Shown here: positions 1 to 40,060 of the stretch, piece by piece
Layout of the letters: each line of letters starts with the position of its first letter
Numbering within the stretch: the stretch's first letter is position 1
NCBI GenBank assembly: GCA_016234735.1
Contig: JACRAN010000083.1
Location: 1 to 40,060, forward strand
Length of the DNA stretch: 40,060 nt
Direction: 5' to 3'
DNA from: Bacteroidota bacterium
Lineage (GTDB): Bacteria; Bacteroidota; Bacteroidia; Chitinophagales; Saprospiraceae
Program-made: the position numbers and the translations under genes
Notes under the pieces: model-generated
The model's input: only the letters and a program-made list of their open reading frames with translations
Told to the model about the DNA's origin: nothing
The model's database searches: none

Positions 1-14
1 CTTGCCCCTGACCT

Positions 15-90
15 ACATCCCCCTTGCCCCCTTCAAAGGGGGAATTAGTGCCGGGGTTAATTCCCCCTTTGAAGGGGGCAAGGGGGATGT
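15..90. repeat. Perfect 33-bp-arm palindrome
   Basis: The arms at 15-47 and 58-90 are exact reverse complements around a 10-base loop. The arms are rich in C and G runs (CCCCCTTGCCCCC, then TTCAAAGGGGG). It lies upstream of arsM and is not followed by a T run, so it looks like a dispersed palindromic element and not a simple terminator. Whether it recurs elsewhere in the genome cannot be seen here. Confidence 0.85.
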
Positions 91-175
91 TCGTTGGAAG
101 GGTAAAGCGAAACCATTTTTTTTGCCCAAAATCATCGCATTTTTACGATAACTTAATCATAAAATCACTTTTCCA

Positions 176-1075
176 ATGAAATCATCAGACAACATCAAAT
201 CACTCGTCCGGGAGAAGTACTCGGAAATCGCCATGCAGGACAAGGCGACCAACGCCGCTTCCTGCTGCGGGGCCACAGCACCCAGCGCTTGCTACAACAT
301 CATGTCGGACAGCTACGCCGAACTCGAAGGCTACAACCCCGATGCCGACCTCGGCCTGGGCTGCGGGCTGCCGACGGAGTTTGCAAAAATCGAAGAGGGC
401 GACACGGTGCTCGACCTCGGCTCCGGTGCCGGCAACGACTGCTTCGTGGCTCGTGCGGAAGCGGGCGAATCGGGCAAGATTATCGGCGTGGATTTCACGC
501 CAAAAATGATACAACTGGCCCGCCAGAACGCCGAAAAGCGGGGCCTAAACAACGTGGAGTTCCGGCAGGGCGACATCGAGGAACTGCCCGTCAGCGACCA
601 CAGCGTGGACGTGGTGGTGAGCAACTGCGTGCTCAACCTCGTGCCCGACAAACCGAAGGTTTTCCGTGAAATCATGCGGGTGCTGCGCCCCGGCGGGCAT
701 TTCAGCATCTCCGACGTGGTGCTGCGGGGCGAGTTGCCGGAAAAACTCGTGACGGCAGCGGAGATGTACGCAGGTTGCGTGGCGGGTGCCATGCAGATGG
801 ACGAATACCTCGATGCCATCACGCAGGCAGGCTTCACTCATCTGACCGTGCAGAAGCAAAAGCCCATCCTCGTGCCCGACGACATCCTGCTCGAATACCT
901 CACACCGGACGAGTTGCGGGCGTTTGTCGCCTCGAAGACGGGCATTTTCAGCATCACCGTGTATGCCGAAAAGCCGGGCGAAAAAGTGGAGTGGAAGGAT
1001 TCGGCGAAGCCGAAAAAAAGCCTCGCCACTTTGACTGAAAAAGCCTGCTGCGAACCGGGCAGCGGCTGCTGTTAA
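176..1075 (+). CDS. arsM: Arsenite S-adenosylmethionine methyltransferase (ArsM)
   Basis: This class I SAM-dependent methyltransferase of 299 residues is predicted to methylate arsenite in the cytoplasm to methylated, often volatile, arsenicals. The SAM-binding motif I is VLDLGSGAGNDCF at residues 78-90. Three cysteines sit where ArsM enzymes bind As(III): C63 (GLGCG), C151 (VSNCVLNL) and C201 (YAGCVAG). There is also a CC pair at 30-31 and a cysteine-rich tail (CCEPGSGCC), common in bacterial ArsM. The length is typical. No arsR, arsC or arsenite pump is adjacent. The next gene is a metallophosphoesterase 91 bp downstream on the same strand, with a palindromic word repeat filling the spacer. 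The start is the first ATG in frame, after an AT-rich leader. Family assignment is firm; the in vivo substrate is inferred. Confidence 0.95.
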   Translation: MKSSDNIKSLVREKYSEIAMQDKATNAASCCGATAPSACYNIMSDSYAELEGYNPDADLGLGCGLPTEFAKIEEGDTVLDLGSGAGNDCFVARAEAGESGKIIGVDFTPKMIQLARQNAEKRGLNNVEFRQGDIEELPVSDHSVDVVVSNCVLNLVPDKPKVFREIMRVLRPGGHFSISDVVLRGELPEKLVTAAEMYAGCVAGAMQMDEYLDAITQAGFTHLTVQKQKPILVPDDILLEYLTPDELRAFVASKTGIFSITVYAEKPGEKVEWKDSAKPKKSLATLTEKACCEPGSGCC

Positions 1076-1083
1076 TCAGAGAC

Positions 1084-1164
1084 GAGGAATGAGGGATGAG
1101 GAATGACCAATTCTATCACTGCACATTCCTCTTCTTTCATCCCTCGTTCCCCATCCCTCATCCC
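1084..1164. repeat. Inverted arrays of 7-bp words
   Basis: Three tandem heptamers (GAGGAAT, GAGGGAT, GAGGAAT) occupy 1084-1104. An inverted array (TCATCCC, TCGTTCC, CCATCCC, TCATCCC) occupies 1137-1164, preceded by a single ATTCCTC at 1125-1131. The element fills nearly the whole spacer between arsM and the phosphoesterase and stops two bases before the latter's ATG. It can fold into an imperfect hairpin. The word TCATCCC is the one also found inside alaS. Confidence 0.8.
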
Positions 1165-1166
1165 TG

Positions 1167-1940
1167 ATGAAAATAGCTCTTTTCTCCGACATACACGCCA
1201 ACCTGCCTGCGCTCGAAGCCTGCCTCGCCGACATCGAGCGACGCCAACCCGATCAAATATTCTGCCTCGGTGACCTGGTAGGCTACAACATCTGGCCCAA
1301 CGAAGTCATCCGGGAAATCCGTCGCCGGGGCATCCCGACCATCGCCGGAAACTACGACTTCGGCATCGGCAGGGCGAGCGACGACTGCGGCTGCGCCTAC
1401 AAAACCGACGAGGAGAAGGCCAACGGCGCCGTATCCATTTCGTTTACCAACCAAATCACAGAGCCGGAGGAGCGCCGCTACCTGCGCTCGCTGCCCGCCC
1501 ATATCCGGGTGGAGTTCCAGTTGAACAACGACAAACTGAACCTGCTGCTGGTGCATGGCAGCCCCCGCAAAATCAACGAGTACCTCTTCGATGACCGGGA
1601 AGAAAAAAGCCTGCTGCGCATCGTCGAAGGTGCCAATGCTAACATCTTGTGCTTCGGGCACACGCACAAACCCTACCACCGCATCCTCAATTCCAGCACG
1701 GTGGATGCGCCGCATTTCCGCCACGCCATCAACATCGGCTCGGTTGGCAAGCCGAAAGACGGCGACCCACGGGGCTGCTACGTGCTGCTCACGCTGGACG
1801 AGCACAGTTCCGTTTTGGATAAAAACAGCATCATCGTGGAGTTCGTGCGGTTTGAATACGATGTGGAAAAAGCGGCGGGAGCGGTAGAGGAAAGCCCGTT
1901 GCCGGATGCCTACGCAGAAGCGCTGCGGGCGGCACGTTAA
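1167..1940 (+). CDS. Calcineurin-like metallophosphoesterase, YfcE/MJ0936 type
   Basis: This 257-residue cytoplasmic protein has the five metal-binding blocks of the calcineurin-like phosphoesterase fold: SDIHAN (D8, H10), GDLVGY (D36), AGNYD (N62), LLVHGSP, and GHTHKPY. The set points to a two-metal phosphodiesterase or phosphatase. The family includes YfcE and MJ0936 as well as poorly defined serine/threonine phosphatase-like enzymes, so the substrate is not known. The N-terminus starts directly with the first catalytic block, which supports the ATG used. It follows arsM in the same direction and could be co-transcribed, but the palindromic repeat in the spacer might interrupt or process that transcript. 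It converges on the DUF5916 gene. Confidence 0.85.
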   Translation: MKIALFSDIHANLPALEACLADIERRQPDQIFCLGDLVGYNIWPNEVIREIRRRGIPTIAGNYDFGIGRASDDCGCAYKTDEEKANGAVSISFTNQITEPEERRYLRSLPAHIRVEFQLNNDKLNLLLVHGSPRKINEYLFDDREEKSLLRIVEGANANILCFGHTHKPYHRILNSSTVDAPHFRHAINIGSVGKPKDGDPRGCYVLLTLDEHSSVLDKNSIIVEFVRFEYDVEKAAGAVEESPLPDAYAEALRAAR

Positions 1941-1952
1941 AACCTGCATGAC

Positions 1953-2057
1953 GGGATTGGAAAACGGATGAAACGGATTTTACGGATTTGAACGGAAGTT
2001 TAAAAAAACAAAATCCGTTTCAATCCGCTGTATCCGTTTCATCCGTTTTCCAATCCC
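1953..2057. repeat. Inverted arrays of 9-bp words between convergent genes
   Basis: The outer arms at 1953-1978 and 2032-2057 are perfect 26-bp reverse complements. Inside them the sequence keeps a 9-bp rhythm: AACGGATGA, AACGGATTT, TACGGATTT, GAACGGAAG on the left and matching ATCCGT words on the right. It lies between the convergent phosphoesterase and DUF5916 genes. It may fold as a long hairpin at both transcript ends, but no clear T run follows. Confidence 0.85.
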
Positions 2058-2123
2058 CCTCGCTGCTTTGGACTATTCAACGTCCGAAATAAATGAAACG
2101 AGGCATTCCAGCCTGACCACATT

Positions 2124-4292
2124 TCACACCCTGAAATTATACCGCAGCTTCACCAGCACCTGCCTGCTTTGCAGCGCCCAGCGGTTGCCCCGCTCGTCCA
2201 GCGTGTTGTGGTTGAAAACGAGGAAGGCATCGCCCAGCGGGCTGAAAATCCAGTGAATGCGGGCGTTCCAGCCCAGTTCCCGGCTTTCGGTGTCGTATTG
2301 CAGGAAGCTGTTCAGTTGCAGGTCGGGCGTCACGTTGAAGCGCACCCGCAGGCCGACGAGGGTCTGGTCGAAATCGCCCCAGGGCAGCCGCCCGAGGTTG
2401 CGCTCGCCCTCCAGCTCAAAAGTGAGGAGCGAGGAAGGATTCCAGTTGACCGAGGCTTCGAATTCGTCCAATTTCCCTTCGTAAAACGAGCCGAACCACC
2501 AGGTCAGTTGCCCGTTCAGGCGGCGCTTGGCGGCGCTTTCCACTTCGAGGCGGAAGCGGGTGAAATGGTAAGCCCCGGCAGGAACGACCACGTCGTCGAC
2601 AATGTCGAACGGCTCGGACAGGTTCTCGCCCTGCGGGTAAAAATTGGCTTCGATGCGGTCGCCGCTCTCCAACCGCCAGTTGACGGGGGCAAGGAAAATG
2701 GCGTAGGACTGCCAGTCGCCGCCCAAATCCGATACGTAAGTCAGGTACAATTCATGGAACATTTGGCGCAGCCAGCCCCAGTTCGGGCGGGGGGCGAAGG
2801 TTGCTCCAGCCCGCAGGTAGTGGACGTCCCGGCGAGGCACGAAGCCCAGAGAAGGGTCGAAATTCTCGCCGATGCGTGCGTAGTTGAAAACGCAGTCCCA
2901 GCGGTCGTTGGGGTAGTCAATTTTAAGACCGAGCGCCGAGCGGTCGTTCGCCAGGTCGTCCCGGTTGGCGAGCAAGCCCCAAACGCCGACGAGAAAATTT
3001 TTATCCCCCTGAAAGCGAGTGGTTTGAAAAGTAAAATCAGCCCCGGAAGTCCAACTGCCGCCTCTGCCTTGCGGGTCTCCAAAAGTTGAAATCATGCCCA
3101 CCGAGCTTTCTTTCAGCACATTTTGGCGGATGCGCACCACGCCAAGCGTCCTGCCGGAAAGCGTATCCTCCACCGTTTCGAGGCTTCCAGTGCGCATGGC
3201 CAAGCCGCCGAAAGCGGTTTTGCCGATGCGCCCGTTCAGCTTCGCCCCGGCGTGAACAGGCACTTCGCTGCCCTTGAAAAGCCCGATGCGGCGGCTGAAA
3301 AAAGGCAGCACAGTGCTGCTGCCCGTGCCCAGCCCGAACTCGAAAATATCGGAGCCTTCGAGGAAAAACGAGCGTTTTTCAGGGAAAAAAAGCGGAAAGC
3401 GGGTCAGGTTGGTCTGCCGGGTGTCCACCTCCGTTTCGGCGAAGTCGGTGTTGGCGGTCATGGTCGCCAGCACGTTGGGGCCGAGGCGCTGGCTGGCGTC
3501 GAGGCTCGGCTCGAACGACCAGTCCGTTTTGCCGCTTCCGCCTGTTTCGGTCACGCCGCCCACGAGCGAGGGGCGCACGTTCAGCCCGATGCCGTAGTTG
3601 AAGGTGGGTAAATTCGTGAGTAAGCCGGCCCTGCTGGTCTGGGTGACCCGCTGGTCTTGGCTCACGTTCGCCCATCGGATGGTTTCCTGCCTGCGCTGGA
3701 TGCGCCGCTCGACGTTGAAGCCCCATTCGGTCAGCCCTTTTTTGAAATTGAGGCTCTGAATGGGCAGGCGGATTTCGACCGACCAGCCCGTTTCGTCCAC
3801 CGAGGCGGCGGCTTCCCACACGGCGTCCCAGTCGCTGTTTTCCTCTTCTCCCCGGTTGGAGACGAGGGCGTCGTAGCGGGCACCGTTGGCATTCACGGCG
3901 AAAACGTAGCCCGATTGCCCGTCGAGGAAGGGGTCGAGCACGAGGCGGACATGGTCTTCGCTTTGGAGTTCGGCGTCCCGGAGTTTGGAGAAGCGTACGA
4001 TGCCTTCGGGCTGTGCATCTTCGCAACGGATGCCGATGATGAGGTAGCGCTCGTTTGCCAGCACCCTGATTTCGGTGCGGGCGGAGGGTTCGCCATTTTC
4101 GACGGGGACGGTGGTGCGGAGTTGGTCGGTCATTGGGGCGTTCACCCAGTCGGCTTCGTCGAGGTGGCCATCGAGGCGGACGGGTTGAGTGAGCGCACCG
4201 ACGGGGAGGGCCGGTCGGGCGGCGTCCTGTGCCGGAAGTTGGGCGGCAATCGTCAACAGGATGGCGGGGAGGAAGGTGGTTTTTAGTTTCAT
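2124..4292 (-). CDS. DUF5916 surface protein with N-terminal CBM9-like domain
   Basis: This is a 722-residue exported protein. A signal peptide of about 22 residues (MKLKTTFLPA...QLPAQ) is followed by a carbohydrate-binding-family-9/DOMON-like domain (VRLDGHLDEADWVNAP, then WSVEIRLPIQSLNF) over roughly residues 25-215. A long beta-strand-rich region then runs to the C-terminus (VKLRYNFRV) and looks like an outer-membrane beta barrel. This is the DUF5916 architecture common in Bacteroidota; its function is not established, though ligand or sugar binding at the surface has been suggested from the CBM9-like part. The ATG at 4292 was chosen because it begins the signal peptide and lies 4 bp after the upstream ChrB-domain gene; a longer frame would overlap that gene. 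It is the last gene of the five-gene operon. Confidence 0.85.
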   Translation of the reverse strand: MKLKTTFLPAILLTIAAQLPAQDAARPALPVGALTQPVRLDGHLDEADWVNAPMTDQLRTTVPVENGEPSARTEIRVLANERYLIIGIRCEDAQPEGIVRFSKLRDAELQSEDHVRLVLDPFLDGQSGYVFAVNANGARYDALVSNRGEEENSDWDAVWEAAASVDETGWSVEIRLPIQSLNFKKGLTEWGFNVERRIQRRQETIRWANVSQDQRVTQTSRAGLLTNLPTFNYGIGLNVRPSLVGGVTETGGSGKTDWSFEPSLDASQRLGPNVLATMTANTDFAETEVDTRQTNLTRFPLFFPEKRSFFLEGSDIFEFGLGTGSSTVLPFFSRRIGLFKGSEVPVHAGAKLNGRIGKTAFGGLAMRTGSLETVEDTLSGRTLGVVRIRQNVLKESSVGMISTFGDPQGRGGSWTSGADFTFQTTRFQGDKNFLVGVWGLLANRDDLANDRSALGLKIDYPNDRWDCVFNYARIGENFDPSLGFVPRRDVHYLRAGATFAPRPNWGWLRQMFHELYLTYVSDLGGDWQSYAIFLAPVNWRLESGDRIEANFYPQGENLSEPFDIVDDVVVPAGAYHFTRFRLEVESAAKRRLNGQLTWWFGSFYEGKLDEFEASVNWNPSSLLTFELEGERNLGRLPWGDFDQTLVGLRVRFNVTPDLQLNSFLQYDTESRELGWNARIHWIFSPLGDAFLVFNHNTLDERGNRWALQSRQVLVKLRYNFRV

Positions 4293-4296
4293 TTTT

Positions 4297-4761
4297 TTAC
4301 CGAACACCAAAAAGGTCGGGATTCCAGGTATGTTTTTCAGCGTAAACATACTTCGCCCAGGCGTACAGCGCATCGTAAATTTTCATCCCCACCGCCAGCA
4401 TCTCGTGGTCGTCTCGGATATTGTGGGACAGCCCCGCCGAGATGGCCCAAAGCCCTGCCGCTTGCGGCGCAAGGTCAAAGCGGTCGGTGTCTGCACCCCG
4501 AACGATGACGGCGAGTTGGAGCAGTGCGGGGTCAGTCAGCCCGTGTTTTTTCAGGATGAAATCGAAGGTGCAATGGTCTCCCTCATGCGAGTATTCGGCA
4601 CCGGGGATGTCGTAAGGAACGGCATCGAGTTCCTTCGCTTTGTCGAAGACCTGTTCTTTCGGCACGTAGATGAATTCCGCCTCGCTGTCCACGAAGTTTT
4701 TGAGGAGCCAGGGGCAGGCGATGCGGTCGATTTTCGGTCGCTCACGGGTTATCCATTTCAT
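4297..4761 (-). CDS. Stand-alone ChrB-domain (Chrome_Resist) protein
   Basis: This 154-residue cytoplasmic protein matches the C-terminal domain of ChrB, a regulator and accessory factor in chromate resistance. It begins with the block IDRIACPWL (C16) and continues with H59/C64 (YSHEGDHCTFDF), VRGADTD (89-93), GLWAISAGLSHN and DDHE (117-120). The conserved Cys, His and acidic residues suggest a metal or oxyanion site, but this is inference. It is closely related to the first 150 residues of the ChrB-AraC fusion two genes upstream, so the operon carries two paralogous copies of this domain. It starts 3 bp after the sterol desaturase gene and ends 4 bp before the DUF5916 gene. No chrA chromate transporter is seen, so chromate may not be the substrate. 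Confidence 0.85.
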   Translation of the reverse strand: MKWITRERPKIDRIACPWLLKNFVDSEAEFIYVPKEQVFDKAKELDAVPYDIPGAEYSHEGDHCTFDFILKKHGLTDPALLQLAVIVRGADTDRFDLAPQAAGLWAISAGLSHNIRDDHEMLAVGMKIYDALYAWAKYVYAEKHTWNPDLFGVR

Positions 4762-4764
4762 GGT

Positions 4765-5553
4765 TCAATGCTTTTTTGGAATGTCCACCAGCAATTCCTT
4801 GATTGAGAAATCTGTTTTGTCCAAATAATCCAAGCCGTATTCAATGGTCGAATAATCTTCCCGGCGGCGGAAGGTCTTGAACAACCTGTCCCAAACCGAG
4901 AAGATGTTGCTGTAATTGCTGTCCGTTTCCAATTGCTGTTTCGAGTGGTGCAGTTTGTGCATGTTCGGGGTGACGAAAATGAGCTGCAAGCCCCTGTCGA
5001 GGCGCTTTGGCAACCGGATGTTTGAATGTTCCAGTTGGGCGTTCATCGCCGAGAGCGCCAGATAAAAAACGAGCACCTCCAAAGGCAGCCCAAGCAGTAG
5101 CATGCCGCTTGTCTGAAAGCCAACCCGCCAAACCGTTTCGAACGGATGCTGTCGGAACGCCGTGGTCACGTCCACCATGACATCGGAATGATGAACGGCA
5201 TGAAACCGCCACAAAAAAGGCGACTTGTGCATCAAAACATGGGGCAGCCACGCCGCCCAGAAATCGAGCAGCACAATACCGACGATGGTCAAAAAAACCG
5301 CATTGACTTTCCCAAAATACTGAAACAAGCCGATGCCATACCTTTCCACCACCATGCCCGCCAATGCAACCAAAGCTGCAAGCAGGAAATTGGTCAAAAG
5401 GAGCAGCAACATCATGGCGATGTTCGGCAGGGTCTTGAAAATGGAACTGCGCTTGGTTTTGATGAGCGGGGAAATCATCTCGAAGCCGCAGAGGATAAAA
5501 AGTGCACCGAAAAGCAGCGCTACCCGCATGGTTTCTGACAGTTGAATGGTCAT
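4765..5553 (-). CDS. Sterol desaturase / fatty acid hydroxylase family membrane protein
   Basis: This 262-residue integral membrane protein belongs to the di-iron fatty acid hydroxylase superfamily. It has about four hydrophobic segments and the histidine clusters that bind iron: HVLMH (105-109), FHAVHH (117-122) and MHKLHH near residue 200, followed by the typical NIFSVWDRLFKTF segment. It probably oxidises or hydroxylates a membrane lipid; the substrate cannot be read from sequence. The ATG at 5553 is used; an in-frame GTG at 5571 would add six residues. It lies 56 bp after the ChrB-AraC fusion and 3 bp before the ChrB-domain protein, so it is most likely part of that operon. This raises the possibility that the ChrB-AraC regulator controls a membrane-lipid response. 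Confidence 0.85.
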   Translation of the reverse strand: MTIQLSETMRVALLFGALFILCGFEMISPLIKTKRSSIFKTLPNIAMMLLLLLTNFLLAALVALAGMVVERYGIGLFQYFGKVNAVFLTIVGIVLLDFWAAWLPHVLMHKSPFLWRFHAVHHSDVMVDVTTAFRQHPFETVWRVGFQTSGMLLLGLPLEVLVFYLALSAMNAQLEHSNIRLPKRLDRGLQLIFVTPNMHKLHHSKQQLETDSNYSNIFSVWDRLFKTFRRREDYSTIEYGLDYLDKTDFSIKELLVDIPKKH

Positions 5554-5609
5554 GTTCTTCAAATTTTGCACAAGATTACACGCCAGAAAAAGCAGAAAAT
5601 AGAACGGAT

Positions 5610-6473
5610 TTAACTATTGGTATCCGCTTTACCTTTTTGCAAAGATTTTTTGTAAACGGACGGTTGAACCCCCGTATGCTTTTTAAAAATACGGGTAAAA
5701 TGGCTCTGGTCGGAGAAGCCGGTGAGGTAGGCGATGTCGGTGAGGGAATACGCCGGGTCGTCCAGCAATTGCAGGGCTTTTTCGATGCGCTGCTTGCGGA
5801 TGTACTCGCCGAAGGATAGGTCCTCGAAGTATTTTGAAAACTCCCGGCTGAGGTAAGCAGGGTTGAGGTCGAGGTTCTTCGAGATTTCTTTCAGGCTCAG
5901 GGCCAGGTTGGTGTCAATCTGGTCCTGGATGATTTCCTTCAACTCCTTTGCCCAAGCGGGTATCCGCTTTTTCGCTCCCGTTTTGCTGTCCAGGAATTTG
6001 TAAAAAACATCGAGCAGCAACTGCTCCATCGGGTTTTGCGTGTGTTTTTCATGGCGGTGGTACCTCGCCCAACTGTACAGCGCATCGTAAATCACCATGC
6101 CTTTTTCCAGCAGTTCATGGTCGTCGGTCACGTTGTGCGTCAGCCCCGCCGAAATCGCCCAAAGCCCCGGTGCCTGCTCCGCCAAATGGTGCTGGTCGGT
6201 GTCCGCCCCCCGCACGATGAGCGCCAGCACTTGCAGGGTGGGGTCGTTGAGTTGGTATTTTTTGAGAAAATAATCGAAGGTGCATTGGTCGCCGTAGTGC
6301 GTGAACTCCACGTCCGGCACGTCGAAAGGGGTGGCTCCGAGCGCTTCGGCCTCCATCATCACCTCGCCTTCCGGTACGTAGATGATTTCAGCTTCCTGGT
6401 CAATGAAGCGTCGGATGAGCCAAGGGCAAGCGATGCGGTCAATTTTCGGACGGTGGCGAGTAATCCATTTCAT
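5610..6473 (-). CDS. ChrB-domain / AraC-type transcription regulator fusion
   Basis: This 287-residue predicted regulator joins two families. Residues 1-150 are a ChrB (Chrome_Resist) domain with C16 in IDRIACPWL, H59, C64, VRGADTD and DDHE, nearly collinear with the stand-alone copy at 4297-4761. Residues 178-278 are an AraC-type double helix-turn-helix (SLKEISKNLDLNPAYLSREF, then SLTDIAYLTGFSDQSHFTRI and FKKHTGVQPSVYKK). The ChrB part would be the sensor and the AraC part the DNA-binding output, binding DNA in the cytoplasm. The ATG at 6473 aligns exactly with the paralogue's start; a TTG three codons upstream is less likely. It begins 10 bp after the antiporter gene, so it is co-transcribed with it and may regulate its own operon. 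The signal is unknown. Confidence 0.88.
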   Translation of the reverse strand: MKWITRHRPKIDRIACPWLIRRFIDQEAEIIYVPEGEVMMEAEALGATPFDVPDVEFTHYGDQCTFDYFLKKYQLNDPTLQVLALIVRGADTDQHHLAEQAPGLWAISAGLTHNVTDDHELLEKGMVIYDALYSWARYHRHEKHTQNPMEQLLLDVFYKFLDSKTGAKKRIPAWAKELKEIIQDQIDTNLALSLKEISKNLDLNPAYLSREFSKYFEDLSFGEYIRKQRIEKALQLLDDPAYSLTDIAYLTGFSDQSHFTRIFKKHTGVQPSVYKKSLQKGKADTNS

Positions 6474-6483
6474 ATTGGGCAAA

Positions 6484-8763
6484 TTACACCGGTTTCACAA
6501 TCAAAACAGAAGGCGTGTACGACAGCCAAATGCTTTGCGTTTCCACTGCCCGTTTCCAGCTTTCGAGGCTGATGAGCATCAGGTCCTGTTGCTCCAAAAA
6601 CTCCTTTTCGATGTTGTTTTTGTTGGTCAGGTCCAGTTGAAGAGGGGCCGTTTTTTTCAATGACTGTACCGTTTTGCGGAGTTCGGGGGCTTGCGACAGA
6701 ATACCGGAGGCATCGAGCAGGGTGGCTTTTGTTTCGTTGTTGAACATCATTTTTTGGGCATACTCGAGCAAAAAACCATCAGCCTCGGCAAACAATGGAA
6801 TGAACATCCGGTCAATTTTGGAAAGCCCCCGGTCGATGAGGATGCCGACCGGCATCTTCGCCGCTTTGATAATCTGCTGGGTCCGGTCGTCGAAAATGGT
6901 GTCTTCAAAAAGGCTTTCCTTGCCGGTCAGGGCATCGAAGAGTTTCTCCGGGTTGATGATTTTGGTGGTGAAACCCAAAATCTTTCCGAGGATGGTGCCC
7001 TCGAACATGGAATTTCCCATGCCGACCAGCAACAAATCAAACTTGCCCAAATTGGCGGTGTCGGTGATTTCCCGGTCGATGTCCTGTGAAGGTTTGAACA
7101 GTGTGCTCAACGGCAGTTGGAGGTGCTGTGCCTCGGCTTCAATGGGCTGGAAACTCTCCCGTTCGTACTCCTCCGTGTTGAATTGGTTCAGTTCGTTGCT
7201 GGGCGTTACGTGCAGGGCAGTGACGCTTGCCTGTGCAGGGGATTTCCGGGTCAGGCTGCTGGCCAGCCGCAGCATCGACTTCCCGGTCTGGGGGTTGGCG
7301 AAGGAAATGAGGATGTCGAATTTGTCGGCGTGGCCCATCGTGCCGGGCACCGGCACCGGCGTTTTTTCCGGCAAAAATTTATTGATGAGGTCGAGGGCAG
7401 GCCCCGTCATCACCGTCGTGACCAGGGCCATGATGACCATCATGGCGAACACTTCGGGCGTGAGCACGCCGAGGTCGTAGCCGATGTTGAGCACCACCAG
7501 TTCCATCAGGCCCCTGGTGTTCATCAGGGCGCCAATCGTGAGGCTGTCCCGCCAGTTTTGCCCGACAAACTTTGCCGCCAGGGCGCTTCCCACAAATTTT
7601 CCGACGACGGCCACGAGAATGATCAAACCGCATATTTGCCAGAGGTACGGCTCGTTGAGCAAGCCGATTTGCGTCCGCAAACCTGTGAAAACAAAGAACA
7701 GTGGGAGCAGCAGCACCTGCGCCACGTCTTCCACTTTTTCGATGAAAATATTGCGGAAACGCTGGTTGGAGGGCATGATAACGCCTGCCATGAATGCGCC
7801 GAACAACGCGTGGATGCCAATGACTTCGGTGGCATACGCGGAAAGGAGCAGGGTGATAAAAAAAATGGCCACCACGGGTTTGCTCAACCCTTCCTTGCTG
7901 GAATAAATATCGCCGAGCCGCTTGAGGAAAGGCTGCACCACTTTCAGCATGAGCAGCACGTAACCTGCCGCCATCAGGATGGTGTACACCGAACTGACGA
8001 TAGTGCCCGCCTTCACGATGGCAATGACGGCGGCCAGGATGCACCATGCCGTGATGTCGTCGGCTGCGGCACAGGTGATGACCACCGTGCCCAATTTGGT
8101 TTTGGACAACCCCCGTTCCTGCACGATCCTTGCCAGCACCGGGAACGCCGTCACGCTCATGGCGATGCCGATGAACAGCGAAAACGGCAGGAACCGCACA
8201 CTGTCCCCGGCGAAACTTTCGTAGATAAAATACGCCAGCCCGACCCCCAGCGAAAACGGGATGATGATGCTCGCATGGCTGATGACCACCGCTTCGTTCG
8301 CCTGGTTTTTCAGCACTTTCAGGTCGAGTTCCATGCCGATGACGAACATGAACAGTATCAGCCCAATCTGGCTGAGGAATTGCAGGTTGCCCAACGACTG
8401 GGCCGGGAAAAGGAAATCCGAAAACTCCGGGAAGTACATGCCCACCAGCGAAGGCCCCAGGATGATACCCGCTGCAATTTCGCCGATGACTGCTGGCTGA
8501 CCTATTTTTTTGCACAAAAAACCGAAGACCCGTGCCGCCAGGATGATGGTGATGATTTGCAGCAGCAGGATGGCCAATGGATGGGCGACATTGTGGCTCA
8601 TGGTTTCCTGAAACTGCTCAACGGTTGAAGTCGTGGCAGGTGCCACCAGTTCCGTCAACTTCCCGGCTTCTTTCTCCTCTCCCCTCAATACCATGAAATA
8701 CATCAAAAGCGAGAAGCCTCCAATCGTTGTGATGTAAAATATCAGGTTCCTGTATTTGCCCAT
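6484..8763 (-). CDS. CPA2-family cation:proton antiporter with C-terminal Usp-like domain
   Basis: This is a 759-residue inner-membrane antiporter. One N-terminal hydrophobic segment is followed by a 12- to 13-helix Na+/H+ exchanger core (about residues 60-455) with RVFGFLCKKIGQPAVIGEI, the tandem-aspartate block AAADDITAWCILA near residue 233, and GIHALFGAFMAGVIMP. The AADD motif resembles plant CHX and bacterial KefB/GerN-like exchangers. Residues about 475-759 form a soluble tail resembling universal-stress-protein folds, a likely regulatory module. K+ or Na+ exchange for protons is inferred from the family. The ATG at 8763 was chosen because the upstream in-frame sequence is arginine-rich and crosses a 14-bp-arm hairpin. 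It is the first gene of the operon. Confidence 0.88.
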   Translation of the reverse strand: MGKYRNLIFYITTIGGFSLLMYFMVLRGEEKEAGKLTELVAPATTSTVEQFQETMSHNVAHPLAILLLQIITIILAARVFGFLCKKIGQPAVIGEIAAGIILGPSLVGMYFPEFSDFLFPAQSLGNLQFLSQIGLILFMFVIGMELDLKVLKNQANEAVVISHASIIIPFSLGVGLAYFIYESFAGDSVRFLPFSLFIGIAMSVTAFPVLARIVQERGLSKTKLGTVVITCAAADDITAWCILAAVIAIVKAGTIVSSVYTILMAAGYVLLMLKVVQPFLKRLGDIYSSKEGLSKPVVAIFFITLLLSAYATEVIGIHALFGAFMAGVIMPSNQRFRNIFIEKVEDVAQVLLLPLFFVFTGLRTQIGLLNEPYLWQICGLIILVAVVGKFVGSALAAKFVGQNWRDSLTIGALMNTRGLMELVVLNIGYDLGVLTPEVFAMMVIMALVTTVMTGPALDLINKFLPEKTPVPVPGTMGHADKFDILISFANPQTGKSMLRLASSLTRKSPAQASVTALHVTPSNELNQFNTEEYERESFQPIEAEAQHLQLPLSTLFKPSQDIDREITDTANLGKFDLLLVGMGNSMFEGTILGKILGFTTKIINPEKLFDALTGKESLFEDTIFDDRTQQIIKAAKMPVGILIDRGLSKIDRMFIPLFAEADGFLLEYAQKMMFNNETKATLLDASGILSQAPELRKTVQSLKKTAPLQLDLTNKNNIEKEFLEQQDLMLISLESWKRAVETQSIWLSYTPSVLIVKPV

Positions 8764-9137
8764 CGTACAGTTGAGTTCGGATGACAAGGGAAAAGTAGCG
8801 CTGTTAGCAAACGTCGTCGAGGTTTGGACACCTCGACGACGTTGTAACCCTGCTCGCTTGGTCAACGCCGCAAGGTAGGGGATGCCGACAGCAGGTTTTT
8901 TAAATTGTGATTAAATTTCTTCCATGCGGAAGATTTTTGGACGGCCTGTCAGCCTGGCTGACAAAAAAACACACGAATACTCGCCCATTCCCGTCGCTTG
9001 CTCAAACACCTTTCAATGCGACAATTTCAAAGGTCAGCTTTGGTGAAAATTTAATCGTTCACCTGGAAAGCAGGTGCATTGAAATTGGGAATTCCTCAAT
9101 TTCTCTTCTCAGCCTTCCGCAAAACTTTCATCCCATT
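8764..9137. promoter_or_regulatory. Divergent spacer between antiporter operon and SPFH lipoprotein
   Basis: This 374-base spacer separates two divergently transcribed genes, so both promoters must lie here. The only strong structure is the perfect inverted repeat at 8810-8843. I see no convincing small gene and no full TAnnTTTG element in it. Confidence 0.45.
8810..8843. repeat. Perfect 14-bp-arm inverted repeat upstream of the antiporter operon
   Basis: The arms AACGTCGTCGAGGT (8810-8823) and its exact reverse complement (8830-8843) flank a 6-base loop. It lies 47 bp upstream of the antiporter start on the minus strand. It may be an operator, a 5' leader hairpin or a dispersed palindromic element; no T run follows, so a terminator is less likely. 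Confidence 0.75.
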
Positions 9138-10127
9138 ATGAGAATGAAATTACTTCCCGAAATTCTTGTAGTACTTGCCGCCCTTGGGCTGGCATCCTGC
9201 AATCCTTCCAACCGGGCCAACCAAAGCGACCAGGTTTACAGCGTCATGTTGCCTGCTGTCCGGCTCGGCGATGGCGTACCGCTCAATCTTGACGTGTGGA
9301 TGCGCTGGAAAATCGAAAAGCCAGGCGTTTTTTTCGCACAGTTTCCCAACGTGGACACGTTCAACAAAATGGTACTGTTTCCCCGTGCCCTGGAATTGAG
9401 CAACACCGTCGCCAACCGCTATCCCAGCGTGGATTCCGTGTTCGCCCAGCAGCGTGAACTGTTCCTTGCCGACATCAAGCAGGCACTGAGCAGCCAACTC
9501 GGCGAAAACACCATCTCTGTCAAGGAAGTGACCATCGGCAACGTTACCTTCCCGAAAAGCTACACCGATGCCATGGAGGCCGCCGGGATGAAACGCCAGC
9601 ACATCGAGGGTATCCAACACCAGAACGAGGTTGACCTGGAAAAGGCCACCGCTGCCAAGAAAAAAGCGGACGCCGATGCGCAGGTTGCCATCGCCGAGGC
9701 AGAAGCGCAGGCGACACTCGCCCGCATCGAAACAAAAACCGAAGAAGCCCGCCGCGCCAGCGAGCTGGCCCGTGCCGAAACCGCTGGCCAGATCAGCCGC
9801 AGGCAGGCACAGGCGGAGGCCGACAGCGCCCGCCTGATCAACAAAGCAGAATTGGAGCGTCTCGCCGACCTGAAAAACCTCGACGTGGAAAAACGCCGCA
9901 ACCTCGATGACCTCGACGTGGAGAAAAAACGTAAGGAGAAAAAAGCCGACTCCGATAGCCAACTCGAACTGGCGGGCGTGTTGCAGAACAATCCAATTTT
10001 CGCTTCTTTCCTCATCAACAAAGAGTTAGCCTCGAAAGTGGACATCGCCGTGCTGCCGACCGGGGCGGATGCGAGTGTACTGGGAGGATTCTGGCAGCCT
10101 AAGAAGGAGGGGGACAAGAATAATTGA
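9138..10127 (+). CDS. SPFH/band-7 (prohibitin-like) domain lipoprotein
   Basis: This 329-residue protein has a lipoprotein signal peptide ending in LASC (C21), followed by an SPFH/band-7-like domain (about 32-150; YSVMLPAVRLGDGVPLNLDV, then the helical FLADIKQALSSQ segment). A long Ala/Glu/Lys/Arg-rich coiled coil (about 155-290) follows, typical of prohibitin and flotillin relatives. SPFH proteins form ring or cage assemblies at membranes and often modulate proteases. Most are anchored by a transmembrane helix; here the anchor is predicted to be lipid on the periplasmic side. The ATG at 9138 begins the signal peptide; the upstream frame has no family similarity. A terminator follows at 10158-10197. 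The partner is unknown; no protease gene adjoins it. Confidence 0.8.
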   Translation: MRMKLLPEILVVLAALGLASCNPSNRANQSDQVYSVMLPAVRLGDGVPLNLDVWMRWKIEKPGVFFAQFPNVDTFNKMVLFPRALELSNTVANRYPSVDSVFAQQRELFLADIKQALSSQLGENTISVKEVTIGNVTFPKSYTDAMEAAGMKRQHIEGIQHQNEVDLEKATAAKKKADADAQVAIAEAEAQATLARIETKTEEARRASELARAETAGQISRRQAQAEADSARLINKAELERLADLKNLDVEKRRNLDDLDVEKKRKEKKADSDSQLELAGVLQNNPIFASFLINKELASKVDIAVLPTGADASVLGGFWQPKKEGDKNN

Positions 10128-10157
10128 ACAGACGAATAAGCTTCCGTAAGCAGGTAT

Positions 10158-10197
10158 CGCCTCTGCTGGATCGTAATGTTCCGGCGGGGCGTTTTTT
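10158..10197 (+). terminator. Intrinsic terminator of the SPFH lipoprotein gene
   Basis: A GC-rich stem (10158-10170 with 10180-10191, one bulged base and a few wobble pairs) is followed by six T residues at 10192-10197. It begins 30 bp after the SPFH stop codon and ends at the stop of the convergent LytTR gene. Confidence 0.7.
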
Positions 10198-10945
10198 ATT
10201 TTACGTTCTCCAATCGCTCCAGCACCTCCACCCGCTTCCGTACCGCCACCGGCACTTTCATCCCGTCCACCATGACGAGGTAGCCACCGTCGGTTTTGAT
10301 GAACTCCCGGATATGTGCAAAATTGACCAGGTGCGACTGGTGTGCCCGGATGAAACCGGCGGGTTCGAGCAGGTCGGAAAACTCCTTGAGCGTTTTCGTC
10401 AGCAGCAGGTTTTTGCCGTTGGTGAAAAAGACCTTCGTATAATTTCCTTCTGCCTCCAACCGGAGCAGGTCTTCGAGGCGGGCGATGTGGATTTTGTCGG
10501 CGGTGTGGAGGGCAATGGTTTTGGGTGTTTGTTTTTTCTCAAAATGGTCTTTCAGCATGGGCAGGCGGTCCGCTTGCCAGGCAAGTTGTTGTTTCGCCCG
10601 CTCTACGGCTCGCCTGAGTTCCTCAGGATCAATTGGTTTCAGCAGGTAGTCCACAGCAGCGAAACGGAAAGCCCGGATGGCGTGCTCGTCGTAGGCAGTG
10701 GTGAAGATGAGTTGAAAACGCAGGTCGGACACGATTTCGAGCAGGTCGAAGCCCGTGCCGTCGCCCATCTGGATGTCGAGCAGGAGCAGGTCGGGGCGGG
10801 CTTGGCGCAGCACTTTTGCGCCGCTGACGACGCCCTCGGCTTCGCCCACGATTTCCACTTCGGGAAACCAGCGGGCGAGGTCTTCTTTCAGGCCCCGAAT
10901 GGCATGTGGATTGTCGTCAATAAGGACGGTGCGGATGGGTTTCAT
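10196..10945 (-). CDS. LytTR-family response regulator
   Basis: This 249-residue cytoplasmic response regulator has a receiver domain (1-120) with acidic pocket D10/D11, phosphoacceptor D57 (LLLLDIQM), the T/S position in FTTAYD and K103 (YLLKPID). A LytTR DNA-binding domain follows (about 145-245; ICP-like start HTADKIHIARLEDLLRLEAE, then FIRAHQSHLVNFAHI). The fold matches the AlgR/LytR/AgrA type. It lies 21 bp downstream of the propeller sensor kinase on the same strand, whose LytS-type His_kinase module is the usual partner of LytTR regulators, so the two are very likely a cognate pair. Target genes cannot be read from this window. Confidence 0.93.
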   Translation of the reverse strand: MKPIRTVLIDDNPHAIRGLKEDLARWFPEVEIVGEAEGVVSGAKVLRQARPDLLLLDIQMGDGTGFDLLEIVSDLRFQLIFTTAYDEHAIRAFRFAAVDYLLKPIDPEELRRAVERAKQQLAWQADRLPMLKDHFEKKQTPKTIALHTADKIHIARLEDLLRLEAEGNYTKVFFTNGKNLLLTKTLKEFSDLLEPAGFIRAHQSHLVNFAHIREFIKTDGGYLVMVDGMKVPVAVRKRVEVLERLENVK

Positions 10946-10966
10946 TGTTTTATTCTTTTAGGTTAG

Positions 10967-13945
10967 TCATGTTGTCAATGGAATCTTCACCCGCACCTCC
11001 GTTCCCACTGCTAAATCCTCAATTGCCACTTCGCCCCCGCCTTCCATCAGCGCCAGCCGTTCTTTCGTCACTTCGATGCCCGCCGACTGCCTCGTTTTTT
11101 CGCCCTGCAATGCCTGCGAGCGGGCGAAACCAATGCCGTTGTCGCGGATAAAAACCTCCATGAACGCCTCATGCTCCATAAATTCCAACTCGATTTCACC
11201 TTTCCTTCCGGCCAGCGGGGCAACGCCATGCAGGATGGCGTTTTCCACGAAAGGTTGCAGTATCATGGGCGGTATTTGCAGGTCGTCGCTCGACACGCCG
11301 CTGGTTTTTAGTTCGAAATCGAACTTGCCGGGACGGCAAAACTGCTCCATTTCGAGGTATTGGCGCAGCGTTTCCACCTCTTTGTCGAGCGGGATGAGGG
11401 CCTGTCGGCTATTGTCGAGCACCGCCCGCATCAGCCTGCCGAATTTCAGGATATACTGCCTCGCTGTATCCATTTCGCCCGCCGTCACGAGGCTTTGGAT
11501 GCTGTTGAGCGCGTTGAAAATAAAGTGCGGGTTCATCTGCAACTGCCGGGCTTTTTGTTCCAATGTGAGCAGGCGGTTTTGCAGTTCGAGTTGTTGCCGC
11601 TCCGCCGCCGCCTTGTCTTTCACGACTTTCAGCCGCCATTTGAAAATGCAGAAAATCATGGCTGCCACCGCCCCGCCCGCCAGCAGTCGGAACCACAGCG
11701 TTTGCCAAAAAGGAGCGCCGATGACAAAAGAAACAGCCAGCGGCGGATCGCTAATGGCACCCTCGTAGCGGCTGCGCACCCGGAAGGTGTAGTTGCCATG
11801 CGGTAGGTTGGCGTAGCTGACCTCGTGACGGTCGGAAAAGGGCGACCAGTCGGTCTCCTGCCCGACCAATTGCCAGGCGTACTCGACCTTGTCGGGGTTG
11901 GAAAGATGCACGGCGTAAAACTCGAAGCCGAGGTGGTTCTGGTTCCAGGGGAGCACGGCACCGTCAAGCAGGCCGCCCTGCCCGTCCGCCCAACGGCGCT
12001 GGGCGGAATTTTCCAGTGGTTCGTAAAACAAGCGGATGCCCGTAAAATACGGCGGCGGGGCGGCCGTACGGTCGGCATCGGTGGTCGGACGATGCCGGGT
12101 CAGGCCACCCATTGTGCCAAACCAGAGGTTGCCGACAGGGTCGAGCAGGGTGGCGTTCTGGCAGGTTTCGATGCCCTTGAAGCCCTCTGCCCTGCCGAAA
12201 TATTTCCGCTCCGCCACTTGGCGGGCTGCGTCGAGGGTGAGGCGGTCGAGACCTTTTTCGGTGCCGACCCAAAGCTTGCCCAGCGGGTCGAACTGGAGTT
12301 GGTAAATGTTGGCGGATGTCAGGGAATTTTGTGGTAAAAAATTGAAAACCAATGGTTTATCGTCATAAATCTGTGCATAACCGATGCCCCGACCTGCCGT
12401 TCCGGCCCAGAGGTAGCCAAGCGTGTCCTCCGCCAGGCAACGGATGTTCGCCTGCGGCAAACCGCTCCCCGCTGGCAACATTTTCAGCCGGCTGTTTTCG
12501 ATAAAACCCACGCCCGACTGCTCCGTGGCGAACCACAGGCGGCCCCGTCGGTCGGGGTGGAGCGCCTGCACGTTGCGGTCGGGCAGCCCTTCCCGGCTGC
12601 CGAAATTCTTGAAAAACAGGCTGCCAGAAGCGGGGTCGTTGACGGTCAGTCTGGAGATGCCGCCGTCGGTGGTGGCGACCCAAAGGTTGCCTGTGGCATC
12701 CTCTGCGATGTCCCTGATCCAGTTGCCCGCCAGGCCGTCGTCTTTGGTGAAAAAGTGGAAAACGCCGTTCGCCCGCACCGCCACGCCCGCACCTTCCGTG
12801 CCGATCCACAGCCGCCCGGCCCTGTCCTTCAGCATCGCCCGGCATTTGATGTTGAGAAAGCCGCTGTCCGGCCCGTAGTGGCGCAGGGTGTTGTTTTGTA
12901 AAAAACTGAGGCCACGGTCGCCCGCCGAGAGCCAGATGCCGCCCGAAGTATCAGCGCAGAGGGCATAGACGTTGTTGCTGCGCAGTCCGTTGCCCGTGTC
13001 GAAATGCTCGAATTCCTGTCCCCCGAAGCGGCACAGCCCGCCGCCCGACGTGCCGAGCCAGACATTCCCATTGCGGTCGCCCGTGATGGCCCGGACATTT
13101 TGGCTGCAAAGCCCTTGGGCCACGCCGAGTGACGGTTGCTGAAACTTATTTGCAGCCGCCAGATCGAGCAGGCACACCCCTGCGTCCTGCGTTCCGACCC
13201 AGATTTTGCCGTCCGGTGCCCGCCAGAGGCTTTGCACCTTGTTGCTGCACAAGCCCTGGGCGGCGTTGATGAAGTTGCGCCGGTTGCCGTCGAGCACGAA
13301 AATGCCGCTGTTGAAAATAGCGGCGAGGATTTTCCCGTCGGCCGTTTCGGCGAAAGCAAGTACCTCGGCTTTGCGCTGTTGCACGATGCTCCAGATGCCG
13401 TTTTCCAACTTGCAGAGCAACTCGTCACCGCCCATCCAGACGATGCCACGGCTGTCGGCAAAGGCGGCGGTCATCCTGCCGACCGGTGTCCCGGCGATGT
13501 GCGCCACCTGGAATACACTGTCGTGGTGGATACCCAAAATGCCCGTATTTGCTGCAATCCAAAGCGTCTGCTGCCGGTCGGTGGCCAGGGCGAAAACGGG
13601 CACGTCTTTGTCTTTTTCCAGTTCGAAATGCCGGAAAGTCCTACCGTCGAAGCGACTGACCCCCTGGTTGGTGCCGACCCAGAGCCTGCCATCGCCCGCT
13701 TCGAGCAACGCCTGAACATAGCCGCTTTGCTGCCCTTCCGGCACTGTGAAAGTCCGCCCGTCGAACCTCGCCAGCCCGCCGCCCTGTGTGCCGAGCCAGA
13801 GATAGCCCCGACTGTCCTGCAAAAGGGCGTACACCTGCGACTGTGGCAAGCCTTCCGCTACTGAAAATTGCTCGAAATACCAGGATTGGGCGGGGAGCCA
13901 ATTGGCGGTGAACAGGAAGCACAGAAATAATAAACACCTTTGCAT
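10967..13945 (-). CDS. Two-component propeller sensor histidine kinase (LytS-type kinase module)
   Basis: This is a 992-residue membrane sensor kinase. A signal peptide (about 1-19) leads into a periplasmic region made of repeated two-component-regulator propeller blades, each with a motif like LWLGTQGGG, LWVGTNQG, IWVGTQDAG or VWLGTSGGG. A Y_Y_Y immunoglobulin-like domain with PHGNYTFRVRS follows. One transmembrane helix lies near residues 748-768, then a coiled coil, then a His_kinase domain with the phosphoacceptor in QMNPHFIFNALN (His near residue 804). The HATPase has an intact N box (PFVENAILHG) and G1 box (DNGIGF). In Bacteroidota such kinases sense external compounds, often glycans. 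The LytTR gene follows 21 bp downstream. The ligand is unknown. Confidence 0.93.
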   Translation of the reverse strand: MQRCLLFLCFLFTANWLPAQSWYFEQFSVAEGLPQSQVYALLQDSRGYLWLGTQGGGLARFDGRTFTVPEGQQSGYVQALLEAGDGRLWVGTNQGVSRFDGRTFRHFELEKDKDVPVFALATDRQQTLWIAANTGILGIHHDSVFQVAHIAGTPVGRMTAAFADSRGIVWMGGDELLCKLENGIWSIVQQRKAEVLAFAETADGKILAAIFNSGIFVLDGNRRNFINAAQGLCSNKVQSLWRAPDGKIWVGTQDAGVCLLDLAAANKFQQPSLGVAQGLCSQNVRAITGDRNGNVWLGTSGGGLCRFGGQEFEHFDTGNGLRSNNVYALCADTSGGIWLSAGDRGLSFLQNNTLRHYGPDSGFLNIKCRAMLKDRAGRLWIGTEGAGVAVRANGVFHFFTKDDGLAGNWIRDIAEDATGNLWVATTDGGISRLTVNDPASGSLFFKNFGSREGLPDRNVQALHPDRRGRLWFATEQSGVGFIENSRLKMLPAGSGLPQANIRCLAEDTLGYLWAGTAGRGIGYAQIYDDKPLVFNFLPQNSLTSANIYQLQFDPLGKLWVGTEKGLDRLTLDAARQVAERKYFGRAEGFKGIETCQNATLLDPVGNLWFGTMGGLTRHRPTTDADRTAAPPPYFTGIRLFYEPLENSAQRRWADGQGGLLDGAVLPWNQNHLGFEFYAVHLSNPDKVEYAWQLVGQETDWSPFSDRHEVSYANLPHGNYTFRVRSRYEGAISDPPLAVSFVIGAPFWQTLWFRLLAGGAVAAMIFCIFKWRLKVVKDKAAAERQQLELQNRLLTLEQKARQLQMNPHFIFNALNSIQSLVTAGEMDTARQYILKFGRLMRAVLDNSRQALIPLDKEVETLRQYLEMEQFCRPGKFDFELKTSGVSSDDLQIPPMILQPFVENAILHGVAPLAGRKGEIELEFMEHEAFMEVFIRDNGIGFARSQALQGEKTRQSAGIEVTKERLALMEGGGEVAIEDLAVGTEVRVKIPLTT

Positions 13946-13999
13946 CAGGGCACTTACATAATTGTTTGCGAAGATAACTTATTGTCGCCTGGTTTCGGG

Positions 14000-14854
14000 C
14001 TAAAGGCTCCTGCATATCGAAAGCAGCGAAGTCAAAATTATCACCACCCCCACCAAAAACATCAACTGCCGGGGCTTGATGAACCGCACGAGGTAAGCCC
14101 CGATGGGCGCTGCCACCACCCCACCGACAATCAGCCCCAGGATGGTTTTCCAGCCCTCCAGCCCGAGAAAAAACAGGAACACCCCCGTGCTGAAAAACGT
14201 CACGAAAAACTCCGCCGTGTTCACGGTACCGATGGTGAGCTGGGGTGTCTTGCCCCGGTGGATGATGTTGGAAGTGACGATTGGCCCCCAGCCGCCACCG
14301 CCCAATGCGTCGAGCAAACCACCGAAGAAACCGAGCGGAGCCACCCGTTCGATTTCGTCCTTGAACAGCGGTTCCCGGATACTTTTGATGAAAATCAACA
14401 CCCCCAGCACCAGCAGGTAGGCGGCGATGAAGGGTTTGACTGCCTCCCCATCCAGAATTTTCGAGAGCAAAAATGCGCCGAGCATCGCCCCGATGGCACC
14501 CGGAATGGCCAGCCGGATGAACAGGTTTTTGTCCACGTTTTTCAGGTACAGGTGCGACAGGCCGGAAACGCCCGTTGTGAACACCTCCGCTGTGTGTACG
14601 CTCGCCGAAGCAACGGCAGGTGGTACGCCCAACTGGAGCAGGAAGGTGGTGCTGCTGACTCCGTAGGCCATGCCGAGCGCCCCGTCGATGATTTGAGCGA
14701 TGAAACCGGCGAGGCAAAACAGCCAGAATTCCTGGTCGAAGAGGATGGTCTTTGCCTCGGTGGAATGAAAAAATTGCCAGACCAGCCATCCGATGATGCT
14801 GATTTTCAGGGCAAGAATAACGTAGGAAATATGCTTGAATTGTACTTTTTCCAT
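14000..14854 (-). CDS. TauE/SafE-family membrane anion exporter
   Basis: This 284-residue integral membrane protein has about eight hydrophobic helices and the two internal repeats of the TauE/SafE family (FIAQIIDGALGMAYGVSSTT and GFFGGLLDALGGGGWGPIVT). Members move sulfite, sulfonates or related sulfur anions across the inner membrane, but substrates are rarely proven. The ATG at 14854 was chosen because the longer frame adds polar residues with no family match. The gene lies downstream of the Rrf2-type regulator on the same strand, 193 bp away, and that regulator carries a cysteine cluster, so control by a sulfur or redox signal is plausible. It ends 54 bp before the propeller kinase gene. 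Confidence 0.88.
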   Translation of the reverse strand: MEKVQFKHISYVILALKISIIGWLVWQFFHSTEAKTILFDQEFWLFCLAGFIAQIIDGALGMAYGVSSTTFLLQLGVPPAVASASVHTAEVFTTGVSGLSHLYLKNVDKNLFIRLAIPGAIGAMLGAFLLSKILDGEAVKPFIAAYLLVLGVLIFIKSIREPLFKDEIERVAPLGFFGGLLDALGGGGWGPIVTSNIIHRGKTPQLTIGTVNTAEFFVTFFSTGVFLFFLGLEGWKTILGLIVGGVVAAPIGAYLVRFIKPRQLMFLVGVVIILTSLLSICRSL

Positions 14855-14989
14855 GTGCCGGGCAGCGGGTTTGAAGATGGATATGTTCCGTACGCTACCG
14901 ACTGTGCAACGCCTGTTTTCGCTTTCAACAAACACTGGACATTTGATAAACCCGGAAACAAAGCACAAAAGAAAAATACTTCTTTAATT

Positions 14990-15004
14990 CTACTAAATTT
15001 ATAG
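14990..15004. promoter_or_regulatory. Possible operator upstream of the TauE/SafE gene
   Basis: The 15-base sequence CTACTAAATTTATAG is a near-palindrome (inner TAAATTTA, outer CTA/TAG) in the AT-rich leader between the Rrf2-type regulator and the exporter. Rrf2 proteins often bind short AT-rich dyads, so this is a candidate site, based only on position and symmetry. Confidence 0.25.
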
Positions 15005-15047
15005 GATTTAATTTCCAAAAAAAAAAAATTCCTCCAAATCCTACACT

Positions 15048-15476
15048 TCACTCCTGTCGGGCAAATCCTTCCCCTTCCACCATTCTTTGAAGGGTAATGT
15101 CCTGCAAGGCCCGCAGGGTCTGTACCCGCACATGGATCATGGCACGGCGCAACTGGCAACTTTCCACGTCTTCGCAGTCGGGGCAGGGCTTGTAAAAGTT
15201 GAGGGAAGCGCAATACAGCAGTGCTATCGGCCCCTCGAACATGCGGTGGATGTCGGCGAGGCTGATGTCGGCAGGCTTTTTCAGCAACCTGTAGCCGCCG
15301 TGCGCACCCTGCACGCTCTCTACGAGGTGGTGGCTCTTGAGTTCCAGCAGGATGGATTCGAGGAATTTCTTCGGGATCCGGGCAGTCTCGGCAATGTCCT
15401 TCGTTTTCGCAAGTCCCTCATTCTGAGCGAGATACACGAGCGCCTTGATGGCGTATTTTGCTTTTTGCGTGAGCAT
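15048..15476 (-). CDS. Rrf2-family transcription regulator with cysteine cluster
   Basis: This 142-residue winged-helix regulator starts with the family signature MLTQKAKYAIKALVYLAQ. It has the recognition region IPKKFLESILLELKSHHLV and the wing GAHGGYRLLK. Residues C89, C98, C101 and C107 (LLYCAS, KPCPDCEDVESC) lie where IscR, NsrR and RirA ligate an iron-sulfur cluster, so it may be an Fe-S or redox sensor; some Rrf2 members such as CymR sense sulfur supply without a cluster. The ATG at 15476 fits the family start; the longer frame would extend 66 unrelated residues toward the next gene. The TauE/SafE exporter lies downstream on the same strand and is the likely target. Confidence 0.9.
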   Translation of the reverse strand: MLTQKAKYAIKALVYLAQNEGLAKTKDIAETARIPKKFLESILLELKSHHLVESVQGAHGGYRLLKKPADISLADIHRMFEGPIALLYCASLNFYKPCPDCEDVESCQLRRAMIHVRVQTLRALQDITLQRMVEGEGFARQE

Positions 15477-15577
15477 TGAAACCTGTTTTTTCAGAAGGCA
15501 AGGTAAGTAATGGTTCGGGATTGTTCGAGGATGTTTGAGCGTAGTTTGAGGGTTGCTATCGTCGATTTCAAACAGCA

Positions 15578-17530
15578 TCAAACGACAATGTTCATCACGC
15601 TCAGAATACTGGCGTAAAGCTCCTGCGGTTTGAAAGGTTTGGCGAGGTAGTCGTTCATGCCGATTTCGAGGCACTTTTCCTGCTCCTGCTTGGTGGAATT
15701 GGCGGTGAGGGCGATGATGGGCACCTCGCTGAATTCCCTGATTTTGCGGGCCGCATCGAGGCCGTTCATCACGGGCATCTGGATGTCCATGAGGAGGAGG
15801 TCGTAGCCGAATTCCCGGAATTTACCGACGCCGACCAGGCCGTTTTCGGCAATATCGACCGTGACGAATTCCGACCAGGAAGTGAGGACTTTTTTGGTGG
15901 CAATCTGGTTGAGGAAGTGGTCTTCGACCAACAAAATCCGGAGCGGCACTTCCGGTGCTTCGCCAGCCATGAACTTCGCCTGGCGGGCAGTTTTCACGGG
16001 CAGCGAGACGGCCAGCTCGGTGCCGTGTTCTTCGCTGCTGCGAATGTTGAGTTCACCTCCAAGCGACTTCACCAACTTGGCTGCAATCGCAATGCCCATG
16101 AGCCTTTTTTTGGCAACGGCTTCTTTTTCGTCGAGGTTGGCCCGAAGCAGTTTTTCGGCATCTTTCAGTTCTTTCAACTCCGCCAAACTGAGCTTTTTCT
16201 GGCTGTTTTTTACACATATCCTGAAGTTGATTTTGGCTCCTTTGGCATCGCCGCAATCGGCATTGACACTGATTTTGCTGCCGCTTTCACTCTGCCGGAT
16301 GGCGTAGTCAATCAGGTTGTAAATGATCTGCGTGATTTTCCGGGGGTCGCCGGTGATTTTTTCCGGCAGTTTTTCATCCACCAAAAATTGCAGCGTAATC
16401 CGGGCGGCATCGGCCTTGATTTTTACGGCGTTTTCAGCGCCTTTCAGAAACTCCGGCAGGTGGATGTCTTCTTCCTCCACCTTCACGTTGTCGGTGACCA
16501 TCACCGAGAAGTTCAGCAGGTTGTTCACGGCAATGGACAGGTCGTTGACGGACGTTTTCAGGTCGCTGACGAAGGTTTCCTGCTGGGTGCTCGTTTCGGT
16601 GTTGCCCAACAGGAACAACAAATTGACGATGGACGAAAGCGGCGTCCTGATTTGAAAACCCAGGTCGGAAAGCACTTCCTCCTGAATGATGGCGGATTGG
16701 CTGGAAATGACCTTCTCCACGATGAGCCGCTCGGTGATTTTGCGCTCGGTGATGTCCTGAAGGCTGCCGATGAGGATGATTTTTTGCCCCAATTCCTCGA
16801 CCTGTAGCTTCGCCTGGATGGACACGTAGCGGATGTTGGTGCCGTCCACCAGTATCCTGTGTTCAGTCTGGTGCAAGCCGCCGTCTTTCCCGGCATTTTC
16901 AAAAAAACCCTCCACCCCGTTTTTTTCTTCGAGCGGCACGTAGTTCAGGTACTCTGAAAGTGTTGGCTTGATGCTGCCGGGCTGGAAGGAAAAAATGCGG
17001 TAAACTTCGTCCGCCCAGGTCATTTCATTCGACACGAGGTCCATCTCCCAGGTGCCGAAGCGGGCCATTTTTTGGGCGTCGAGGAAGCGCTTTTTATTGA
17101 GTTCCAGTTCCTTCGCAGTCTCTTCCAGCTTGTACCGCACCTTGAACCGTTGCAACGAGAACCGCACTACCCTGCCAAATGTCCGGCTGTCGAACTGACC
17201 TTTCACTAAATAATCCTGCACACCGGCCTTCACGCTCTGGTTGCCAATAATTTCGTTGTTGTTGGCCGTAATAACCACCACCGGCACATGGCTGGTCCGT
17301 TCAAGGAAAGTAGTTACCGTCTTGAACCCAGTGGAATCCGGCAGATTGAGGTCGAGCAGCACCAGTTCGATAGGCCTTTTTTGAAGGATTTCAAAACCTT
17401 CGAAAAGCGTACCGGCATGAAAAAGCTCATACTTGAACCCGGCATCTTCGAGGTATTTTTCGACCAGGGCCGCATCTTCGAGGTTGTCCTCTACCAAAAG
17501 TATTGGAGTTTTGGTGTACTTTACATTCAT
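15578..17530 (-). CDS. Hybrid sensor kinase-like protein with degenerate kinase core (REC-PAS-HK-REC)
   Basis: This 650-residue cytoplasmic protein has an N-terminal receiver (8-128; phosphoacceptor D60 in LLDLNLPDSTG, K110). A PAS/PAC segment follows (about 150-265; IGSLQDITERK), then a DHp-like helix (about 280-345), a HATPase-like region (about 360-512) and a C-terminal receiver (529-645; D582 in LLLMDIQMP, K631). Both receivers look intact. The kinase core does not: the H box reads GFQIRTPLSS, with F292 where the phosphorylated His belongs; the N box reads NLIDYAIRQ, with Y409 for the Mg-binding Asn; and the DxGxG motif is absent (ICVKNSQKK). It is probably a scaffold or phospho-relay sink and not an active kinase. 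The Rcp1-like receiver gene lies 46 bp upstream on the same strand. Confidence 0.88.
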   Translation of the reverse strand: MNVKYTKTPILLVEDNLEDAALVEKYLEDAGFKYELFHAGTLFEGFEILQKRPIELVLLDLNLPDSTGFKTVTTFLERTSHVPVVVITANNNEIIGNQSVKAGVQDYLVKGQFDSRTFGRVVRFSLQRFKVRYKLEETAKELELNKKRFLDAQKMARFGTWEMDLVSNEMTWADEVYRIFSFQPGSIKPTLSEYLNYVPLEEKNGVEGFFENAGKDGGLHQTEHRILVDGTNIRYVSIQAKLQVEELGQKIILIGSLQDITERKITERLIVEKVISSQSAIIQEEVLSDLGFQIRTPLSSIVNLLFLLGNTETSTQQETFVSDLKTSVNDLSIAVNNLLNFSVMVTDNVKVEEEDIHLPEFLKGAENAVKIKADAARITLQFLVDEKLPEKITGDPRKITQIIYNLIDYAIRQSESGSKISVNADCGDAKGAKINFRICVKNSQKKLSLAELKELKDAEKLLRANLDEKEAVAKKRLMGIAIAAKLVKSLGGELNIRSSEEHGTELAVSLPVKTARQAKFMAGEAPEVPLRILLVEDHFLNQIATKKVLTSWSEFVTVDIAENGLVGVGKFREFGYDLLLMDIQMPVMNGLDAARKIREFSEVPIIALTANSTKQEQEKCLEIGMNDYLAKPFKPQELYASILSVMNIVV

Positions 17531-17576
17531 GAATTTTCGGTTACAGATGGCATAAAATAGTGCCTGCAAACAGGCT

Positions 17577-18020
17577 TCAACGGATCATGGTAGGCAGAAT
17601 GGCCGTTTGTAGCCAAAATTCCTCAATCCGCTGGATGATATCGAAAAACTTGTCGAAATCAACCGGCTTGTTGATGTAGCAAGTCACATGCAGGTTGTAG
17701 CTGTTCAGGATGTCCTGCTCGGCGCTGGAAGTGGTCAGCACGACCACTGGAATGCACCGGAGGTCGGGGTCCCGCTTGATTTCACCCAAAACCTCCCTTC
17801 CGTCTTTCTTGGGCAGGTTCAGGTCAAGCAAAATCAAGTCGGGGCTGTTTGTATATTGATAGGGCGGGTTTTTGTGAAGAAACCGGAGTGCTTCGAGGCC
17901 GTCCATCACCACATCAAGGTTCACGTCAAGGTTGCCTTCTTTGAAAGCCTCCTGTGCCAACCTGACATCCCCTGGGTTGTCTTCAATCAGTAAAATGTTC
18001 ACGGGTCTTGAATTCTTCAT
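17577..18020 (-). CDS. Rcp1-like single-domain response regulator
   Basis: This 147-residue cytoplasmic receiver has no output domain. Acidic residues D14/E13 (LLIEDNPGDVRL), phosphoacceptor D66 (LILLDLNLPKKDG), the conserved Thr in VVVLTTSS and the Lys in YINKPVD are all present. The EDNPGD signature is typical of Rcp1-type receivers that serve phytochrome-like or other PAS-containing kinases. The ATG at 18020 aligns with the receiver start. It sits 46 bp upstream of the degenerate hybrid kinase gene on the same strand, so the two are likely co-expressed. Because that neighbour lacks a phosphorylatable His, the phosphate donor is probably another kinase. Confidence 0.9.
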   Translation of the reverse strand: MKNSRPVNILLIEDNPGDVRLAQEAFKEGNLDVNLDVVMDGLEALRFLHKNPPYQYTNSPDLILLDLNLPKKDGREVLGEIKRDPDLRCIPVVVLTTSSAEQDILNSYNLHVTCYINKPVDFDKFFDIIQRIEEFWLQTAILPTMIR

Positions 18021-18309
18021 TTTTTTTTGAAATGTTTGAAACCATCCCACCGTCATGGCACCCCGATACTGCGTACCGTATGCCTGATATTCTTTGAAGG
18101 ATGATAGAGATTAGAGTTTGCGTGTAAATTCCCAACTGTGAAAAATAACCTTGACAATCAAAACATTAGCTAAAAATAACTTGACAAGGGCAATTGCTGG
18201 CACTGATGCCGCAGGAGGGAATTACGGCGATTACAGCGGAGGGGAAGCAAAATCAGATCCGGGGCTTATTTTTGCCACCGTTTATCCGTTTCACTTATTC
18301 GGGCTTTTT

Positions 18310-19284
18310 ATGCAAACTTTACACCAATTCCAGACGACCTTCGAGCAATACCTGGCAGAAAACGAATTCTCCAGACCTCCCATCGAACTTTATGGGCCAG
18401 TTGACTACATCTTTTCGCTCGGCGGTAAGCGACTTCGGCCAACAATGCTGTTGTTAGGGCACTTCCTGTTTGATGAGAATTTTGAAAAATCGCTGCCGGC
18501 TGCCTTCGCCATCGAGGTTTTTCACAATTTTACCCTCGTTCACGACGACATCATGGACGCCGCACCCTTGCGCCGGGGCAAGCCGACCGTTCACGTAAAA
18601 TATGGCCTGAACGCAGGTATCCTCTCCGGCGACGTGATGCTGGTGCTGGCCTACGACTACCTGATGAAAGTGCAAAGCTCCCGCCTACCCGAAGTCATTC
18701 GTATCTTTACCCGAACAGCTACGGAGGTTTGCGAAGGACAGCAGATGGACATGAATTTTGAGACGAGGCAGGACGTGAGCATTGAGGAGTACCTGAAAAT
18801 GATCGAGCTGAAAACGTCGGTGCTGGTGGCCGGTGCCCTGGAAATGGGTGCCCTGCTCGGCGGAGCCAGTGCCGATGACGCACGATTGCTGTACGAGTTT
18901 GGGCGGAACCTGGGCATCGCCTTCCAACTACAGGACGACCTGTTGGATGCCTTCGGCAACCCCCTCAAGTTTGGCAAAAAAACCGGGGGCGACATCGCCC
19001 AAAACAAAAAAACCTGGCTCTACCTGAAGGCCCTCGAAGCGGCCACCCCGACCTTGGCCGATACCCTGCGAAGCTTGTACAGCAGCCCGGCCATGGATGA
19101 GGCAGGCAAGATTGAGCAGGTGCTAACAATTTTCAACCAATTGAATATCAAGGACTTGGCAGAGGAAAAGAAAGAGAAGTTCAGGCTGGCGGCCATTGGT
19201 GCTTTGGCTCACCTGAACGCAGCCGAGGCAAAGAAAAACATGCTGGAAAATTTTGCCAATGCCCTGATGAACCGGGAGATGTAA
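18310..19284 (+). CDS. Polyprenyl (farnesyl/geranylgeranyl-type) diphosphate synthase
   Basis: This 324-residue trans-prenyltransferase condenses isopentenyl diphosphate with an allylic diphosphate to extend isoprenoid chains in the cytoplasm. It has GGKRLRP (38-44), the first aspartate-rich motif DDIMD (79-83) followed by RRGKPTVH, and the second motif DDLLD (209-213) with the GKKTGGDI stretch. The residues before the first motif (FHNFTLVHDD) suggest a short-chain product, but chain length cannot be fixed from sequence. The ATG at 18310 was used because the longer frame adds 53 residues unlike the family. It stands alone, with about 350 bases of spacer after it. Confidence 0.92.
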   Translation: MQTLHQFQTTFEQYLAENEFSRPPIELYGPVDYIFSLGGKRLRPTMLLLGHFLFDENFEKSLPAAFAIEVFHNFTLVHDDIMDAAPLRRGKPTVHVKYGLNAGILSGDVMLVLAYDYLMKVQSSRLPEVIRIFTRTATEVCEGQQMDMNFETRQDVSIEEYLKMIELKTSVLVAGALEMGALLGGASADDARLLYEFGRNLGIAFQLQDDLLDAFGNPLKFGKKTGGDIAQNKKTWLYLKALEAATPTLADTLRSLYSSPAMDEAGKIEQVLTIFNQLNIKDLAEEKKEKFRLAAIGALAHLNAAEAKKNMLENFANALMNREM

Positions 19285-19636
19285 AAAGAAAAGGAGCAAC
19301 CACCGAAGCAGTTACCCCTCACACTATGAAACACTATTTCTTTAGTCCAAATCAGGGTTGCCCAAATGACGGGCAGCATTTTGTCAGTAAACAATAGAGG
19401 AAGAAAATAAGTTGGTAAGCATCAGCAAGAGTGGACGGGTCAAAATTAAAGCGATATTGTTATTTTACAAATTAAATCTAAAAAAAATTGAAACCTTCTG
19501 AAAACTACTGTACAAATACGCAGCTTTTTTTCTAATGTTTGCCTGAAAATAAAAAATCTGTGTCGGCAGGTTGAGCATTTCAAGTTTTCTTTCCTTGCTT
19601 GACCATTCGACCGGAAACAAAAAAAAAACTAAGATT
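19285..19636. other. Gene-free AT-rich spacer
   Basis: This 352-base stretch before the M28 peptidase gene is AT-rich toward its right half. I see no RNA gene, strong hairpin or coding frame with family similarity in it. It must hold the peptidase promoter, but no full TAnnTTTG element is clear. Confidence 0.4.
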
Positions 19637-20869
19637 ATGAAGTTCAAATCGTTTTTGATACTCGCAGGTTTTTTCGTCAACCTCGTTTCAACGACTGCCC
19701 AGCACCACGAAGCAGACCTCCAGAAACTACAAGTCGATGTGGTTTACTTAGCCTCCGACCTCCTGAAGGGCAGGGAAACCGGCCAGCCAGGTGAAACGCT
19801 CGCTGCTCACTACATCGCCACCCGCTTCGGCGAACTTGGCCTGGAGCCAATGGGATTGGGCGGTTCCTGGTTCCACCCGTTCGATTTTACGTTCAACGAC
19901 AACCCCCACGCCACCACCGGCGGGGAACAGCGCATGGGCAAAAATGTGGTTGCTTACCTCGACAACGGTGCCCCGACTACCGTAGTCATCGGTGCACATT
20001 ACGACCACCTTGGGCTGGGGATGCCCGGAGCCTCGCTTTACACAGGCGAACCTGCCGTCCACAACGGTGCCGATGACAATGCCAGTGGGGTGGCGTCCCT
20101 GTTGTTCCTGGCGGAGTACCTGAAAAACTCGAAGGCGAAAAACAACAACTACCTGTTCCTCGGCTTCTCCGGCGAAGAATCGGGCTTGATTGGTTCAAAA
20201 AAATTCGTTGAAAACCCGACCATCGACCTCAAAAGCGTGAACTACATGCTGAACATGGACATGGTGGGCCGCCTCAATGAGGAAAAAGTGCTGGCGGTGA
20301 ACGGGGCAGGCACTTCCCCGGTTTGGAAGGACGAACTCACAAAAATTTCGGTGGGCGGCATCAACACGAAGACCACGGACAGTGGCATTGGGCCGTCCGA
20401 CCAAACCTCTTTTTACTTGCAGGATATTCCGGTGCTGCATTTTTTCACCGGCCAGCACACCGACTACCACAAGCCCTCCGACGATAGTGAATTGGTAAAC
20501 TACCCCGGGCTGCTCGATGTCTCGCTTTTCATTGCCCAACTCATCGAAAACCTCAACGACGACGGCAAACTGGTTTTCACCAAAACCAAAGACGAATCAA
20601 AGCAGGGTGCCAGCTTCAAAGTGACGCTCGGCGTCATGCCCGATTACGTGTACGACGGTGAGGGTATGCGCATCGATGCCGTAATGGATGACCGCCCGGC
20701 CATCAAAGCTGGCCTTGAAAAAGGGGATGTCGTCATCCAGATTGGCGACGTGCCTGTGAAAACCATCTACGATTACATGGACGGATTGGGTAAATTCAAG
20801 AAAGGGGACAAAACGATGGTGAAGGTGAAACGCAAAGACCAACTCATCGAGCGGGAAGTGGAGTTCTGA
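19637..20869 (+). CDS. Secreted M28-family metallopeptidase with C-terminal PDZ domain
   Basis: This 410-residue exported zinc peptidase has a signal peptide at about 1-21 (ending TTAQ) and a peptidase M28 domain at about 30-310. The metal and catalytic residues are visible: H121 with D123 (GAHYDHLG), D146 (NGADDNASG), E180/E181 (SGEESG), D208 (LNMDMVGR) and H278 (DYHKPSDD). A PDZ domain (about 325-405; IDAVMDDRPAIKAGLEKGDV) follows. The family contains aminopeptidases that trim peptides in the periplasm or outside the cell. The start follows an A-rich leader and begins the signal peptide. It is followed by 382 bases without a gene and a bidirectional terminator. Confidence 0.92.
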   Translation: MKFKSFLILAGFFVNLVSTTAQHHEADLQKLQVDVVYLASDLLKGRETGQPGETLAAHYIATRFGELGLEPMGLGGSWFHPFDFTFNDNPHATTGGEQRMGKNVVAYLDNGAPTTVVIGAHYDHLGLGMPGASLYTGEPAVHNGADDNASGVASLLFLAEYLKNSKAKNNNYLFLGFSGEESGLIGSKKFVENPTIDLKSVNYMLNMDMVGRLNEEKVLAVNGAGTSPVWKDELTKISVGGINTKTTDSGIGPSDQTSFYLQDIPVLHFFTGQHTDYHKPSDDSELVNYPGLLDVSLFIAQLIENLNDDGKLVFTKTKDESKQGASFKVTLGVMPDYVYDGEGMRIDAVMDDRPAIKAGLEKGDVVIQIGDVPVKTIYDYMDGLGKFKKGDKTMVKVKRKDQLIEREVEF

Positions 20870-21251
20870 ACAACTTTCGGCATTTCAAGAAAAGTCCGCA
20901 AAACTTTGGGTTCGTGTTCAAAGTCTCAGGGGGATTGAATCTTGATCGGCACCTGGTTTTCACCAGGAGTTTCTGGTGGCGAGCTTTGCCACGCAGCCGA
21001 AAAGGATGAGTATGCCAAATAATGCAATCATGTCGTGTCTGTTTTTGCGTTGAATTGTTGCTTTTTACCGCACCGTAAAAGTTAATCCCGCTGAAAGGGG
21101 AAAATTTATGGTTGAAACTGTTTAAAAGTAAATCGCCCAAAAGGAGGGATTCGTTACTGGGCAAGGGAGGGTTTAACGTTAAATTAGGAAAAAAGCAGGC
21201 CAAACTGACGTTTGGCCTACTTTTTTTCGGGCTAGATTGGTAACGAGGTGA
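20870..21251. other. Spacer between convergent genes
   Basis: This 382-base spacer between the M28 peptidase and the CapA gene holds a bidirectional terminator at its right end and a small hairpin (CCTGGT/ACCAGG, 20952-20967). I see no supported gene in the remainder. Confidence 0.4.
21197..21227. terminator. Bidirectional intrinsic terminator
   Basis: A perfect 9-bp stem (AGGCCAAAC at 21197-21205 with its complement at 21210-21218) has a four-base loop. Seven T residues follow on the plus strand (21221-21227), and an A run precedes it (21189-21194) that gives Ts on the minus strand. It can end the CapA transcript and any read-through from the M28 gene. Confidence 0.85.
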
Positions 21252-22325
21252 TTACCTCTTCGATATCAGCCCATTCGATGAAATTTCAAGCCCGGAGTTT
21301 GGAAAGTCTGCTGCCATCAGTTCCCTGATTTTCTTAATCACCCGCTTCTCCGGGTCGATTTTCGGGCCATGTGGTTTTTGCTGATAAATGGCGGTGATTT
21401 CACCTTTCAAAAAAGCGCCATTTTCATCGGTAAAAACCTTGACGATTGGGGCAATGCCTGCCGGGCCGCTCAGGCTGAAACGCCCGTAGGTGCAAAAATT
21501 GCCGAGGCTGTAAGCGATAAATCGGTCGTTGTAAAGTTCCACTGCCCTCGTGACATGCGGCCCGTTCCCGAAAACAACATCGGCTCCGGCATCGACAACG
21601 GCATGTGCGAATTTGTTGACATTGCCCCGGTCTTCCCCCAGAAAAATTTCCTTTTCTTTTGTAACGTGCTGATGGTCAGCGCCTTCGCCCCCCCCGTGAA
21701 ACGAGACTATCACAATGTCGCACTGCTTTGCGAGCGATGCAACGATTGATTTCGCACCCGCAATGTCCCGGAGGTCGCAGGTGCCGGAGTTGGGGGCAAA
21801 TGCGCAGAATCCGAATTTCACACCGTTCCGCTCGAAAATGGCCGTCTCGTCGGTCCCCTCCAAACCTGCGTAGGCAATCCCTGCGTTTTTCAACACAGCC
21901 TTCGTGCCTTTGCGCCCCGCCGGGCCAAAATCGCCGGAATGGTTGTTGGCAATGCTCAACACATCGAACCCGTTGTCGGAAAAATGCCGGATGTAGCTGG
22001 CGGGCGTCCTGAACACGTAGCAGTTTGCCTCATCCTTGCAGGTTTTTGGGGAGCCTTCGCCATCGAACATCGTACCCTCCAGGTTGCCGAAGGTCACGTC
22101 GGCATCCAGCAAGATTTCCCTGACCTCAGCCAGCAAATCGCTGCCGCCATTGGGCGGCAGGTAGGATTTGGAAGGATAGTTCGTGCCGAGCATCATGTCG
22201 CCGACACCGATGATGCTCACCGTTTTGCCGCCTTGCGCAGCGACGTGAAGTGTTTTGAAAACAAAAAACAGGATAAAAAAAAGACTCCCGTAGCGGAAGT
22301 CTTTTTTCAAATTTGGTAAAACCAT
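21252..22325 (-). CDS. CapA-family (poly-gamma-glutamate capsule type) exported protein
   Basis: This 357-residue protein has an N-terminal signal peptide or anchor (about 1-31, ending HVAAQ) followed by a PGA_cap/CapA domain of the metallophosphatase-like fold. Motifs are VGDMMLG (41-47), GNLEGTMFD, SIANNHSGDFGP, VSFHGGGEGADH, FGNGPHVTR and IAYSLGNFC. CapA proteins are linked to poly-gamma-glutamate synthesis or export, but many homologues have unknown roles and no capB/capC genes are nearby, so a capsule role is not claimed. It follows the M23 peptidase gene by 76 bp on the same strand. The first codons encode a strong terminator-like hairpin (22275-22307), which is unusual and may act on the M23 transcript or as an attenuator. 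Confidence 0.83.
   Translation of the reverse strand: MVLPNLKKDFRYGSLFFILFFVFKTLHVAAQGGKTVSIIGVGDMMLGTNYPSKSYLPPNGGSDLLAEVREILLDADVTFGNLEGTMFDGEGSPKTCKDEANCYVFRTPASYIRHFSDNGFDVLSIANNHSGDFGPAGRKGTKAVLKNAGIAYAGLEGTDETAIFERNGVKFGFCAFAPNSGTCDLRDIAGAKSIVASLAKQCDIVIVSFHGGGEGADHQHVTKEKEIFLGEDRGNVNKFAHAVVDAGADVVFGNGPHVTRAVELYNDRFIAYSLGNFCTYGRFSLSGPAGIAPIVKVFTDENGAFLKGEITAIYQQKPHGPKIDPEKRVIKKIRELMAADFPNSGLEISSNGLISKR
22275..22307. terminator. Terminator-like hairpin inside the CapA signal-peptide codons
   Basis: AAAAAAGACT (22277-22286) pairs with AGTCTTTTTT (22298-22307); an inner CCG/CGG pair closes a three-base loop, giving a stem flanked by T runs on both strands. It lies 76-95 bp downstream of the M23 stop on the minus strand and within codons 7-17 of the CapA gene. 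Confidence 0.7.
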
Positions 22326-22401
22326 ACTATCGCTAAAGTTGGGATTTAAAAGTGGTTTTTAGTTTTGTTTGTATGCAATTGAAGAAGGTGGAATTCTGAA
22401 A

Positions 22402-23385
22402 TTAGTCGAAGGATTGGTTGTCGAGTTCCGACAAGCGCACCAACTCCTGGTACTCCTTCGGGGTAAGGCCGTCAAGCACATATTCAACCGGGTTGACAGG
22501 CTTGCCCTTGTAATGCACTTCGTAATGGCAGTGCGGCGATGTGGAGGTGCCCGTACTGCCCACTTTGCCGATTTGGTGGCCTTTTTTGATTTTCTCCCCT
22601 ACCCGAACCTGGGCCGAAGACATGTGACCGTAAAGGGTTTGGTAGCCATAACCGTGGTCGATGACAACGTGAAGCCCATAGCCGCCTTTCTTACGGTCCA
22701 CTTCCACCACTACCCCATCGCCGGTGGCCTGGATGGGTGTGCCTTGCGGAGCAGAGAAGTCAATGCCAGCGTGCATTTTAATGATTTTGTGAATTGGGTG
22801 AAGGCGGTAGCCAAACCCTGACAGCAATTCGACCCGCTGGTTGAGTTTGTCGGAGCGAACGGGCTTGATGGACGGGATGGACGCCAGCATTTTTCCTTTG
22901 CCTTCGGCCATTTTTTCGATTTCATCAAAAGATTTGGACTGTGTTACCATCTGGCGTTTGAGCTTGTCCACCTTCTTGCGAAGCAGCGCCATGAGGTCGC
23001 CGGAGCGGCTGAAATTCTGCAACTCGGAGTACCGCTTCGAACCACCCACGCCACCTTCCCAGACGTTGTCGTCAATCGGGTCCATCTCCAAAACCATGCG
23101 GTGAATGCGCCGGTCACGGTCTTGAATGTTGGCGAGGGTTTTCGACAGCAAATCAAAGTCCCCTTGAACGACGTTCAATTCACTTTTAAGCTGGTCGATT
23201 TCTTTGATGAAGACTTCCTCTTGCGGTGAAGGAAACAATTTCCAACCGACGAGGGTGAGCAACAGACTGGAAACAAAAATGGCAGATGCAAAGCCAAAAA
23301 CATGCTTCAACTTCTCTTTTACCGAAAGCCGGATTTTTTCGTACTGAAGTGTCTGTTTGTTGTAGAAGAATTTTTCTCGTTTCAT
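22402..23385 (-). CDS. M23-family (LytM/gamma-D) peptidoglycan endopeptidase
   Basis: This 327-residue envelope protein has a short cytoplasmic start and one transmembrane segment (about 30-50). A coiled-coil stalk (about 55-165) leads to a C-terminal peptidase M23 domain (about 185-305). Zinc-ligand motifs are intact: H205 and D209 (HAGIDFS), with H285 and H287 (PHCHYEV); H254 (YGHMS) is the further active-site His. It should cleave peptide cross-bridges or act on cell-wall stems in the periplasm, as part of growth or division. The start follows the divergent spacer shared with alaS. The CapA gene lies 76 bp downstream on the same strand. Confidence 0.93.
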   Translation of the reverse strand: MKREKFFYNKQTLQYEKIRLSVKEKLKHVFGFASAIFVSSLLLTLVGWKLFPSPQEEVFIKEIDQLKSELNVVQGDFDLLSKTLANIQDRDRRIHRMVLEMDPIDDNVWEGGVGGSKRYSELQNFSRSGDLMALLRKKVDKLKRQMVTQSKSFDEIEKMAEGKGKMLASIPSIKPVRSDKLNQRVELLSGFGYRLHPIHKIIKMHAGIDFSAPQGTPIQATGDGVVVEVDRKKGGYGLHVVIDHGYGYQTLYGHMSSAQVRVGEKIKKGHQIGKVGSTGTSTSPHCHYEVHYKGKPVNPVEYVLDGLTPKEYQELVRLSELDNQSFD

Positions 23386-23412
23386 ACGTGTTCTGTTGTT
23401 AAGCCAATAAAC

Positions 23413-23420
23413 TAACTTTG
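23413..23420 (+). promoter_or_regulatory. Bacteroidota -7 element (TAACTTTG), transcript unknown
   Basis: The 8-mer matches the Bacteroidota consensus TAnnTTTG and is followed by GCAGCC. It points away from the M23 gene into a 500-base stretch with no gene. It may drive a long alaS leader or a small RNA; only the -7 match supports it. Confidence 0.35.
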
Positions 23421-23822
23421 CAGCCTTTCAAAATGACCGCTGCGTGGAACGGACTTTGCAAGCGCTCAAAATCAGGGGTCCCTCCCTCAGAGCCTTTTAA
23501 ATCCCAGTGTCCACAGTAGTTATTGGTTTTTTCAAGAACGGTTGCCCGTCTTTTCATTGAACGTAAACAATCGCAAAAATCCTTTTTGAATATGGTATCA
23601 GATTATTCTTCTCGACGTTTGCTGGCCTTAAAAAACGGGCTTGGATAATTCTCTTTTGCCCTATAATATTTTCAAAGCGAAGGCAAATATGAACAAAAGG
23701 ATTGAAACCCTACCCCAATGTGGAAAACTTTTGGGGCCGGGTTTTGGCAATTTTTTCCAAATTTGATTTAAACAACTGAAATTCAATTTTTTACGAAAAG
23801 TTAAAATAAACATCAGTCAAAT

Positions 23823-23830
23823 TAAATTTG
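23823..23830 (+). promoter_or_regulatory. Candidate -7 element of alaS (TAAATTTG)
   Basis: The sequence fits TAnnTTTG and lies 89 bases upstream of the alaS ATG in AT-rich DNA. No clear TTG -33 partner is seen. Confidence 0.4.
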
Positions 23831-23919
23831 CTAAAATTCTGAATTGAAACTACTTAAACTATCGTGATACATTGCCTGTGCCGAATGCCCGGCACCGTGT
23901 TTTTACAAAAAATCCATTC

Positions 23920-26571
23920 ATGACTGCTAAAGAAATCCGCCGCACCTTCCTCGACTTTTTCGCTTCCAAACAGCACAAAATCGTGCCTTCGGCACCCATC
24001 GTGAACAAGGACGACCCCACCCTCATGTTCACCAACGCAGGCATGAACCAATTCAAGGACTACTTCCTCGGCACCCAAACGCCCGACATCCGCCGCATCG
24101 CCGACACGCAAAAGTGCCTGCGGGTGAGTGGCAAGCACAACGACCTGGAGGAAGTGGGCCGCGACGGCTACCACCACACCATGTTTGAGATGCTCGGCAA
24201 CTGGTCGTTCGGCGACTATTTCAAAAAAGAAGCCATCGCCTGGTCGTGGGAACTGCTGACGGACGTGTACAAACTGCCGAAAGACCGCCTCTACGCCACC
24301 GTTTTTGAGGGCAGCCCGACCGAGGGACTCGTAGCGGACGACGAAGCACGGGGCTACTGGGCGGAAGTTTTGCCCGCCAGCCACATCGTCAACGGCAACA
24401 AAAAAGACAACTTCTGGGAAATGGGCGACACCGGTCCCTGCGGCCCCTGCACCGAAATCCACATGGACCTGCGCCCCGATGCCGACCGTGCCACCCTGCC
24501 CGGCGAAAAACTCGTCAACCTCGGCGATCCCCGTGTCATCGAAATCTGGAACAACGTGTTCATCCAGTTCAACCGCAAAGCCGACGGCTCGTTGGAAGAA
24601 CTGCCCGAAAAACACGTGGACACCGGCATGGGCTTCGAGCGCCTCACGCTTGTCATCCAGGGCAAACTGAACACCTACGACACCGATATTTTTACGCCCA
24701 TCATCCAATTCGTTGAAAATGAGAGCAGTATAAAATACACCGGCCTTTACCCCAATGCCAGTTCATCCCTCATCCCTCATCCCTCATCCCTCATGAGCGA
24801 CATTGCCATGCGGGTCATCGCCGACCACATCCGGGCGGTGAGTTTCACCATCGCCGACGGCCAGTTGCCGGGCAACGGTGGCGCAGGCTACGTCATCCGG
24901 CGCATCCTGCGGCGCGCTGTGCGCTACTACTACTCGTTTTTGAACATCAAAGAACCCTTCCTGCACCGCCTCGTGCCGATGTTGGCCGACATGTTCGCCG
25001 ATGTGTTCCCCGAACTGAAAGCCCAGCAGGAGCAGGTCGCCAAAATTATCCACAGCGAGGAAAAAGCGTTTTTGAACACGCTCGAAAACGGATTGCGGCG
25101 CTTCGCAACCCTCTCGGTGAGTGGCGGTGTCATCGCGGGCGGAGATGCTTTTGAACTCTACGACACCTTCGGGTTCCCCATCGACCTCACCCGTCTGATG
25201 GCCGAGGAAAACGGTTGGAGCGTGGACGAGCCAGGTTTCGAAAAAGCCATGCAAGCCCAAAAAGGACGAGGCCGTGCCGACGCCGAGAAGGAAGTCGGCG
25301 ACTGGCACATCCTGCAAACTGGCGACGTGGAATTTGTCGGCTACGACCGATTGGAGGTCAAGCAATCCAGCATTTTGCGAAGCAGAACCGTGAAAACAAA
25401 GAAGGGCGACCTATCACAAATCGTTCTCAGCCGCACGCCGTTTTACGCCGAAAGCGGCGGCCAGCACGGCGACACCGGCTGGCTGGAAATTGAAGGCGAG
25501 TGCATTGCCGTGCTGGACACGTTGAAAGAAAACGACCTCACCATCCATGTCGTGGAGCGGTTGCCCGTGACAATGTCCGGCAACGTGGAAGCTACCGTCG
25601 ATGTCAAAAAACGGCAGGCAACGAGCAGCAACCACTCCGCCGTCCACCTCATGCACGCGGCCCTGCACCGCATCCTCGGCAGCCATGCCCTCCAAAAAGG
25701 CCAGGACGTGGACAACGAGCGTCTCCGTTTCGACTTTTCGCATTTCCAAAAGGTGACGGACGAGGAAATTCGCAACATCGAAGCGATGGTGAACGAAAAA
25801 ATCCGGGCAAACATCAGCCTCGACGAGGTGCGCAACATGCCCATCGAGGAGGCCAAAAAACTGGGTGCGATGATGCTTTTCGGTGAAAAATACGGCGAAA
25901 CCGTGCGGGTCGTCACCTTCGACAAAAACTTCAGCCAGGAACTTTGCGGTGGCACCCACGTGCAGGCCACTGGCGAAATCGGCCTGTTCAAAATTGTGAG
26001 CGAGAGCGCCGTGGCTGCGGGCATCCGGCGTATCGAAGCGGTGACGGCTGCCAACGCCGAGCAGTACCTGCTTGCACAACTCGACGAACTGAGTGAAATC
26101 CGCCACCTGCTGAAAGGTGCCCAACACCCCTTGAAAGCAGTCGCCGCCTTGCAGGACGAGGTAAAAAACCTTAAAAAACAGGTGGAGCAACTCGTCAACG
26201 AGCAAGCCGGGGCGCTGAAAGGCCAGCTCAAAAGCCAGTTCCAGCAGGTGAACGGCGTGAACTTCCTCGCCGCCCGGCTGCCGCTCAACGACGCTGCCGC
26301 CATCAAAACTTTGGCGTTTCAGCTTGAAAACGAAGTGGGCAACTGCTGCATCGTGTTCGGGGCAGTGGTCAACGACAACCCGCAACTCACCGTCGCCATC
26401 AGCCGGGAACTCACCGAAAATGGCCGCAGCCTCCACGCAGGGAACATCATCCGGGAACTCGCCAAAGACATCCAGGGCGGCGGCGGCGGTCAGCCGTTTT
26501 TCGCCTCCGCCGGTGGCAAGGATGCCAGCGGGCTGGACCGTGCGATTGCGAGGGCGAGGGAGTTGGTGTGA
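23920..26571 (+). CDS. alaS: Alanine--tRNA ligase
   Basis: This 883-residue cytoplasmic enzyme charges tRNA-Ala. The order is complete: a class II catalytic core from TAKEIRRTFLDFF (FTNAGMNQFKDYF, YHHTMFEMLGNWSFGDYF, GDTGPCGPC), the tRNA-recognition domain, the editing domain with HSAVHLMHAALH and CGGTHV, and the C-Ala domain ending GGGGGQPFFASAGG. The ATG at 23920 was used because the 16 residues upstream in frame do not match the family. One oddity is residues 282-292 (SSLIPHPSSLM), encoded by four perfect 7-bp TCATCCC repeats. They are inserted just before the conserved DIAMRVIADHIRAVSF block, where the family normally has a short, variable loop. The frame is kept, so the enzyme should be active. 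Confidence 0.97.
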   Translation: MTAKEIRRTFLDFFASKQHKIVPSAPIVNKDDPTLMFTNAGMNQFKDYFLGTQTPDIRRIADTQKCLRVSGKHNDLEEVGRDGYHHTMFEMLGNWSFGDYFKKEAIAWSWELLTDVYKLPKDRLYATVFEGSPTEGLVADDEARGYWAEVLPASHIVNGNKKDNFWEMGDTGPCGPCTEIHMDLRPDADRATLPGEKLVNLGDPRVIEIWNNVFIQFNRKADGSLEELPEKHVDTGMGFERLTLVIQGKLNTYDTDIFTPIIQFVENESSIKYTGLYPNASSSLIPHPSSLMSDIAMRVIADHIRAVSFTIADGQLPGNGGAGYVIRRILRRAVRYYYSFLNIKEPFLHRLVPMLADMFADVFPELKAQQEQVAKIIHSEEKAFLNTLENGLRRFATLSVSGGVIAGGDAFELYDTFGFPIDLTRLMAEENGWSVDEPGFEKAMQAQKGRGRADAEKEVGDWHILQTGDVEFVGYDRLEVKQSSILRSRTVKTKKGDLSQIVLSRTPFYAESGGQHGDTGWLEIEGECIAVLDTLKENDLTIHVVERLPVTMSGNVEATVDVKKRQATSSNHSAVHLMHAALHRILGSHALQKGQDVDNERLRFDFSHFQKVTDEEIRNIEAMVNEKIRANISLDEVRNMPIEEAKKLGAMMLFGEKYGETVRVVTFDKNFSQELCGGTHVQATGEIGLFKIVSESAVAAGIRRIEAVTAANAEQYLLAQLDELSEIRHLLKGAQHPLKAVAALQDEVKNLKKQVEQLVNEQAGALKGQLKSQFQQVNGVNFLAARLPLNDAAAIKTLAFQLENEVGNCCIVFGAVVNDNPQLTVAISRELTENGRSLHAGNIIRELAKDIQGGGGGQPFFASAGGKDASGLDRAIARARELV
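24763..24794 (+). repeat. Four 7-bp TCATCCC units inside alaS
   Basis: Perfect units start at 24763, 24770, 24777 and 24784, followed by TCAT. They encode residues 282-292 in frame. The same heptamer forms the right arm of the intergenic element at 1137-1164. Confidence 0.9.
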
Positions 26572-26595
26572 AATGCAGCCAAGGCACTGGAGGAG

Positions 26596-27768
26596 TTATT
26601 TTTCGGGAGCCTTCGTTGCCACGAGAAAGTAGGCAATGATAAAAAGCGTCGCCGTACCTGTAACGATAAATGTGGCGGCGGCCCCAAACTGAAACCAAAT
26701 AAATCCGGCCAACGAACTCGCCAGCATGGTGCAGATGCTTTGAAAACCGGAATAAGTTCCAATTGCAGTTGCTGTATCCCGCTTGTCCGTAAGGTTGCTG
26801 ATCCACGCTTTTGCAATCCCCTCGGTAGCTGCTGCGTAAACACCGTAAAGAAAAAACAAGCCGAAGAAAAGGAGAGTGTTGTTGTTTGCTGCCATTCCAA
26901 AATACACCCCGGCGAAAAGTGCCAACCCGATGAGGAACACTTTTTTCAGCCCGATTTGGTCGGCCACAGCGCCCATGGGAAAAGCAGTTAACGCATAAAC
27001 AAGGTTGTAGAAAATGTAAATTCCAACCACCATCGAATCGTCAAGCCCTGCTTGTTTTGCTTTGAGCAACAGAAAAACATCGGAGCTATTGAAAAGGGCA
27101 AAGGCCAACAGACCGATAACAAGTCTGCGATAGCCGGGCGGGCTTTCTTTCCAATAGTGGAGAAAAGAAAAAAAGGGGGTTGCTGTTTTCTTTTTTGCAG
27201 TCGTTTCCCTTTTGTCTTTGAGGTAAAATGAAGCAACCACGGCAAGCAGTCCGGGAAGGAAAGCGATGTAGAACAAAGTTTTGTAGTCCTGCGGATGGTG
27301 GTAGAGATAGAGCAGTGCGAGGGCCGGTCCAAGCACCGCACCCAGTGTGTCCATGGAACGGTGAAAGCCAAAAACTTTTCCTTTTGTAGCGGGAGTGGCT
27401 TCCTCGGAAAGGATGGCATCCCTGGCACCTGTCCGAATGCCCTTGCCAAATCGGTCAATGGTCCGGGCAAAGAAAATCCAAAGCGGATAGACGAAAAGGG
27501 CCATCATCGGTTTTGAAATGGCACTCAATGCGTACCCAATTTGCACAAAAGGAACGCGTCTGCCCGAATTGTCCGAGAGTTTGCCGAAGTATCCCTTGCT
27601 GAGTCCTGCCGTAGCTTCTGCCACTCCTTCCAGTATGCCGATGAGCATGATGGAAAACCCAATGGATTTGAGGTAAATCGGCAGGATGGGGTACAGCATT
27701 TCGCTGGCCGTGTCGGTGAACAAACTGACCACCGATAAAATCCAAACCGTCTTCGTAATGTATTTCAA
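26596..27768 (-). CDS. Major facilitator superfamily (MFS) transporter
   Basis: This 390-residue inner-membrane transporter has about 12 helices. The MFS loop signature is present after helix 2 (GYFGKLSDNSGRRVPFVQIG) and again in the second half (PMGAVADQIGLKKVFLIG). RTIDRFGKGIRTGARDAILSE after helix 4 is typical of a large group of uncharacterised drug- or metabolite-type MFS proteins. The substrate is unknown. It converges on alaS with a 24-bp spacer. Upstream of its start lies the relic of two gene ends at 27811-27939, so the gene probably arrived in, or was enclosed by, a rearrangement between alaS and threonine aldolase. Confidence 0.88.
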   Translation of the reverse strand: MKYITKTVWILSVVSLFTDTASEMLYPILPIYLKSIGFSIMLIGILEGVAEATAGLSKGYFGKLSDNSGRRVPFVQIGYALSAISKPMMALFVYPLWIFFARTIDRFGKGIRTGARDAILSEEATPATKGKVFGFHRSMDTLGAVLGPALALLYLYHHPQDYKTLFYIAFLPGLLAVVASFYLKDKRETTAKKKTATPFFSFLHYWKESPPGYRRLVIGLLAFALFNSSDVFLLLKAKQAGLDDSMVVGIYIFYNLVYALTAFPMGAVADQIGLKKVFLIGLALFAGVYFGMAANNNTLLFFGLFFLYGVYAAATEGIAKAWISNLTDKRDTATAIGTYSGFQSICTMLASSLAGFIWFQFGAAATFIVTGTATLFIIAYFLVATKAPEK

Positions 27769-27810
27769 TGTCGGTTCATTTTTGACTGTCAGAGTAGGTC
27801 TGCGGAGGTG

Positions 27811-27903
27811 TCAAAACACGGTTTCCCCAGCATCGCCGCTGTAAAGTCCAATCGGTACGAACCTAACCGTCGCCGGACTGAACCTCCCGGCAAGTATGCC
27901 GTT
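27811..27903 (-). pseudogene. Decayed 3' end of a threonine aldolase gene
   Basis: Read on the minus strand this stretch gives NGILAGRFSPATVRF then VPIGLYSGDAGETVF and a TGA stop. The intact threonine aldolase at 28569-29591 ends with [15 protein letters not shown] and finishes in LVF with TGA. Both start, from the stop side, with the same bases (TCAAAACACG), and the relic lacks about 18 bases of the intact gene. Only the last 30 or so codons remain. Confidence 0.8.
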
Positions 27904-27939
27904 GGGCTGGATCGGCCGATTACGAGGGCGGTGATTTGA
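27904..27939 (+). pseudogene. Decayed 3' end of an alaS gene
   Basis: The plus strand reads GLDRPITRAVI and TGA, matching the AlaRS end GLDRAIARARELV with TGA. The first 27 bases differ from the intact alaS end at four positions, and two codons are missing before the stop. It abuts the threonine aldolase relic directly. The match is short, so this call depends partly on that partner. Confidence 0.6.
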
Positions 27940-27991
27940 GGCAATGTACTTGGTTATTCAACTTAAAGGTTTTAGTTTTGGTCAAAATTCA

Positions 27992-28507
27992 ATGATTATG
28001 GTTTTAGATGCTCGTCCATCCAAACGAAAAAGGGAAATAGACACTTACAAACTCGAAAGAGACAAGCCTATGCCAAGCCTCCACCACTCACTGATTGAAT
28101 CACAGTTAGGGTTCATTTTAAGAAGGGATTATCGTAAAGAATTCACTGCCATGACCGAGTTGAGTTTGGACACGCTTCCCAAAGGCTCGACACCCGATAT
28201 TTGCATTTATCCTAAAATGAATGTGGAAATAGGCCAGCAACCTGACATTGTTGCCATGAAGGAAATGCCCCTGACAACCATTGAAATTTTGTCAGCGAGC
28301 CAACCATTGGCGCAAATCATTGAAAAAATAAAAATCCGTTATTTCCCAGCGGGTGTCAAATCAGCATGGGTCATTATCCCTGATTTGCTTGCGATAGTGC
28401 TTTACCTCCCTGGCAAAAAAGATTACGAACTTTTCAAAAGCGGGAAGCTAACCGACCCTGCGACGGGCATCAGCGTTGATGTGGATGAAGTTTTTGATGT
28501 GGATTGA
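27992..28507 (+). CDS. Uma2-family (PD-(D/E)XK-like) putative endonuclease
   Basis: This 171-residue protein belongs to the Uma2/DUF820 family, which is predicted to have a restriction-endonuclease-like fold. The core motifs are present: STPDICIYP (Asp), TTIEILSAS (Glu), EKIKIRYFPAGVKSAWVIIP (Lys and the GVxxxW strand). The cellular role of Uma2 proteins is poorly known; they are abundant in cyanobacteria and Bacteroidota and often found in mobile or accessory positions. The ATG at 27992 is chosen; an ATG two codons later is also possible. Codon use is visibly more AT-rich than in neighbouring alaS and threonine aldolase, suggesting recent acquisition. It is followed by a strong bidirectional terminator. 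Confidence 0.85.
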   Translation: MIMVLDARPSKRKREIDTYKLERDKPMPSLHHSLIESQLGFILRRDYRKEFTAMTELSLDTLPKGSTPDICIYPKMNVEIGQQPDIVAMKEMPLTTIEILSASQPLAQIIEKIKIRYFPAGVKSAWVIIPDLLAIVLYLPGKKDYELFKSGKLTDPATGISVDVDEVFDVD

Positions 28508-28524
28508 TTTTTACCGGTTTTGGC

Positions 28525-28563
28525 AAAAACGGCGGCATTGTTTCAAACGATGCCGCCGTTTTT
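28525..28563. terminator. Bidirectional intrinsic terminator between Uma2 and threonine aldolase
   Basis: A perfect 14-bp stem (AAAAACGGCGGCAT at 28525-28538 and its complement at 28550-28563) has an 11-base loop and T runs on both strands. It sits between two convergent stop codons. Confidence 0.9.
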
Positions 28564-28568
28564 GTTTG

Positions 28569-29591
28569 TCAAAACACGAGTTTCCCAAGCACCTCCACCA
28601 CCCTGCCCAGCATCTCTTCCGTAAAATCCAAGTGAGTGGTGAAACGCACCGTTGCCGGGCCGAAGGAGGTGCCAGCCACGCCATTTTCAGAGAGTTTTTT
28701 CAAAAAAGCGCCTGCTGTCAGGGGCGGCACCAAGTCGAAAATCACGATGTTCGACTGCACGGGCCTCACGTCGGCTACCCAGGGCAACCGCTGCAAGGTC
28801 TCCCCCAAAACCTTCGCCCGACGGTGGTCGTCCCGCAACCTTTCCACCTGGTTTTCGAGGGCAAAAATGCCCGCCGCAGCGAGGTAGCCCGCTTGCCGCA
28901 TGCCGCCGCCCATCACCTTGCGCACCCGCCTTGCTTGTTTGATAAAATCCTGATTGCCAAGGAGTAGCGAACCAACCGGCGCACCCAGCCCCTTCGACAG
29001 GCAGATGGAAATGCTGTCGAATTCCGCACCCCAGTCGAGGGTGGATTCGCCGGTTTCGACAAGGGCATTGAACAGGCGGGCACCATCGAGGTGGAGGGCG
29101 AGGCCCCGCTCCCGGCAAAGCTGCCGGATGGGCCGCACTTCGTCGAGGGTGTAGATGCTGCCGCCGCCTTTGTTCGCCGTATTTTCCAACACCACCAGGC
29201 GGCTGAGGGGCAGCCAGTCGTGGACGGGCTTGATGGCGGAGGCCACTTGTCCGGCGGTGATTTTACCGTTCGCACCTGCAATCAGGTTGATGGCTACCCC
29301 GGAATTGTAGGCGTAACCGCCCACCTCGTACTGGTAAATATGTGAGTAGTGGTCGCAAATCACCTCGTCGAGCGGCTGGGTGTGAACTTTGATGGCGATT
29401 TGGTTGGTCATGGTGCCGGAGGGGCAAAACAGCGCCGCCTCCTTGCCGAACAGCACGGCGGCTTTGTCCTGCAAGGCATTCACCGTGGGGTCTTCGCCAA
29501 ACACGTCGTCGCCCACTTTGGCGCTCATCATGGCCAGGAGCATGGCCGGGGTGGGTTTGGTGACGGTATCGGAAACGAGGTTGATGTTCAT
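28569..29591 (-). CDS. ltaE: Low-specificity threonine aldolase / beta-eliminating lyase
   Basis: This 340-residue cytoplasmic PLP enzyme of the aspartate-aminotransferase fold cleaves L-threonine or allo-threonine to glycine and acetaldehyde. It starts [16 protein letters not shown] and [16 protein letters not shown], as the family does. It has SGTMTNQIA (58-66), D169 with R172 in [10 protein letters not shown], and the PLP-binding K200 in [12 protein letters not shown]. The ATG at 29591 matches the family start; the 32-residue extension upstream does not. The length is typical. A second, broken copy of its 3' end lies at 27811-27903. The gene symbol is used for the family; strict L or allo preference cannot be read. 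Confidence 0.92.
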
Positions 29592-29711
29592 ACGCACTGA
29601 TTTTGGGTGGAAAGGTAGGGTGCAAAAGTCAAATCGGAGGGCGACAGAATTGGTGCCTGAAAATAACTCCCGATTCCACTGATTCATTTTTCCTCAACTT
29701 GTTAAAAAACC

Positions 29712-29719
29712 TAATTTTG
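29712..29719 (+). promoter_or_regulatory. Candidate -7 element of the lipoprotein gene (TAATTTTG)
   Basis: It matches TAnnTTTG, is followed by CAGCC, and lies 55 bases upstream of the lipoprotein ATG. A -33 TTG at the usual distance is not evident. Confidence 0.4.
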
Positions 29720-29774
29720 CAGCCTGAGCCATGTGTGACCACAAGCCTGATTTCATTCACCAACACTCAAAATC

Positions 29775-30425
29775 ATGAAAAATTTGTTGTTTCTTTCCTT
29801 GTTAGTCCTGCTTTTTAGTTGCCAACAAGACCCGGCATCCACCAATGCTGCTGAAAACTCCACCCCGGCCCCGGCCGCACAACCTGCTGTAAATGAGGTG
29901 GTCCAGCAGCTTTTTGAAGAAGTGAACGTCGTAAAAATGCACCTCTTTGGCACCAATGCCGCCGAGCCGACGGCGGAAAATTACCCCTACGCCGGCAATC
30001 CCGTCGAAGAAGCAGCGCTCAAGTTCCTCTCCCACGACCTGCAACCCAACGAAGTGGGCAGCGTGTACGCCTGCTACCGCACGGAGAACAACAATTTTTA
30101 CGTCCTGCGGGTGCCAGGCAAGTACGCCTCCTCCGACCTCGTGCTGGCCAAGTGGGATGCTGGCACCAGCCAACTCGTGAAGGTCATCGACCTCGCCAGC
30201 CTCCAGTGCGACGAGGGCCTCTGCCACCAGCAGGATGCCTGGCTCACCGACCTCGACGACGACCGCTCGCTCGACCTCGTCATCCGCAAACATACCTCCG
30301 ACCAGCGCAATATTTCCGAAGTAACCTTCACTGTGCTGTCGCAACAGCCGCCGGGAACCTTCGGCCAGGCCAACGACCAGTTGGCTTCATTGGCCATCCA
30401 GACCAACTATGTGATGCAGAAGTGA
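29775..30425 (+). CDS. Uncharacterised lipoprotein
   Basis: This 216-residue lipoprotein has a signal peptide with lipobox LLFSC (C16). A Pro/Ala/Asn/Thr-rich linker (about 18-45) follows, as expected for an envelope-anchored protein. The rest is a soluble domain with a Cys pair (LASLQCDEGLC) and an acidic stretch TDLDDDRSLDLVIR that resembles a calcium-binding or FG-GAP-like turn. I do not recognise a named family. The start follows a likely promoter and begins the signal peptide. A 7-bp-word palindrome separates it from the phosphorylase gene 74 bp downstream on the same strand. Confidence 0.8.
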   Translation: MKNLLFLSLLVLLFSCQQDPASTNAAENSTPAPAAQPAVNEVVQQLFEEVNVVKMHLFGTNAAEPTAENYPYAGNPVEEAALKFLSHDLQPNEVGSVYACYRTENNNFYVLRVPGKYASSDLVLAKWDAGTSQLVKVIDLASLQCDEGLCHQQDAWLTDLDDDRSLDLVIRKHTSDQRNISEVTFTVLSQQPPGTFGQANDQLASLAIQTNYVMQK

Positions 30426-30429
30426 GTGA

Positions 30430-30488
30430 TTGTTGATGGTTGATGGTTGATTGTTGTAACAAAACAATCAACCATCAACCATCAACCA
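30430..30488. repeat. Inverted arrays of 7-bp words
   Basis: The left arm (30430-30455) repeats TTGATGG/TTGATTG with a 7-bp period. The right arm (30463-30488) repeats AACCATC and is its reverse complement with one mismatch; the loop is seven bases. It fills the spacer between the lipoprotein stop and the phosphorylase start. Confidence 0.9.
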
Positions 30489-30499
30489 TTTTTTTCCCG

Positions 30500-32140
30500 A
30501 TGTCAAAAAAATCAAAAAAACTCCCACGGGTGGCCTACTTCTGCATGGAGTACGGCTTGCAGAGCGACTTCAAAATCTACGCAGGTGGCCTCGGCATCCT
30601 GGCAGGCGACTACCTCAAGGGGGCCAAAGACCATGGCTACCCCATCATGGGAATCGGCATCAAGTGGAAGCAGGGCTACGGCGACCAGATGATCGACGAA
30701 AACGGCCAGCCGTTCGATGCCTACCGTAACCGACGGTACGATTTCCTGAAAGATACCGGCGTGACGGTGGACGTGACCATCCGCAGCGTCAACGTGAAGT
30801 GCAAGGTGTGGCTCGTCGATGCCTTCGGCAACGCCCCGCTCCTGCTGCTCGACACCGACCTGCCCGAAAACGCCGATGCCTGGATTTCGGGGCAACTCTA
30901 CGGCTGGTTCGGGGAGGAGCGCATCGCACAGGAAATGGTGCTCGGCATCGGCGGCGTACGGGCTTTGCGGGCGTTGGGCATCATGGTGGACGTGTACCAT
31001 TTCAACGAAGGCCACGCCCTGTTTGTCGGGTTCGAGTTGTTGCGGGAGCAAATGAAAGCCAACCGCTCACTTTCTTTCAAAAAAGCGGTGAAAACCGTGC
31101 GGGAGAAAATCGTATTCACCACCCACACGCCCATCGTGCAGGGCAACGAGAGCCACCCCATCGACCGAATCCTGTACATGGGAGCCAACCTGAACCTGAA
31201 ACGGAAGCACCTTGAAACGCTCGGGGGCGAACCTTTCAACATGACCGTCGGAGCGCTGCGGCTCTCCAGGGCATCGAATGCGGTGGCACAGTTGCATGGC
31301 GAAACGGCCAACAAAATGTGGGCAAAAGTGCGCAAACGCTCGTCCATCACGGCCATTACCAACGGCGTACACCTGCCCACCTGGGTGGACGCCGAGATGC
31401 TCAAGGCCGCAGCCGGAACAGGTGCCGGAAGCAGCAGGCAACTCTGGGCGAACCATTTGAAAAACAAAAAAGCGCTGGTCGATTTCATCCAAAAACGCAA
31501 CGGGATACGGCTCGACGAGAACAAACTCATCATCGGGTTCAGCCGCCGGGCAGTGGCGTACAAGCGCAGCGATTTGATTTTCCGAAACCCGAAAATCATC
31601 GAGCCGCTGCTCAAAAACCAAACGGTGCAGCTCGTGTTTTCAGGCAAGGCGCACCCGCTCGACGACGCCGGCAAGGCCATCGTGGCCAACCTCGTGGCGA
31701 TGGGCAAAAAATATCCGAAATCGGTCGTGTTCCTTGCCGATTACGACATGGCCATCGGGGCAGCGCTCACACGGGGTGCCGACGTTTGGTTGAACAACCC
31801 CGTGCGTCCGAAGGAGGCCAGCGGCACCAGTGGCATGAAGGCTTCGATGAACGGGGTGCTCAACCTCAGCATCCTCGACGGCTGGTGGCCCGAAGCCTGC
31901 CAGCACGGCGTGAACGGCTGGCAGTTCGGCGATGCGCAGGAACTCGACGACCCGGCAGCACAGGATTTGCACGACATGAACGCCCTGTACGCCGTGCTGA
32001 CAAAGGAAGTGGTGCCCACGTTTTACAAAAACCAGCGCAAGTGGGTGGAGATGATGCGGCAAAGCATCCAAAGTACCCAGGAGCAGTTTTCGGTGAAACG
32101 GATGCTGCAGGAATACTATCAATTGTTGTACAAGGATTAA
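30500..32140 (+). CDS. glgP: Alpha-glucan (glycogen/maltodextrin) phosphorylase, short type
   Basis: This 546-residue cytoplasmic GT35 enzyme removes glucose-1-phosphate from alpha-1,4-glucan ends using pyridoxal phosphate. The first block is PRVAYFCMEYGL with YAGGLGILAGDYLKGA. Later come FNEGHALF, HTPIVQGNESH, NGVHLPTWVD and RRAVAYKRSDL. The PLP-binding Lys is K447 in GTSGMKASMNG. The short length matches the alpha-glucan family phosphorylases without the N-terminal regulatory region of muscle or E. coli GlgP. The ATG at 30500 matches the family start; the longer frame begins inside the upstream palindrome. The symbol is given by family. A DUF4340 gene follows 83 bp downstream, across another palindrome. 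Confidence 0.9.
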   Translation: MSKKSKKLPRVAYFCMEYGLQSDFKIYAGGLGILAGDYLKGAKDHGYPIMGIGIKWKQGYGDQMIDENGQPFDAYRNRRYDFLKDTGVTVDVTIRSVNVKCKVWLVDAFGNAPLLLLDTDLPENADAWISGQLYGWFGEERIAQEMVLGIGGVRALRALGIMVDVYHFNEGHALFVGFELLREQMKANRSLSFKKAVKTVREKIVFTTHTPIVQGNESHPIDRILYMGANLNLKRKHLETLGGEPFNMTVGALRLSRASNAVAQLHGETANKMWAKVRKRSSITAITNGVHLPTWVDAEMLKAAAGTGAGSSRQLWANHLKNKKALVDFIQKRNGIRLDENKLIIGFSRRAVAYKRSDLIFRNPKIIEPLLKNQTVQLVFSGKAHPLDDAGKAIVANLVAMGKKYPKSVVFLADYDMAIGAALTRGADVWLNNPVRPKEASGTSGMKASMNGVLNLSILDGWWPEACQHGVNGWQFGDAQELDDPAAQDLHDMNALYAVLTKEVVPTFYKNQRKWVEMMRQSIQSTQEQFSVKRMLQEYYQLLYKD

Positions 32141-32141
32141 A

Positions 32142-32215
32142 GGATTGGAGGATTGAAGGAGCGAAGACAATGCCCTGCTTCAATCCTCCAATCCATCAAT
32201 CCTTCAATCCTCATC
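32142..32215. repeat. Inverted arrays of 8-bp words
   Basis: The arms GGATTGGAGGATTGAAG (32142-32158) and its exact complement (32178-32194) lie within arrays of 8-bp words. The right side reads TTCAATCC, TCCAATCC, ATCAATCC, TTCAATCC. The element fills the spacer between the phosphorylase stop and the DUF4340 gene start. Confidence 0.88.
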
Positions 32216-32223
32216 AATAAAGC

Positions 32224-33237
32224 ATGAAAAAAAACTATTGGCTCATCGCAATCTTTCTACTGCTGGGCGGCGCTACCGCCTGGTATTTTTTGGGCGGTAA
32301 AAAAGACGGGGCCTCCACCCTCGGCTGGGACCGCAGCTTCAAGGTGGAGGAAGCCGACATCCAAAAGATTTTCATCGCAAAACGCACCGGCGAAACCACC
32401 ACCATCGAACGGGAGGGGCAAGACTGGAAAGTGAACGGCCAAAAAGCGAGCAAGAATGCTGTGGGAAACCTGCTGGAAGCCGTCACGAACATGCAACTGA
32501 AATTTGTGCCGCCCGGCACCGGCACCGGCCCGATTGTGAAAGAACTGGGGGCAAGGGGCATCAAAGTCGAGATTTACGCAAAAAATGGCGACAAACTCAA
32601 AGCCTACTACATCGGTGGCGTGACTTCGGACGCACGAGGCACCTACGCCATCCAGGAGAACTCAGAGCAGCCGATGGTCGTTGAAATCCCTCAGATGGAG
32701 GGGCAGATCCGCACCCGCTTCGACATGACCGGCGACGACTGGCGGGACCGTCACGTATTCAGCCACAAGCCCGAAGACATCGAGTCGGTGAGCATCGAGT
32801 ACCCTCAGCAGCGCAACAAGTCGTTCCGGCTGTGGCGAAGCGGCGGCAGTTGGCAAATAGAGCCGTTTTACGACAATGTCCCCGCCACCGACCGCCCATT
32901 GTCGAAGGGCAAAGTGGAAGGTTTTCTGGTCGGTTTTGAAAGCCTGATGGCCGAGAGTTTTGAAAACCAGTACGCCAAAAAAGACTCCATCCGCCAGGTT
33001 ATTCCCTTCTCCATCATCTCCGTGACCGACACAAAAGGCCAGCAAAAAAAGGCCGTTTTCCACCCCACCTACAACTTTGATGCGCAGACGGGCGAACGCA
33101 GGTCGGATGTGGTGGAACGCTACTTTGCCGATGTGAGCACCGGCGACTGGATGCTCGTACAGCACCGGGTTTTTGAGAAAATTTTCTGGGCCTACGATGC
33201 TTTTTTCGGGGTGCAGGGGAAGGAGATGAAGGATTGA
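32224..33237 (+). CDS. DUF4340 domain protein
   Basis: This 337-residue protein has an N-terminal hydrophobic helix (about 5-24) that would anchor it in the inner membrane with the bulk in the periplasm. The N-terminal part (DIQKIFIAKRTGETTTIERE, then GQDWKVNG) is the DUF4340 module. Elsewhere this domain is found in proteins next to GldG-type ABC transporter subunits. No such transporter lies here. Function is unknown. It follows the phosphorylase on the same strand with a repeat-filled spacer and ends before a strong terminator, so it closes this short run of genes. Confidence 0.8.
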   Translation: MKKNYWLIAIFLLLGGATAWYFLGGKKDGASTLGWDRSFKVEEADIQKIFIAKRTGETTTIEREGQDWKVNGQKASKNAVGNLLEAVTNMQLKFVPPGTGTGPIVKELGARGIKVEIYAKNGDKLKAYYIGGVTSDARGTYAIQENSEQPMVVEIPQMEGQIRTRFDMTGDDWRDRHVFSHKPEDIESVSIEYPQQRNKSFRLWRSGGSWQIEPFYDNVPATDRPLSKGKVEGFLVGFESLMAESFENQYAKKDSIRQVIPFSIISVTDTKGQQKKAVFHPTYNFDAQTGERRSDVVERYFADVSTGDWMLVQHRVFEKIFWAYDAFFGVQGKEMKD

Positions 33238-33253
33238 TTTTTCTTGAAAACCT

Positions 33254-33296
33254 AAAACGAAGCCTGATGCTGGTCGCAACATCAGGCTTCGTTTTT
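33254..33296 (+). terminator. Intrinsic terminator after the DUF4340 gene
   Basis: A perfect 16-bp stem (AAAACGAAGCCTGATG at 33254-33269 and its complement at 33280-33295) with a ten-base loop ends in T residues. It lies 16 bp after the DUF4340 stop. Confidence 0.9.
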
Positions 33297-33340
33297 TATC
33301 GTAGTGCTACTTGAACAAAACCCCATCTTCCACACATCTT

Positions 33341-33348
33341 TACATTTG
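33341..33348 (+). promoter_or_regulatory. Candidate -7 element of the T9SS propeller gene (TACATTTG)
   Basis: It matches TAnnTTTG and lies 32 bases upstream of the ATG, just after the preceding terminator. A TTG at 33311-33313 is somewhat far for a -33 element. Confidence 0.45.
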
Positions 33349-33380
33349 TAAAATATCTCCTCACGCAAAATCCTTTCAAC

Positions 33381-35942
33381 ATGAAAGCAATCCGACTCCT
33401 GCTGCTTCTCGCAATTTCCCAATTTCCCAATTTCCTGATTTCCCAATCGCTCAATTTCCAAAGCCGGGGCATCGGCGGCGGCGGCGCACTGTTCAGCCCC
33501 TCCGCCAATCCGAACGATGCCAACGAATTCTACCTCGCCAGCGACCTCGGCGGGCTGTACCACACCACCGACGGCGGGCACAGTTACGACGTGGCGCATC
33601 TCACCGAGGCCATCGTCGGGCAGTTTGGCAAGGTTTGTTTCACCAACAACGACAACCTCCGCTACTCGCTGCTGTACGATGTCGCCAACTTCGACTACCA
33701 CGCCGCCAAAAGCATTGACGGCGGCACGACCTGGAACTTCCTGCCCGGCGATGCCGAACCCTGGGAAGACAAACTTTTCATCTTCGCCGACTTCAACAAC
33801 CCGAACCGGGTCATCTGGACGGACTACAACCACCTGTTTTTTTCCAACGACGGCGGGCAAACCAGCGCACTCCGATGGACGGCGGCGGACTTCGGCACGG
33901 GCATCCTGCTCACCGGCGCTTTTTTCGAGGGAAACGACATCTGGCTCGGCACGAACGAGGGCGTGATTGTCTCGCATGACGGGGGCGCTTCTTTTTCAAA
34001 CGCCAATTTCGCCGGCATCCCGGCGGGCGAGGTAATCATCGGCTTCGGCGGGGGCAAGCAGGGCAGCACGAGGCGATTTTTTGCGCTCACCGGCGACGTG
34101 AACAACGTCTGGGCATCGAGCATTGGCTTCAATTATTGGGAAACCATTCAGGGCGTGTACACGATGGAAAATATCAGTGGCAACTGGGCTTCTGCGGTGA
34201 ACGGCATCGACATTTCGGAGGACTACGCCGTTTTTCTGGCGATGGCGGACAACGATCCGAACACCTGCTACATTGCGGGCAGCACACCCAACGAGGAGGC
34301 CATCGTGATGAAAACCAGCGACGGCGGCACTTCCTGGCAGCACGTGTATTTGCGCAGCAACAACCAGAACATCTTCACCGGCTACCAGGGCGCTGGCGGC
34401 GACCTCGGCTACTCGTGGGGCGGCAATGCGCTCGGCTTCACCGTGAACCCGCTGAACAGCCAGCAGGCGCTGATGACCGACTTCGGTTTTGTGCATCAAA
34501 CCACGGACGGCGGCGGCACCTGGCACCAGGCGTACCTCAGTTCCGCCGATGAAAATCCCGCCGGGGCCGCCACGCCGAAGAAAAAATATTACCACGGCAT
34601 CGGCTTGGAGCAGACGACCTGCTGGCAGGTCTTTTGGTTCGATGAAAACACGGTGTTCGGCTGCTTCACCGACATCAAAGGCGTACGCTCGACCGACAAG
34701 GGCGTGTCGTGGAGCTTCGACTACACGGGGCACGACCAGAACACGATGTACCGCATTGCGAAGCACAACACACAGCCGATTTGGTTCGCCGCCACTTCGT
34801 CGGTACACGATATTTACCAGACGACCTACGTGACCGATGCCCGGTTGCAACCTTCCTACAAGGCCGGTAAAGTGCTGTTTTCCAGTGATTTAGGTAAAAC
34901 CTGGCAGACCATGCGGGACTTCGGCAACCCGGTGATTTGGGTGACGGCGGACCCCTCCAACAACGAGCGGCTCTACGCCGGGGTTGTTTCGACCAGCCCC
35001 GGCACCGGCGGTGTCTGGCGGGCCGATGGCATCTCGAACCCCGCCACTGCCACCTGGACGAAGCTGCCCAACCCGCCCGCCAACAACGGCCGGATTTTCA
35101 ACATCCACGCCCTGAACGACGGTACGCTGGTGACCACCTGGAGCGCCCGCAAGTCCAATTCCGGCAGCGTGTTCAGCGACAGCAGCGGCGTGTTCGTGAG
35201 TACCAACGGCGGCCTGAACTGGGAGCGGCGCAACCACCCCGACATGGACTACTGGACGAAAGACCTCACCATTGACCCGAACGACCCAACGCAAAATACC
35301 TGGTACGCCTGCGTGTGGAGTGGCTGGGGCGGCCCCGCCAACGACCTTGGGGCGCTCTTCCGCACCTCCGACCGGGGGCTGACCTGTGAAAAAATCACGG
35401 AGGATGGACAGTTTCACCGGGTAAGTTCGGTGGCGTTCACCAGAGGAGGCACTTTTCTGACCACCGAAGAGCAAGGGCTATGGGTAGCAGAAGCGTCTGA
35501 TATCAGCTTTGGGCAACCGACCTGGAACCTGGTGCAAGGCTATCCCTTCCATCACCCCGAACGGGTATTCGATAATCCTGCTTCCAGTCCACTCGACCAA
35601 TATGTTTGGGTGGCGAGCTTCGGCAATGGGATGCGTACGGCTTACGTTGGGGAAGTAGCCACGTCGAACCCAATTGGTTCGCCTTCGGCAATCATGCGGC
35701 TGCTTGAAAATCCAGCTTCGCAAAACATCGAAGTTGAAGTGGTTATGCCAAAAAATGAAGTTGCCACGTTTGACCTAGTGGAAGTGAAGGGAGGTGTCGT
35801 GAAGCATTTCGGAGAAATTAAAATGGCCTCCGGCAAACAGCAGGTCAGCCTGCCCCTGGCAGGTTTGGCTGCTGGTGTTTACTTCCTGCGGATGAGCTTG
35901 CCGAGCGGTGAAGTGCAGGCCGCAAAAGTGGTGGTAGAATAA
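33381..35942 (+). CDS. T9SS-secreted beta-propeller (BNR/GH74-like) protein
   Basis: This is an 853-residue secreted protein. A hydrophobic N-terminus (about 1-27) is followed by a long repeat region with Asp-box-like blades such as GGLYHTTDGGHSYDV, SIDGGTTWNFLPG, SHDGGASFSN, TSDGGTSWQHV, TTDGGGTWHQAYL and STNGGLNWERR. This pattern matches sialidase, sortilin or GH74 propellers; no catalytic assignment is made. The last 80 or so residues (LLENPASQNIEVEV, GVYFLRMSLPSGEVQAAKVVVE) form a type A T9SS sorting domain that directs it through the outer membrane to the surface. Codons 11-26, within the signal peptide, come from six near-tandem 8-bp CAATTTCC-type units. A promoter candidate lies 32 bases upstream. 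Confidence 0.85.
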   Translation: MKAIRLLLLLAISQFPNFLISQSLNFQSRGIGGGGALFSPSANPNDANEFYLASDLGGLYHTTDGGHSYDVAHLTEAIVGQFGKVCFTNNDNLRYSLLYDVANFDYHAAKSIDGGTTWNFLPGDAEPWEDKLFIFADFNNPNRVIWTDYNHLFFSNDGGQTSALRWTAADFGTGILLTGAFFEGNDIWLGTNEGVIVSHDGGASFSNANFAGIPAGEVIIGFGGGKQGSTRRFFALTGDVNNVWASSIGFNYWETIQGVYTMENISGNWASAVNGIDISEDYAVFLAMADNDPNTCYIAGSTPNEEAIVMKTSDGGTSWQHVYLRSNNQNIFTGYQGAGGDLGYSWGGNALGFTVNPLNSQQALMTDFGFVHQTTDGGGTWHQAYLSSADENPAGAATPKKKYYHGIGLEQTTCWQVFWFDENTVFGCFTDIKGVRSTDKGVSWSFDYTGHDQNTMYRIAKHNTQPIWFAATSSVHDIYQTTYVTDARLQPSYKAGKVLFSSDLGKTWQTMRDFGNPVIWVTADPSNNERLYAGVVSTSPGTGGVWRADGISNPATATWTKLPNPPANNGRIFNIHALNDGTLVTTWSARKSNSGSVFSDSSGVFVSTNGGLNWERRNHPDMDYWTKDLTIDPNDPTQNTWYACVWSGWGGPANDLGALFRTSDRGLTCEKITEDGQFHRVSSVAFTRGGTFLTTEEQGLWVAEASDISFGQPTWNLVQGYPFHHPERVFDNPASSPLDQYVWVASFGNGMRTAYVGEVATSNPIGSPSAIMRLLENPASQNIEVEVVMPKNEVATFDLVEVKGGVVKHFGEIKMASGKQQVSLPLAGLAAGVYFLRMSLPSGEVQAAKVVVE
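33412..33459 (+). repeat. Six 8-bp words inside the T9SS protein signal peptide
   Basis: The units are CAATTTCC three times, TGATTTCC, CAATCGCT and CAATTTCC, at exact 8-bp spacing. Because 8 is not a multiple of 3, the reading phase shifts at each unit; together they encode residues 11-26. Confidence 0.85.
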
Positions 35943-35979
35943 GAAAATCGCCCTACCTTTCCCCGCTCAAAACGGCAAC

Positions 35980-37137
35980 ATGCAAAACCAACTCGTTCAA
36001 CAAGCCGAAAAATACGTCGTCGATTTACTGAAAAAAGGGCTGACGGCTGACTACCGCTACCACGACCTCCCGCATACGCTGTCCGTTCGGGACACCAGCC
36101 TGGAACTGGGGAAGCGCTACCGATTGGAAGCCGGGGAACTGGAACTGCTGGAACTGGCCGCACTTTTCCACGACACCGGTTTCACGAAGAGCTACAACGG
36201 CCACGAGGACGTGAGCAAGGAAATTGCCGCCGGTTTTTTGAACAACGAAAACTATCCGCCGGAAAAAACCGCCCAAATCCAGTCGCTCATCGAAATCACC
36301 AAAGTCGGGGTGGAACCGCAAACCCTGCTGGAAAAAATCCTGAAGGACTCCGATTTCAACACCAACGAATCGGGGTACGAGGAGAAATCCGCTGCCCTGC
36401 GCAAGGAGTGGGAGGTGTGCTGTGGTGTCAAAATGAACGACGAGGAATGGCTGCAAAACAACATCAGTTTCTGGGAAGGGCACCGTTTTTACACGGGCGA
36501 AGCGCAGGCGATGTTTGGCGAAGCCAAACGAAAAACGTTCAAAAAACTGCGCAAGCAGGGGGAGAAAAACAAAATCGAAGCGGGCGAGGTGCAGTTCGCC
36601 ATCAGCGAGAGCAAGAGCGCCCAGATGATTTTCAAAACAACGCTCCGCAACCAGATAGACCTCACCAACATCGCCGACAACAAGGCGAATATCATGCTGA
36701 GTATCAACTCGTTGCTCATCACCATCGGCATCCCGATGTTGGCGACCAATATCGAGAAAAACCCGAACCTCGTCTATCCGGCGGCGGTGCTGCTGCTCAC
36801 CTGCATCCTCTCCATCGTGTTCGCCACGCTGGCCACACGGCCCGTAAAAATGGAGGGCACCACCGAGTTCAGCGCCATCGCCGAGGGCAACACCAACCTG
36901 TTTTTCTTCGGGAATTTCTTCAAAATGCAGCGGGACGACTACATCCGGGGACTGATGAAAGTGATGCAGAACGAAAATATCCTCGACAAATCCATCGTCA
37001 ACGACCTCTACTTTCTGGGGCGCACACTGGGCAACAAATACCGTCGCCTGCGCATCACCTACCAGATTTTTATGTTCGGCATGGTGCTCACGGTGGCCAC
37101 TTTTGCCGTGACGTATGTGGTTGGTATTGGGAATTAG
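35980..37137 (+). CDS. HD phosphohydrolase fused to a Pycsar-type transmembrane effector domain
   Basis: This 385-residue membrane protein has an N-terminal HD domain (about 10-165) with H32 in DLPHT, the H64-D65 pair in LFHDTGF and D123 or D125 in LKDSDF. These fit a metal-dependent phosphohydrolase or cyclic-nucleotide phosphodiesterase. A PycTM-like module (DUF5706, about 215-385) follows, with IADNKANIMLSINSLLI (231-247) and hydrophobic helices at about 238-256, 265-284 and 362-382. In Pycsar anti-phage systems such modules open the membrane when a cyclase makes cCMP or cUMP. No cyclase gene is found here, so a defence role is inference. Its last codons and stop (GIGN, TAG) are formed by the first 7-bp words of the palindrome that follows. 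Confidence 0.82.
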   Translation: MQNQLVQQAEKYVVDLLKKGLTADYRYHDLPHTLSVRDTSLELGKRYRLEAGELELLELAALFHDTGFTKSYNGHEDVSKEIAAGFLNNENYPPEKTAQIQSLIEITKVGVEPQTLLEKILKDSDFNTNESGYEEKSAALRKEWEVCCGVKMNDEEWLQNNISFWEGHRFYTGEAQAMFGEAKRKTFKKLRKQGEKNKIEAGEVQFAISESKSAQMIFKTTLRNQIDLTNIADNKANIMLSINSLLITIGIPMLATNIEKNPNLVYPAAVLLLTCILSIVFATLATRPVKMEGTTEFSAIAEGNTNLFFFGNFFKMQRDDYIRGLMKVMQNENILDKSIVNDLYFLGRTLGNKYRRLRITYQIFMFGMVLTVATFAVTYVVGIGN

Positions 37138-37232
37138 GTATTGGGAATTGGGAATTGGGTATTGGGTATTGGGTATTTCAAACACGATTTCCTAATTCCT
37201 AATTCCTAATTCCCAATACCTAATTCCTAACT
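37126..37232. repeat. Inverted arrays of 7-bp words spanning two convergent stop codons
   Basis: The left array is ATTGGGA/ATTGGGT in seven units (37126-37174). The right array is CCTAATT/CCCAATA in six units (37191-37232). They are imperfect reverse complements. The TAG of the HD fusion (37135-37137) and the stop of the ST7-like gene (37227-37229) both lie within the arms. Confidence 0.92.
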
Positions 37233-38183
37233 CTCCTGATAACTTCCTTTCAGCACCTCCCACAACCACAATTGCAGTTTGGCGTCTTCGCAAAAAGCGA
37301 GGCCCACGCACTTCACGCAATCGGCAGCTTCGAGGCGTGTTCCGTGTTTGAACGGCTTGCTTTTTTTGCGGTGCTCCATCAGGCGGGCAGGCGGCATTTC
37401 TTCCACGCCGAGCAGAAAAACCGGTACCCAGAGGTTGCGCTGCAACGCCCGCTGCAAGGTGCGCCGGGCGTTGCGGGTGTCGCCCTCCTCCATGAAGCGC
37501 AGGAACGCCCTGCAAAAAAGCCACTTCGTGGAGAAATTTTCGTTGAAATCGTCCACCAACCGGCGGGCATCGGCAAGTTGGTGGTCGCAGAGCAGGGCCG
37601 TCAACAAGTAGGGCCGAAGTTCCAGGTCGTCGGTAGGGTTCAGTTCGAGGATTTCCCGGAAGTGCAGGGCCGCCGTTTCGTAGTAGCCGTTGCGGAAAAG
37701 TTTCTCCGAGAGGCTCACTTTAGCTTTGAACCAAGTGTGCGTTTCCACCTGAATCCAAGGCTTCAGTCTGAAATCTTCCATCAACTCGGCCATACGCTCC
37801 GGCCCCAGCAGCATCAGCGTGGCGTCCATGCTGCGCTGGTACCACATCATCGAGGCTTCGGGCGACTCGCTCAGGGTGGCCAGTTCGAGGCAGGCTTCGG
37901 GGCATTGCGGGTCGAGTTCCAGGGCCGCTTGCAGGTGTTCCCGGGCCTTGTCGGGGGTGTCCGACTTGCGGGCTTCGAGCACGTGCTCCCGCGCCAGCAG
38001 TTGCGGCATCAGGTTCGGGTCGAGGGCTTTCAGCGCATCGAAATGCTGAAAACTCGCTTCGTCTTTGAAAAACCGGAGAATGTGGTGAATGGAGCCACAC
38101 TCCATCTGGAGGTGAAAAAGCAGGTGGCGGAACTGTTCGAGGCTTCGCCGGGTGTCGGCGGAGGGTGTCATTAACATTGGCAT
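37227..38183 (-). CDS. ST7-like tetratricopeptide-type protein
   Basis: This 318-residue, probably cytoplasmic, helical-repeat protein has recognisable TPR-like units (REHLQAALELDPQCPEACLELA, in two parts, and ALHFREILELNPTDDLELRPYL). The C-terminal segment ALQRNLWVPVFLLG, followed by HGTRLEAADCVKCVGLAFC, resembles the end of ST7/MYND-associated repeat proteins (NPxVPxYLLG then GS-EA pattern). Bacterial members have no defined function; a protein-protein interaction role is inferred. The ATG at 38183 is the longest; nearby alternative ATGs at 38177 and 38171 are possible. It is convergent with the HD-PycTM gene, and its stop lies in the shared palindrome. Confidence 0.7.
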   Translation of the reverse strand: MPMLMTPSADTRRSLEQFRHLLFHLQMECGSIHHILRFFKDEASFQHFDALKALDPNLMPQLLAREHVLEARKSDTPDKAREHLQAALELDPQCPEACLELATLSESPEASMMWYQRSMDATLMLLGPERMAELMEDFRLKPWIQVETHTWFKAKVSLSEKLFRNGYYETAALHFREILELNPTDDLELRPYLLTALLCDHQLADARRLVDDFNENFSTKWLFCRAFLRFMEEGDTRNARRTLQRALQRNLWVPVFLLGVEEMPPARLMEHRKKSKPFKHGTRLEAADCVKCVGLAFCEDAKLQLWLWEVLKGSYQES

Positions 38184-38606
38184 CAGTGTTTCACAGGGTG
38201 GTGTCCTTTCAAATCTTTGTCAAACACTTTTCAGCAGGCATATTTGATGCCAAATATTAAATTAATAAAAATTGATAAAGAAAACGTTGTCAATTTCTTA
38301 CGGTGAAAAATGAAAATAAGAAAGCGGATTGGAAGGAGATGCGGCTTCAAGCCTGGATGCCCCGGTTCAGTACGGTGTTTCAAGGAAAATGTTGCTTGAT
38401 TGGCAACTTTCTGCCTTCCTGATTTTGAAAATTCAATCTTGACTGGAGCTTGGTAGTTTCTGGCTAAGGTTGCAAAAACACTGGTTTAGGGCTGAAAGAA
38501 TCCCGCTCGGCAGTTTTCATGATTGCCCATATTTTAGCAGCCCTACCTTTGGTTAAAATTACAACAACCCCGACCAAACTTTGAATAACGATAAACCTCT
38601 GAACAC
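38184..38606. other. Gene-free spacer upstream of the DUF2490 gene
   Basis: This 423-base stretch separates the divergent ST7-like and DUF2490 genes. It is AT-rich at its left end and carries a -7 promoter candidate at 38544-38551. A 29-codon frame starting at 38310 has no supporting feature and is not called. Confidence 0.4.
38523..38551 (+). promoter_or_regulatory. Promoter of the DUF2490 gene
   Basis: TTG at 38523-38525 and TACCTTTG at 38544-38551 are 18 bases apart, close to the Bacteroidota -33/-7 arrangement. The DUF2490 ATG is 55 bases downstream. Confidence 0.55.
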
Positions 38607-39377
38607 ATGAAACGACTGATTTTCTTTTCGGCTCTCGTGCCGTTTTCTTTGTTGAAATTGCAGGGACAAGACCTCCCGTCGGGTTTCAAAAACTGGTTCT
38701 CCGTCGGCACTGAAATCCGGGTGAACAAAAAGCTGACGCTCGACCTCAGCCAATTGTACTGTATGAACACCGGGCCTAACGGGCTTCAATTTTCGCAGTT
38801 GAGCGTGGGGGGAGAGTACAAGCTGCACAAAAACACCTACCTGCTCGGCGGTGTGGAGCAGTTCCACTTCCGCACCGGCAGCAGTTTCGACCTGTACCAC
38901 AAGCTCTACACGGGCATCATGTTCCGCAAAGTGTTCGGCCTGCCCCTGAAAAATACACTGGAAGTCGAGTGGTTCCTTCCACAGCAGAAAAAACACCGCA
39001 TCCGGGGCGTTTACACCCTGTCGTATTCACTCAAAAACAAGTTCATGCCCTGGAAAGGCAAGCCGTTCGCGAAGGGCCAGCTTTACTACTACTACGCTGG
39101 TGCCCCGCTAACCTACTACGGCTCCGATGGCGAGGTGCTGGCCTACCAGGCACCCAACGATTTCCACCGCTTCCGCTTCACCGGTGGCGTGGTTTTCAAG
39201 CCGCTGAAAAAATGGAACATGACGCTCTACTACGCCTGGAACAAAGAATTCAATACCGGCCTCACCGAAAACCGTGACCTAAACATACCGAGCAAAAACG
39301 GCACTAAAATCAAATACGCATTCAATAACTACTCCGTTCTGGGGTTATCTTTCACCTATCAACTAAAACTTGATTGA
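38607..39377 (+). CDS. DUF2490 outer-membrane protein
   Basis: This 256-residue exported protein has an N-terminal signal (about 1-20, ending LQGQ). The rest is rich in amphipathic beta strands, as expected for an outer-membrane barrel: NWFSVGTEIRVNKKLTLDLS, YKLHKNTYLLGGVEQFHF, YTLSYSLKNKF, QLYYYYAGAPLTYYG, MTLYYAWNKEF, LSFTYQLKLD. The family is DUF2490, frequent in Bacteroidota, with no known function. Its stop is one base before the ATG of the P-loop gene that follows, so the two are co-transcribed. The promoter at 38523-38551 would drive both. Confidence 0.82.
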   Translation: MKRLIFFSALVPFSLLKLQGQDLPSGFKNWFSVGTEIRVNKKLTLDLSQLYCMNTGPNGLQFSQLSVGGEYKLHKNTYLLGGVEQFHFRTGSSFDLYHKLYTGIMFRKVFGLPLKNTLEVEWFLPQQKKHRIRGVYTLSYSLKNKFMPWKGKPFAKGQLYYYYAGAPLTYYGSDGEVLAYQAPNDFHRFRFTGGVVFKPLKKWNMTLYYAWNKEFNTGLTENRDLNIPSKNGTKIKYAFNNYSVLGLSFTYQLKLD

Positions 39378-39378
39378 C

Positions 39379-40060
39379 ATGGCAACCAACACATTGAAGA
39401 AGACCATCATTGCCCAAGGCATCGACAACTACCACCTTGACAAGTCCATCCGCACCACACACCAGCCCAAAGCAGGCGACCTGGCGGTGTTTAAGGTGCT
39501 GGAAATCGGCAAGCACGACTCCATCCAGGGCATCAACGGCAACAACACCTACATTTTCCCAGGAGACTTGCTGCTGGCTGCCTTCGGCAACAGGTACGCC
39601 ACCGAACAGTTCGAGGGCTACGTGCCTACGGAGTACCAGCACCAGTACCACATCCTTGGCAAAGGCGGTGCCATCGGCATCCTGACCTCCATGCACGAGA
39701 AGTTTGAGTTGGTTGGCCCCACTTCGCTCCGGCTCATCGGCTACGCCACCGATGCCAACGGCCAGGTCATCAACACCAAATATTTCAACAAGCAGGAAAC
39801 CGCCTTCGACCCGGCAAAGAAGCGCCCGTACAAAGTCATCCTCTCGCTCGGTGCCAGCATGGACAGCGGCAAAACCACTTCGGCTGCTTACACCTGTAGG
39901 GGCCTGCGGGCAGCAGGCTACAAGGTGGCTTTCATCAAACTCACAGGTACCGTTTACACCAAAGACATCCACTTTGCCAGGGATTGCGGGGCGCATTTAT
40001 CCATCGATTTTTCAAAATTCGGCTTCCCTTCCACCTACATGTGCAGCATCTTTGAACTGC
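39379..40060 (+). CDS. P-loop nucleotide-binding protein, partial (window edge)
   Basis: The gene starts at ATG 39379, one base after the DUF2490 stop (TGA at 39375-39377), and runs off the window after about 227 codons. The first 150 or so residues have no family I recognise. They are followed by a Walker A-type loop SLGASMDSGKTTSAAY near residue 161 and KVAFIKLTGTVYTKDIHF, so a nucleotide-dependent enzyme or GTPase-like protein is likely. The C-terminal part seen resembles the DUF1611-type P-loop proteins, but this is a tentative match. Because it is fused by spacing to the DUF2490 gene, the two may act together at the envelope. The C-terminus is missing, so its family remains open. Confidence 0.7.
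   Translation, partial: MATNTLKKTIIAQGIDNYHLDKSIRTTHQPKAGDLAVFKVLEIGKHDSIQGINGNNTYIFPGDLLLAAFGNRYATEQFEGYVPTEYQHQYHILGKGGAIGILTSMHEKFELVGPTSLRLIGYATDANGQVINTKYFNKQETAFDPAKKRPYKVILSLGASMDSGKTTSAAYTCRGLRAAGYKVAFIKLTGTVYTKDIHFARDCGAHLSIDFSKFGFPSTYMCSIFEL

Follow-up and report, generated by a model that had tools for sequence, protein, structure and literature searches.

In the DNA analysed here, two intact housekeeping genes, alaS and a convergent threonine-aldolase-type gene, enclose a spacer that carries a decayed 3' end of each, which raises the question of how the two ends came to be joined between their parent genes. By the window we mean the whole stretch of 40,060 nucleotides (contig JACRAN010000083.1). 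Its order is alaS, MFS gene, aldolase tail joined to alaS tail, Uma2-type gene and aldolase gene (Table 1), and the spacer thus joins two cargo compartments.

Two decayed gene ends in one spacer

The spacer at 27809-27939 consists of a decayed aldolase 3' end on the minus strand adjoining a decayed alaS 3' end on the plus strand. Local alignment of positions 27780-27943 gave a score of 48 for the aldolase half (27809-27882 against 28567-28664, with one 21-nt and three 1-nt gaps) and of 55 for the alaS half (27889-27938 against 26515-26565). The maxima reached by dinucleotide shuffles (n=2000 each) were 42 and 40, so that both relics exceed every shuffle; the relics, their order and their orientation, first proposed in an earlier note made from the letters, are thereby confirmed. 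When the whole window was scanned with each half, the intact aldolase and alaS ends ranked first after the self-match (44 and 41), and the best unrelated places scored 32 and 34 respectively. A chance similarity or an assembly error is very improbable. The relics are short and the genomes are metagenome assemblies in many contigs, but both relics beat all shuffles, one sequence assembled twice would not give diverged copies, and like structures occur in seven genomes.

Table 1 Features at and around the spacer, in window coordinates
Feature	Position	Strand	Evidence and remarks
alaS, intact left flank	23872..26571	+	tRNA-synt_2c (E 1.3e-191), tRNA_SAD, DHHA1
Cargo 1, MFS transporter gene	26596..27768	-	Pfam MFS_1 (E 1.5e-43)
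Aldolase 3'-end relic	27809..27903	-	Alignment and shuffles; stop side at left; internal deletion of 21 nt; clear to about 27882 and fainter on to 27903
alaS 3'-end relic with stop codon	27889..27939	+	Alignment; 27889-27903 common to the aldolase-like part
Cargo 2, Uma2-type putative nuclease gene	27944..28507	+	Pfam Uma2 (E 1.1e-5, 25.4 bits, below the Pfam curated cut-off of 27 bits)
20-bp inverted repeat in the Uma2/aldolase interval	28524..28564		Presumably terminator-like
Threonine-aldolase-type gene, intact right flank	28569..29687	-	Beta_elim_lyase (E 8.4e-97)

The earlier note had placed the junction exactly at 27903/27904. The join of aldolase end to alaS end is present, but its exact point is blurred: the stretch 27889-27903 resembles both parents (relic GGCAAGTATGCC; alaS GGCAAGGATGCC; aldolase of G001, plus strand, GCCAGTATTCC), and the breakpoint therefore lies somewhere in 27884-27904. 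Searched at the DNA level, the own genome contained no near copy of the spacer outside this site; the best other match had E 0.41. The same search also omitted the intact alaS and aldolase ends, so diverged copies would escape it.

The two compartments hold different cargo, as the earlier note had said (Table 1). The MFS protein has one match in its own genome and is 74-77% identical to the products of genes in three relatives (G001:C133, G004:C28 and G007:C13), none of them on an alaS contig. Since these relatives sit elsewhere in their genomes, the MFS gene probably reached the gap separately. Among 60 relatives, the Uma2 protein finds its best match (56% identity) in G009, where a broken copy occupies the corresponding site; the best matches in the next six genomes are 44-50% identical, and 13 of the 60 genomes have any match. 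Judged by the Pfam domains of the two cargo genes, no mobility gene, recombinase or integrase lies between alaS and the aldolase gene in the window.

Elsewhere in the window, two neighbouring minus-strand ORFs (4297-4761 and 5610-6482) have similar N-terminal parts and are tandem paralogues, one perhaps a fusion; the added C-terminal part of the longer one looks AraC-like to us.

The alaS-aldolase gap in relatives

The genus sample comprised 14 genomes, of which the own genome is G000 and the others are uncultured Saprospiraceae. The alaS end was matched in 12 of the 14 (no match in G002 and G013) and the aldolase in all 14, once partially. The convergent pair, or a trace of it, was found in seven genomes (G000, G001, G004, G006, G007, G009 and G012). 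In G003, G005, G008 and G010 the two genes are on separate contigs, and the one bearing alaS runs on for several kb beyond it; G011, whose alaS is near a contig end, counts neither way.

The stop-to-stop distance is 54 bp in G001 and 36 bp in G004, which means direct convergence without space for cargo, i.e. empty sites. It is 473 bp in G007, 636 bp in G009 (with one broken Uma2 gene), 1997 bp in G000, 2045 bp in G012 and 2459 bp, measured up to an aldolase fragment, in G006. The gap of G012 contains, from alaS onwards, a small ORF and a PIN-domain gene, ORFs of no assigned kind, an aldolase tail (about 1680-1763) and a Uma2 gene before the aldolase. In G006 a PIN pair strongly resembling that of G012 is followed by an alaS tail (2794-2958), an unassigned ORF, an aldolase tail (3687-3770), XisI and XisH genes and the aldolase fragment, which is longer than the tails and has two stops; the intact aldolase gene of G006 is on another contig. 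Beyond G000, the gap thus holds one aldolase tail in G012, and one alaS tail, one aldolase tail and the longer aldolase fragment in G006.

The empty sites in G001 and G004, together with the other cargo in G009, G012 and G006, indicate that the alaS-aldolase gap is an insertion hotspot. Both kinds of relatives had been predicted, those with alaS directly convergent on the aldolase gene and those with other cargo in the gap, and two of the latter three carry further tail relics; the description of the spacer as a duplication or cassette junction, and of the gap as a cassette-exchange site between housekeeping genes, stands on these five genomes. Conserved flanking genes, alternative cargo among relatives and, in the window, no mobility gene between the flanks are all present. 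Among the best 80 loci of the named-genome collection, some of which end at contig ends, no cases were found beyond two genomes of the genus sample (L113 and L124).

Two features of individual gaps were also seen. The G007 spacer (L055, G007:C9) consists mostly of tandem repeats of about 42 bp, with a run of N inside. The XisH/XisI pair of G006, assigned by Pfam (L054 3781-4520), is cargo in the alaS-aldolase gap, and behind mutS of the same genome lies a similar-looking pair (L223 843-1582) that we take from its sequence to be XisH/XisI as well.

Tail relics at other genes

A first scan of 322 ORFs revealed 3' tails of two further genes, with cargo between gene and relic. These are presumably a mutS gene (G000:C242) and a saccharopine-dehydrogenase-like gene (G000:C158), names that we read from the sequence. 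The dehydrogenase-like relic (L177 1257-1337, on G000:C158) is present in G000 alone.

A wider scan covered 1122 ORFs and 1.77 Mb in six genomes, the window included, with a score threshold of 54. Ten 3'-end copies were found in gaps, all ten on the same strand as the gene, eight downstream and two upstream. The 20 copies of 5' ends comprised nine upstream and four downstream on the same strand, and seven inverted. Reversed sequence, used as the null, gave one match over all classes. By genome, the downstream 3' matches amounted to 4 for 231 ORFs in G000 (one of them a short repeat and one the window alaS), 2 for 230 in G007, 1 for 290 in G004, 1 for 268 in G008 (doubtful), 0 for 73 in G009 and 0 for 30 in G001. 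Because the window aldolase relic, which scored 44, falls below the threshold, such scans overlook decayed cases.

Four matches were rejected as insertions: G007:C13 98802, a degenerate whole-gene copy with matches at both ends; G000:C312, a 32-nt repeat close behind the gene; the window match at 5610, which reflects the paralogues; and G008:C54 33505, with short repeats around the site. The match at G008:C54 25159 (score 61) is doubtful.

Other clear cases lie at genes that we labelled from their sequences, and these labels are to be taken as our assumption; ParE was assigned by Pfam. On G007:C10 (L303) two copies of the 3' end of an hsdS-like gene lie behind it, with small genes of no assigned kind in between (1281-3904); farther along, a macrodomain-like gene stands between an hsdR-like gene and an upstream copy of the 5' end of that gene (5700-10337). 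A DNA-polymerase-IV-like gene of G001 has a 5'-end copy with a ParE-type toxin gene between, and an hsdM-like gene of G004 a 5'-end copy with a nucleotidyltransferase-like gene. Since mutS, the dehydrogenase-like gene and hsdS bear like scars, the event is not peculiar to the window spacer.

Tail arrays behind mutS

The pattern is most pronounced at mutS. The gene was matched in 12 of the 14 genus genomes, and seven of these 12 carry extra downstream tails, 12 tails in total, each corresponding to the last 28-57 codons of the gene. There are three in G012, two each in G006, G007 and G009 and one each in G000, G001 and G004; none was detected at E 0.001 in G003, G005, G008, G010 and G011. The mutS 3' end is thus followed by up to three tail relics per genome, mostly separated by small cargo genes (L174, L223-L233). 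In G000 the relic (L174 12611-12749), with cargo between it and the gene, is a tail of about 140 nt, i.e. the insert is bounded by a target repeat.

Eight of the 12 tails share 86% identity or more with their own gene, and five of these better-kept tails start within 5 nt of one another, at -138 to -142: -141 in G000, -142 twice in G012, -138 for G007 #2 and about -140 in G001, for which another measurement gave -132, the two G012 tails being perhaps non-independent. The other three start at -187 (G006), -94 (G007 #1) and -107 (G009). The cargo proteins beside the five clustered boundaries are mostly unlike; those of G001 and G012 #1 score 44, above the best shuffle (42), and these two may therefore have a common origin. 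The well-kept tail G007 #1 follows mutS immediately, without intervening cargo.

Of all results, only the clustering of the mutS boundaries is predicted neither by random illegitimate joining nor by local duplication. It would be expected if small cassettes lacking an integrase entered, in this genus, by a dedicated, sequence-preferring process (a recombinase) near conserved 3'-end sites, each insertion rebuilding the gene end and displacing the old tail, so that arrays build up at mutS and in the alaS-aldolase gap. The aldolase tails of G012 and G006, which end at nearly one place, would fit such a process as well; as these genomes have the neighbouring PIN pair in common, the aldolase tail may be inherited. 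Overall we consider this process improbable, since the three remaining better-kept mutS tails start elsewhere, alaS tails start at about -57 and -164, the window order of aldolase tail followed by alaS tail is unlike the product of separate insertions at each gene end, and the genes between alaS and the aldolase in the window include no recombinase.

In G006, G007 and G012, paired palindromes (CACGGACTG..AGTCCGTG and CACGGTCTGGCAGACCGTG) separate adjacent mutS tail relics; in G004 one lies beside a weak relic. Related patterns number 12 in 453 kb of G004 and 3 in 392 kb of G007, with none in the samples of G000, G001, G008 and G009. The palindromes at the mutS loci are possibly a REP-like repeat.

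Local copies or alleles of other lineages

The tandem-copy origin put forward in the earlier note would be a local duplication of the segment that starts in the alaS tail, spans the cargo and stops in the aldolase tail; each copy would later have lost its cargo or had it replaced. It yields exactly the observed order of tails. Different cargo in the two compartments requires extra steps.

For relics that arose by local duplication and then decayed, with changes in the gene restricted almost entirely to silent ones, the expected synonymous share of the differences is about 39% (null mean 0.39; the null uses a transition bias of 3, lets both copies mutate equally and the gene accept 5% of amino-acid changes, has no codon bias and treats pairs that are partly dependent). 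We compared 18 relic/gene pairs, including hsdS and leaving out a 48-site mutS piece and three aldolase comparisons of G006. Among the 252 differences 136 were synonymous (54%), and 0 of 2000 simulations reached this value, which is too high for copies that split locally and then decayed. The excess was strongest in the dehydrogenase (13/16), G006 mutS (13/17), G000 mutS (14/20) and G012 mutS #3 (10/13). At or below the null were G007 mutS #1 (0/2), hsdS (3/10), G006 alaS (7/18) and window alaS (3/10). The two window relics jointly gave 11/25, without significant excess (p 0.27). A third-codon-position count (172/327) was dropped as proof, as silent changes in the intact gene can account for much of it.

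Several relics match genes of other species at least as well as their own gene. In an equal-column mutS comparison of five genomes, from which the G006 and G009 rows were left out, the G004 relic matched its own gene at 73 of 92 positions and the genes of G000, G001, G007 and G012 at 78 each; the G000 relic matched its own gene at 115 of 132 and that of G012 at 116. The window aldolase relic matched its own gene at 42/57 and the G009 gene at 46/59, in unequal columns and with the references of G005, G003 and G010 left out. The window alaS relic is closest to its own alaS (40/50; next G008, 34/43). Two mutS tails differ little from their own gene (G012 #1, 131/136; G007 #1, 86/88), as local duplication would have it.

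In a tree of the 138-nt mutS tails, which are short sequences, 2 of 21 inner branches were well supported. AU tests rejected none of the four tested relic/own-gene pairs as sisters (p 0.195-0.394), and two further pairs, of six, were already together with weak support. The synonymous excess over the set, with p 0.27 for the window pair, favours a lateral, allelic origin of the relics as a set and merely allows it for the window. The tandem copy keeps its fit to the window order and to the window pair and loses ground over all relics; we hold it to be a less probable but serious alternative.

A probable additive insertion at a hotspot

On balance, we consider it somewhat more probable than all the alternatives together that the spacer at 27809-27939 was left behind by an additive insertion at the hotspot between the convergent alaS and aldolase genes, by which an allelic segment from a relative was added. 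The ancestor would have had the order alaS-Uma2-aldolase, as kept in G009 with its broken Uma2 gene, and the incoming DNA would have come from a relative with alaS-MFS-aldolase, a donor arrangement that was not found among the relatives examined. Homologous exchange would have taken place on the alaS side, and the other end, broken inside the donor aldolase tail, would have undergone an illegitimate join to the resident alaS tail, at a short stretch of resemblance within it. The product would be an aldolase tail joined to an alaS tail, with the resident Uma2 gene and the intact aldolase gene behind. Recombination would later have removed longer repeats; this may account for the observed tail lengths of only about 50-190 nt.

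The order of aldolase tail and then alaS tail points to one added alaS-MFS-aldolase segment rather than two separate insertions, and the position of the junction in a stretch resembling both parents counts for an additive insertion. What we observed are the relics and their order, relatives whose gap is empty or holds other cargo, and like scars at further genes; from these we infer the donor, the side of the homologous exchange, its route of uptake and a single event. As to uptake, dprA and comEC-type families are present, and they also match in 11 of 14 and 10 of 14 control genomes. The window pair without synonymous excess, the non-rejecting AU tests, the clustering of the mutS boundaries, the cargo-less G007 #1 and the failure to find a donor with alaS-MFS-aldolase are points against an additive insertion.

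Tail relics of this kind make it possible to read off gene additions that would otherwise pass without a trace. Where genes move with neither transposase nor integrase, the relics would allow insertions to be counted and the foreign copy to be identified. With the mutS arrays and the alaS-aldolase gap, one genus offers several examples on which allelic additive exchange, target duplication and site preference can be weighed.

Comparison with known systems

In the minimal mobile element of Neisseria, different single genes occupy the place between two conserved flanks, with no mobility gene, and the cargo is replaced. The alaS-aldolase gap is similar in its conserved flanks, its differing cargo (7 of 14 genus genomes) and, in the window, the lack of a mobility gene, but here cargo is added and tail scars are left. 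From an integrase island or integron cassette the locus differs in that the window gap has no integrase and that the boundaries vary between genes and, in part, among the mutS tails. Small variable segments are described as flanked by repeats, mostly shorter than 30 bp, in 10-18% of cases (PMC2884548).

In homology-facilitated illegitimate recombination, one end is homologous and the other is joined illegitimately (PMC3240628, PMC5361080). That process is known from experiments with living bacteria, with a RecA-dependent anchor, whereas here it is proposed from the DNA alone. In the type VI secretion effector-immunity displacement arrays of Vibrio cholerae, a new module is placed behind a conserved anchor and the old parts are pushed back (PMC5361080). 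Addition behind a conserved anchor and the arraying of older parts are common to both; the anchors here are alaS, mutS and aldolase, and the cargo comprises Uma2, PIN, XisH/XisI, MFS and unassigned genes. The literature searched, with queries that named neither mutS nor alaS, yielded no account of gene-tail relics at either gene in this group.

Insertion with long target duplication reportedly goes back to Nobusato et al. 2000 and Furuta et al. 2010, and to our knowledge its mechanism is still open. It was put forward in 2000 as a pointer to a new mechanism of gene mobility, and denotes an inserted gene lying between long, variable direct repeats of the target, recognised by comparison of close genomes and often involving restriction-modification genes (PMC3031569, PMC1643837). 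The window insert is likewise bounded by direct target repeats, the alaS tails at 26515-26571 and 27889-27939 (about 50 nt) on either side of the MFS gene, and relatives (G001, G004) hold the empty allele. It differs in that the repeats here are mostly housekeeping 3' tails, arrayed and diverged, and that the pairs overall resemble alleles of different lineages and not copies made at insertion. Our best reading is an additive insertion akin to insertion with long target duplication.
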